Below are positions 1-64,000 of a stretch of 64,000 bases of DNA, piece by piece. The stretch comes from Syncephalis plumigaleata. Lineage: Eukaryota > Zoopagomycota > Zoopagomycetes > Zoopagales > Piptocephalidaceae. Below the pieces are notes generated by a model. The model searched no databases, was not told the DNA's origin, and worked only from the letters and a program-made list of their open reading frames with translations. Position 1 is the first letter of the stretch; the number at the start of each line of letters is the position of its first letter. Location: contig JAIXMF010000018.1 in the NCBI GenBank assembly GCA_025201365.1, positions 248,001-312,000 on the forward strand, in the 5' to 3' direction. A program made the position numbers and the translations under genes.

Positions 1-282
1 TGAACACAATACCTTGTTTACCGTAGTGACAATACCATCGACAACCTCGCCTTTAAACGGTTTAAATACAACGGCCGTATAACGAGCCTGGAAATCCGCC
101 AGACCAATATTGGGCAGCACACGACTACGACTCATTTTGTTCAAGTGTAGCACGGCCACTACATAGCCATACCTACCGGAACAAGAGCCCTCCACTTCGG
201 CACGCAGTCGCATCTCTACATACTCGTGCATACGCGGTCCAAAGTACATTGGATGCAGTTGCACCGTATGTGATAGTTCCTT
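1..282 (-). CDS. RPB7: RNA polymerase II subunit RPB7, partial
   Basis: Reading the minus strand from 282 to the window edge gives 94 uninterrupted residues starting KELSHTVQLHPMYFGPRM and containing AEVEGSCSGRYGY and AVVFKPFKGEVVDG. These are the hallmark stretches of the N-terminal (tip) domain of Rpb7, which with Rpb4 forms the stalk of RNA polymerase II and binds nascent RNA. The exon begins after a CTGCAG acceptor (283-288), so a very short first exon coding for the start lies upstream; I could not place it. The C-terminal OB/S1 domain runs off the window. Identification is strong; exon structure is partial. Confidence 0.9.
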
Positions 283-912
283 CTGCAGGATAGAAATAAT
301 AATGATGATGTCGGTTCAGTCGGTCATTCTTATTTCGCGACAAACGATCTACAAAGCTATTTTATCACTGACCAGGAAATACATGATATTGGAACAGGCG
401 CGATTAATAACCCGTTAAACACTATACAACTCGTTTAACCTAGGAATCACCGGTCTATTCCGTCCGGTATTATTAGACAAGAGTGTTGTATGTACGCGAT
501 CCGTATGTGTATGTGTTAGATTGTAATGGAATAGTGGCAAGTAAATAGCAATGAAGGATGAGTTTATTATCGATTATGTAGTAAGTCATGATGATGGAAT
601 ACGCATCGAAAAACAACAACAACAGACAACACTTGTATTACAGCATGTTTCATTTTTACGATATTCTCTAGACACACGTATATACAATAAACAAGATATA
701 CATATAAATATATATATTAAGAAGCATTATAAGATAAAGTAACAATATATTTATTATAGAATATAGAATATCATATGTAAGGCAATGGTATCTTGCTTGT
801 TCAATTACCTAAGCATAGTCATAGTAGATAGAAATATTGGTTAGTATATGAGTAACAAGCAATGATAGCATGCATTATATCATGTCTTGTTATTCATTGA
901 TAGACGTATAGA
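283..912. other. intergenic, RPB7 upstream region
   Basis: AT-rich stretch without a convincing gene. The missing first exon of RPB7 and its promoter should lie here on the minus strand. An open frame at 551-742 has no recognisable content and is AT-biased, so I do not call it. Confidence 0.4.
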
Positions 913-1258
913 TCAGAAGGAAGGCAGTAGGTTGTTGATTTCCACAGGTAATACTCCCTTGCGAGGAATACTACAGTCGGTGGTAGTGACATCCAACATG
1001 GTCATCATATCAAGTCTCTTGTGTAAAGACGCGTCTTTATCGAATGATAACAAGTACATTATATGCATTATATGCATCCATCCATCCATCCAGTATTACA
1101 TATAGCAAGTAGTAGTAGTAGTAGATGGATAAATACATGCATGCATGCATAGATTGATTATTAAATGAATGGATACATACCTGATGTGTTGTATATACAA
1201 TTACTGGCCAAATGGTAAGATGGTTAATGAGAATGAGATACGAGTGTAATAGTGTCAT
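913..1258 (-). CDS. small 60-residue protein, two exons
   Basis: Exon 1 is 1258-1181 (26 codons from ATG) and ends at CAG|GTATGT. Exon 2 is 1017-913 and ends in TGA. The two join in phase 0 to give 60 residues: a hydrophobic N-terminal half (about residues 3-22, one possible membrane segment) and a polar C-terminus ending NNLLPSF. A TATAAAA box lies at 1283-1289 on the same strand, about 25 bp before the ATG, which supports a real gene with a very short leader. The intron (163 bp) is longer than its neighbours and contains simple repeats. I do not recognise the family; a small organelle or ER membrane subunit is possible but unproven. Confidence 0.35.
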
Positions 1259-1282
1259 TATTTTGATGGGTTGATTTGTGGC

Positions 1283-1289
1283 TTTTATA
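1283..1289 (-). promoter_or_regulatory. TATA box
   Basis: TATAAAA on the minus strand, about 25 bp upstream of the ATG at 1258. A TGACGT (CRE-like) motif lies just further upstream near 1294-1299. The region 1259-1425 is shared with the divergent gene starting at 1426. Confidence 0.45.
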
Positions 1290-1425
1290 CCACGTCATTT
1301 TGACGCGTTTAACCCTCCTATTTCTATCCACTCATTGATGTACGCGCTTAACGAACTGTAGTTACTGTTTTTCCCTTTTCATTAAATCTCTTTCCATTAC
1401 TACTACTACTCTCTTATTCGTAAGC

Positions 1426-3848
1426 ATGACCACACCTGCTGTATCTAAACGTTTCTTACGAGCACTGTCCCAGTTTGAACAGCTTCTACAATGTCCCATA
1501 TGGTTAGTGACGCAATATATGCATATATATATATATATATTCTGCTTTGTTCTAATATATATATGACTAGTCATCAATTACTGAACAAGACGCATACTGC
1601 CATGGAATGTGGACATAACTTTTGCTTGTAAGTGTTATTACACATGGAATACGTCAGTCATCTTATAACGATATATGCTATTGGTGGTATGATAGCGATT
1701 GCGCAGAAGAAATACTAGGTGTAAGCTGTACATGTCCAATTTGTCACTTGCCTGCTCGTGTGGGTAATTTACGCAAGAATCTATCGCATGATACGCTAGT
1801 GGCTTGCGCTATTAAGATTCGATCACTTACTAATACGGAGACATCGGTTCCTATACATGCTATATCATCAACTGCCGTTACAAGTAATACAACACCAAAA
1901 GAATCAATGCCAACTAGTCCAACAGTGATAGGGAAACGACCACATGCAGAAACAGAGAAGCATGGCAAGACTAGAACTCAACAAAAAGACAAACGAAGAC
2001 GCAGTACTGAATGTTCCAATAATAATAATAACGAGGATGATGACAATAACAAGGATATGAAATCAAAACAAACACCTAATGTAACAACAAGGAATAAGGT
2101 ACGTTTACTATCATGTTTACCTTTCTATCAAGTAATGTTCATTGATGTATTCATTGTAGTCATCGTTATCTAATTCAACTACTCACACATCTAACAAGAA
2201 AGCAAAGAATACAAATACCCTGAATACCATTACTCCCGTTAAACAACGTAATAATACTCGTAAATCATTAGAATCAATGGATAATGTAAGTGTCTGAATA
2301 TACATATTCAATTAACAAGCATGTCTATTAACTATTTATTAGACAAATGATAATGAGCAGATCATGTCTGATGATACTACATCTGATTCAACAAACAATG
2401 GAATGGTAAGTATTTATACAATATCCAATTAATATATATGCTAGTATTATTAATCCTATTTCATGATTAAAGACGACAGAAATAACACCGCGTGTTTCAC
2501 TAAGAGGACGTAAAGTCGATAATTACTATGCACCGGCAAACTATTCCGGATATGATGATACTTGTCTTAATCTATTTGGCACTAAACGAAAGGCACCCAC
2601 CGTGGTATGTATTAGTTATTAGTATGATGTATAATGATATAGACCATTAGCTAACATGGAATAGTCGACATCGAGTACACCGATTCGCTCACCTGTATTT
2701 GATGCTAGTTCCACTGATAAAGCAGAAATGAAATGGGCATGTTCACTTTGTACCTATGAGAACAAGTTGAAACGTCGACAATGTCAAATGTGCTTAACGC
2801 CACGAGGAAAGCAACCCGCCGTGAGCACGCCTAGTGTGACAAGAACAGAAACAAGTACAAAAACAACGTGGAGACAAAGGTAAAAGAAGAGGAAGTGAAA
2901 GAAGAAATAAAAGAGGAGAAAGATGGCGTGGCAGTTACAACAAAAGGAAAACGTTCAGCATCCATATCGAATTCGACTCACGACACTAATAGTCGTCATC
3001 GTAAAACATCGAAAATAGCCGACACTACACCATGTAGCAGCGATAAGGGAAAGCGTAGTTCACGTAGAATATCAATAGATCAGCCACAATCATCAGTAGT
3101 AAATGTAACACCTTGCATTCTAATCACTGGATTGAAACGAAATGAACGTGTAAGTCGATGATCATCAGTATTAATGAGTTATCATGCTTAATTATCTCGG
3201 TATATATATATATATCTATATAGGATATATTGAAATCAGCTGCCGTTAAGCGATTACCCTTTAAGATAGTGGAAGAGTTTACACAGGATGTCACGCATGT
3301 AGTAGTGCCATCGGACGTGAATGGTATTGCACCACGTACTGCCAAGTACATGGCAGGCCTACTAACTGGTCGATGGATTGTACAGATGAAATGTAATGCT
3401 AACACATATACACTTTATAATGCATTTCATATTAATCAATATCCATATTCATGATATCTAGGGATAACGGCAAGTGCTGAAGCGGGACACTGGCTCGATC
3501 CAGATGATTACGAGGTAACGGGTGACTCGGCAGTTGGCGAGTGTCATGCTCCACGAGAAAGTAGACTACGTGAGAATGCTCAGGTATTTGAATAGCCAGG
3601 TTATCCATTAAATACTAATGATATCTTAGTTACCACGCTTATTTGCTGGTAAACAGTTTGAATTGAATATCAAATCAGCATCTGAGATAGGTCAACTGAT
3701 TAGTATGTCAGGCGGTAAGGTGTGCTCGAGTACTAGTGGTACCAATGATCCATGCACGATAAAGTTGTCGAGGATCAGACGACAAGTGAGCACGACAATG
3801 AACAACGTCGTCAACGTCGTAGGTCAGGGCCTTATCGAAGTGGAGTAG
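1426..3848 (+). CDS. RING / RanBP2-finger / BRCT protein, BRCA1-like
   Basis: Eleven exons splice in frame to 584 residues: 1426-1502, 1571-1627, 1696-2098, 2199-2285, 2343-2405, 2473-2604, 2665-2820, 2880-3149, 3224-3392, 3462-3583, 3630-3848. Residues about 23-70 form a C3HC4 RING (QCPICHQLL, MECGHNFCFDCAEE, CTCPICH), the signature of a ubiquitin E3 ligase. A RanBP2-type zinc finger follows near residue 290 (WACSLCTYENKLKRRQCQMC). The C-terminal third carries a BRCT repeat (ITGLKRNER, TGRWIVQMKWITAS, AEAGHWLDPDDYE) and probably part of a second. The middle is low-complexity, lysine- and serine-rich. The order RING-BRCT is that of BRCA1/BARD1, which suggests DNA-damage signalling. The last exon end is uncertain: an open stretch continues to about 3930 in another frame. 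Confidence 0.75.
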
Positions 3849-4230
3849 CAAACACAACTGTAGATAATCCGTCGTTACATTAGAGGAACTTTTACGTAGC
3901 ATTTCTACACAAAATCCCTGTTGGCCTACCAAATAACTAATTTAGTCAGATTATTTCATAGTTTGTTTAATATATATATATATATACATATATTCATAAT
4001 AGACAGATGAGATTGTAGATACATGTATATGCACACACACACACTATATTATATCTAATGTAGACTAGTTAGATAGATGAGTATAAATGTTGATAATTGT
4101 ATTTCTATAAGGATCACATAAGTTTTTAGGATAAGAATGATCATTGATAGATGATAATGAAGTAAAATGTGGATCGGGTATGGAAATGATGGATCTTGTG
4201 GAAGAGCGCATATTTCCACTGTCGACACAT
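3849..4230. other. convergent 3' region
   Basis: AT-rich DNA between two convergent genes, with TA and CA dinucleotide runs at 3971-3986 and 4032-4044. No gene seen, apart from a possible last BRCT exon up to about 3930. Confidence 0.5.
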
Positions 4231-5277
4231 CTAGCATGCCTCCATAGAGTCAACGTGGATCCAAGCGAAGAAGACGACGGACCCGGTCACGGAATGCATT
4301 GCGTCGCAGTCTTTTGTACGCGCGAGAAAGTCTACCTGACGACTGTTAAGGGCACCACGACGACATTGGCGCACATAGTCGATTGCATCGAGTGGATCCA
4401 TGCCATGCTCGATCAAGGCGACTATTGGATGGTCATACGATATGGTAGTATACAGCATGTATTCGATTAGTCCTATTTCATGATTACACTCAATGTGTTT
4501 ATTTCCACACTTACTGCATACGAAGACAGGTGCTCTGCCTAGACCGGCCACACAATGCACGGCGATTGCAGGTAAAGGGGCACCGGTTGCACGAGCATCA
4601 AGCACTTCCGCTTGATGTTGCTCTGTTAGGGCAAGCCATTGTTTAGTTATGGCAAGAGGTGGCTATAATATGATATAAATATACATGCAATATGTATGAT
4701 ATAGTTGATCAGTTTATGATTAATGCATTTCCTACTTTATACTTACCAACCACCATCTTCGAATGCCCAATCCTGTATAGATAAACAATAAAGAAGGAGA
4801 ATATATAAGTGTTAATGACACGAATTGATATTAAACTATTACTTACATGAACATGAATACCAGCTGATTCAAGACGATTCGCATTGTAAGTGGAATCACA
4901 TACGCGCTATTTATAAAACAACAACAATTAGTTAATAGTTGATCATTATATCAAACAGTAAATGTTAACTTACTGCAACATGATTGACGTTAAGTTCAGT
5001 AAATTTCTAATCATCAAAGTTATTACATTAACATAAGTAATATAAATAAAATACTTACTTGCATATAGATGGGTAGTGTGCTTTCAGTCGGACAATCGAC
5101 AATATAGAAGCGTAAATCTTCAAACTCAATTAGAGCAGGTGTCGCCAATGACATGTGAAGCGATTTGCCCTGGAAAGATCTTGCAATACCCGTGGTGGTG
5201 GCCGATGAGACTGCGGTAGTGGCAGCAATAGATGCAGCATCTACAGCGGTAGATCGATGAGATACGAGCGAGACCAT
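4231..5277 (-). CDS. PRL/PTP4A-type protein tyrosine phosphatase
   Basis: Six exons on the minus strand: 5277-5059, 5006-4974, 4906-4847, 4772-4747, 4662-4515, 4421-4231, about 225 residues. The active-site loop HCVAGLGRAPV is the PRL (phosphatase of regenerating liver) version of the CX5R signature. It is preceded by the general-acid loop DWAFEDGG and followed by ALIEHGMDPLDAIDYVRQ and CRRGALNSRQ, which are family hallmarks. The exon phases at 4747/4662 do not match: one base is lacking, either an assembly error or a misplaced splice site. The usual C-terminal CAAX prenylation box is not evident; the reading ends SMEAC, so the last exon may be mis-bounded. The N-terminal 35 residues are alanine/serine/threonine-rich. 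Confidence 0.82.
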
Positions 5278-7268
5278 GATGAAAAAGAAACGGTTACAAG
5301 CTAGTTGAAAAGAAAAAGAAACTACTAATGCAATGGCAATAAAGCAATATTCAACTGTAAAGAAACGAGAAATGAAAAGAAAGAAACTAAAATAAAGTTC
5401 ACCACGTCGCCGTTATAAATAGTCGATGTCGATCTGTTGGTAGCACTTAAGACGAGTGCATGCACAAAGTTACACAGATGTAGCGGCCGCCAAGGGTCAG
5501 AAAAAGTCTATTATAGTAAGAACATGTCAGTATGAGTAATTAGCGTAACACGGGTCAACTATTAAGAGAAGAAAAGAAGAAGAGGAAGAGAAGGAGAAGG
5601 AGAAGGAGGATGATGATATGATTGCCCAATACAAACTATTAAAGCCAATGGGAAGTCATGCAACCAAGGCAACGCGAATATGACCATTATGATTCAACAT
5701 TAACGAATATATATACACGGATATACATGGATATAATCAATAGCTAGCTTAGTAGGGATAACCCGATGATGATGATGATGAGTTATCGCGTTGATTCACG
5801 TTTACTCGAGTTCATTAGATAGCAGCAATAAGAACATGCCAAGCTATTCAATGGTTCATTTATCTCACCATTACGCGTGTGTATATGTGTGTATGATGCA
5901 TATACACGCGCTTAATTATATGATTATCTATCTATCTATCAAACTATGCTTGTAACATACCTTTTTTCCTCGTGTACTTGTGCGTACACGCTACAAATGA
6001 TATATTGCGAGTTTACTCGAGGCAAACACCACCAAAGGATTCAGCGCAGACTGCAGCGCGGTGTTGTGGTCGCAAGTTGAATGCGTTGCCGTTAGCAAAG
6101 CGCGAAAAGGTAGACAGCAACAGCGAATCAAGGCAAGCGTGCCAGGCAAATTGCATTGGATGACGAGCACAAGCAAGTGAACGATAGATTGAGCGGTGTA
6201 GAGAAAGCACCACGACGAGATGAAACGAGCAACGGCAAACAGTGTAGACACTGAGGAAAGCAAGAAAGACCTCCCACTAATCGAGATTAACTAGTCTTTG
6301 GCAATACTCACACGAAGGAAAAGAAAGGAAAGAAAGTAGGATCTGACCGTGATCACGAACAAGCAAGTAAGCAGATAAGCAAAAGGGTGTAGAATGGCGT
6401 TGTTGTTATTGTTGTTGCTGCTGGTGAAGTGAGAATAGATGTTGCAAAAGACAAAAGCAACGGAGACTTCAAAACAAGGAGGAGTGCAAATTGATAAAGA
6501 AAAAACAACGCTAAAAAGGGGATCGTTGCCACTTTTGCCCGTTTCCTAGTGTGATGATGATATTGGTCAGATGATTAAAGCAATGATAAGCATGCAGAAA
6601 CGAGTAAAAGTGGCAACTATACATGGTTTGCAATCGAAAAGACACCAGGTACATGTTAGCTTTACGTTCATTTATACATGTCAGTCCCTACAATTTGGTT
6701 ATCATCTGTTAGTAATGAAATGGTTTATAGCTTAATAGGTACAAGTAAAAGACTGAGCTTGTATCAAGGCCTCATAGCATTATCATCACAGTATTTTGAG
6801 CCTAATGCTTGAATGCATGGGCTTGCATATCCTGATTAGTATTCACGCCTCGATTGATTTAGGTGTAAAGTAGGTGAGCTACCAGTAACTCGTTCATAAG
6901 TAACACGCAAAGTGTGCATGCTTATCAATTGAATGGTACAATGATGTGTATCACGATCTATTTCTAGTTGTACTATCGAAATAAACATGCATATCCGTGT
7001 AATACAACGTCCATAGCTGACATACTAGTATTTTTGTAAAGGTCTGACAATTATTGCCCCAGATTACACCTTTAGCCTAGCCACTTTGACCTTGTGTAAT
7101 AATGATAGCATGACAGTATAGACTAAACCGGACTAGCAATAAAGCTATCATTTAGTCATATTTGTACATTGAATAATCTAGAAAGTAATCGATATAATAT
7201 GGTTGTTTAATAAACATGTATATTAATATATTGCATGAACTAATGGGAAGGGCTGTCTACGATTGTAA
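5278..7268. other. 2-kb intergenic region
   Basis: No supported gene. Contains a purine tract (about 5570-5612), GAT repeats at 5766-5781, and overlapping short open frames at 5972-6263 that lack domain signal or splice support. The TATTTATAA-like motif near 5413-5421 on the minus strand could serve the phosphatase gene. Confidence 0.5.
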
Positions 7269-8337
7269 TTAGGCAAATTGATTTGGGAAACGTGGTGGTG
7301 CTGGATCGGGATCATCTTTCTTAAATACTTTAGAAGCCTGATTGCTTTGTATAGCAGGCTGCATCACAGGTGAACGCTGTTTAGCAGATGGTTCTATGGC
7401 TCCCACAGCAACTGAAGGCGGAGGCATTGGATACATGTCGCCATTCTTGTCAAATAATAACTCGCGATAACCATTAGGGCTTTCCACGTGTGCCAGAGCG
7501 GCATCTTTCGTTAGTTCAGGACGAGCTTGTTTGAGTAGATTGACTAAAGCTGCTTTGATTGCAGTGTTGATGATATCTATTTGCTTTGCTTTATCATCCT
7601 CGGACATGAATAATAATTCGCGAAGTTTAGGCGAGAGTATACTGGAGTTGTACGGGAATACTACTCTTCCCGAATGGTAGCATACTATACTTGCTATATT
7701 AGTAGAGGGGTAGACACTGGTCATTGTGGTCACTTACATCCATGTAATGCATCGGAGAGATATAATGAATTGCGCCTCATATAGCGTACAACTAAATAAC
7801 AGACTTGTTAGTCATTATGGAATAGTTTGATGTTTCGCATTATTACCATTGACAGTTTGGACTAGAGCATTATTCGCATCATTTGGATCCATCTTATGCG
7901 GGATTGCAGACAACTTGATACATTCCGGTGATATGAGATAGCATTGTATGTTCTCAACAATCTTCGAGTGTAACAGCACAGGAAAATGAGTTTTCATCTC
8001 ATTCAGTAGTGCATTAGGAGCATTAGCATAGAGATGCTACCATTAATGTTAGTAGGCTCACACATAAATGTACAGCAAGTGTGTTTCTACTTACACGATA
8101 AATGGAGAAAAGCTTATGCTTTGATGCTGGTGTTCCACACATGGATACAGCGCGAATGGATGACATGCCTGCCTTTAGTTGAAACATGCCATCAATGTAT
8201 TCTATACCATCCACCATTTTGACTTGATTACCAGGCAATGGATTAAATGGACTAATCGTGTTGGCTGCGCTTATCGAGTGCAATAAAACAACGATTACGG
8301 TGAATGTAGCAAACTGCTTGGCTTTACTAAACATCAT
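7269..8337 (-). CDS. predicted secreted protein, unknown family
   Basis: Four exons (8337-8095, 8036-7847, 7791-7738, 7693-7269) splice in frame to 303 residues. I chose the ATG at 8337 because it places a basic n-region and hydrophobic core (FATFTVIVVLLHSISA) at the N-terminus, a typical signal peptide cleaved after residue 24-26; an in-frame ATG at 8361 is also possible. The mature protein has few cysteines, a helical stretch around KQIDIINTAIKAALVNLLKQ and a proline-rich tail (PPRFPNQFA). I do not recognise a family. Secretion or residence in the endomembrane system is inferred only from the signal peptide. Confidence 0.6.
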
Positions 8338-8652
8338 GATGCAGTTTACTATTATTTTCAATGAATGGGTAGTTCGTAAGTGGCGTGGAAAAATAATTAT
8401 AAAAAAGCGTAAGCTATTTGGAAGAGATTACAGATGCGGATGGCGAGACAGTCGCTACACATACTTATAGGATAGCTGGCATGGATGATAGGACCATTAG
8501 CATGAACAAGTATGGCAATAATATGGAAGTAGCGGATCTATTTTGGTTCAAGGACATGCTGCGCTATTGCCAAATAAGCCTTCAGCACTTTCAATGACAG
8601 ATTGATTGGATGGAGAGGAAAAGAAGAAAACACCATATCCAGTCAAGAATAG

Positions 8653-8674
8653 CGCTATTTAATTTTAAATAGCG
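8653..8674. repeat. short perfect inverted repeat
   Basis: CGCTATTT and AAATAGCG flank a 6-bp AT spacer. It lies 11 bp before the larger hairpin at 8685-8771 and may be part of the same structured or mobile unit. Confidence 0.6.
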
Positions 8675-8684
8675 TTTTATTGAT

Positions 8685-8771
8685 GAGAGGCCAAAAATCT
8701 TATAAAGGAGCCGGTGAGTCCAGCTCACCGGCGACCACTACTTTTCTCCTTTATTCGTTGTTGGCCATCTC
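8685..8771 (+). ncRNA. long nested hairpin, candidate structured RNA or small palindromic element
   Basis: Three nested helices can be read directly. GAGA/GGCCAA (8685-8694) pairs with TTGGCC-a-TCTC (8761-8771). ATAAAGGAG (8702-8710) pairs with CTCCTTTAT (8746-8754). CCGGTGAG (8711-8718) pairs with CTCACCGG (8724-8731) around a 5-base loop. That is about 27 base pairs in 87 bases, far more than expected by chance. No coding gene covers it; it lies upstream of the secreted-protein gene. It does not match a known RNA class that I can name. A C-box-like TGATGA precedes it at 8681-8686 but no matching D box is evident. The strand is a guess. Confidence 0.35.
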
Positions 8772-9322
8772 TCCACCCATCCACAGACCCTTATGCCTGG
8801 TGCGGAGAGTTAACTTTCTCCTTATGTCGTTTTTTCTCCTACTATATTTTTCATTGTACATAGTTTTTTATTTTTTTTTTTTCTCCTATATTTCATACCC
8901 CGCACATACCAGTTGAACCATGAATGTTTGCACTTATCATGTAAGTGACATGTTTAGAAATAATTAACGTGTTCATCACCATAAATGATCAAACACGTCC
9001 ATAGTGATTTATAGAGTATGAGGGGAATATCATGCATCATAGATAACTCGCTTGTTAGTAGTCATCATAAAGTAAATAGTCCGATACACACGAATCTATA
9101 GGAAATGTTCGTTATTTACATAGTTTAGTCAATGCTGTCATCCATTGTTTATATTACAATGCTATATCATAACATAATAGAATCATTATTATAGAATAAA
9201 TTGAGGTGACATTAATGACTAATAAACAATTTATTAAGATTGAAAATAATAAAGAATAGAAGAGGTTATTATTATTAGGGAAATGCGCACATATATCTAT
9301 TTGTAATGAGAAAAAGACGAGG
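8772..9322. other. intergenic
   Basis: Pyrimidine-rich on the plus strand to about 8900 (T runs near 8870), then AT-rich. No gene seen. Confidence 0.5.
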
Positions 9323-11871
<2,549 letters not shown>

Positions 11872-11952
11872 TTAGAGATTTAAGAAAATCATACACTTTT
11901 GTGATCCAAGTAGTAACATGTTTATGATCATTTTAATCGATGTAATAATGTG

Positions 11953-11973
11953 TTTTTCCATCCAATTTGCGCA
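11953..11973. repeat. left terminal inverted repeat of copy 1
   Basis: Pairs perfectly over 21 bp with 16024-16044. The outermost five bases (ATGTG, 11948-11952) differ from the CAGTG seen at the left ends of copies 2 and 3. Confidence 0.85.
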
Positions 11974-12204
11974 TTTATCCTTTAACATTTGCAGTTTATT
12001 AATAAACAGATTTACACAATTGTTAACACTATTATCACCGTAGAAATGACAATTGATATAGCATGATAATAATAACAATTCAGTATTTAGTAATGGATCA
12101 TTTATTGATAGCGATAACTATCATCATCAATTCTATAAGGTAGATGATACAAGTGTACTAGTATAGTTGGATATTGCCATGTCATGTACTTACAAGTAGT
12201 AATA

Positions 12205-13490
12205 AACTAGTATAATATATAAGTTATTGTAATAATGCATATGGTTAATTGCATATGAGTAGCAACGAGTGAACAAATAGAATACACGATAAACAATGTA
12301 ATAAACAAGCAGTAACTAGTAGAATGACTGACTTGTTATGAATGAGCGAGGAATGAACAAAGAAGGGTGCATGAACACGTATGCCAGTTTATTCGAAGAA
12401 GCAGTGTATGCTTGTATGTGGTGAATAGAGTATGTAGATGGCAGTAAACAAATGAAAATACAAATAAAAGCATGACGTAAGGGTGGCATACAAACAGATT
12501 ACGGAAAAGAGTGGTAAAGTAAACTGTGCATATTACAACGAGAACAGTGAACGCTTAAACATTGATAAATAAGCAGGACAGTGATAGAAAACAAAAGACT
12601 AGAACGAACAATAAACACTGCTTATTGGTATAGTAATAATAACGACAAGTGAGCATGTAGATAGGATAGAGCAAGAGGAAAACAAAGAGATAAATAAACG
12701 TCATAGAGATAGTATGGCAGAATAGCTGCTATTGGGAGTGTGTATGCTAAAGTGAAAGAGGAAGTAAGTGGAATGTGAATGACACGAAGAAGACGCGTAT
12801 TACTGAGAAAGTAATAGTAATAACTAGCATATAGGTAAGAGGAAGTAGACGTGTGTTGTTTACTGACAAGTGGAATGTAGTTGACACAAATAAGTGTGTT
12901 ACTGAATGACAAGGGAAAAGAGATTAGTACGAAAAAGACAGCATTGATAGAGAGAAAGAGAAAGAATGCTTTCATTGACTAATAAAGAAAATTAAGAGTT
13001 TATACATCAGTCGATAATGAGGAATGGAAATATACTATCATTGTTAACGAAGTAAAGGAGGAGGAAATAATGTAGATAATGAAGTAAAAGGAAAGGGGAA
13101 AGAGAAGCAACGATGAGATGGATACTTGGAAATGGATTGGTAAACCATTAACCAAGTGTTAACAAATAGATAAGGAGAAGTTGATAATGGAGGCATTAGT
13201 AGAATGCAAATGAATATATTAACATCCATTACAAGACTCTGTTCATTTATTAATAACGAATATATTTAATAAAGTGTTAACAAGTTCATTAGTACTTATT
13301 AATGCTTACCGATTGCTGTGTTCTAAGCGGCGTTATACCATTGCTACAATGACACTGGATGATACGAGTCTTACTGTGCTGCGCTGTAAATGATACTACT
13401 TACCATAATAGATTCACCCTTCCTGTATGTGTCTGCACGAGCGTTTCACCCCTGTACAATAGATCGATGCAATTAGTACTACCAACATGC
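12205..13490. other. non-coding left third of copy 1
   Basis: No supported gene on either strand. On the minus strand it is CT-rich, resembling host 5' regions elsewhere in the window (for example 31140-31990). Open frames at 12622-12975 and 13044-13229 (minus) encode only low-complexity hydrophobic sequence. It may be promoter DNA, or host DNA caught in the element. Confidence 0.45.
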
Positions 13491-13494
13491 CACG

Positions 13495-13502
13495 TATATA
13501 AA
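13495..13502 (+). promoter_or_regulatory. TATA box candidate for Fanzor
   Basis: TATATAAA about 104 bp upstream of the chosen ATG at 13606, the only good TATA match in the preceding few hundred bases. Confidence 0.4.
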
Positions 13503-13605
13503 GAAGCGTCTATACTACAATAAAAGAAAAGATTAATTAACCCTTCATATTGTAACTGTGCTCGTTTTAACATACTGCTATTGCATTGAATACTATCCAT
13601 TTTTC

Positions 13606-15901
13606 ATGATGCCACGGCCAGGCACTCATGGCTCGTCTACTTCTGCCGACAGTGGACGAGTTCTGGCTGTGAAGTCTTCTATCTCCGGCATTGGTTGGAA
13701 GAAGCATCACGATGTTTTGCGCGATTTTGTAGACATCGTGCACACCACGACCTTCCATGCTTATGCATTAGCGAAATATATATTCCTTAAAGAACATAAT
13801 AAGCGAAACTTTAAGTTCGAAAATTATATTCGTGAAGACTTCTTCAAACAAGTATGGCTTTCCTTAATCAAGCGTACACGCAAAAGCACACCCAAAGAAA
13901 AAACGGTTCGATATCGCAAATTCATCAAGAAGCATCTCAAAGACTACCTTAAACTTACTGGCTATCAACCGCCGGTGTTAGCCTATGCCGATCAGTCAGC
14001 TACTTACGAGGCAACGAAGATGTACGTTGCTTACACCAACAACGTCCGATTGCGCTTTGGCGACTTTCTTCGACGCGCTATTAACAAGTTTTTCGATGTC
14101 AAGGAGAAGCTAAAGGATATGAGGAAGGAGATGCTAAAAGATATGAAGAAGGAATTGCCCGAGGATGTAAAAGCTGATGAGCTTCGCGCGAGAACCAGAG
14201 CAATCACTGATCCAGCAAAAGAGTTCAAGCTAGCGATGGTACACCGAGGGGGGATTGAAGCGTTGGCTAAAAAGGATCGCGCATTTACCAGAGCATTCAG
14301 CAAATTCAAAAATGTTTTAAATGCTTACGATAAACGTTACGAATTTGGTAAAAACGGCCTTTATTACGACTGTAAGGAAAACCCAGTGAAGCACTTCAAA
14401 GCGTTCTTTGAGCTTGCGCGCGTGTTCCCTCGCATCCGTTTGAAGGCTTTCAACTGCTTCCCCCTGCGTCGTTCGTTTTCGCCATGCTACGTCCATATCG
14501 ACACCGTTATTCTTTGCCACAACATATTAGGACGCAGTTATGAGGATAAGAAGACTGAGCAGCAGAAGGAATTGGAGAAGAAGTGGACTGATGAAGAGAG
14601 GGAGGAAGCCCTTAAGAAGAAAAAGCAGGAGCATTGGGGACAAATTGTGGAGCTCAATCGAAGGGTATTCAGAGATCAAAAGGATGGCAAGCTCGAGTTT
14701 TTCTATTCAATAGAGACCGATGGCGTTGGTGTCACGGTCATCAAGAAGGGCATCGAGAAGGTCACCGAGGAAGGGGGAGCGAAATCAGCAAAGGATCCCT
14801 TCCCGTATATCAGTAAATTGGGTACTGATGATCACAAGGCAATCAACGGCAAATGCGTGGCCGTGGACCCGGGAAGAAGAAACTTACTGTTTTGTGTACA
14901 CGAAAACTCGACGGTGGAAAATAAGCGCAAATATCGGTACACGAAACTACATCAGGACAAGATGCGGAGGACGAAGGAATACCGCAGGATTCGCGATGAC
15001 TGCAAGAAGGGGAATCAGGCGGTGCAGGATGCCGAGGCAGCTCTTTCAAAAGCCCAGGGCAACACTGTATCTCTGGGGAATTATAAGAAATATCTGAAGT
15101 ATCGAGCACAACACACAGATGTTCTCACCAGCTTTTATAAAGATACTCTCACCCTTCCCAACACCGATCCCACCGCCCATTCTGCCCAACATCCTCTTTT
15201 CAGGAAGTTGAAGCTTTCGGCCTACATCAGCAAGCAGCAAAGTGATCAAAAGCTGATTGATGACTTAAGAGGGAAGTTCGATAAGGATGCAGCATTTGTG
15301 ATGGGCAACTGGTCCGCTCCTCACACCAAATACCACGAGCCCATACGTGGTATTGGCTTTAGAAGACTTTTGAAACGACATGGGTTTAAAGTCTTTCTAA
15401 TCGACGAGCATAAGACCAGCAAGTGCTGCCCAGCCTGCAACAATCCCACCCTCGAGAAATTCAAGCCAGTCGCGAATCCTCGGTCGAAGCAACATGAAGA
15501 CAGCCATAAAATTATCTGTCATGGTCTTTTAAGGTAAGTACAATTTATTACACTTTGCTATTTATCATAACATATTAATTAATTATTTTATTAGATGCAC
15601 ACATCAACCTTGTAAAGAGGCCATGAAAGATATAAAGGCTAAGAAGGAGCAAGAGGATATGATGGACGTGGATTATAAAGAGGACCCGGAATTTAAAAGA
15701 TACGATCATCGTCTGTGGAATCGGGATATGGCTGCATGTCTGAATTTTATTCAGATTATTTATAGTGTTCGTAAGGACAAAGGTGTTCCAACACAATTCC
15801 AACGAAGTGCCGTTTCTCCTCCTCAGCCTAGTACATCCGCAAAGCATTCACTAAATGAAGATCAAGATCAAGAGGGATCCAAACATCAAAAAACAAATTA
15901 A
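13606..15901 (+). CDS. Fanzor RNA-guided nuclease (TnpB homologue), apparently intact
   Basis: Exons 13606-15533 and 15595-15901 (61-bp GT-AG intron) join in frame to 744 residues. Family landmarks in order: PLRRSFSPCYVHIDT (about 285-300), SIETDGVGVTV with D372, RuvC-I AVDPGRRNLLF with D421, GNWSAPHTKYH (about 567), RuvC-II LIDEHKTSK with E601, a zinc finger (C607/C608 and C611, then C638, C644 and C649 in CHGLLRCTHQPC), and RuvC-III LWNRDMAACLN with D687. The glutamate sitting just before TSK-C-C, instead of on the usual RuvC-II strand, is characteristic of Fanzor. The N-terminal 300 residues are basic and should form the RNA-binding wedge/recognition part. By family knowledge the protein uses a guide RNA from its own 3' region to cut DNA; here it may help element persistence. 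The tail (QDQEGSKHQKT) is polar and basic. ATG 13606 or 13609 are the first ATGs in frame. The intron splits the zinc finger. Confidence 0.93.
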
Positions 15902-16049
15902 CCAGGTTGTATCGTCAACCGCCACACTGTCGCCTAAACGACAATGGCACCCCAAAATACGGAGTAGTAATACTTGTAAGTGTTAACATCATCATTATTT
16001 ATTCGTAAAGACAGAAGGCTAACTGCGCAAATTGGATGGAAAAAGCCTG
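15902..16049 (+). ncRNA. candidate guide (omega/f) RNA scaffold and right end of copy 1
   Basis: Immediately after the Fanzor stop codon two adjacent hairpins can be read. GGTTG/CAACC (15905-15909 with 15916-15920) has loop TATCGT. A longer one follows: GCCA-cac-TGTCG / CGACA-a-TGGC (15921-15948). The rest runs to the inverted repeat. In characterised TnpB and Fanzor loci the guide RNA is transcribed from the 3' end of the gene through the right end of the element, with the guide reading into flanking DNA. Position and structure fit; transcription is not shown. The RNA probably begins inside the coding sequence, so the 5' limit is unknown. Confidence 0.5.
16024..16044. repeat. right terminal inverted repeat of copy 1
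   Basis: Exact complement of 11953-11973. The same block recurs near 17974-17995 in copy 2. The element then ends GCCTG followed by TA. Confidence 0.85.
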
Positions 16050-16171
16050 TAATGTGCGATGATTGACAATAAACACGTATGATGGTGCTCTTCCTCGCCT
16101 ACTTCCTCTTTCTTGTTCCGCTCTTTTCTAGTTTACTGAATCATTATTTATTTCTGTTTCAAAATACTGAT

Positions 16172-17338
16172 ATGCTACGTATGCCGTCGTTAATAACACG
16201 TCTAGCTATTCTCGCTGTAACTGTATTGTTGCAAGGCGGTGATGCAGCTGAAGATTTCACAGTTGAACCCGGTAAGCGGCAGTAGTTATTGCTGAATATC
16301 TCAAGGCAAGTAAGCTCATCTTGACGAGTAATAGGCTTCGAAGCGGTTACTTGCGGTAGTACTATTCGACTGGTTCATCAAGCGACGCAATATCAACTGC
16401 ATTCCTTGGAGGCGAAATACGGTACAGGAATACACTAGTTTACACTGGCGAATAGAGTCTAATACTAGTGATACACGATGATGATGCTCATAATGATAAT
16501 ATACAGGACAAGGTCAAGGCAGTGGACAGCAAATTGTTACGGCATTAAAGACAGACTCTGATCAGGATTGTTTCTGGCTAGTGAAAGGATCCATTGGTAC
16601 CAATTGTTTACGAGGGTAAGTACTGTACTCGACTCCTTAGAAAAGACCATGTACCTATGGCAGTATCATCCATGACTTACGCATCTTGGGTGATTCCCCT
16701 CTTCTAGAACACCCGTACAATGTGGAGATACCATTCGTCTTATGCATTATATGACAGGCAAACACTTGCATAGTCATACGTTTAGTTCACCCCTCTCGCA
16801 ACAACAGGAGGTCAGTGGATTTGCCGATGAAGATGATGGTAAGTGATAGATGATGATGGTGGATCTCGTTAAATACTTTTATATTCATTATTGGCAATGA
16901 CTGTACTCTTTGTGTTTATCTAGGTGATCACTGGATTGTTGAATGTCCAACTGATCTAACAGCAGCTAATGGTAAATCAGCATGGGTTGTTGATGGTACA
17001 CCTGTATGGACACGAGAGATACCCGTGTATCTACGTCATGCCAATACTGACACCTATCTATCTGCATCATCTGACTACATCTACGGATCACCTATTCGTG
17101 GTCAGATGGAGGTGTCGGCCGCTTCTTATTCGAGTGATAACACGCTTTGGCAAGCAGCTGTAAGTATAGTGTAGATTTACTTGAGTAATTAACTAGCTAA
17201 ACAATATCATTGTTATAGAATGGCGTGTATTTCGGTATTCCTAAGAATAGCAGTAACAGTAACAGTAATGATACAGCATCGAATAACGAGTCTAGCAATA
17301 ATGGTGAACAGATCAAAGATGATCATGATGAATTATAA
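16172..17338 (+). CDS. SDF2: SDF2-like ER protein with MIR repeats and HDEL
   Basis: Exons 16172-16271, 16335-16421, 16507-16615, 16708-16838, 16924-17159 and 17219-17338 splice in frame to 260 residues. An N-terminal signal peptide (LITRLAILAVTVLLQGGDA) is followed by MIR repeats (VTCGSTIRLVHQATQYQLHS, GSGQQIV, PVQCGDTIRLMHYMTGKHLHS, IPVYLRHANTDTYLS). The protein ends HDEL, the ER retrieval signal. SDF2 proteins work in the ER lumen with chaperones and with protein O-mannosyltransferases, whose MIR domains they share. The start ATG at 16172 is only 122 bp after transposon copy 1, and the stop is 6 bp before copy 2, so both transcript ends probably use transposon-proximal sequence. Confidence 0.92.
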
Positions 17339-17344
17339 TAACTA

Positions 17345-18000
17345 CAGTGTTTTTCCATCCATTTTGCGCATTTATCCTTTAGCTTTTGCGGGTTATTAAT
17401 AAATAATCTATTCAATTGTTAATGCCATTATTACAATAGAAATGCCAATTGATATAGCATGATAATAATAACAATTCAATATGTAATTAATACTTCATTG
17501 ATAGCGATAATGATCATCATCAATTCTATAAGGTAGACGATACAAGTATACTAGTATAGTTGGATATTGCCATGTCATGTACTTACAAGTAGCTATTGAT
17601 TATCGTGTATGGAATCGTGATATGGCTGCATGTCTGAACTTCATTCAGATTATTCACAGTGTTCGTAAGGACAAGGAGGTCGAGATGGATAAAGACAACA
17701 AGCCAATTAAAAAATTCGAGCATCGTTTGTGGAATCGGGATATGGCTGCATGTCTGAATTTTATTCAGATTATTCTCAGTGCTCGTAATGGAAGTCGTAT
17801 TCCAACACAATTTCAACGAGGTGCCGTTCCTTCTAAGCGTTCAAGACAAGGAGGACAAGGACAACGGGGGTCCAAACAACAAAAATCAAATTAACCGTGG
17901 AGTTATCGCTGCCACACCACAAAATACGTAAGTGTTATTATAACTATTATTTATTCGTAAAACAGAAGGCTAACTGCGCAAATTGGATGGAAAAAGTCTG
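17345..18000 (+). mobile_element. Fanzor transposon, copy 2 (656-bp deletion derivative)
   Basis: Bounded by TA (17343-44) CAGTGTTTTTCC on the left and GGAAAAAGTCTG TA (18001-02) on the right. The left arm (to 17593) matches 11948-12204 of copy 1 closely, and the right arm matches 15960-16049. Between them only the very end of the Fanzor gene remains, so roughly 3.4 kb has been removed internally. It has the same orientation as copy 1. It would need both transposase and, if relevant, Fanzor protein from elsewhere. Confidence 0.85.
17594..17894 (+). pseudogene. Fanzor 3'-end remnant with duplicated RuvC-III block
   Basis: An open frame encodes YRVWNRDMAACLNFIQII and, about 40 residues later, HRLWNRDMAACLNFIQII, then the copy-1-like tail (RIPTQFQRGAVP) and a stop at 17894. 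The RuvC-III motif with its catalytic aspartate is thus present twice in tandem, while RuvC-I, RuvC-II and the zinc finger are absent. No nuclease activity is expected from this fragment. A hairpin GTGG/CCAC (17897-17900 with 17912-17915, loop containing TTATCG) follows the stop. Confidence 0.8.
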
Positions 18001-18151
18001 TATCTATTGCTGTCTTGTTATATGAATTCATCCTAGAAATAAACAATATTTTGCAATATACATGTATATGTATTCATGTATATATTAGTTACACATATTT
18101 TATTGCTAAAATTACGATGATAAGAAATGTAAACTGGAATGTTCTAATTGC

Positions 18152-19632
18152 TTATGCAGTTGGCGATGATGAAGTAATCGGTCCTGCACTAGTGGCTGCT
18201 TGTGAATTAGATGTCGATGATGATGACACCGTAAGTAATGGTGGCGAGGATGATCGTGACTTGACCGACGATGGTAGCGTGTCGATGCCCACATTACTCT
18301 TACGTCGACGATGACCGGCTTGCCATGCAGTCGATTCCGTTTGTCTAAATGCAACAATGGCACGATCCACTTCCTCCATCATTTCCAGGGCCATTTGATA
18401 GATTTCACTACCGACTGGATTGTACATGAGTGCATTCTGGAAGATTAATAACATGTCATGATGAAATTCATCTGTTGTATTAATTTTCTAATCAATCAAT
18501 CAATCAATCAATAGTAATCGAGTTAGAAATACATGTTAATTCACTATTACTGCTATTCTATAGAGGAATCTATTTGATGTTTACTTACACTATCACGTAC
18601 TCGCTTGCGTACAGTGTTCAAATCCATAGGACGACGTACGATATCATAGTAGCCTGGTGCCTGTTGACGACGAATAGGCTGAGCAAATATCGAGGCATAC
18701 CGATGATTGGCTAGATCGCGCCATATCATTAGTACGAGTTTGCGCCATGTCTTTAGTCGTTCGACCTCCTCCTCGGCTGTCATCTCAGGTCGAGTGATCG
18801 GTGAGGATGTCTTGCTCCAGTGACCGGGTTCACGCTCGGATTCCATACCTGTCTCACCTTCTGAGTATCTCATTAGTTATAATGTCGTTCATTCGTATTA
18901 TCTTCCTGTTGATCAAGCACTTACCTGCTAGTGCGGTATGTGTGTCCAATTCAGCGGTACTAACTATTGTGATGGCTAACGTGTTAGTCATGTATATATA
19001 TATATTTATATTTATATGCAAGTGCACATCAACTATATCGTCTGGTTACCTTCTTCACGTTCTAATTCATTCATTGTTGATTCAGTGGCCGTTTCACGCT
19101 TAACACGCTGCGTGTCATCCGACAAATCCATCGGTGTGGGTCGTTTTCTCGTAGTCTTTGTGTCGGTATCCGTTGTATCCATATTGATTGCATTATCCAC
19201 TGTCTGTGTGTTTATATCTGTCATACTCGTGTCATGTACAATGGATGATTTATCCTTATTTGCATCTGGATTGCTTTCCGTGCTACGTGCACTATGCGAT
19301 CTAGTGACCATAGGTGCTGGCAGTGCAGCATCTGTAATCTCTGTGTCCGATTCCATATTACTTGACTCCTTCTCCTGATCAACATCCATTTCTGTGGCAG
19401 AGTCACGTCTTATTGCATCTACTAGTTGTGCATCATCATGATCACTTGATTGCACGGTTGTTGCTGGTATATCAGTTAATTGATCATCACTTTGTTTAGA
19501 CTCCATATGTTCTTGACTGGATGATTCCGCTTTCGTAATTGGCAATTTAGCAAGTGCATCCTTATTCTCAACCTTCTTGAGTTGTTCCTTATGTTTTGAC
19601 TCTTCTTGTGGTACCTCTGCTACTGTCTGTTC

Positions 19633-19667
<35 letters not shown>

Positions 19668-20466
19668 CAGTCTTCTCATTATCAATATCCATAGTATCAG
19701 GTTTTGAATTAACTGCTGCTGCTGTGGCTGCTGCTGTAGTTAACACCTTGTCCGAGTTCTTAATTAAATACTCATCCCATTGTCCAGTTCGTATTTGATG
19801 AATCTCCTCGACAAGCGTACTAATCGCTTATGATTAACATGCTGTATCGCGTTTTTATATCATCTATACTACACCTACCGAAGACGATCTTCATCCTCTT
19901 TAATCGACTGTTTAAGCTCTTCCACTCGTAATGCATGAAAACGACCAGCCAATTTCATGACAGCAGGCATATCTAGAGTACGCGTAATATATTAGTACGA
20001 TATACACATAGACACGTATCGATTACATACCGCGTGCTCCACTAGTACCTGTTGCTTCTTCAGGTCGACTCTTACTATAGTCATAGTTAGCAATAATAAC
20101 AAGCGACTATTCACTTTACTAACCGTTCCTCTTCAAGGTCAGCAATCAGCTGTTTATATTGCTTTTCGCAATTCTACACATTTGATCGATTGGTTACAAT
20201 ACTGACAAATAGTTTACGCATTCCAGTGTAAATACCTTAGGAGTCAACGCTTCCGGTTGCGTAATCAAACGGTGTTGACGTAGTATACGCGATACAGTAG
20301 GCCAACGATCATCGCCATAGTGATATATCGCTTGTAGTAAAAGTAGATTGTTCAGTGTATTCCATACAGGCTGTGTGGTTATTTGCTCTGTAGGATCAGA
20401 CACTGGTTGAACTGTAGGTTCCTCATTATTATTATTATTGCTATCACGCGTTGGACTTTTTAACAT
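18152..20466 (-). CDS. bromodomain protein with SANT-like N-terminus, BRD8/NuA4-like
   Basis: Eight exons (20466-20236, 20173-20124, 20074-20031, 19972-19879, 19819-19050, 18963-18925, 18860-18589, 18487-18152) splice in frame to 611 residues. Near the N-terminus (about 38-66) lies a Myb/SANT-like helix set (WNTLNNLLLLQAIYHYGDDR, WPTVSRILRQH), then a coiled region (KQSIKEDEDRLR). The middle is a long T/S/D-rich low-complexity region. The bromodomain is C-terminal (YASIFAQPIRRQQAPGYYDI, RRPMDLNTVRKRV, LLIFQNALMYNPVGSEIYQ) with the acetyl-lysine-binding Asn in NALMYN. This order matches BRD8 and fission yeast Bdc1, subunits of the NuA4/TIP60 acetyltransferase complex. A 39-bp microexon (18963-18925) is needed for phase. 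Confidence 0.8.
18486..18512. repeat. AATC tetranucleotide run
   Basis: About six tandem AATC units inside an intron of the bromodomain gene. Confidence 0.8.
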
Positions 20467-21191
20467 GATGTATTCTGAGTAAAATGAGTGATGAGTAAAG
20501 GTAGAGAAAAGTAGTAGTAGTAGTAGTAAGGAGAGGAGAGGAAGGAGAGGATAGAGTCAAGTCACGACGAGTATTTAGATCAAACAAACAAACAAACAAG
20601 ATAATACGATGACGTGAGTGAGACATGCAGTTAAGTAGTAGTAGTAGTAGTGATATGAATATAACACAATATCATATTTGTTTGTAAACAAAACATAGAA
20701 ATAGATTGAAATCAGATATACCGCGCTAAATTAAAAGAACAAAGAATACGCCATTGCTTGATATAGACATCGCAAGCAGAGAGAAATACTACAACGGTAG
20801 CAATAACGATGACGACAACAACGATAATAATAATAGTAATGATAGTAGTAATAATAGTAATATAGAAGTAATAAAGTAAAACAAATAGTAAAGTGAATAT
20901 CATGCACAGCACACGCACACACACACGTCCATAAGCACAAACAAAAACATGCCAGAACATGTAATCGTATTCTCGATTCATCTGTCATTAGGCCATTTCT
21001 AGTCATATCCATATATCCATGTGTATATGTCTATCTATACTCAATGAGACACGATATAAACGAGATCTATATAGCGTATAGTATAGTATAGTAGATCATG
21101 GTCTATAGCATGCATCATTCCTTCTTAGTAATAGAGCACACATATACACACACACAGAGAGAGTGTGAGAGAGTGAGAGAGACACGCGCAC
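20467..21191. other. intergenic
   Basis: Region between two minus-strand genes. Contains AGT/TAG trinucleotide runs (20511-20530, 20635-20652) and CA/GA dinucleotide runs (21140-21182). No gene seen. Confidence 0.5.
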
Positions 21192-24076
21192 CTATTGACC
21201 AACCTCGTCGCCTTCATCGTCAAAGGGTTCGTCATGCTCACTAGCAATGCTATTGGATATTTCTAATAGAGCCTCGATGGCCGGTGGAAGATGACCGCGA
21301 TTAGCCTGCAGTACCACTTCACACACGTCGACATCGACATTAGGGAACATGTCACGTAGCGTGTTAAAGGCAGCGCAATAATCTTTGCTACGCGAGATAG
21401 TGCTACGCGATCGAATGGATTGTGCGTCCGATAGGGTAAATAGCGACGTGCTTGAATCGATGGACATGGTACGTGCACGACGAACACCCATGGGTACATT
21501 GGATGTACCATTGACGGTGTTACCATTACTGCTACCATTACTACTACCATTACTACCATTACCGTTATGATGACCTTGGACACCTTGGTTATTGCTGCTT
21601 AGACCACGATGAGATGATGTTGTCGGTGACCATGCAGTAGTGGAGGTGGAGATGCTACTAGGCGGTGGGGACGCGGCACCCGGGAACAGCACCGAACTGG
21701 ATGTGGTCGAGGCGGTGTCATCATGCTCGTTTGATTCTAAAAATTGATCGAAGCGTCGAACTGCCCGCTGAGCCATATGGGCGCCCTTGCTTAGAATGCT
21801 AAATCCGTTGGAACGTAACGGTGCAGTGGTATTAGTGGTGGGTGTACCCAATGTACCCAACGAGCCAGACAACGAGGGTCGCCGAGATGGGCCACGGGAA
21901 GAAGAGGAAGGCGTCATAGGAGGCGTTACATTTTCATAATTAATAGGAGAACGCACTGGCAATGAGCTCACATCTGGTTTCTCGCGGGCCATTTCCTCGA
22001 GTGTTCGACTGATATGACTATAGCAGCAATAATGATGATGATCATTAGAATATAGCTATAATGTTTATGTGAGTTATAACTTACCTGTCAAACTCTTCCT
22101 TGGTAATTGATAGGAGACTCGCGTCTAATCGTTCCAGGAAAGATATGACACTTAGCTAAATGACAAGAGAAAAGAAAACAAGGAATCAATCAGCTGTAAT
22201 GATGATAATCGTAATATTGCTTACCAGATTGGTTAAATAGTAACCTGCTTCTGACTCTAATCGAGATGGATGTCGAAATCGAGAAATATATCTAAGAATA
22301 ACAAGAACAGGGTCAATAGTTCAATCATTAATATTATGCAATCTCGCAGTGTTGCCACTGTCCTTCAATAATAATGATGATGATAATAACGTACTGAACA
22401 TTGGAGACCAATTGTTCGGGATTGGCCTTAATAACTACATAGATAAGAATGGGTAGAAAGATATCGGCACCGGCTGATTCACCTTCCATACGACGAAGTA
22501 AGCCTAGTAATGGTACAATTGTAATAGCAAATTGATTAGCTAATTGTATCTACTCATACTAAATGGTCTAGATATATCTAGTAGTAATACTTACTAAATA
22601 TAACAATGCAGCAGTTGAGAATACAAATCAATTTATCACGCGGTGCTCGATAATTGTTCATTTTCAATAATTCTAATCATCATCATCATCATCATAATGA
22701 ATAAGCTACTCTTGCATAATATCCATTTGTTTTCATTACCTTTTTGTGCAAATTCGAAATAGGATGCATTATGTGGACTGGTAGGAATATCTAAATGTCT
22801 CTCCTCAATCCATCGGAATATCTGAATCTTTTGGTGAATAATCTCGTCACGCTCAGCATCATCGGTTGTTCTGGAGCAGAATATCCTAAATATTATCGTT
22901 ATAATGTCTACTTCTAGCAATACTACTACTGTCATCATCATCATCATTGTATACTTACTCGCCAAACAATCGATTCATTACTAGTTTCTCCATGCCTTCA
23001 CGAGCATTATCGAATTCCGCCTCTGGTGCATGTCGCCACTGGTCACACTCGAGCATCTTTCCCTCGATAAACTAGATAGTAAAGCATGTTAAGATGTCTA
23101 CCTCATGAAGCATGCCTCTTTTTCTTGTTTGCTGATTAATCAACAAGACCTAGAAATAATACGTACCTCTAGAAAGTCGTGGATAATTCGAATCTGCTCG
23201 TTGACCGTCCATGCTTTCTTGTTAAATTCACGTAGAAAGCTAGTTTCATTGTATTACATTTAGCGATATTGTCTAATCATTAATGACACAATGTGCTCAC
23301 CTTTTTAGATAGCGTGTAATGGGTGCAGAGCTACGGTGACGCATTTGCTCCAAGAATTTCCGGTAATCAAACTTTGGCTTTTCGTCCTTTTTATCGGTCT
23401 GTCCGCCATCTGCCGATACCAATGTATTATCTTGCTTCGTATTAGCCGATGATATGGGTAATAATGAGGATACAATAGTGGATAAAGAGGAGAATTGGGA
23501 GGACAAAAATGCACTGCTATTGCTATTGCTTATAGTACCTTTGCTGTTAATCATGCTTCCATTCGGACTGGCTCCAATCGACGGCTGTCGTTCGCTGGCC
23601 TTTGGCGTACGATCTCCGGCCTCTTTATCGGATTTGGACGTCGACACTGTTAATCGCGGGGTTACTGGCGGCGAGTCTAGCGTGGTGGAGCAATAAAGGT
23701 TAGACAGTCGATACATATACAAACGAGGGATTGTAGTGCATATGGTCATTGACTACTTACTAGATAAATCTAGACCATCGCCAATACGTCCAGTTTCATT
23801 TAGTAGGGCTGATGTCGAGTGAATCTGTAGTACCACGGGACGAGACGAGGTTCGTGTGGGCGATTTAAGCGACACTGGTCTTTTCACCTCCGAGCCATTA
23901 GAGCTACTATTACTATTATTATTACTATTATTATTTACACCGATAGTCGGTGTGGTATGTCCCGTGTTGCCATTAATTTGAACAGTATTTGGTTGTTGAC
24001 GTGGGGAAGACTTTGCCACTGCAGCTGTTGTCGTCAAAGTGTCATCCAAATGGGGTGACTTTACCGATTGAGCCAT
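21192..24076 (-). CDS. VPS9-domain Rab5-family GEF with CUE domain
   Basis: Ten exons (24076-23761, 23676-23301, 23239-23167, 23071-22959, 22885-22740, 22672-22595, 22503-22395, 22291-22225, 22155-22085, 22017-21192) splice in frame to 724 residues. The VPS9 core is unmistakable: FLREFNKKAWTVNEQIRIIH, AREGMEKLVMNRLF, RDEIIHQKIQIFRWIEERHL, ELLKMNNYRAPRDKLICILN, GADIFLPILIYVVIKANPEQ, LVSNVQYISRFRHP. The C-terminus carries a CUE domain (FNTLRDMFPNVDVDVCEVVL) that binds ubiquitin. This is the architecture of yeast Vps9: it activates Vps21/Rab5 GTPases on endosomes and couples to ubiquitinated cargo. The N-terminal 230 residues and the linker before the CUE are S/N/T-rich and probably disordered. 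Confidence 0.93.
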
Positions 24077-25998
24077 GATTGCTCCTTCAGTAACACTGAT
24101 CATTAGCAAAAAGGATGTAGACTAGGATACTATGTAGAGGATAGGATGGTCGTTGTTATAGTCGTTGCTGTGGTTGATATAATAGTGCTACTCGTCACTG
24201 TGGCTGTTGTTGTTGTTGTTGTCGTATGATGAATACTAGTGTTGTATGCCGTGTTCGTTACCGCTATAGCTGTGGCAGTTGGCGCGGCTATCAGATGCTA
24301 TGATAATGATAATAATGGTCACACTATGTATATCAGATAGCCAATCAAACGCACACTATTTCCCTTGGAAATAAAGGGTCTATGTGGAATATAGGCCAGG
24401 GGGAGAGTACAACGAGCAGAGTGCGAACGCGGGAAATGAAGATGCGAATAAGTAGTAATAAAGAGAAGAAGTAGGACAGGTGCACGACGAATGAAGACGA
24501 AAGAGTTCAACGAACGTGGCACACAGAAGATAAACGAAGGATAGCAACGGTAAAACAAACGAGATAATAAGCGATAGGATGGATAGAATAGGGACGACAA
24601 TATTTGTGTGCGTGTGTGTGCGTGTGTTGTAGTGAAGGAAGCCTGGAAAAGCCAATGGTCTCTCGCCTTACTAAGCCCACATACAACTATCAAATGACCG
24701 CTACTCACTAGCTGTATACTGTATGGGGAAGACGGCGGAGGCAGTCTTCTGGATGTTAGAAAAGGGAGAAAAGAAAAGTGTAGAGCGATGAGTATTTTGT
24801 TGGTCGTCTGTGTTCAAGGAGAGATGCGTGGGTGAGTGTGAGTGAGTGTGCGTGTGGCTGTATGCGGTATGAATAACGAAATGAGTGAGAGCGAATAAGG
24901 ATGTGTATACTACAATAATAATAATAAAAATATTGCTGGTTAATATATGTGTGGATGTATGGATGTATTTACTACTTGCTTTCTTTGCTCTCTTATTCTA
25001 TGAGTATGGAAGCATACACAGCAATGGTAGTCTATGCTTAATGACCCAGAATAGCTTCCTTTAGAAATAAACTAATACGTAAATGAGATGACAGCAGTAA
25101 AGTAAATAATAGACGCAGACGACAAGTGTCAATGAAAGAATGCAGGTTATTAAAGTTAGCGCGGATGCTCTATTACAGCATAACAATGACTGTAAAGAAG
25201 GCATAAAACATCGCCATACGCTTACCTTACAGTGTATCCACACGCTACAATAAGCGTGCAAGACCCGTTTATCGGTAGATGACTTGGCAAACTCGTGTGT
25301 GTGTTGACTGATGAGTGTATGCGTGGAGAACTGAACGGACAGAGAGAGATAGAAGGGAGAGGAACGCGAGCAAACGAAGAATCCGTACGACAGCCAGCGG
25401 TCGTGACTTGACTAGATTGGCTATAAAAAACAAACAGACAACGTGCGTAGGTCCGCGTGGTATGAGATAGGCCGTGTCCAAACAGTAGGTAACCAAAAGG
25501 TCAGTATGGTGTGGAGACGAAGCACGCGATGGAAGGCTATATGCCGCCAACAAACAAGCAAGCAATTAGGCAAGCAAAGACGAAAAGAAACCAAAAGTAA
25601 GATAGACACTAGGAAGCACGTGTCTACAGAGTAAGTTCAATGCTATTGAATATATAAACGGCCTACAAGAGCACGGAATGTAACTTAGATGTGCTATAGT
25701 AAATAGGTATTGTGTAAGAAAAACAAATGTATTAAAAAGAAAAGTGGTTTTTTCGAGCTCGTTACTTGGTTGGTCAGTTGGTCGACTGGTTAATGCGATT
25801 GATTACAGAGAGAAGGTAAGAGAGAGAGAGACAGATCAGTGTAAGAGGGCTCATAAACAGGTCACCAGATCATCATTAGTTGCATATCTTGCTAATTGAA
25901 ACACTACAGCTGTTATAATCATGTTAGACATTACCTCATCTACCGTTTAGTTATTTATTTATGGAGATTACACAATGATTGAATCATGTAGAAACACC
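24077..25998. other. 1.9-kb intergenic region
   Basis: No supported gene. The plus strand is purine-rich (24430-24560, 24760-24900). There are GTT repeats at 24207-24222, TGTG runs at 24606-24628 and an AG run at 25820-25832. Long open frames here are low-complexity or have no family signal. Confidence 0.5.
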
Positions 25999-26104
25999 TA
26001 CAGGACTTTTCCAGCCGATTAACACTGCTGGCCTTTGTTTCTATAAATAAATAATAATAGTTATAATAATACGTAGTTTATGTGATTGAGGATACATCAC
26101 GGAT

Positions 26105-26460
26105 AAGTTGTTTCTTGTTGTCCTTCATTTCTTGAATGTTTAGAAGTAATGGCACTTTGATGTAGTTGTGTTGGAACACCATTTCCATTGCAAAGACTGA
26201 GAATAATCTGAATAGAACTCAGACATGCTGCCATATCACGATTCCATACACGATACTCGAATCCTTTACCTTCATGTCATCTTTACAATTCTGATGTGTG
26301 CATCTAATAGAATAATGAATTAGTATATTGCTATAGATTATACTCATCTTAAGAAGGCATGACAAGTGACAGTAGGATATCTCGTCAATTAGAAAGACTT
26401 GAACACCATGTTCATTGTTATCCTCACTGCGTATGATTTATTTTGTCTTTTTGTTGAATA
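26105..26460 (-). pseudogene. Fanzor 3' remnant in copy 3
   Basis: The minus strand encodes VFKSF/VFLIDE-like RuvC-II sequence, then, after a deletion of the first zinc-finger half, an intron-like segment ending CTATTAG. It continues with CTHQNC-like second-half sequence and WNRDMAACL (codons near 26228-26248). The tail SLCNGNGVPTQLHQSAIT parallels the intact protein's tail. A hairpin GTGAT/ATCAC (26082-26100) follows the stop position. RuvC-I is missing, so it is not a working nuclease. Confidence 0.75.
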
Positions 26461-26509
26461 AGCACATCGTATTTCTCTACCCATATCGCCTTTCTTATTC
26501 CATTCCACT

Positions 26510-28060
26510 ATGTCTACTACTACTACTGAAGTATCGAGTAATTCCAACTCGTCTTGTAGATTACTACTTTGTCTGAATAGTCTTCCATTTCATGACCAGC
26601 GTGTCTTCGTAGTCTACTTGGTCATATCGAATTAGTGCGTTTATCAGCATGTTCTCGCTCGTTAAGAACAGTATTCGAAATGATACAGTATTATGGCAAG
26701 CACTATACCATAGGAATTTCTTATGGACCCTATTATGATGAAGAAATGGATTTCGTATTATGGTGTATACGCACGGATGTCAACAATCCATGTACATCGG
26801 ATAAACGAGCCGATCTACTAGAGAATGTGGACTGGTACAACACATATCGTCGACGAGTGAGCACCGAGAATAATTGGCGATATGGACGATGCAATACCAC
26901 GCGTATGATATGAAATCTGACAGGATGAAGTACATTATAGCACAGAAGCTGAGGAAATAGTTCAGATATCATACAGCAAAGTCGCTCAGACGAAACACCA
27001 GATCATAATTATTTTTTAGAATATCTACCGCATTCGAATCTTAGATCAAGCAACAATACTATATATAACAGTACATTATCTACATCGCCAAACATTCTTC
27101 TGTTAGATACTGGTAATGAAGCTCAGTGTTTTCATGTTGGGTGATCATTACATAGCGTATCTCCTGATGTATTGAAAACAATACCAACTATAATGTAAAG
27201 ATACTCTCTCGCAAACATGGTGGCATTTTTACTACTTGACGTTTCAGCACGATATCGAGTGAGGCAATCGAAGGAAATGGGTATTATTAGTGCATGTATC
27301 ATACGAGTCATCCGATGATTTGCGAATTTGTGAGTATGATAATTGTACAATGATGCAATATAACTAGTACTAATTATCAATGAATTTAGTGGATATAAAG
27401 GTATTCGATATAGAAGATAGTATTATGTGTCCAGGAAGCATTGATGGTACATGGAGCGTGGTATGCTTCCATAAAACAACCAACAATACAGCAATAGTAT
27501 ACACGGCAAGATAATCAAGGATGATGATATGGATCGTATTGAATGGGCACTATACCATTCTCGAGCAATAATCCTGCTATACAATTGCAAAATGGCTGGT
27601 TTGAACTACCTGAGAAGATGAGGATATAGAATATTGCTCATAATTCATACGATTCGTATATGATAATTGAAATGCTTGATCCTCTTCATTGTTATCTATC
27701 CATAATCCATAACGTAGCATCCAGTGGTCAAACCACATTCCACGTAATTGCTACACTATATCTGACCAACATATACCTATCCCATTGTTAAGGGCTGGAT
27801 ACAAGTATTTAGCATTTGATTCCAAACCAGGAAAAGTATGGACAGACTTATCCTACAATGACGATCAAGTATTGCAAATGCGGGATATAGATTTTATCAG
27901 AAACCTTATTGGAGATCTCTATGTTTTTACTACGTATCATAATCAAACATACAATCGATTGCTTGTAGACGTCAATACAAAAGAAATAATACGCAAATGG
28001 ACGTGCCAAACACGGACATGTACTTTAATGATTTTGCAATGCTTGGTACGATAAGTAGTT
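26510..28060 (+). pseudogene. F-box-like gene remnant inside copy 3
   Basis: Begins ATG-TCT-(ACT)n with an S/T/N-rich start, then LNSLPFHDQRVF and, one frame over, RLSACSRSLRTVFE, which together resemble an F-box. This is followed by DWYNTYRRRVSTENNWRYGR, the W-x-Y-x2-R...NWR-G pattern common just after F-boxes in fungal F-box/WD proteins. Further pieces (27785-28054: FIRNLIGDLYVFTTYHNQTY, LLVDVNTKEIIRKW) look like beta-propeller repeats. Frames change several times, so it is decayed. F-box proteins recruit substrates to SCF ubiquitin ligases. It lies antisense to the Fanzor remnant, between the transposon ends, so it appears to be captured host sequence. Confidence 0.55.
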
Positions 28061-28303
28061 CTCGTGACAACGATGTACAAACAATACAAGACTATGGTGA
28101 ATATAACAACATCAATAAATCATTACAATTCATTATCATTTCTTATAACATAATGGTGTTAACAATTGTGCAAGATTATTTATTAATAAACTGCAAAAGT
28201 TAATGGCTAACAGGCTAATCGGTTGAAAAACACTGTATTTATTTAGTTTTTTTATTTTTTTTTCCTTACCTTCATTCTTTTCATATTAAAGTTAATTGGA
28301 ATC

Positions 28304-30535
28304 ATGGCCACTCAGGAACAAGCAGCTTGTTCGACGAATAATACATTGACTACAACAATGGAGGGTGAACATAGTTCTAACGATCAGAATGGTTCACTTT
28401 GTATACAAGAGCTGGTGTATACATTTATTCGTATGCCTAGTGGCAACACCAAGATGGTACGCTTGCAGCGTGGACAGTAAGTATATAGGAACACACATAA
28501 AGTAGCTAGAATAGTAGTATTGACACACGAATGATAGTACTGTGAGTCTGGGCAAATTTGGATCATTTCAAGCGGATGATATCATCGGTAAACCATTTGG
28601 TCTGTCTTACGAAGTGGTTGGAAAGCGTCAGCTTCGTGTTATACATCGATTAGACGAGGACGATGCAGGTAATGTAGCATCGGCTAAACACTAGTAGATT
28701 GTCAAGCATACTTACTCACTCACTCGACCGACACATCATCTCGTATAGCCTATGATTCTGATGCCAATAACAAGGATATTGTACAGGATGGAAGTAGTCA
28801 GCAATTAAGTTATACGGAAATTGAGAAATTAAAACGCGATGGTCTCGATGGCAAACTCGATGCTGAGGTGGGTCGATGTGCATCCGCTCAACCCTAATGA
28901 CTAACTAGCTCGTACACACCAATAGACCTTAATCCAAAAGGTAGCGGAAAATAATCAATCATTCGATAAGAAGACGGAATACTCAAAGGCCAAGTATATG
29001 AAACGTAAACGACAAAAGTAAGTGATCATGCAACGATGCTGACATACCATTAACGTGGCATTAGGTTCTCCAAAGTGTTCACGCCCATCCGACCTACACT
29101 TCACGCGGTATGCGATCATTTCTTTACAAAGACACCGTCTAAGATCATGCAAGTTCATGCGATCACGTCATGAACGATGGTTAACACGTAGATTATAGGG
29201 ATATCCGATTGGATACACTATCGCAACTACTTACATTCGGTAATGTGTTTGCAGGCACACGAATGCTAGTGGTGGATGACGCACAAGGCATGCTTGTCTC
29301 GGCCCTACTAGACCGTATGGGTGGTCATGGTCAGGTGCTAGCCATTCATGATGGAGAGAATCACAACTTTGACGTAATACGCTACTTGAACTTTCCACGT
29401 CACTGCACGGAACCATTACGTACCATTAGTTGGGATCAAATATACAATACAAATGAAGATGAGGATGCTAATGAAGGTTAGTGATGATGAACGTAGACTA
29501 GCTAGTTAGTTGTTATTATTATTATAGATCTAAACAAAAAGCAATAGCAGAGAATACTACCGAGGAGTTAAGCGAGTGGCAACAAAGAAGCATGGATCGA
29601 CGACGTATTCGTCGAGAGAGGATTCAAGAGGCGCGTAACCTATTGAATGCTGGAGGATTTGACGGGTAATTAATATACATCGTATATATTATATATATAA
29701 TCTGACACTTTATATTACATTAGATTACTAGTTGCCACGCAATTATGTCCGATATCCGTGCTGAAGCATCTATTACCGTATGTGGCCGGTTCTCGTCCCA
29801 TCATATTCTACGGTGCTTGTAAGGAGGTATGTATATGTACATCATAGGACATGATTAGTATGGATGATACTGACGAGTATGTATTCATACATATATATAT
29901 ATATCTTGTAAATATCTAGCTATTGGTAGATCTGACAGCTTATATGCGACGCTCGCCAGAATGTCTTAATGTACAACTGACCGAGAGTTGGCTTCGAGAA
30001 CATCAGGTGAGTGTACAACAGTGTGTGTGTGTGTACTACCCATTTATTCGTGTTCATGAAGTGAACCGTAACAGACAAGTAAATCATGTATCCACTGACA
30101 CAATGATGCCGTTTTATTGCATTACACAGGTACTATCAGGACGTACTCATCCATTAATGAATATGAGTTCAGGTGGTGGATTCCTCGTAACTGCCACCAA
30201 AGTGATTGATTGTCCCTCCTTACCAAGCTATCGCAATCAAATGTCATCTTCATCAGCATCAGTAGCATTGAATAATGAACAAGGTGAGTAGATACTATTA
30301 CAGTAATACGAATAAATGATGGCATTGCTCATTATCATAACTAGTTGACACTCCAATGGAAGAAGGAGAAGGAGAAGGAGAAGAAATGACAACGTCTGTA
30401 GTGACATCTACTGAACCAGTTACCCTAATTAACAACACGGTACAGCATGAATCGAGTGACAGTTCAACTAAACACTTGTCATCATCACCATTATCATCTG
30501 CATGTCCTAATGATAAAAAACCCCGATATGCATGA
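28304..30535 (+). CDS. TRM6: TRM6/GCD10, non-catalytic subunit of tRNA m1A58 methyltransferase
   Basis: Eleven exons: 28304-28476, 28538-28668, 28749-28867, 28926-29017, 29065-29148, 29199-29476, 29528-29665, 29724-29826, 29920-30006, 30130-30283, 30345-30535; about 516 residues. Landmarks are YSKAKYMKRKRQKFSKVFTP, KIMDIRLDTLSQLLTFGN, RMLVVDDAQGMLVSALLDRM, and near the end VLSGRTHPLMNMSSGGGFLV. With Trm61 it forms the nuclear complex that methylates A58 of tRNA (family knowledge); Trm6 supplies tRNA binding. The intron 29149-29198 has a GC donor (GCAAGT). The 29476/29528 junction is one base short of phase, probably a sequence error. The ATG is only 67 bp from transposon copy 3. The C-terminus is acidic and S/T-rich. 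Confidence 0.9.
29149..29198 (+). other. GC-AG intron in TRM6
   Basis: Donor AT|GCAAGT, acceptor TATAG|G, 50 bp. Only this boundary gives KIMDIRLDTLSQ in frame, matching the conserved TRM6 alignment. Confidence 0.8.
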
Positions 30536-31994
30536 ATACATGTGTATGTATGCGTATATACGTGTATGCGTGTATGCATGTGTGTGTGTGTGGTTTTCTT
30601 TTAATTTTTATTACTATAAATTCTACACTTTTTTGCTTAATATTTTTATATTAATGACATGTCTCCTTGGCTAATTTGTTGTTTAACCTCCGATTAATTA
30701 ACTCCGATCCGATTGTCTATAATTGCGCAGTCTAAATTGGATGTGGATGACATCAAAGGAGAAGAAGAAAAAACCACTATGGTACAGCTTCATGCTTGGC
30801 TCTGTGATTCACATTGTTATCACGATGTATGACATCATGTCAGATGATCCAGTAATAAAAAAAACTACAATTGTACGCATGGTCAGATACCTGCTCATAA
30901 AACGGATAAAATCATCGTTGTACATAAAAGAGAGAGAGAGAGAGAGCCATTTACCGATGAAGTACGAGGGATGCGTCATCTGTCACTATTATTACACTAC
31001 TGCTTACTGTTCATCAAACCTATTTTTACTCAGTACAAAGGAATGAAGTAGTGACACTGTTCACGCGACATCTAGAAGCACGAGACCCTGTTGATGTCAC
31101 ATCACTACGTTGAAATACTGCATTGACTGATTGAGTTGCCAATTCGTATCTACTTGTTCTTTCTCTTTCTTCTCTTCTTTTCTTTACTCTTACTTTATAT
31201 CGCTTGCTCCATTTGGTTAAAGTAGAGAGACGTGTATATGTGTGTGTGTATGCGCTTTATTACTCCTTGACTAGTCCCGTTACCCTGCTCTTTTCATTCG
31301 TATCACCATAACACTCGGTGACAATTAGTGGAATTGCATCCAGAAAGAAATACGCTTTATTGTTTATTGACATTTGACGCATTGGTGGTGTATTCCTCGC
31401 ACATTTTCAAATTTCTTATTGTTTCTTCTTCTTCGTCATTATCATTGTCATCTCAACTCACCAACTTCTTGCTTCTTTCCTCACTCCCCTTTTTCTTATT
31501 GCTACTACTGCAGTTGTTCACACTTTGTCTAACAAGAGTGTAGTATATTCTCAACGAACTAGGGTTGACTTGTCTGCTATATTCACCCTATCCTGTCTAC
31601 GTTCATTTGTTTGTTTGTTTGTTTATTCACTTGACCAATTGCTTGCTTAGTCATATTAGCGACAGCTTGTACTGATCAGCTTTCTCACTTTCGAACCTTT
31701 ACTTCCTTCTTCTTTCCTGTTAGTATCCTTACTCCACTTCTTAACTTGCTTATTACTCTGCTATTGTAGTGACTCTATAGTCCCATCTAGTTGCATTGGA
31801 CTGCCTTGTTTCTTTCTCGTCATTCGTATTAACGCTATACATCTTATTCTCATTCTACAAAGGCTGCTGAGTAGCTTTCCATTCACTATTTGATACGTCT
31901 TTATTATCCTTGTCATTGTTGTTTATACTACTGCTGCACTACTACTGCATTACTGCATTACTATTACTATCGTATTCGTTCATTTTTATTAGTC
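30536..31994. other. intergenic with a possible gene fragment
   Basis: At 30732-31114 codon-like stretches appear on the plus strand in changing frames: SKLDVDDIKGEEEKTTMVQL, RYLLIKRIKSSL, VVTLFTRHLEARDPVDV. This could be a decayed or split gene; I do not recognise it. From 31140 to 31990 the plus strand is CT-rich with CTT/TTC runs, typical of 5' regions in this genome, leading to the kinase ATG. Dinucleotide runs occur at 30570-30592 and 30928-30943. Confidence 0.4.
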
Positions 31995-34421
31995 ATGACA
32001 CCTAGTTCTTCACCGCACACCGACCCTGAAGAGCTCTTCACCATTTTGGAGAAGCTAGGCAGCGGTTCGTTTGGCAGCGTGTACAAAGCGTTAAACAATA
32101 CAACGCACGAAGTAGTAGCTGTCAAAAAGATCGATTTGGAAACGGCCGAAGATGATATTAGCGATATCCAACAGGAAATTGCCTTATTATCTCAGTGTGA
32201 CTCGCCTTACATTACTCGCTACTTCTCGTCGCATGTCAAGGGATATAAATTATGGATTGGTAAGTGAATTGAACCGTGCTTTTCAATATAATGGCAAATG
32301 GCTTATTTTACATGTCTATATGCTTATTCATAGTGATGGAATACATGGCGGGTGGTTCATGCTTGGACTTGGTAAGTAATCATGTGATGAAAATGCTCTA
32401 GTAGAATAACACGCTAACTACTGTTCCCTGTTGCTAGCTTAAACCATGTCCATTCTCGGAGAATGATATCGCCGTTATCCTACGTGAACTACTATTAGGT
32501 CTTTGCTACTTGCACAGCGAAGGAAAGATTCACCGTGACATTAAAGGTAGGTGTAATGAATTGCATTACATTTATGGGGAATAGATGCTTATGCCTACAA
32601 CAATGATTTAGCCGCCAATATCTTATTATCAGGACAGGGTGAGGTCAAGTTAGGTAAGTTTTATTCTCCTAGTATATATGTCTATGATATTACGATATTA
32701 TGAACTGACATTTACCTCAATTAGCGGATTTCGGTGTTGCCGCACAGCTTTCCAACCAGAAAGGAAAGCGCAAAACATTTGTGGGAACACCGGTAGGTAA
32801 ATCAGACAGGATCGTAATCATTATTAATAACAAGAATGTATATTTTGTAGTTTTGGATGGCTCCAGAAGTGATTCAACAATCGGGCTATGATACAAAGGT
32901 AAGTATAATATGTGATAGTATGTCCACTCCTTATGACTATCATACTAATTGCATCTATTCGTTTAGGCAGATATTTGGTCACTTGGTATTACAGCAATTG
33001 AAATGGCCAAGGGTCAGCCACCTTATGGCGACTATCATCCAATGCGAGTTCTATTCCTAATTCCTCGCAATGATCCACCCAAGCTTGAAGGGCGATTCTC
33101 AAGTGCATTCAAAGAGTTTGTCAGTCTGTGCTTGACTAAAGATGCAGATCAAGTAGGTTTCAATGAAGGAGCATTACCTATTTATATTTATATATATCTC
33201 GTTTAGCGACCATCGGCAAGAGAACTATTGGAGCATAGATTTATTGTTAATTGTACGCGTAGTACCGACGTGCTACAGGATCTAATTGAACGCTACGATA
33301 ATTGGCGTTTATCATTGGGAGATGTAACACCGTCGGACTACACACAAACCATGTAAGTAGTAGTGCAAATAAATAGATAATAATAATGTCCATTTGATTA
33401 ACTCGACATTGATGATGATGATGATGATGATTCAGTCTCACAGAGTCAACTGAAGACTTTATGTCAACTTGGAACTTCAGTACCATTAGACGGGAGTTAC
33501 CCACGTCATCGACCGTGCGTGGAGCGGATAACATTCGTCCGGTATCCTTTTCATCCGAGAGTGTTGTACTATCGACTAGTCATACTGGCGACTATCATCT
33601 TCCATCAGAGATCAGTGAAAGCGATACTATTCGGGTGAGTAATTAGTAGTCAATGCATTATTACTATTACTATTACTATTTAACTATTTACACGTAAATG
33701 TAATGCTAATATATATACATGCTGAATAATATGTTATTAGTATCGAAATTCAACTATAGCCAAATCCACCATTAGACTAATGGATCTACAGGCTACAACC
33801 GATGAGAATGGTAACACATCATTAGAAACGACCGAATATCCCGATGGTACTGTTCGACGTATTCCGCTAGCTCGTGCCTCGATGGTCATTCCTCCTGACG
33901 AGGCAGAGGACACCTATTTGGTTGGAAAGGAGCTGGCTCTTTCAGTGCTACTACCAGCATTAGCGAAGATCAAAGGAAAGGGCGACTCGCAAACCGACAA
34001 TGCTATCCTAAATGTAGAACAGGGTGTATTAGAGCTGGAGCGTACCCATCCGGAACTATTGCTCACCGCGGTAACCGAGATTGTCGCCGCACTTCAGAGT
34101 ACACATCCTGAGATTCAGGAGCGTGTCGGTCTCCCCGCCACCGCAGTGGAGATTCATCATCCTGTAACGGCAGACGCGGCCACCATGATGACCATCATTC
34201 GTGGTAACACACTTAAACTACGCGGTGATGGTACCGTTAAAGTTGTACAAAAGGGCGAGACTGGCGTGCAAACAAGCATCATTATTAGTCAGAAAGATCT
34301 GGAGGATTCGATTGCATACGAGGCAGGAATAACAGCGGATGCTGCTAATCCGACCGAGGCTGAAGCCGATGCATCAACCCTAGTTGATTCTGAACCAACT
34401 AATGCGACGAGAAGGCCATAA
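31995..34421 (+). CDS. STE20-family protein kinase, GCK-III (MST/SPS1-like)
   Basis: Ten exons (31995-32259, 32334-32371, 32438-32546, 32612-32653, 32725-32792, 32851-32898, 32967-33152, 33207-33352, 33436-33634, 33741-34421) splice in frame to 593 residues. The kinase domain (about 13-265) has every catalytic element: GSGSFG loop, VKK lysine, HRDIKAANILL, DFG, and the STE20 signature [11 protein letters not shown]. Then come [20 protein letters not shown] and the closing [13 protein letters not shown]. The non-catalytic C-terminus contains a conserved acidic helix set ([20 protein letters not shown]), resembling the dimerisation tail of MST3/MST4-type kinases that bind CCM3/MO25-like partners. 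Fungal relatives act in septation, polarity and cell-wall formation. The start lies just after a CT-rich leader. Confidence 0.93.
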
Positions 34422-34911
34422 CGACGAGACTCAAGAAGCGGCAGGCGGTTTCTTCACTTTCAATAGTCCGATTGTCGCTTATCTCTACAACCGCTGGTAT
34501 ACGAAATGGACATTTACGTAATCGAATGATCCATCGCGTTATTTCGTTTCCTTTAATTTCCCCCTAATATTATTGCTGGCATGTTGTGTCAACATCATAT
34601 GTGATGTCAAAACTTCGTATTATTGTTCTATCGTTTTATATTCTTTTTTTATAGTATTATGTCTATTGGAATATCACAGAATACCCACTCGTATAAGTTA
34701 TGAATTGATTATTAAAATTTATAATAGAGTTGTCGTTGTATTTATTACTTACTTACTAGTTGTCATGTTGGAGTAACACAACAATTTGTAGCACTTTGAT
34801 TTGGATGATTTGACAACACACACATTCGTAAAATGACGAGTCAACATTTACCCGTCATTGCCACGTATCGTTATTGTTAACCACCAGCTTTTAGTTTATT
34901 TGTTTGTTAAC
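34422..34911. other. intergenic
   Basis: AT-rich spacer between two plus-strand genes; no gene seen. Confidence 0.5.
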
Positions 34912-35999
34912 ATGAGTCAAGATTACAAGCAACTCTTGCGCTATTCCACCTGTGATGTACGTCAATATTGGTTCTGATAATTCAATCTACTAATATGCTA
35001 GTTTGAACTCATATCTCTACAGGTGGCCGATGCACTACAGGCCCTCGGACGTGATGGATTTCTACCTGATCTACACCTGTATTCACCTGTGAATAACAAC
35101 GACGCAGCACGTATCATTGGTCTTGCCCATACAGTGCAGGTAACTGCTATGTCTAGACTAGACTAGACTAGACTATAATGTAAAGTGCACTATATTAATC
35201 ATGAATTCATTACATCCACGTAGCACGTCTCTGTCAACGATATGGGTGCGCCCAAACCAAGTGAACATTTCGTAAGTGTAGTTGGCATGCCATTCATATC
35301 ATTTACGACAACAAAGTCTAATGGATCTATCCTTGTTCTAGGTGGATTCCGCACAATCCGGCAGTATTATCGTGATGAGTACACCTCAAGGTATGACGTC
35401 ATTACCTAGATGTGATATTATGATGCCATTCTGCTAAATCATACGTATTACTATGCCTCCTATAGGTTCTATCAATGCAGTATGGGGCGGTCTAATGAGC
35501 ACCCGTGCCAAATATCTAGGTGTACAGGGTGTCATCATCGATGGTCGTTGTCGCGATCTTGACGAGCATCGTGCCATGGCATTTCCGGTAAATTCAGTAT
35601 TGTTGCCATATTGACTCGTTCTAACTGTACTGAATTCCACTAGGTTTATGCGCGAGGTACATCATGCTATGGTGCACGTAATTATACACGTCCATCTACT
35701 ATTGGTAAATAATTGTGTGATATATACATGTAGGTGATGATAATAGGACAATATTATAGTATATTTTCATTATTAGGTGAGCCTATTGACATTTGTGGAA
35801 CAACTCATTCGCCTACAGTTCGTGTACATCCCAACGATATTATCATGGCCGATAGTAATGGTGTGGTGCGAGTGCATCCTGAATGGCTCAGCGATGTATT
35901 TCACTATGCGAGCAACAAACAAGCATCGACGAGCGTTGTATGGAGGATCTTCGTGCTGGTCATAGTATTCAGGAAACATTTGCCAAGCATCGAGGATGA
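34912..35999 (+). CDS. RraA-like / HMG aldolase-family protein
   Basis: Seven exons: 34912-34956, 35033-35149, 35224-35271, 35342-35390, 35466-35587, 35644-35704, 35777-35999; about 221 residues. The start CDVADAL, the middle AVWGGLMSTRAKYLG-VQGVIIDGRCRD, and FPVYARGTSCYGARNYT plus VRVHPNDIIMADSNGVVRV are the core of the RraA/DlpA fold. GG-x20-D-G-x-x-R-D holds the metal- and substrate-binding residues of 4-hydroxy-4-methyl-2-oxoglutarate aldolases. Eukaryotic members are either such aldolases/oxaloacetate decarboxylases or RraA-like proteins of unclear role. The conserved tail IDERCMEDLRAGHSIQETFA is in the next frame after about 35924, one base short, so I take 35999 as the true stop. Confidence 0.82.
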
Positions 36000-36357
36000 T
36001 GAAATAAGCAATGCAGTAGACGCATTGTTGAACTTGCCAATAAAACATATGACATCGATTTACTCTTTATTCTTAGCAATCAATGAATAATATGCAGATA
36101 TTGAAATGAATTAATAAAAGTGAAACCAGAAAATCGTAAAATTACAAACGTCATAATCAATCCGTTTATGGCAGTATATGGTTTCTAAGATAGAAAAAAC
36201 TGTTACTTGTAATCATCCAGCAATCTTCTTTCTATCTCTTTCTTTCTTTCTTTCTACTTCTATCTCTCTTTTCTTTCTATACTTTATTTCATCAGTTGTC
36301 TTCGCTATTCGTTGGCACTACCTTTCATATTGCATTGTTTAAACGCCAACTAGAAGC

Positions 36358-36684
36358 ATGGGCTTCATGTCATCTACCAAACAACCGACATCAATGGATC
36401 CGCACACGCAAGAGGAGAAACGGCTGGCCGCATTCGTATCAGAACAACCGAACGCCGAGTACATTCTAGATGCACCATTACTGTGTCGCGATGATAACAC
36501 GACAGCAACATCAAGGGGAGAACAGACATCATCATCATCATCATCATCATCGAGTGGTCAGCACAATTGTATTCGATCTAAACTCGAAGCAAAAGAGATG
36601 TTTGCTCAGATGCAGAAATTAGGCTACTTCTGTCAACTACCACCTGAACCTAATAGTGTTCATTTTATTTGTCGACGTGTTTAA
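36358..36684 (+). CDS. small protein, possible N-myristoylation signal
   Basis: A single-exon frame of 108 residues preceded by a CT-rich leader (36215-36290) like other genes here. It begins MGFMSSTK, matching the MGxxxS/T pattern for N-myristoylation. A serine run (S9) in the middle separates an N-terminal part (EEKRLAAFVSEQPNAEYILD) from a conserved-looking C-terminus (AKEMFAQMQKLGYFCQLPPE, HFICRRV). No family recognised. It could be membrane-tethered if the glycine is acylated. Confidence 0.5.
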   Translation: MGFMSSTKQPTSMDPHTQEEKRLAAFVSEQPNAEYILDAPLLCRDDNTTATSRGEQTSSSSSSSSSGQHNCIRSKLEAKEMFAQMQKLGYFCQLPPEPNSVHFICRRV

Positions 36685-37539
36685 AATAAACACTATTTGT
36701 TGTTATAAGTTAGCAAGATGATATGATCTATTTACTTGTTGTTTATTATATTTAATTATTCATGTAAAGGAGTATTAACTAATAATGACAGGATCATCGT
36801 GTCTCCTCATTCTCTTGTCTATTTATCATTGTAATGCTGCTATTGCGTTGAGTGTACACAAACATAAACACAAGGAAACATACACATGTAAATAATAAGT
36901 AAACGTGATGATGAATGGCAAGTGGAGAGTGAATGAATGTGCGAATTGGACGTTGAATGTCAATATCAAGCTCGTGTGTTGACACGCTTATTCTTTCCTC
37001 TTTTTCCTCCCTTCTCGCTGTCTAACCATATCTTTCGCTATCTCTCCAACTATCCCTCTAACTATCTCTTCATCTTGTCCGCCCACTTACTCTGACTTGT
37101 CCGTTTCACTCTTCACTCCAGCGTATATCGTTGTTGGTGTTGGTGTTTCGCCTTACAGCTCTGATATACGCTGTTCATCCCGTGTCATTGTATGCTATAA
37201 CGGGTGGCAGTAGCCATAGTTATTTTTAATAGTGTGATAGCAAGCGGCTTTATTACCAGTGGTACTAGTGCACGCCTTTGTTATTCCTATTCACCTCCTA
37301 GTAGTCATCCGATAGTGCCATCATTGTTTTTCTTTTTCAGTAAGTAAATCATCTTTCTTTGACATCACGAGCAACGTCAATCAACCTTGATAACAATTCG
37401 ACTGACTGACTGACTGACTGACTGATGTACTTGTGGCACGCCTTATTATTGCTTTTATAAAAGTTTGACGCCAGTTTATTGGGACATCTGAAAGTTCTTT
37501 GTTTATTTTTATTACACTCACTGCTATTTCTTTGCCATC
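36685..37539. other. intergenic
   Basis: CT-rich stretches on the plus strand (36990-37090) and a CTGA tetranucleotide run at 37401-37425. No gene seen. Confidence 0.5.
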
Positions 37540-40500
37540 ATGGAGGCAGAGAATGTCGCGGCAGGCTTTGTGGAATGGGTAAGTACTTGCTAAGGCGGAT
37601 GTTAAGGAGGGATGAAGTAGATAGACTCGATTATCTTGCATCAACAAGCAAACAAACAAACAAGCAAACAACATTATTAATCATAATACTATTCCTTAGG
37701 TTAACTCATTCGATAATCTGCCACATCCCGTTAATCACGCTTTTGACCTAGTCGATGGTATTGTTCTACACGACATTCTTCTGGACATGTAGGTGATCAG
37801 ATACAGTCAATCAAGATGACTGTAAGCAAAATGATTAATCTCCTGTCTATTGTATTCTACGTAAAGTGATCCAAAATGGTTTAAAACAAGCAAACCAAGT
37901 GAAAGCAACGACAAATGGGTGCTGAAATTCAATAATCTCAAAAAGATCTACAAGGTTCTAACACGCTACTACGAAGAAGTGTTGGGATTCCCGGCTGGAT
38001 TCCCAGCTGGTGCGTTGGTCGTGCCCAATCTAAATGCCATTGCCAAGGACAATGATCTCGGTGAATTGGTGCGATTGCTCCAGCTGGTGATTGCCCTGGC
38101 GGTCCAGTGTCCTCGTAATCAAGTCTATATCGAGAAGATCCAAGGTCTTAGTCAAGAATCGCAGCATGCCCTTATGTTGGCCATTGAAGAGGTGGGGCTT
38201 GTATGGTTGTACAGAAAGGCGTTGCCACTATACTAATTCATGTTACATTTTATCCTGTATACATTATCATCATCGATAGGTAATGAGTAGTCTTAGTACG
38301 GATAACGCCGATGCCGAGAGTGATCTATTGTTTTCACCGACGGTCTCTCGTACAGATGCAACAAGTACATTTGAAATTACTGAAACGTAAGCTTACTAAA
38401 TAACTATCGCATGCAATGATTAGCTTACTTATGTATTGTCATCATCATTATCATAGCGATGAACAAGTATATCGTATACAAATGGAGTATAATCAAATAT
38501 TGGCACAGAAACGTGAACTAGAATCGACACATCACGGATTGATCGAGGAACATGGTGAACTACGTACTAAATACGTAAGTGTTAATTGATGCACTAGATG
38601 AGACATGATGCGACGGTATTAACCAATATTATTATTATTATCACCATTTACTATGGTAATATTTATTAGGACGAAGCACTGGCAGAGCGAGAGGACTTAC
38701 GCTCAAAGATACGCGATCTAGAACGAACAGTAGCGTCGGCGCATGAAAGTGGAAAGCACGACTATGTGCTACGCGCGGAAATCGACCAGTTGCGATTCGA
38801 CCTGGATCGATGCGAGACCAAATTGAACGAGAGTGAAATGCAAATCGAAAGCCAGAACGCCACTATTATGGATCTTAATCGTAAACTCGAGGATGCTAAT
38901 CGAAAAGCCGATCTGGCCGCGAAACTCAAGGATCAACTGCAAGAGTATCGACACACGTCGGAGAAGTTGCAAAAGGCCGAGGTTGCCCGGGATAAGTACA
39001 AGAAACGACTGGAAGAGACGTCCGACTATCGTCGTCAAATCAAGGTAATTAGCACGGGTAATCACGTCGATATCGCTATCTAACCATGCTCTGTAATCAT
39101 GATGATGACAGACGCTAGAAGAGCAAAACTTTATCTTAGCCGAGAAGAATCAGGAGATGGGAGACGAGTACCGTAAAGTGAGCGCGTACAAGCCGATGAT
39201 CGAGTCATACAAGGAGCAGTTGCAACAATTGCAAACAAAGAGCAATCAATTAGCCATGGAGAAGAATCGACTCGAGTTCGATCTACGTGGATATCAGGAG
39301 AAGTTGACCTTGTTCGAGTTGGAGAAGCAGAATGACTCTGAACAAATAGCCGTGTTGAATGATCGTCTACGTGAATTAGAACTCGGTGGCGGTCAGATGA
39401 TACCCACGGTGGGAGGATCCGGTGGCGAGGGAGGCGACGACGACGACGACATTAACGCCGGCATGGTGAGCCCGACCGAAGGCGAGCGTATGGACAACGT
39501 GTTCTCGGGACGTAATCAGTTCGAGCTCAGGAGCAAGATTGTTGCACTAGAACACGAGATCCATCAACTACGCCATAATAAAGATGATGGCGGTGCCTCG
39601 CAGCGTATCGTTCTGCTAGAGAGTCTGCTAGATGACGCGAACAAGATGAAGGCCAAGCTGAGGAGGACTATCTTGCTTCTCATCAGAAGAACATGACACT
39701 CGAAAACGAGATTGCACGATTGAAGAATGCCGTGGCCACCGGACTGGATCACGATGTATCGTTGCAGCTTCGCTCGCGATTAAATCAATCGGAAGAGCAA
39801 TTGGCCACCACTAAGCGTCGATTGGCCGAGCTCGAAGTGGAGCTTAGCGAGAACAAGAAGGAATTGGTGATCGCCAAGTCGAATCTCACCCTTATCGACA
39901 AGGATAAACTCGATGCATTGGCTCAAATTCGTAATGAAGCATCTCAGGAATTGGGCGATTTGGAGAAGACACACGCGATGCTCAAGGAGCGTTGCAGCGA
40001 ACTAGAGACCGAGAGTCAACGACAACTCGAACGTATCACGCAGTTGCTAGAGGAGAAGGATCAATTGCAATGCCAGGTAGTTCAGCACAAGGATCAGCTA
40101 TTGGAGAAGGAGCAGAACAATAGCAACTTGAAGCAAACGCTCGCCGTGCTCGAGAGTAAGGAGCAAGCTGGCGCTGACGAGATCCGTCGTCAATTGATGT
40201 TGGAGACCCAGCGCAATGTCAAGCAACAGGATCAAATTGCCCAGCAACAGGAGCAAATCCATCAATTGCAGGTCAAGATGCAAAAAGCCAAAGAGGTAAG
40301 TAATAATGATAGTACCGGTAACAATGACAACAATAATGACAACTAATGAATATGCACGTATTTATACTAGTTTATTCGTCAACAAGATCGTATGTTCAAA
40401 GAGTCACGAACTGGTCCGATTGCACCTCAGGAAACCTTCGAAGAGGCGGTCACTTCATTGCGTAGTGAGCTTAGAAAACGCGACGAAGAAATTGCCCGTC

Positions 40501-40706
40501 TCAAGACTCAGGTGCAGGAAACACGCACTCAAGCTCGTCGGGAGCAACAACTCGTTGTATCGGCCTGGTACGAGATTGGTCGACGTATGCAAAGTACGCA
40601 ATACACTAAGAGCTACCGACCAGGAGCTACGCCACAACCACCGGCACCGGTATCATGGCTAGGACAACAGCGTCGTACATTGGACATGCAAACTCGTCGT
40701 CGATAA
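37540..40706 (+). CDS. HOOK-family dynein adaptor
   Basis: Eight exons: 37540-37578, 37700-37788, 37867-38191, 38280-38386, 38457-38574, 38670-39044, 39112-40295, 40371-40706; about 857 residues. The N-terminal HOOK domain (about 1-150) is clear: FVEWVNSF, LVDGIVLHDILLDIDPKWF, LGELVRLLQLVIALAVQCPR, QHALMLAIEEVM. The remaining 650 residues are almost continuous coiled coil with Leu/Glu/Gln heptads, interrupted by a Gly/Asp-rich hinge (GGSGGEGGDDDDDINAG). Hook proteins bind dynein light intermediate chain through the N-terminal domain and link dynein-dynactin to early endosomes, as shown for HookA/Hok1 in hyphal fungi. Around 39660 the reading is one base short (AKL then EEDYLASHQK), probably a sequence error. 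Confidence 0.9.
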
Positions 40707-41399
40707 ATGAGCGAGAGTGAGCGCGAGTAATTGATGCTATTTATCAAGTTAATGACGTCATATACAACCATGATTTTTCATCGTCACCTTTTATCCTTCT
40801 TTAGTTGTTGGTGTCATTTTTAGTCAATGAATCCATTAGTAAATATTGTCTGTCCATGTAGCCATGCTAACTAGGATTACGTGTCCATATTGAATATAAT
40901 ACAAAAGTAGATTTGCATAGTTGTGTGTGTGTTTATGTATTGAGTGCCACATGATGAGCGAGGCTGAGTCATGTGATGTGCCAAGAACCCAGCACTTGTT
41001 ATTAATGAAGACAATGATTGATGACAGATAGAAAGAGGAATGATGCGTCATCCTCCATTCCTTCTATTTGTAGTAATAGTCACAGTAATTGTGATATGGG
41101 CACATTCATACTCACTCACTCACTCACACACACAGTACATACCCACCCACTCATACATGCATACACACACACACCCCTTTTTATTCAGTCTCATCGAGAA
41201 CGTCAGTGTGTTGACACCTTCACAACCTATTTCTTTCTCGTTATTATCTGCTACCACTAACACTACAATTGTTTTATTGTTCCACTTTATTCATCTATCT
41301 CCTGTAAGCTATCTGGCGTGTCTTATCAACTGTGTCTAGCCAGCAACTTGAATTAAACGTCGTTCAACTCATATACCCGTCTGCAACTTGTTATTCATC
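40707..41399. other. intergenic, ATG8 upstream region
   Basis: Contains CACT and CACA runs (41108-41175). No gene seen. Confidence 0.5.
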
Positions 41400-42025
41400 A
41401 TGCGTTCGAAATTCAAGGATGAACACCCTTTTGGTAAGTAATGCACAAACCGATAGATGAGATTGTATGAAACAAAGCAGCAGCAGTAGTAGTAGTAGTA
41501 GTAATAGTAGTTGCTTGTTCAAACAATAAGTGACTACTATGCAATGATGCTACACTTGTTATATGCATATGTTATAGTTGTTTGTTAATCTATCTAATCT
41601 TTATTACTGCTCTTTTTATTAGAGAAACGCAAGGCTGAAGCCGAACGTATTCGTCAAAAATACCCTGATCGTATTCCGGTAATATATACATTAAACATTT
41701 TGATAAAAGTCTTATTGCTCTATCAGTACTAATACAGTTGTTTGATTAGGTTATTTGCGAAAAGGTAGAACGAAGCGACATTGCAATTATCGACAAGAAG
41801 AAGTACCTAGTGCCGGCCGATCTGACCGTGGGCCAATTTGTATACGTCATCCGTAAGCGAATCAAGCTTAGCTCAGAAAAGGCGATCTTCATATTCGTCA
41901 ATGATATCCTACCCCCGACAGCAGCTCTAATGTCTTCAGTGTACGACGAGTACAAGGACGAGGACGGTTTCTTGTACGTCACTTATTCCGGCGAGAACAC
42001 GTTTGGACAGTCGTTGTCATTGTAG
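41400..42025 (+). CDS. ATG8: ATG8, ubiquitin-like autophagy protein
   Basis: Exons 41400-41433, 41623-41678 and 41750-42025 splice in frame to 121 residues. The sequence is textbook Atg8: [80 protein letters not shown]. It ends FG followed by QSLSL; by family knowledge Atg4 cleaves after the glycine, which is then joined to phosphatidylethanolamine on autophagosome membranes. The first intron is 189 bp, longer than most here. Confidence 0.97.
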
Positions 42026-42913
42026 CAATAGCAAGTAGAGAGCAAACGAGAGGGATAATTGTTCCATTTTAGATGTTGTAAGAGACGACAAGGAGAAGGA
42101 GGATGAGGAGGAGGAGTGACTCGACTATAGTAGTAGTAGTAGTTACACTCTTGTTTTTCTTCATTATACTAGCTGTTTCAAAAGATCACTTACTTGGATC
42201 CTTGTTCATCATATTCATCCTACATCTAATGAATGAATGATACTTACAATTATTGACCATTACCATTGCCATTCTACTATTTCTACCATTTCTACTATTC
42301 TATTATTGCTCATTTCAATGATGAAACACTAGCGATTGCGCTTTCTCTGTCGTGTATTGTTGTTTCGTTTCTAGTGTCAGGGCACGGAGAATCTATTTCT
42401 GGGAATGCCACCATTATGTCTAAGCACAGGAACGACTTTAACTTGTCTATTGCGGTTATCCTATGAAATAAAGGAAACATTGCTCCATATAATCCGCGAT
42501 TGCAACAATGTCACATAGTGTACGCTGAGATGCTCCGTATCATAGACAAGGACATTTATTGTTTGTATAAATGTCTATAGGCTTTGTCTAGCAAGACATA
42601 AAATATCCTTCCTCTTTATACTCAACCGCTGGTCCGGCATTCCTCGTATTCGTTTATTCATTCATTCAAGTCATTCAACTTGTTACTTCTACTTCTACTA
42701 CTACCGCTACTACTTACTTTTACAGTTACAACTAGTCCTTCTCCATTGCCATTGTCCTATATAGCATATCCCTATTGCTAGTGTGTTGTTCCTTCCTCGC
42801 TCTTACGTACATTTGCATGTTGGCCGGTCCATAAACATTCACTATCTCATATATTCATACATTTTCTTGTTATTCGCTTAGCATTATTTTATCGCATCGT
42901 TATCGTTGCTAAT
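42026..42913. other. intergenic
   Basis: Pyrimidine-rich towards its end (ACTACT runs near 42685-42715), a probable promoter for the transporter. No gene seen. Confidence 0.5.
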
Positions 42914-44639
42914 ATGGTAGTTAATTCCACGCCAGCTTCCGAAGAGGAGAGCACAAGCTCACGTCGTAGCTCAATCTCCTCCACCGATTCGAGTAAGACG
43001 ATCGTGGCCGATGTCGTTCCATCCTCCACCGTCTCGCCGGAATCGAAGGAAGCTGCCTCACCAACATCCGCGCATTGTTTGGATGCCATCCCATTATCGC
43101 CACCCAGTGCCAAGGGGTCCAACGAGCACAGCATCTCCAAACTTGTTCCACCCCCACCTGTACACGCGCCGAAACCACCACCGGATGGCAAACCACCCCG
43201 TCGATACTCGAGCCTACTCGCTAGTCCACACTTCAATCGTAGCTCGATTGCTATGAGGAATCTAGCCCGTAGGCGTATCGATCGTTTGCCCGATCTGCCC
43301 ACCGGTCAGCTTGCTGAATATGTGGCCCTGGGTGCGTTCCTCCTTCATCTCGTGGTGTTGGCAATCATTGCTGGTTTCACGCTTTCCGACCACGTTTCAT
43401 ACTCGACAATCGGTTTCGCCCTGCAACAGCGCCCCTCGCTACTATTATACATCATCTTGTTGCCAGTGCTATTCACTGTAGTTACAGTTTATATCTGGCA
43501 TCAAATGGTCCGTGCGTATACTGTACCGGTACTACGTGGCACGCTAGCATTATCGATTATCCTGCCACTTGTCATGTGTATCGTCGTTGCTATCATCAAT
43601 CATTGGCGTTTGTTCGTTATATTTACCTGCAATTGATGTTCGGCATCGTCATCACCATTCGTAGTTGGCGATCCTCACTCTACGGCACGGTACTGCTACG
43701 CGAGATCAATGGTCTTATTATACGTCGAGTCGGCCTATGGATTACCGTGACGATTACGGGACTGTTATTAAGCGGCTATGCATTGCTCGTTTATTTGATT
43801 GTCGCCACACTAGTGACACGTATCGATAGTGCGCCTGCATCGTTTCCCCTCGTATTGCTGTTGGCTTTATGCTTCCTGTGGACCTTTCAAATTGCCATTC
43901 ATTTCATTCGACTCGTGGCCACCCGTGTGTTCGCCGCTTGCTACTGGCCCACCACGAGTGATCTACCGGGCGGTCAGTTGTCACAGGCCGTGCATCATAG
44001 TCTCACGCATGCCATCAAGTGTGCGGGTGCTCTTTGCTACGGTTCATTGCTGCCCACCATCTATCCCAATGGATTCACCTGTCGTAGGATTGGATGTTAG
44101 CGCGTGTGGCCGCATTCCACATTTACAGCTTCGTATTCGTAGCCGTGGTGGGTCGCCACTTTCATCCGGCCGGTTGGGCCTCGCGTACACTAATGCAAAC
44201 ACGTCGCATGTCCACCGCGTATACGCAATCCACCACGGGTGGTCTTCTTGCCGCTATAGTCCTGGTGGTGGCGGTGATACTGACTAGCATCAACGACGTC
44301 ATCCTACACGTCGTCTCTCCACTTGGCTCTCTCATAGGATCAGATGACGCATGGCTAGCGTGGAACTCGATCATATTCGTGATGACAATCGTGATGTGCA
44401 CGTCAATCCTCGCGGTTGAACTGGCTCGTTCAGGCGTGCTCACCCTGCTAGTTAGTATTGCCGTGGATCCATCCCATTTCCGCTACGATCACAGCGAGTT
44501 CTGGGACGCGTTCTCCGCCGTCTATCCCGAGTTCGATCGATTGAACGTACCGATTGCCAAACAATCCACTAGTAGCCGTGCCTCCAGTGTTATTTCCCTA
44601 TCTCGACCCAAACCAGCTCGAACTGTTCCTTATTATTAA
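42914..44639 (+). CDS. CTL/SLC44 (Pns1)-like multi-pass membrane protein
   Basis: A long intron-free coding stretch of about 575 residues if two one-base deficits (near 43.62 and 44.09 kb) are sequence errors. The N-terminal 135 residues are S/P-rich and cytosolic-looking. Roughly ten hydrophobic segments follow, the first at VALGAFLLHLVVLAIIAGF. The stretch FAACYWPTTSDLPGGQLSQA, VHHSLTHAIKCAGALCYGSL matches the conserved C-terminal core of choline-transporter-like proteins, where a Ser-Arg/Thr helix precedes GS-x-x-x-GS. Human relatives move choline or ethanolamine; yeast Pns1 has no proven substrate. If the two frame changes are real, the gene is broken. Confidence 0.65.
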
Positions 44640-44973
44640 CAACGATATTCTTTCCTACATGGCACATTGACTGTACGCCATTGCAGTTGTTTGCGCCCTC
44701 AAGTATTACCCCATTCTATATGTGAAATCCTCTACCATAATCCATATTATAGGACTAATAAATTATATTGCAAATGCATTTATATGACGAAACTAGTAAT
44801 AGGACTCCATTATAATGATACTGTCATCTTCTGGTGTAATTCATGAATGTCTCTCTTGTGTGATGCTCTCTCTCCTGTTCAGTTTCTTTCTACATTGTCA
44901 ATATTCAATGAACATGATAATCATAATAAACGCGTATAAAACTATTTTAATGCGTAATTACTGCGAGTATTAA
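44640..44973. other. convergent 3' region
   Basis: AT-rich spacer between two convergent genes; no gene seen. Confidence 0.5.
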
Positions 44974-45360
44974 TTAGATGTTGCCGCTTCTCGACTCTAT
45001 CTGAGCACGGCTCACGTAGGCACGCGAGACAACGTTCCATGCCTCAAGATAGAGATTCATGCAATTAGAAAGACATGTCTAATAGAACAAGAAAGCATTG
45101 ATCGTTAAATAGAAAGAAACAAACGTATCAGTAATAGTTGTTGCTTACCTGTTCCGTTGAATCTAGACGTGGACCAGGTTTCAACACGCATTTGGCAAAG
45201 CATTTATCGTTAACTTTCTGTATAAATCACGATTATTAGTATGTTATTGCCAATAGACACGCGTTCCACTGCTACTTACGCTGATCAGTTCTTGTGCATT
45301 GGCTACAGCCAATTCCTGGCGCACCTGATCCATAACTTCTTGCTTCTTGGATGTTGCCAT
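44974..45360 (-). CDS. TIM13: TIM13, small Tim chaperone of mitochondrial intermembrane space
   Basis: Exons 45360-45280, 45217-45149 and 45078-44974 splice in frame to 84 residues. The twin CX3C motifs CFAKC and CLSNC are spaced as in small Tims, and VLKPGPRLDSTEQTCLSNCM plus SRAYVSR are diagnostic for Tim13. It works with Tim8 to escort hydrophobic precursors to the inner membrane; import is by Mia40-driven disulfide formation, so no presequence is expected and none is seen. Confidence 0.93.
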
Positions 45361-45780
45361 GGTGATTATCGTAGAGAGATCAAAAGTGAAGAAACAACGT
45401 AAAAAAGATCAAAGAAAAAGGCAAGCCGTTGTTGTAGTTTATTGGCAAGGATAGAAATCATCACAACCACTAAAACTCATTATCAATATTGTAATTATGT
45501 GATCTACAATGTTCATATACACTCGTGCAGCGTACGCTACCAATAGCTTACCCAATTGCATTTGGACTCGAGTAGCACTTGTATATTCTACTTGTACTAC
45601 TTTACTAGCAATGCTCAATCATGTAACTTGATGTTGTCACTTGTATCTACTAGTTGCTAAGTTGTAATTGGATATGAAGTGGCATTATACATTTGCAGCA
45701 TAGTTATTTATTTATTGTATTGTATTTGACATTGTTCAAATGAAGAGAAAGAAATACGATGACGTTATTTTAATCAAGAA
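45361..45780. other. intergenic
   Basis: AT-rich region upstream of TIM13; no gene. The left limit of transposon copy 4 may lie in its last 50 bp. Confidence 0.4.
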
Positions 45781-46170
45781 TACACAAATAAATCATACGC
45801 AAGTGTGGATAATAATGAAGCATGGTATTCAAGTCATTCTAATTGACGAAATATCCTACTGTTACTTGTCATGCCTTCTTAATATGAGTACAATCTATAA
45901 CAATATACTAATTCATTATTCTATAGATGCACACATCAGAATTGTAAAGATGACATGAAAGGTAAAGGATTCGAGTATCGTGTATGAATCGGATATGGCA
46001 GCATGTCTGAATGTTATTCAGATTATTCTCAGTCTTTGCAATGGAAATGGTGTTCCAACACAACTACATCAAAGTGCCTACCAATCATTCAAGAAATGAA
46101 GGACACAAGAAACAACTTAACTGTGATGTATCCTCAATCACATCTAAATACGTAAGGTTATTATCATTAG
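45781..46170 (+). mobile_element. Fanzor transposon, copy 4 (truncated relic)
   Basis: Closely matches the inner part of copy 3, sharing AAATAAATCATACGC at the start and the same internal deletion of the zinc-finger front half. A RuvC-II piece (HGIQVILIDE), the intron-like segment ending CTATAG, a CTHQNC-like half finger, and an eroded RuvC-III block around 45990-46020 remain. A hairpin GTGAT/ATCAC (46123-46141) follows the tail. No inverted repeat is visible at either end, so both termini seem lost. Not functional as a protein. Confidence 0.72.
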
Positions 46171-46399
46171 AGAATACCAACACTTTATCCTAAATTAATA
46201 TTACTGATGATAGTGCATCAATGACATTGGCACACCTGGTATCGATTCATCACTCTTCCTTTTTCTTTTCTATAGGGCTATTCTATTGTGATTCGAGACA
46301 TAATATACTGCTGCTTCGTGTTCTTTCATTTCTTGTCTTTTTCTATTTACCAGTTCAAGCAACAGACACTCATAGTTCTAGTGTAGTTGCTTTTTAATA
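46171..46399. other. intergenic
   Basis: Short spacer with a CT-rich stretch (46250-46350) preceding the next gene. Confidence 0.4.
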
Positions 46400-47646
46400 A
46401 TGCATATTCCACTAGTTGCAGCAGTGCGTATGCATAACCGTCAAACACTAACAGCTACGGTAGGTTATATCATTGGTACAAAGTATAGATACTAAATGTA
46501 TACGAATTCCGCATATCATAACAAAAAGACTATGTCGCTAGCTCGTTTCGGTGTACGTCATGCCACCACGCTAACTCCGGCGGTAGCGCGTCTAGTGACG
46601 GAACATCACCTAGTGGACCAATTAAACAAGATTCCAGCCACTGGTCCCAAACATCGTCTACTCAAAGGAGACGTGCTAGCGTATTTGGGTCTGATTACGC
46701 CACGCGAACCTCCAGTACCTACAGGTGTTCAAGGGCCACCACCTCGTAAATTGGGCATACCACCGGTAAGTGCGTCAATCCATGCAATCAAATAGAGCTA
46801 ATAGACAAAATGAAGACAAAGAAGGCAGATGGCATCCAATTGGTAACCGATCGATTGGCGAAAGCAAAGCGTGATGGCCTACTACAATATCAACGTATGG
46901 TGACCATAGATCAGGCTAATCAATTGGTTAAGCAGTTGAATCGTAAGTGATTGACATTATGAACACACGTAGTTTGTATATTCATCCTGGACAAATAGGT
47001 AAGCAAGGCACAAGCTTATCATTAGATGACCTGATACTACGAGCTGCGTCACTTGCTGTAAAGCACACGACAGGCACGTCAAATGCATCGATTGAAGTTG
47101 CCACACCCAATACTAGTGCATCGTTGCTTATTCATCCACAGGTTAAAGTGGAAGGTATCGAGAAAGCAGACAAATTACAGAAGGCAAGTGTAATATAAAC
47201 ATATTCGATGAAGTAAACGTTGATTAATCGTTAATGACCTGTTGATAATAGACATTGAGCACTACTACTAGTTCTACTTTGTCATCATCATTCTTGGGAG
47301 TTGGCCCGATAAAGACGTTGACGATTGATCCTCAAGCATTGCCACCATCAAAGCCATTATCAACAAATGAACTCTATGATTTCTATTGAGTGACAAATTA
47401 CCCGCTAAGAAAACAAATGATTCTACCGCGACTGTTGCTGCAACTCAACCACGTAGTAATCTGCTTGATTATCTCCTAGATACAACTGGTCAGGTGGCCA
47501 CACCATCGATTCGACAGGAATTCCCTCATCAGGAACAACGAGTAACCCTAACTGTAGTGGCATCATCTAAGAATGATGCACCAACAGCACAGCAACTACT
47601 AGAAAGGATTGCCAACTATTTGGAACAACCAAAGCAAATGCTCTAA
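46400..47646 (+). CDS. pyruvate dehydrogenase E3-binding protein-like (PDHX-type)
   Basis: Exons 46400-46459, 46529-46765, 46798-46942, 46999-47183 and 47253 onward. After a basic mitochondrial-type N-terminus comes a peripheral subunit-binding domain: LTPAVARLVTEHHLVDQLNK, then PATGPKHRLLKGDVLAYLG. This is the short fold that docks dihydrolipoamide dehydrogenase (E3). The following RLAKAKRDGLLQYQRMVTID and the C-terminal VTLTVVASSKNDAPTAQQLL resemble the start and end of an E2 catalytic domain. The lipoyl domain and the catalytic DHRxxDG motif are missing, so it is structural, not an acyltransferase. Intron 47184-47252 has a GC donor. Intron 46766-46797 would be only 32 bp and is less sure. 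Around 47385 the frame shifts by one. Confidence 0.62.
47184..47252 (+). other. GC-AG intron in PDHX-like gene
   Basis: Donor AAG|GCAAGT, acceptor AATAG|ACA, 69 bp, phase 0 on both sides. The nearby GT (GCAA|GTGTAA) would break the frame. Confidence 0.65.
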
Positions 47647-47889
47647 TGAGGAATAAAAGCAAACTATACTAAAATACATCTAACATTATCATTGCCATTC
47701 TTTTGATTCTCTTCAAAGTATGCCATGATTTTAGTTATAAATGTCAATCAATATTAACACGATCTGAAATAAAATATAAGCAAAAAAACATGAAACCGAT
47801 GTTTTATAAATAGAATGACTGCACCATAAATAGATCATGTTATGACGGTTTTCCTTACTTTTTCTATCTTACTCGCATATATATATATC

Positions 47890-50328
47890 ATGGATTCTTC
47901 ACGTCATTACAATTTACGCAACACCAATAACCGCCAACGTCGACAGCAGGCGTATAAGCACACGTCGGTACCGCGTACTACCAGCGAACTTCATGCTAAA
48001 CACCGAGCACGCGACCAAGAGATTCGCAAAGAGCAACGTGAACAATTGATACTAGGCAAACGCTTTCGTCATCGACGCTTATCGACCGAGTTGAATGATG
48101 GTATATCTCTTTCTTTACAATGATGTATTCACTTTATGTCTATTTATTAATACATGCTTAATGAATGTAGAGGATATTGATTTCAATGTCGATAGCGCAG
48201 ACACGGAACTACTTGAACAACAATTACAGGTATTCTCGAGTATAGTGCAGTGTTGCTGTCTTTAACATAGCTAATACAAGAAATACCATCGTGTATAGGA
48301 TACACGTCGATCCATTCGAATTAGCGCGTTAAACGACTAAGTAAACTGTTGACCGAGCCATCCAAGGCTATTCAGCAGTATGTCGTTGAAGGTGATGCTG
48401 TCACTCAACTTACGGTAATATAGATTGATTGGTATTCCTACTATTATATCCTATTGATATCAATGTCAAATTGTTATCTATAGGAATTCTTGACCAGTAC
48501 CGATGCAGAGGAACAGCTGCAAGCATTATGGTGCATTACTAGTAAGTAATTGCTATTACTATTAGCAGTAGAAGTAACCATGAATATTGCTATTGATGTC
48601 AAATAGACATTGCTGCAGGATCCAAGTTGCAATGTCAAAAGTTACGAGAAACCGTGCCTTATCTTATTGGTTTCCTACGTCATAATAATGAGGTTGGCTA
48701 TCTACATTGCATTGTTTATTGCTTATTGCTTACTTGCTTTCTTGTCTATTCAGGCGATACAGAATCAAGCAGTATGGGCATTGGGCAACTTGGCACTAGA
48801 AGGCCCGGTGGCTCGTCGATTACTACGTGAGAATGGCATTATTATACCGCTTGTCGATTTATTGGCACATGGACAGGTATATCGCCCTATTAACGATATC
48901 CAACTACTGTATTAGTATGATGCTTATAATTGCTCATTAGAATAACGAATTGATCAAGACTGTCTGTTTCACCATATCCAGTATGTTGCACGGTGATGAT
49001 ACACGAGTGGAACAATACATACAAGCAGGATTATTGGATCATTTGAAGCGTCACCTGAATGAGGATCATGTAAGTGCTTATTAATCATGATTGTTTACTC
49101 TCTATGAACAATAATGTAATTATTGTTATTGTTCGTATACTCGTTTAAAGGATGTCGATTTGTTGTCAGAGTTATGCTGGATACTTACCTATCTCACTCA
49201 TGGTGACGATAGTGATGCTATTAATGGTTTACTATTACGACAAGGATTCGCATCAATCATGGTGAGTACACGATGATTGAGTAATGCGATAGATGATTGA
49301 TCTGCTATTCAATCCTATCTATCAGGTGGATCATCTAGGTCAATTGAAGGAGCAAGGTGCCTTAGTATTACCATTAATACGAGCTATTGCGAATATTCTC
49401 GCTGGTCCTGATGAATATGCCGATTCATTCATGAGTGTCCAGCATTTCTTCCTAGTCTACGAGACTGTCTTGAATCAATTAGGTAGGCTTGTGTTCGTTG
49501 AGCTTATTATTCACTATTGATCATCATCGAAACTACTAGACCTGTACGCAAGGAAACACTATGGCTATTGTCTAATCTTACTGCCGGGTAATTGTGCTAA
49601 TACTATACATCGAATTATCTCTCTCTCTCTCTAATACACATTCTTTTATTTACTTACTTGACCATTAGAATGGACAAACATGCTCATCAAATAATTGACA
49701 CTGGTATATTGGACAGGATTTGTCAGTTATTCGCCGAGGTTGACTTTGATCTACGCAAAGAGGTAGCTACTATTTTGTATTAGTATACGGAATAGCTACC
49801 CTTACGCTAATCATCATTGATAGGCCTCGTATGTAATACTGAATATCGCTCATAGAGGACGTGTCTTTTTTGATTGCATTCCATTGTCAAGCATACTACC
49901 AGGTGAGACATTGATTGATTCATTATTGAACATAAAAAGTAGACAATTAACTAATAGCTTGTATTATTATTATTACTCTATTTTGTCATAGGCTACGTCG
50001 ATTTCCTTCATTCTCATGATATGACTCTACTACAAATGGCCTTATCATTTATACAAATCATACTTGATGATTATCCACAGGTATTTTATTGTTAATGCTA
50101 TTAATATGAAAGCTATACGCTAATACATATGCAAATTAGGGAAGGCAATTGTTAAAGCAGGCAGGTGTGCCAGATGCATTAGATTCGGCTACTTTGAATC
50201 AACAAAGTGAATTACATCAAATGGCCGGTCATCTCTTGGATGAGATATTCGAAGAGAACGCGCTAACACCAGCAAATAACTCAAATATTGCTTCACTTTC
50301 CCCTGTTTCATTGATCAATATCATCTAG
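47890..50328 (+). CDS. importin-alpha-like nuclear import adaptor
   Basis: Fourteen exons from 47890-48100 to 50140-50328, about 510 residues. The basic N-terminus (RLSTELN preceded by an Arg/Lys/Gln-rich 60 residues, including KHRARDQEIRKEQREQ) is an importin-beta-binding domain. Armadillo repeats follow with the W/N ladder of cargo-binding sites: ALWCITNIAAGS, QAVWALGNLALEG, CFTISSML, ELCWILTYLTHGDD, TLWLLSNLTAG, ASYVILNIAH. Family role: binds classical nuclear localisation signals and importin beta. It is divergent: the usual TNIASG and acidic WALS motifs vary, and one repeat has CFT in place of tryptophan. The exon 9/10 junction (49482/49540) is one base short, or uses a GC donor at 49487. 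Confidence 0.82.
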
Positions 50329-50614
50329 AATGATGCAGATATGATTGAATCATTATAGATACTAGTTGTATCTATTGTGCGTGTATATATGAGTAGATGA
50401 TGAATAGATAGATATTGTTTATATCATGATCTATATGATATGGGACAGCTCAAACAATAAATACGTCATTTATAGAAAGGTCACAGCGTTGTTTATGAAA
50501 GTGTTGATAAATGCATGCAAATAACCACAATGAAACATATGTTGAGAAAGAGGAATGATGTGTTATCTCTAGAGAAAACACTTGAAATATTAAAATGAAA
50601 TAGCTGCATCTCAT
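50329..50614. other. convergent 3' region
   Basis: Short AT-rich spacer between convergent genes; no gene. Confidence 0.5.
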
Positions 50615-53600
50615 CTACGATGATGCCACTTGATTACAATTGTCCGTTTGGCTATCGCATGCACTATTATTTGTTGTTGCAGAAGGAGATGAGGATGAGG
50701 ATGCTGCTGTCATATCTGTTGTTGTTGTTGTTGTTGTTGTTGATGTATTTTTAACTACTACCACAGATGGTTGCCATAATGTAAATCGTATTCGTTGTGG
50801 TGTACTAGACATCGCTTCTTGAGCCAAGGCACCATTACGGAATATAGCCAGTAGACAACCAGTAGGATACTGAGGAGATGGAGGAAGTTGTTTCAGCTGA
50901 GCATTAGGAACACGAAGATCGTTTAACGTATCCTGTTCATCAAGCGGATGCACACATAGGATATGCGATATTTGAGGAAGAGCTATGAATCAATAAGGCC
51001 AATAATAATAATAATTATAATAAGCATAGTAAGCATAATGATCATAATTACGATAGAATCAATATATACTATTATTTACTAAATAAATAGATAAAAGGCA
51101 CAATTGGCTTACCATCTGTTGGTTTCGCTCCTTCATAGGCTTGTTGCGCACTATAATCGAATAGGAGTCCATCTGTTTTCCGTCGATTATTACCGGATCG
51201 ACTACCACGACCGGTAGTTGCCGTAGATGCTGTACTCGCGCGTGATCCAGTCTCTGAATCGTCACTTTCCGCTCGATTTATTTGCATCGCATACTTGGAT
51301 GGTGCTTTGGCTAAACGGTCAGCTCCTCGAGGTAGCATTGGTGTTGATGTTACTGGTATGTAGGGCAATGTTTGTTGCGATAAAGATGGCATCGATGATT
51401 GCAGCTGCCCTTGCAATATATAGTGTTGTTGCTGCTGTTGATGTTGTTGATGATGATAGTGATGATGATGTTGTTGCTGCTGATGGTGCTGCTGCTGCTG
51501 TTGCTGATAGTGTTGTTGTTGTTGATTAGTACGTCGTGATCTTGGATCTGGTCTATTAGGATCGAACAACTCTGCACTACGAGGTGGAGGACGCCGATCA
51601 GCTGTATAGGCAACCTGATGATTCTGCATATATAACGAGGATGGTGTTTGCGTATGAGTATAGTCGAGTGGTGCTGCCTTTTGTACAAATGGTGCGTGTC
51701 CCGTTGAATAGGGTCGATCAGGGAAGGCGTATGGATTAGGAGGCATCATAACTGTGGTAGATGCTACTAGATTTGGATGAACTACGTTATTCGGTGTATT
51801 TGATGTAATGGCTCCATTATTGTTATTACTATTATTGTTACTATTGTTGTTGTTATTGGTCAATGGCACATTATACATTGCATTAGATGGTATGTGACCA
51901 ACATATGGAGTAAAAGGCATCATACGCTGTTGTTGTTGCTGCTGTTGCTGCTGCTGCTGCTGTTGTTGTTGTAGATATGCCCATTCTCGTTCATAGGCTG
52001 GCCATTGTCCAGCCGGGTATGGATAGGTAGCTGGAATAGGTACCGGTATCTCGGGAGAGAGTGGCGATGAATTAACAATGGTAGATCCTGTATGGTGTGG
52101 GGTAACATTAGCAGTATGATTGTGCAATACAGTTGCATTCGGCATGGGTGGTGTCATGTGTGCATTCGATTTCTGACTAGATACCGCGCGAGCGTAAGAC
52201 ATTGTAGCAACGGGACTCGAGCGTGCAGGCATATTCTGACTACTAGTTGGCTGAGTGACTCGATCGATTCTCGTTGGCATAATGGCGGGTTGTGCTTGTG
52301 ACACGAGTGGCGGATGCGAGTGTCGTGCCACTGGCGATGATACCGCAGAAGATGGTGAGAAAGTTGAGCCAGCAACCGCCGATTGTTGCCATGCAGCAAT
52401 AGCAGCATTCATATTAGCGTCGTAATGTCCGAACAATGGACCTTGTCCAGTATTTGCACCATTACTAGTAGTAGTAGTAGTAGTAGTAGGAGCAGTAGTA
52501 GGAGTGGATGGAGAGATTAACGCATTGTGCAACTGTTGCATGTTAAATAAATTAGTAGGAGCACCGGGATATTTCGATTGATCGGGATTCCATGTTAATG
52601 TCTCTGATTCTGTAGTTGCCGATGGTGATATCTCCGGTGGTGTAGCAACGGGTGTAGATGATATCTCTGCTATTTCCGTAAGTATAGGCGTGGTATTTAC
52701 CGATGTAGCAATAGTGGTGGTAGCAGGAATAGTGGTAGCAATAGTGGTAGCAGCAGTAATGGGAACAGCAGCGGTAGTTATTGCTGTTTCCGTAATCATG
52801 CTTGTAACAATGGAATCAGCTTGTAGTATGTTGCTTTCCTTATTGTCATTGCTAGATGTTGCTACTATTGTACTATTGGTGGTCGTTGAAGTACAGCTAA
52901 GATTAGATTTGGCCGATTCTTCATTGCCAAATATACGTGCTCTTGCCGCTTGATAAGCCGCTTCTCGTTCCTCCATAGTCATGAATTTCCGTCCATTTTC
53001 CGATGAACTCTCGGCGCTATCACTTGATGCCGATGGATGTGGTTGCGCTAATAATTGCGATGATCGACTCTCCGCTTTTGAGTTCGATCGATGGGACGAA
53101 TTCATCAATGGTTTACGCTGCATAATACGCATAGACTGTTGAGGTACGGCATCTTCTTGTTCCAGGAAATCGTAAAAGCGTAGGGTTGGACTATGATTTA
53201 CATACAAAACAAATAGTATTGTTGGAATAGGCAAGCATCAATTAGTAATGTGCTAGCTTGTACTCTCTCGCCTTACTACTCCTAATTACTTACATAGCCG
53301 AGTCGGGACCTTTATTTAGGATTACCACTGATTTCTTATTGGGTTCAACCGAATGTGATATATTGAAATAGGCTGCGACTTTGTGTATAATCAGTCGTTG
53401 GTATGAATTCAATGGTGGAAACTCAAGACGCGTCCGACTAGATAGTAATATTACAATTAGTTTGTAGTACTATGCATATATATATATATATATATGTGTG
53501 TGTGTAGCAGTTATTACCTCGTATCTAAAATAAACTGCTCCATATCTTTATCTAATTTCAAGAGAAATATACGATCGCGTGGATTATTAAGTGCCGTAAG

Positions 53601-53987
53601 TAGAAATGCATCCATAGCGGGACTTTCTGACGTAGTATCCGTGACATTAGACGAAGTAGACGATAAGTTTCGTTCTACAGGCTGTGCTAGATCTCCTCCT
53701 ACTGATCGCGATGCAGACATTATTGTTGGTCGTTCTACTTCCGCCTTTGCCTGAGGTATACTCGATGGCTGTATTTCCTCTGAGCGTTTATCAGCCGTCC
53801 TACGCAATAAGGTGAATTTAGGTGCTTCATTCACGCTCTATTGCATTAACAGTTGGTTGATGCAAATCATCATCATCATCATTATCATGGTTAGTAACAT
53901 ATATAGCATATAGTTGCACCATAATTGATGGATATCTATTGAGATACGTACCGTAGGCTGCGCCTCTTCCACCGAACTATTATCCAT
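50615..53987 (-). CDS. R3H/SUZ-domain RNA-binding protein
   Basis: Five exons (53987-53952, 53837-53518, 53437-53294, 53190-51113, 50982-50615) splice in frame to 981 residues. The R3H domain spans about 90-165: NPRDRIFLLKLDKDMEQFIL, RLEFPPLNSYQRLIIHKVAA. A SUZ domain follows: RIMQRKP then TMEEREAAYQAARARIFG. R3H-SUZ pairs bind single-stranded nucleic acid, typically RNA (R3HDM1/2, encore). The large exon is disordered and Q/N/S/T/P-rich, with a Q16 tract coded near 51927-51971 and an H/Q-rich region near 51420-51530. The C-terminal exon has a compact segment (FRNGALAQEAMSSTPQRIRF, TLWQP) and a threonine run. Likely cytoplasmic mRNA regulation; the low-complexity part suggests granule association (inference). 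Confidence 0.88.
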
Positions 53988-55293
53988 TGCTGTATTATCG
54001 AGATCAGTGAATTTGTCTAAACCGTGTCACGATATGACCTTATCCCGCTTGAATAGATATATAGATAGGTATTGCAAGACGTACTTGTCAATCACGACTA
54101 GTATCGACTATACAAGTAGCAATGTAGCACGCTAATGCTACTTGTCAGCTAAGAATCTAGCAGGTATAAGCGAATGGTAAAGTTGAATTGCGGATGGATA
54201 GCGGCTATCTGTGCTTATATGCACCGCTATTAGCAAAGGATTAGGATGTATTGTTGTTGTCGTCGTCGTCGTTACTGCAGATGCTCGCCCCTTATTAATC
54301 AAAGAAGGAGAGAGAAAATAGAGAAATATAACGAAAGAAAACTGGCAATAGATGAAAACACCGAACGTAAAACAGAACTTTGTGCGTGGAAATGTAAGTG
54401 TATGCAAATAAAGAGTAGTTACGAGAGAAGGAGGACGACGTTCACGTTGGTCAATAACAAGCATGCACGATGACCTGCTTTTTGATTTTCTTCACTATTG
54501 TTTACAGCAATAGTGGCAATAGAATAGCAATGCTACACCAATCTTTCTTGGTTAGAGTAAGAAAGAAAGAGAGATAGATAGATAGATTGAAAGATAGATT
54601 GATAAGGAGGAGTAGGATAGTTAACGCTGAATCCACCAGTGTTATACACTATGAATATGGTCACCAAAAAAGAGTATAAAATAAACCAACGAATTTCAAT
54701 AAAACAATCCCTGACAGATGTGAATACACGCGTATACACCTACGCGAGAGAAGAAGCAACAAGGCAACAAGAAAGCGGTATGAGGATCTAATATGGTGGT
54801 AATGGCGGTGCGGTAATTATGGCAACTACAACTAGTAATGAGTACGAGTGAGTGGTGGTGGTGGTTAGGGTTACAATAATAGTAGTAGCAATAGTGTTGG
54901 CGAGATACCATAACAAAATACGCCAGCCATTAGCCAAGGGGAGAGGAGAGCGCAGAAAGTAGAGGTGCAAGTACACGCGGAATACGAATCGGGGAGAGAG
55001 CTCGAGTCGATTAGTACATATTTTTTTAACCTAAAAAAAACTTTTAAAGGGTTAATTTTGACAGCTTACAAAGTAATTCCTTCAACTTGTTACAACTACT
55101 CTATCCTTACTACTCTATTGCATAGCAAACACGTCCCTTACTATTACTGCTTTGTTTAGATATCAGTATTCCTTTAGGGTGGTTGACTCTGATCAAAACA
55201 CCATTACATTATCAATATTACGTACGTATTAACGACATACAAACACACGCACACGCACACATACAAGACTGTTGTAATCTCGTCAAATACTCA
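53988..55293. other. divergent promoter region
   Basis: 1.3 kb between divergently transcribed genes. Contains GATA repeats (54571-54590), GGT runs (54856-54868) and T/A homopolymers (55020-55040). The open frames are low-complexity. No gene seen. Confidence 0.5.
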
Positions 55294-58132
55294 ATGGCTT
55301 ATGTTGGCGTGCGATACACGCTACTGACCGGGCATCGACCTTTCAACTATGCTAGGCGTGCTTTATCCGTATGGCATTCCGCGCGATCAGTTGCCGAAGC
55401 AGCATCGATACGCTCAGAATCGCCGACAGCAACTATAAATCCATTGGGTGAGCACAATGCAGCCGCAACTACACCTACCGCCAATGCAACCTATTCGGAA
55501 GATGCTGCACCGTCAACACCAGCATCTACATCGCAATCAGAGGTTAAAGCACAAGTAAAGCCAGATTTAAAGATCGTGGGTTCACGTAAGAGTGCATATG
55601 CTGATCAATTGGGAATACCAAAGAAAGGCAATGGCTATAGTAGTAACCAGAAGTACAAGTCGTATAATAGCAATAGTCACTATGCAAATAACAAATACGC
55701 GTCATCCCGACATAATAACAACGACAAGGGTGATAAATATAATGCGACAAAGATGGCGAATACATCAAAGTCATTTAACAATTACAAATCATCTTTGAAT
55801 AAATATGGTGCGGCAAAAACAGCTACTACAGCAGCAACAGCAACAGCAGAAGCAGCGAAACCATCAAGCAGCAGTACATTCCATTCTAAACATTATATGC
55901 CATTGCCTGGAGAAGTGGTGGATCTAGTGCAACGACTTAAAATACCACATCGACCCGGTACTACTTCACTTGATATGGCCGTTCGTTGTCCTAGTTGTTC
56001 AAAATCATCATCCACCAAAGGTAAATGGCCCGAGCAACCGTATGCGACACAATATACAGCGCGACTGGATAAGTTAAGCGGCACATTCAACTGTCATAGT
56101 TGCGGCATCAACGAGAACTGGATAGGTTTCCTGCATATGATCCGAGCACCTGAAGTTGTAGGCGATGCTAACACGATTGGCACACCACTTGGCGCGTCTA
56201 GTCATGACTCTACCGATTATCATTTGCCAAAGATTGATGCCGGTGCATTTGCTCGTCATCTACATGATCATCCTGATATACTGGCATGGGCATCCGGCAC
56301 TGAAGAAGGACAGATGCACATTAAACCGGAAGTGTTGCAAGCGTACGGTGTTGGTGTTGGTCATTTGGAGATGGGTCAACTGGACGATGGCCACGAGACA
56401 GCAACAGCAACGCGATCACTACGAAAGAGGAACGAGAACGAGGATGATTATGCCGATGTTGATGATGTACAGTCAACTCCCATTCCATTATATATCAGTT
56501 TCCCTCAAGTTGGTTTGCAATCCAATACAGCAACCGATACAGCAACCGATCGATCAACAGGCACCGCCTTAACAGTAACACGAATTCGAATCATGGACTG
56601 GAGTAATCATGAACGCGCTCTATTTGATCCGGCTCATAGTGCCTCGCCTGGTCTATTTGGCTATCCGCTTGCCTTTAACGCTAAGGAGCGTACTATCGTT
56701 ATAACACCACGAGAATTCGATGCAATGGCCGTTTACCAAGCGACCAATGTACCGGCAATCTCCTTGCCAGATGGACAGTATCAATTACCGTTGAACGTGC
56801 TACCACTACTTGAGAAGTTCGATAAAGTCTATCTATGGCTCGATGATGATTTGGCGGGTAATGCAGCGGCAGCACGGCTAGCTCACAAATTGGGATTGGG
56901 CCGATGTTATCTCGTTAACGGCAAGAACAACTCGACGTCGCCTGGCGAGCAAGCAAACTCGACCTCCTCCACGTCGAAGAAGGAGCGTCCACTCAATGCA
57001 TGGGAGGCCCTAGTGGCAGGATGCGATCTCAAAGAGATGTTAGACAACGCCAAACCACATGAACATCGTCAAGTCATTACGTTCAATCGATTACGCGATG
57101 AGATCTTCCGTGAAGTACTCTATCCCGAACAATTAAAAGGCGTACAAAGTCGTTTCTTACCCATGTGGAATGGCATACTAAAGGGACATCGTCCGGGTGA
57201 GCTCAGTATAGTGACGGGACCTACAGGTGCTGGTAAGACCACGGTTATTAGTCAGTTATCGCTTGATTTCTGCGAATCAGGTATTAGCACATTATGGGGA
57301 AGCTTCGAGATTGCCAATGCTCGATTAGCCAAGAAGATGCTCTTCCAGTATGCCGGCCAGGATCTCTCATTGAATCCGCAGCTATTTGATGAGTTTGCCA
57401 ATAGATTTGAACAGGTATGCATGCTATTACCGTATCATATAACGTGTCATCACTCATCACTCATTGCTCATCGCTACTATTTATTATTACTATTGTTTAT
57501 TCCAGTTGCCCATGTATTTTATGAAGTTTTTCGGTAGTACCCAGATATCCGCTGTATTGGATGCGATGCAATATGCATTATACGCCTATGATGTACAACA
57601 CGTGATTATAGATAATTTACAATTCATGACCTCAGGTCAAGGTCGAGGCATGGAACGCTGGGAGATTCAAGATGACGCGTTGTCGCTATTTCGACGCTTT
57701 GCCACCGACAACAATGTGCATGTCACACTCGTTGTACATCCACGCAAGGAGGACAAGGAGCATCTTGATATCAACTCAATCTTTGGTTCAGCAAAAGTGA
57801 CTCAGGAAGCAGACAACGTAATCATTCTACAGAAACTCTCCGATGACATTCGATACTTGGATGTGAAGAAGAATCGGCAAGTTAATTGATCGATCACTGT
57901 AATGATTAATAGGATTAACAATGATGTCGAACGTGTACACATTATAGATTCGATGGTGCATTAGGCGTGATACCTTATAGATATAACCCACATTCATTAA
58001 GGGTAAGCATTACAGTATTACTCTTTATTACTATTGATATACATACATATTGATATACATATATACTACTATTAGGTGGAACAACTATCCGAAGATGAAG
58101 TTGCACGTATTCGAAATCCTGACAAGGAGTAA
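55294..58132 (+). CDS. mitochondrial primase-helicase TWINKLE
   Basis: Exons 55294-57414, 57506-57876, 57948-58002 and 58076-58132 splice in frame to 867 residues. The N-terminus is basic and Ser-rich, consistent with mitochondrial import, followed by a low-complexity linker. A zinc-binding domain (VRCPSC and FNCHSCG) and a TOPRIM fold (TPREFDAMAV and LWLDDDLAGN, with Glu and Asp metal ligands) form the primase half. The hexameric helicase half has Walker A GPTGAGKTT, Walker B VIIDNLQFM, and the closing VVHPRKE, SIFGSAKVTQEADNVIILQ, KKNRFDGALG. By family knowledge it unwinds mitochondrial DNA at the fork. The retained finger and acidic residues suggest primase activity as well, unlike animal TWINKLE. 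Intron 57877-57947 has a GC donor. Confidence 0.93.
57877..57947 (+). other. GC-AG intron in TWINKLE
   Basis: Donor CG|GCAAGT, acceptor TATAG|A, 71 bp. It restores the conserved KNRFDG across the junction. Confidence 0.85.
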
Positions 58133-58570
58133 CGGTATAATTTTTGCAAATTGCAGTTTACATTTCTAACCAATCAGGGATGATAAATATTTTTTCTTCA
58201 TTTTTTTTCTTCTCATTAACAATCTGTAGAGATACATGTGTGTGCATTTGTGTGTGTGATTAAGACGCACGCCTACTAAACTACTTATTCATTCCCACTT
58301 AAATTACTCGTATTGACACACCACACACAGACAGTGCGGATTGTGTGCGTGTGTGTGTGCGTATGGAAACAAAGCCATGCTTATCGGTTCCCGCCCCGTT
58401 TTTTCTTGCTCTTCCTTCTCTACACGCATATCCACACACACATTTATCGTTGTTGTAAAGGAACCACCTGCATCACACTTGTCGTTTGTGTCTATTAGAA
58501 ACAAATAGCCTGACGATACAGTTCGAGAAAAAGACAGAAAAAGAAGAAAATAGTATATTAAACCACAACC
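58133..58570. other. intergenic, eIF4A promoter region
   Basis: TG/CA repeats (58238-58260, 58339-58360). No gene seen. Confidence 0.5.
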
Positions 58571-59770
58571 ATGGCTGAGTAAGTAGCATAACTGCTGTCG
58601 GGTATATACGAGAGAGAGAGAGAGAGAGAGAGAGATTATTGGTATGCTCGAGATTGTGTGCGTGCATAGTTAGTAGCAATATACTAGTGTAATGTTGCTG
58701 TGATCCACTCGTAGATCAAAGTGTTATGCTTCATGATCCTAGTAGGTTGTTCGCTAGAAATGATCCTAGTGAACATGTAGTGATCTCACTTTCTCCTCTA
58801 TGGATGAGGAGAGATCGAGCGTAGAAATTGGTGGTAGAAAATTTTATTCATGCCTCTCTCTATATGCATACATGAAGTTGTACTAATAATCGTGTGCCTC
58901 TTTCCTCTTCTTCCCTTTCTAATAGCTATCAAGGAGAAATTAATGAGATCGAAATCGAGGCAAGTATATTATAACATGTTGTACATTAAGCTAGTACTAA
59001 TACTTATTCTACTCTACTCTACTCTACTCCACTCCATTCTATAGTCCAACTGGGATGAGACGGTCGATAACTTCGATAACATGAACCTCCGCGAGGAGTT
59101 GCTTCGTGGTATCTACGCTTATGGTTTCGAGCGTCCATCCTCGATCCAGCAACGTGCCATCGTGCCAGCCATTAAAGGTCACGACGTCATTGCGCAGGCG
59201 CAGTCTGGTACCGGCAAGACCGCCACTTTCTCCATTTCAATCCTACAAAAGATCGACACGGCCATTAAGAAGCCTCAGGCGCTCGTGCTCGCACCCACCC
59301 GTGAATTGGCCCAGCAGATCACCAAGGTCGTCGTGGCTCTCGGTGACTTCATGGACATCAAGTGCCACGCCTGCGTCGGTGGTACCAACGTCCGTGAGGA
59401 TATGGACACCTTCATCCGTGACGGTATCCAGATCGTTGTGGGTACGCCAGGTCGTGTCTTTGACATGATCAACCGTAAGGCGTTCGACACCTCCGACATC
59501 AAGATGTTCGTACTCGACGAGGCCGACGAAATGTTGTCCCGTGGTTTCAAGGACCAGATCTACGAGATCTTCCAGTTGTTGCCAACTAGCACTCAAGTTG
59601 TGTTGCTATCGGCCACCATGCCCACCGATGTGCTCGATGTCACCACCAAGTTCATGCGCGACCCAGTCCGCATTCTAGTCAAGCGTGACGAACTCACCCT
59701 CGAGGGTATCAAGCAGTTCTACATCGCCGTCGAGAAGGAGGAATGGAAACTCGACACGCTATGCGATCTC

Positions 59771-59809
<39 letters not shown>

Positions 59810-60193
59810 AACACGCGCCGTAAGGTCGATTGGTTGACCAACAAGCTACGTGAACGCGAGTTCACCGTCTCCGCCATGCACGGTGACATGGAGCAGGCTC
59901 AGCGTGAATTGATCATGAAGGAGTTCCGCTCCGGCTCTAGCCGTGTGCTCATCTCCACCGACTTGTTGGCCCGTGGTATTGATGTGCAACAAGTGTCACT
60001 TGTCATTAACTACGATCTACCATCCAACCTCGAGAACTACATTCATCGTATTGGTCGTGGTGGTCGTTTCGGTCGTAAGGGTGTTGCCATTAACTTTGTT
60101 GATGCCGAGGCCGTCAAGACTCTGCGTGAAATTGAACAGTTCTACAACACGCAAGTCGACGAGATGCCATTGAACGTGGCCGATCTTATCTAA
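58571..60193 (+). CDS. TIF1: eIF4A, DEAD-box translation initiation helicase
   Basis: Exons 58571-58578, 58926-58959 and 59045-60193 splice in frame to 396 residues, the usual eIF4A length. All DEAD-box motifs are present: Q motif ([10 protein letters not shown]), [46 protein letters not shown]. The N-terminus [20 protein letters not shown] is specific to eIF4A. The large exon is richer in G/C-ending codons than its neighbours, as expected of a highly expressed gene. The first intron (347 bp) is by far the longest in the window and contains an AG run at 58612-58634. The second intron (58960-59044) has a GC donor (GAG|GCAAGT). The symbol follows yeast usage. Confidence 0.97.
58960..59044 (+). 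other. GC-AG intron in eIF4A
   Basis: Donor GAG|GCAAGT, acceptor CTATAG|TCC, 85 bp. It joins EIEIE to SNWDE exactly as in eIF4A proteins. Confidence 0.85.
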
Positions 60194-61277
60194 ACGGCTC
60201 ACGCACATCCATCCATACGAGATCCATACGAGATGTATGGCATCTATTGCAGCGTCTAAAATGATGATCATGATGATGATCATGATGATAATATTAAAAA
60301 AGTAGGCAGAAGATATGTGTGTGTGTGTATGTTTTGTTGTGTGATACATGTTGTTACTTTGATATACGCAACTAATATGAATTTATAACATGTATAAACA
60401 CCGCACATACACAAACATACACGCGTATATCTACTGACATATACATGTATGTAGCGATGCTTTATTATTATTATCATCATTCCTTTTTGTCATATCTTTA
60501 TTTATACGCACTTTCTTTCTTTCTTTCTCCTCTCTCTTATTCTCTCTTATTTCTCCTCCTTTCTATTGTGTCCCGTTCTTCTCCTATTTACTATGTCCAT
60601 CCACATGAATATGTTATTGCTCACTTTTCATAACTGACTTGATTCATTCATATCACAGTTAGTTTGGGAAATATGCGCGCGTAGTTAACATATTCTTGTG
60701 TGCGTGTGTTTGTTTTGGCACACTGGATGTGGCGTGGATGACCTCCTGTCCATGTTGCCCATATCATTATTGTTGTCGTTGTTGTTATTGTTGTTACTAT
60801 TATTCTAGTACTACGACTACTATCAACGATGCCATTATACATTTGTTGATGTTATTGATTGTTTGCTTTTCTATTTAGTATTAATAAATCAACAACACTT
60901 CATTTTATATATTTTATGACTTAGTTGATATATTAACATTATTATGCTTATAATCATTCTAATGTTGCGACAATCTATCATTTTAATTTATGTAAAAGCA
61001 ACAAGTGGAACAAAACAAGGAAACACAACAAACTGATGAAATGGTGAAAGAACGCGGCAATGAATTATTAGAGTAAAGCGGAAATAATCGCGCATCAAAC
61101 AAGAAAAAGAAAACCAAGAAAGCGTTGAGTAAATAGCGATGAAGACATGGTATAATAATGATCATAATCCAGTGCGAATGGCATTAGATGATGATAAAGA
61201 GAGATAATATTATGTAATAATAAAAGGAAATAGGAATACTAATACTAATAATAATAATACGAATGTGTATATAACCA

Positions 61278-61309
<32 letters not shown>

Positions 61310-61951
61310 AACCATAGATACATATACATGTATACATATGGTTAGAATTCTAATGCTTGTTCATCAACTACACGTACACACATCTACTAGATGCGTGTAG
61401 AATAGATAAATAAAATACGTAGATAAACACGCTAATGAAACAAGTTATTAGAGCAGGATTGGATGAATAAATGGATAAACATGAGGGGAAAGAAAGAAAG
61501 GAGAGAAAGGAGAGAAGAAAGAGATGATGGCTATAATGCAAATACAGATACGTAAAAAGGTGCCAATAAAAGAATGAGAGATACCATAAGCACTGTTAAT
61601 GAAAATATACCACAAACATGGATGATAGTCGAAGGGAGAAAAAAGCGTAGGATTCCTAGTGCTCTTTTAGAGAAGATCGTGAGATATAGCATTACAATTG
61701 TTGTTTTCATCGTATTTAAATAAACTATCGTACAAAGAATTGTCTATGTTCCACTGCAACGTCATCAGTCATGATAGTTGCCATAATGTGGTCGGATTCG
61801 TGTCATAGCAACTATTAACACATTTGCATATGCGTGTATATAATAATAGTTCTATGATCTTAACTAGATACAATAGTGTGTATGTATCCATGTATCTAGT
61901 TAGTAGTAGTAGTAGTAGTAGTAGTAGTAGCACTACCATTTCAGTTAATGA
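60194..61951. other. 1.75-kb convergent intergenic region
   Basis: Rich in simple repeats: CATGATGAT palindromes (60256-60292), GTGTGT (60318-60330), TTTC runs (60512-60530), a CAT run (61279-61310) and a TAG/AGT run (61903-61930). Low-complexity open frames only; no gene supported. Confidence 0.55.
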
Positions 61952-64000
61952 TTAGTGTGGATTTTTACGTGATGCAGATGATGATGATGGTGGTGGTGGT
62001 TGTGGTGCATTACCGCCTTGTGACTTGCTGGATGAAGAAGAGGATTCCATAGGTAACATGGGTGGCAAGTCGTAGATGCCATTACGACGTGCATACTCGC
62101 ATACTAACTCCCATACAAGTGGTACAATTTGTCGTACGGGCGTGTAAGGACTGAATCCTGGTTCCAACACGGATATCTCTCCATCTACCATGCGACGCCA
62201 TGCATTAGGGAATTCATTTCGAATGTTGGCAAGTGTGAATCGAGTATCGGCTGCACGCCAGTATTCCTCTAATCGTTTATCGTCGTTATCGGCTCGATAA
62301 AAGGCGATTGATGCTTTCGTCAAATGATCGGCCAATGCGTCACTGCCCATTTGTGCTGGATCTGCCGCTGCCTCAGCTAATTGCTGTCGTCTTATGGCGG
62401 ATTCAGCACGAAGACGCAAGTCTAGTAGGCGTTGCTGCGCCATTACCGCCAATCGATAGCATAGTCCAGAGAGTGCGTGTTCTTGCGATCGTTCAAGGTC
62501 GTTTGCCAATGACACGAGAGCTGTAACGGATGACTCCCAATCAGGCACTGATGACAAGATGGCATCACGAGAGTCGTCGGCACGAATCTGCTGGATCGTT
62601 TCAAATGCCACCATATGGTTAATGATCATAACGAATCGATAGGCAACAGCCATGATAGTCTCATGCTTTGCTTGTGCCCGCTCGATTAATCGATTGTATC
62701 GGCGGGCTAATTGAAAATGGCTATACATAGTGTTATTGTTAGTATCAAAGTAGATATTATAATAGGCAACTGTTACGCGGTTGCACTACTTACTAGTTGA
62801 GTCGAAGCTTTTGTTTCTCTGATGTTCGTAGTGATCTCACACGAGAATCCATCTGTTGCGTAGTCTGTGCAGATGGTGTCGATGATGTCGATGATGTCGT
62901 GGTTGCTGCTAGTAGTAGTAGTAGTAGTAGACTCTTTATCATTATTGGTTACATTAGTCGTGCTACTTTGCTTGTCCGATTGACGATCCGTGTGTCGTTG
63001 CTGCTTATACTCGGACAGATTCAAATGACGTGCCGGTACATTACGCGTAGTATTAGATGAATCATCGTTCGAGTTGGACGCGACTACTGATACTGTCGTT
63101 TTAGCCACCATTTGATCCTCTTTATGTGTCTGCTCGGCTTGTTCTCGACATCCAGTTGCTGATGTTGATTGTGACTGTACCGCGGCAGTAGCATTGCCTG
63201 TAGATGACGATGATTGAGGGCGTGGAGATCGAAGTGAATTGGTTCCACTAGCTGAACGATCCCGTCCATTGCCACCATTACGGCCATTATCATCACGAGA
63301 ACCACGATGACCAGAACGTTTATTGGGAGAGGAACGACGGGTAGCAGAAGACGATGACGAAGTAACTGGATGATGCAAATTGGCACTATTATTCAATGCA
63401 GATGACGGTACAGATGACGATGATGGTGGTGGCGGTGGTGAAGATGAACGTATCGATTGTCGACGTAATATGCTAGATCGATTAGGCGAGCGAGAACGGG
63501 AACGAGAACGCGACCATGAACCATTGGATGGATGACGTCGTGAATCACGATCACGATCATTTATATTGCTACCAGCATTAGTGTTACCACTTGTATTACC
63601 GCCAGTACGTCGTCTACTCTCTGCAGGTGAACGTGATCTCTGATGACGACTTGAAGCATTATTACTACCACTACTATTAGTATTGCTATTGCTATTCATG
63701 TTGTAATGGTTGGAATTGGAGCGAGTGGATGATGCAGACAATGGTGGAGGTGATGACATACGATCGGGATAATCATTTCGATTACTATTATTGCTGCTAG
63801 AAGCCATGGCATTACTACTACGTCGATCTCTATTATTGCTGCGTCTTTCCTGACTAGTTGAGCGATAATTGTTGCCATTATTGTTACCAGTATTGCTGTT
63901 GCTACTGTTAGTATTAGTGGTATTGTGTGCAGCTTCGCGACGACGTCTATCCTCGCGTTCACGATCTCGTCCACGACTGCGACTACGACTACGCGAGCGA
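61952..64000 (-). CDS. RS-rich protein with helical C-terminal domain, partial
   Basis: The N-terminal part, running in from the window edge, is an Arg-Ser/Arg-Asp domain (RSRSRSRSRGRDRERED, SWSRSRSRSRSPNR) within an S/N/T-rich region, typical of splicing or transcription-linked proteins. The C-terminal exon (62728-61952), joined through TA|C at about 62790, gives KLRLNYHFQLARRYNRLIER, a helical domain with many Ala/Leu/Arg, and WRAADTRFTLANIRNEFPNA. I do not recognise this domain. Between about 62850 and 62930 the frame must move by one base within an (ACT)n/S-T-rich stretch, so a small intron or indel lies there. The true start is outside the window. Confidence 0.6.

Follow-up and report, generated by a model that had tools for sequence, protein, structure and literature searches.

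The closest structurally solved relative of the nuclease described here is PpFz1, the Fanzor1 of the early-diverging fungus Parasitella parasitica (PDB 9cf0-9cf3), with which it shares the motifs of the catalytic triad. According to the portions of PMC11423790 drawn on here, the measured TAM (transposon/target-adjacent motif) of PpFz1 is ATN, which fits the ATA flank of the Syncephalis element, and its 75-nt omegaRNA carries the guide from about position 50, close to the 56-70 nt of the Syncephalis right end. The ~100-residue cyclophilin-binding FRI insertion in the RuvC domain of PpFz1 is apparently missing from the new protein: where query residues 514-532 align with 984-1096 of the PpFz1 chain, 17 query residues stand against 111. 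SpuFz1 of Spizellomyces punctatus (8gkh; measured TAM CATA, PMC10432273) and its carrier Spu-1 resemble the Syncephalis system in their genomic setting. As far as the sections of PMC10432273 and PMC3627910 used here go, both systems have inverted repeats flanked by TA duplications, numerous intact copies and ghosts in which the right end survives; in both a CA preceding the left end is conserved, and neither element has a transposase of its own. The same part of PMC10432273 counts 42 Fz and 134 ghost loci in S. punctatus, as against the ~480 Syncephalis elements estimated from counts of ends; the Syncephalis system differs further in its single intron, in a candidate mobiliser with related ends and in the existence of an empty form of the site. 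PUl-4 and PGv-1 (PMC3627910, in part) are likewise Fanzor-only elements with Mariner-type ends and TA duplication, in other hosts; neither a guide RNA nor a TAM appears in the sections of that 2013 paper considered here. Bacterial TnpB of IS200/IS605 and IS607 likewise joins a RuvC nuclease to a right-end guide RNA (PMC10711439, in the part cited), the arrangement that is predicted for the Syncephalis element. Saito et al. (2023, PMC10432273) describe the biological role of Fanzor as unknown and name ghost loci and help in trans as possibilities.

The locus compared with these systems lies in a 64,000-nucleotide stretch of Syncephalis plumigaleata DNA (contig JAIXMF010000018.1), hereafter the window. 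Taken jointly, its features are read here, at a probability of roughly 0.7, as those of an intact Fanzor1 in a non-autonomous Tc1/mariner-type element that would be moved by a transposase acting in trans, would make a guide RNA from its right end, and would be retained or spread through the cutting of empty sites.

The Fanzor1 gene

The gene and its landmarks are as follows.

13606..15533, plus strand: Fanzor1 exon 1 (frame, sister copies, alignment to solved Fanzor1 chains)
14866..14868, plus strand: codon of D421, RuvC-I (aligned to DPGRR of PpFz1)
15406..15408, plus strand: codon of E601, RuvC-II (aligned to LIDEFRTS of PpFz1)
15534..15594, plus strand: intron of 61 nt, GTAAGT...TTAG, GT-AG (sequence; junction recurring in sister copies)
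15595..15901, plus strand: Fanzor1 exon 2, with RuvC-III and stop (sequence; sister copies)
15725..15727, plus strand: codon of D687, RuvC-III (aligned to WNRD of PpFz1 and SpuFz1)

Judged by a sequence relation that is significant over most of its length, the encoded protein is a Fanzor1. In phmmer searches of solved chains PpFz1 (9cf0) is the best match, at E 1.1e-111, followed by SpuFz1 (8gkh) at E 1.6e-34, and the three catalytic motifs align. No Pfam or NCBIfam profile scores above its cut-off for this protein; the only Pfam match, and with it the only likeness to bacterial TnpB that Pfam records, is a weak one to the Cas12f1-like TNB domain at E 0.013, under the TNB cut-off. Since these profiles are silent, the relation was established through the solved chains and through homologs. 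Twenty-six of the latter came from a search of ~5.8 billion proteins that scored the 7998 candidates with the most words in common. Hypothetical proteins of S. plumigaleata itself take the first nine ranks, and homologs in Rhizopus, Mucor, Bifiguratus and Coemansia follow. In a tree of the 26, the eleven Syncephalis rows fall on one side (support 76/65) with Mucoromycota and Coemansia apart, and the joins between groups are weak; given these weak joins, no claim is made that the gene passed between the mycoparasite and its Mucorales hosts. Among the literature matches listed, in a search with most subscription journals outside it, no paper deals with a Fanzor in Syncephalis, Zoopagomycota or Coemansia; Fanzor combined with ghost and inverted repeat matched only PMC10432273, and no paper on the Syncephalis system stood among the matches listed.

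Read directly from the sequence, the two exons join into an unbroken frame of 744 aa ending in TAA. The open stretch of exon 1 runs to 642 codons; in 300 base-shuffles such stretches averaged 88 codons and never exceeded 222. The identical splice junction is found in all 23 open-frame models of the genome (the window copy and 22 others), the intron measuring 60 or 61 nt, and because it recurs in this way the intron model is independently supported and is not a chance join. The triad stands in the contexts AVDPGRR (D421), LIDEHKTS (E601) and LWNRDMAA (D687); between RuvC-II and RuvC-III lies a C4 finger formed by CPAC (C608, C611) and CTHQPC, and an RD motif is also present. Across the 23 open-frame copies D421 is kept in 23, E601 in 22 and D687 in 23, and C607, C608 and C611 are invariant. 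The one otherwise open copy that lacks the RuvC-II motif strings (C1:1613740-1618602, L023) is apparently the single E to K change. An earlier note on this DNA had described a spliced Fanzor of 744 residues with an intact frame, the landmarks D421, E601 and D687, and a complete cysteine-rich finger. Its exons, intron and stop are as found here; the three landmarks fall in the three RuvC motifs by alignment to PpFz1; the finger is there, its cysteines shared by the sister copies; and the identification as a Fanzor is borne out by the solved chains, the fungal homologs and the sister copies with conserved triad.

The element, its gene-less relatives and a candidate mobiliser

The gene lies within a larger mobile element, next to a shorter relative.

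11945..11947, plus strand: ATA, that is, base A and the left TA of the target-site duplication (11946-11947); predicted TAM (flank statistics, empty site)
11948..16049, plus strand: whole Fanzor element, 4102 bp, between TA duplications (repeats, sister copies; absent from contig C136)
11948..11994, plus strand: left terminal inverted repeat; outermost bases ATGTG, those of the family CAGTG
15980..16049, plus strand: conserved right end, predicted omegaRNA scaffold, which the shortest ghosts keep from about 15994 (sequence conservation)
16050..16051, plus strand: right TA of the target-site duplication, junction CTG-TA (sequence, sister ends, empty site)
16052..16067, plus strand: predicted guide segment, where the omegaRNA would run on into the host flank (by analogy with SpuFz1, from the part of PMC10432273 cited)
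17345..18000, plus strand: ghost element lacking a complete gene, with both Fanzor-element ends and the Fanzor C-terminal tail in duplicate (sequence)

Within 11948-16049 there is no second frame of transposase size, the largest other stop-to-stop frame listed being of 127 aa; the element is non-autonomous. In the family, duplicates included, TA adjoins left ends in 54 of 56 cases and right ends in 74 of 76. The element-end sequence has 962 matches in the genome at up to 2 mismatches (its reversed control has 0), which suggests ~480 related elements on the assumption of two ends each. Forty stretches, taken from the first 100 listed end places (27 of them chosen for closely spaced ends, so that short elements are over-represented), were fetched. 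None contains a full Fanzor gene; all 40 keep the right-end sequence, as expected of stretches that were found by these very ends, and 38 have both ends, L095 and L105 showing the right end only within the stretch. Three size classes cover most, not all, of these gene-less stretches: ~215 bp (element positions 5 to about 90 or 179, joined to 4049-4106), ~570 bp (5-254 and about 3759-4106) and ~1.1 kb (5 to about 91, other sequence, then 3572-4106).

The ghost at 17345-18000 in the window is itself flanked by TA, at 17343-17344 and 18001-18002. Its doubled RuvC-III tail occupies 17598-17794, with a unit of 120 nt, and the C136 alignment is one unit shorter there. More degenerate pieces resembling it are found at 26118-26258, 28137-28243 and 45973-46105. 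Among copies and ghosts, the stretch between the stop codon and the conserved right end comes, by eye, in several recurring types, as if shuffled.

Of right-end sequence the shortest gene-less class retains just the last 58 nt, TA included, a length near that of the short PpFz1 scaffold. For the predicted scaffold there is no Rfam match and, in a comparison of the right ends of sister copies, no covariation, the core being invariant; several copies, by eye, disrupt a candidate AGGCU/AGCCU stem, and RNA consensus folding of the right ends gives weak structure. Left ends are conserved across the family too, and because both ends are, conservation of the right end is by itself no proof of an RNA.

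A candidate for the missing transposase exists in the same genome. Five Tc1/mariner transposon copies of ~4.5 kb carry an open DDE_3/HTH transposase of 383 aa, one at C90:380461-384987 (L060, L127, L129) and one on each of four other contigs; the transposon measures 4527 bp from flank base to flank base and 4521 bp inside its TA duplications. Over 2.2 kb, identity among the four copies that were compared is 99.95% or higher, so the transposon has been active recently. The two ends of the C90 copy are identical over the 120 nt compared, and the transposon end agrees with the Fanzor family at 36 of 47 positions of the left end and 34 of 47 of the right; over the inner 42 positions, 31 match the Fanzor left end, a number that none of 20000 shuffles approached more closely than 25. 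I read these likenesses of sequence as probable common Tc1/mariner ancestry, in which the left end of the Fanzor element would have kept the transposon repeat and the right end would have diverged into an RNA-coding end. The 383-aa transposase is thus a candidate mobiliser, its ends similar and not identical to those of the Fanzor element.

Other transposases were considered for this part and rejected. The transposon with a 380-aa DDE_3 protein by the copy at 570 kb on C1 is nested in that Fanzor copy and has different, 213-bp ends; these are perfect inverted repeats, and the transposon interrupts the copy at C1:572020-574700 (L063). At C318:677900-679900 (L064) the 380-aa DDE_3 transposon has Fanzor-element 5' sequence on both sides, in two pieces that adjoin each other. 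Loci with DDE_3 proteins of 375 and 347 aa (L065, L109) have no Fanzor-type end in the stretch fetched; L109 adjoins a 94-nt piece resembling the 5' region of the Fanzor element. Searches for DDE_1 and Transposase_1 gave no match anywhere, nor did their controls, so that the absence of these families is unproven.

The flank bias and the empty site

The two sides of the element differ in the host base that precedes the TA. Among exact tips, A fills this place at 208 of 326 on the left and at 64 of 264 on the right (Fisher p 3e-22, with haplotig duplicates included; tips called left or right by their letters alone, with a small mix possible), and at 29 of 43 left and 12 of 59 right ends (p 2e-6) in a de-duplicated sample that left out ends without TA and those with near-identical flanks; the window-wide background is 33% A. 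Mis-typed tips do exist: L070 is a left end with a right-type tip, and L092 and L102 are right ends with left-type tips. The rarest left base is G, at about 6.5% against a background of 22.5%, from 100 of the 118 listed non-A rows; right tips were read inward, and the C, G and T shares there are approximate. With G before the left TA, the left site would be the same as the right junction of the element itself, CTG-TA. An "ATA-not-GTA" rule of cutting would spare the occupied site, where the right junction reads GTA (tip CTG plus TA), and would expose the empty one.

The notion that such a bias marks a nuclease is open to an objection. Perfect ends of Fanzor-less Tc1/mariner copies with a DDE_3 match nearby have A before TA at 7 of 12 transposase-3' ends and at 0 of 9 other ends (p 0.007; left out are a perfect end on C299, with base A and no DDE_3 match, and ends with repeat mismatches). 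Given this same sided bias in copies that have no Fanzor, the bias may not be the nuclease's. It is quite possible, although we lean the other way, that ATA at left ends is transposase insertion chemistry and no TAM. Against this, the ends of the C90 copy, the one such copy read at both ends, are identical over 120 nt and so should be interchangeable; the sample of 7/12 and 0/9 is small and was examined post hoc; and ATA fits the TAM measured for the closest solved Fanzor (PMC11423790, in the part cited).

The mechanism preferred here, retention or spread through cutting of empty sites, would run as follows. A Tc1/mariner transposase supplied in trans would move the Fanzor element. A transcript leaving the right end would become the guide RNA, its scaffold the last 56-70 nt of the element and its guide the host DNA flanking the right end. 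Fanzor would then cut the matching element-free site adjoining ATA, and repair of the cut would copy the element in, so that it is retained or spread, while the occupied site, with its right junction GTA, would escape. Ghosts that keep the right end could provide more guides.

The genome also holds an element-free form of the window site. When the joined window flanks are compared with the genome, C136:3466-3666 matches them at 96% without interruption. Colinearity of C136 with the window covers 11067-11947 (96.0%) and 16048-17186 (96.8%), and over a longer course 11067-11947, 16048-17666 and 17722-18901 at 95-97%. Read over 3.6 kb, about 0.9 kb to the left and 2.7 kb to the right of the site, it is without the 4.1-kb element, with no duplicated TA or extra bases at the junction, and it shares the ghost at 17345-18000. 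Should C136 be the other allele, this ghost would predate the insertion. The empty site reads ATA and then departs from the right flank of the window copy, the predicted guide, at positions 1, 2 and 11; three or more changes in 15, at 3.4% background divergence, have a chance of ~0.013 (tested after the changes had been seen). Because of these three differences, today's guide would not be a perfect match to C136. The left tip ATGTG (11948-11952) is the same five letters as the host flank at 16052-16056, where the empty site has GCGTG; the tip is possibly a trace of repair or conversion, and a copy with an altered left tip may no longer be mobile.

Two results thus oppose simple retention: a few Fanzor-less transposons share the flank bias, and the empty site mismatches the predicted guide at three of its first 11 positions. 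A stronger version, outright RNA-guided homing, would have the occupied allele, protected by its GTA, guide the enzyme against the element-free allele, and hundreds of ghosts supply guides from their own flanks to an enzyme acting in trans; C136, changed at guide positions 1, 2 and 11, would then be an escape allele. We regard this version as doubtful.

The value of C136 to the preferred reading depends on its being an allele. As a diverged segmental duplicate it would say nothing of a heterozygous insertion, and a divergence of 3-4% is sizeable; this is nonetheless unlikely, since the colinearity over 3.6 kb extends to both sides of the element and takes in the ghost, and since other small contigs repeat large-contig insertions with the same or nearly the same flanks (C325/C223, C61/C223). 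Small contigs that repeat large-contig loci with small differences (C325 with C223, C61 with C223, C136 with C90) suggest haplotigs of a heterozygous or heterokaryotic strain.

Integrity of the copies and significance

A DNA and protein search, its matches grouped, places Fanzor at no fewer than 40 positions in the 32.6-Mb genome, a lower bound. An open spliced model is found in 23 of the 29 copies read whole and is lacking in 6; the 29 are biased to the best-scoring, which biases the intact share upward, the other 11 of 40 having been read in part or cut by contig ends, and at least one pair among the 23 (C223, C325) shares its insertion site. The earlier note had held intact copies to be far rarer than relics. 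Among full-length copies this is not so, 23 of 29 being open even if chosen toward the best-scoring, while intact copies may be the rarer if all gene-less elements are counted as relics. The rarity that the note implied fares no better, for there are at least 40 genomic places, close copies already stand in public databases as hypothetical proteins, and multicopy intact Fanzor1 in elements with terminal inverted repeats and TA duplication was published in 2013 and 2023 (PMC3627910 and PMC10432273, in the sections used).

The median NG86 dN/dS among the 23 open copies is 0.41 (252 of 253 pairs, which are not independent; the pair omitted has a dS of 0.045, below 0.05), and the window copy gives 0.35-0.53 against the 22 others. 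These numbers bear on whether the nuclease does anything for the element. It could be an intact but idle passenger, its amplified copies intact since they are young and its activity without effect on spread: some copies are near-identical (dS 0.045-0.1), the 962 ends far exceed the at least 40 gene places, and the window copy has an altered left tip. Between copies at dS 0.3-0.7, however, dN/dS is still near 0.4 with frames open, and 22 of the 23 open copies keep the whole triad, which makes an idle passenger distinctly improbable. That the gene is host-domesticated, with a cellular role, is scarcely credible despite its open frame and intron, as it lies between clear transposon ends flanked by a TA duplication, occurs in many copies and is missing from the empty form of the locus.

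Enzymes of this type have been described before. What stands out is an unusually complete natural setting, with an insertion and the uninterrupted form of its site in one genome, and the value of the find lies more in that setting than in the gene. Many open-frame enzymes, right ends that possibly encode guides, a candidate transposase and a predicted TAM make the role of Fanzor testable here, and the occupied and empty forms of one locus add to that test.
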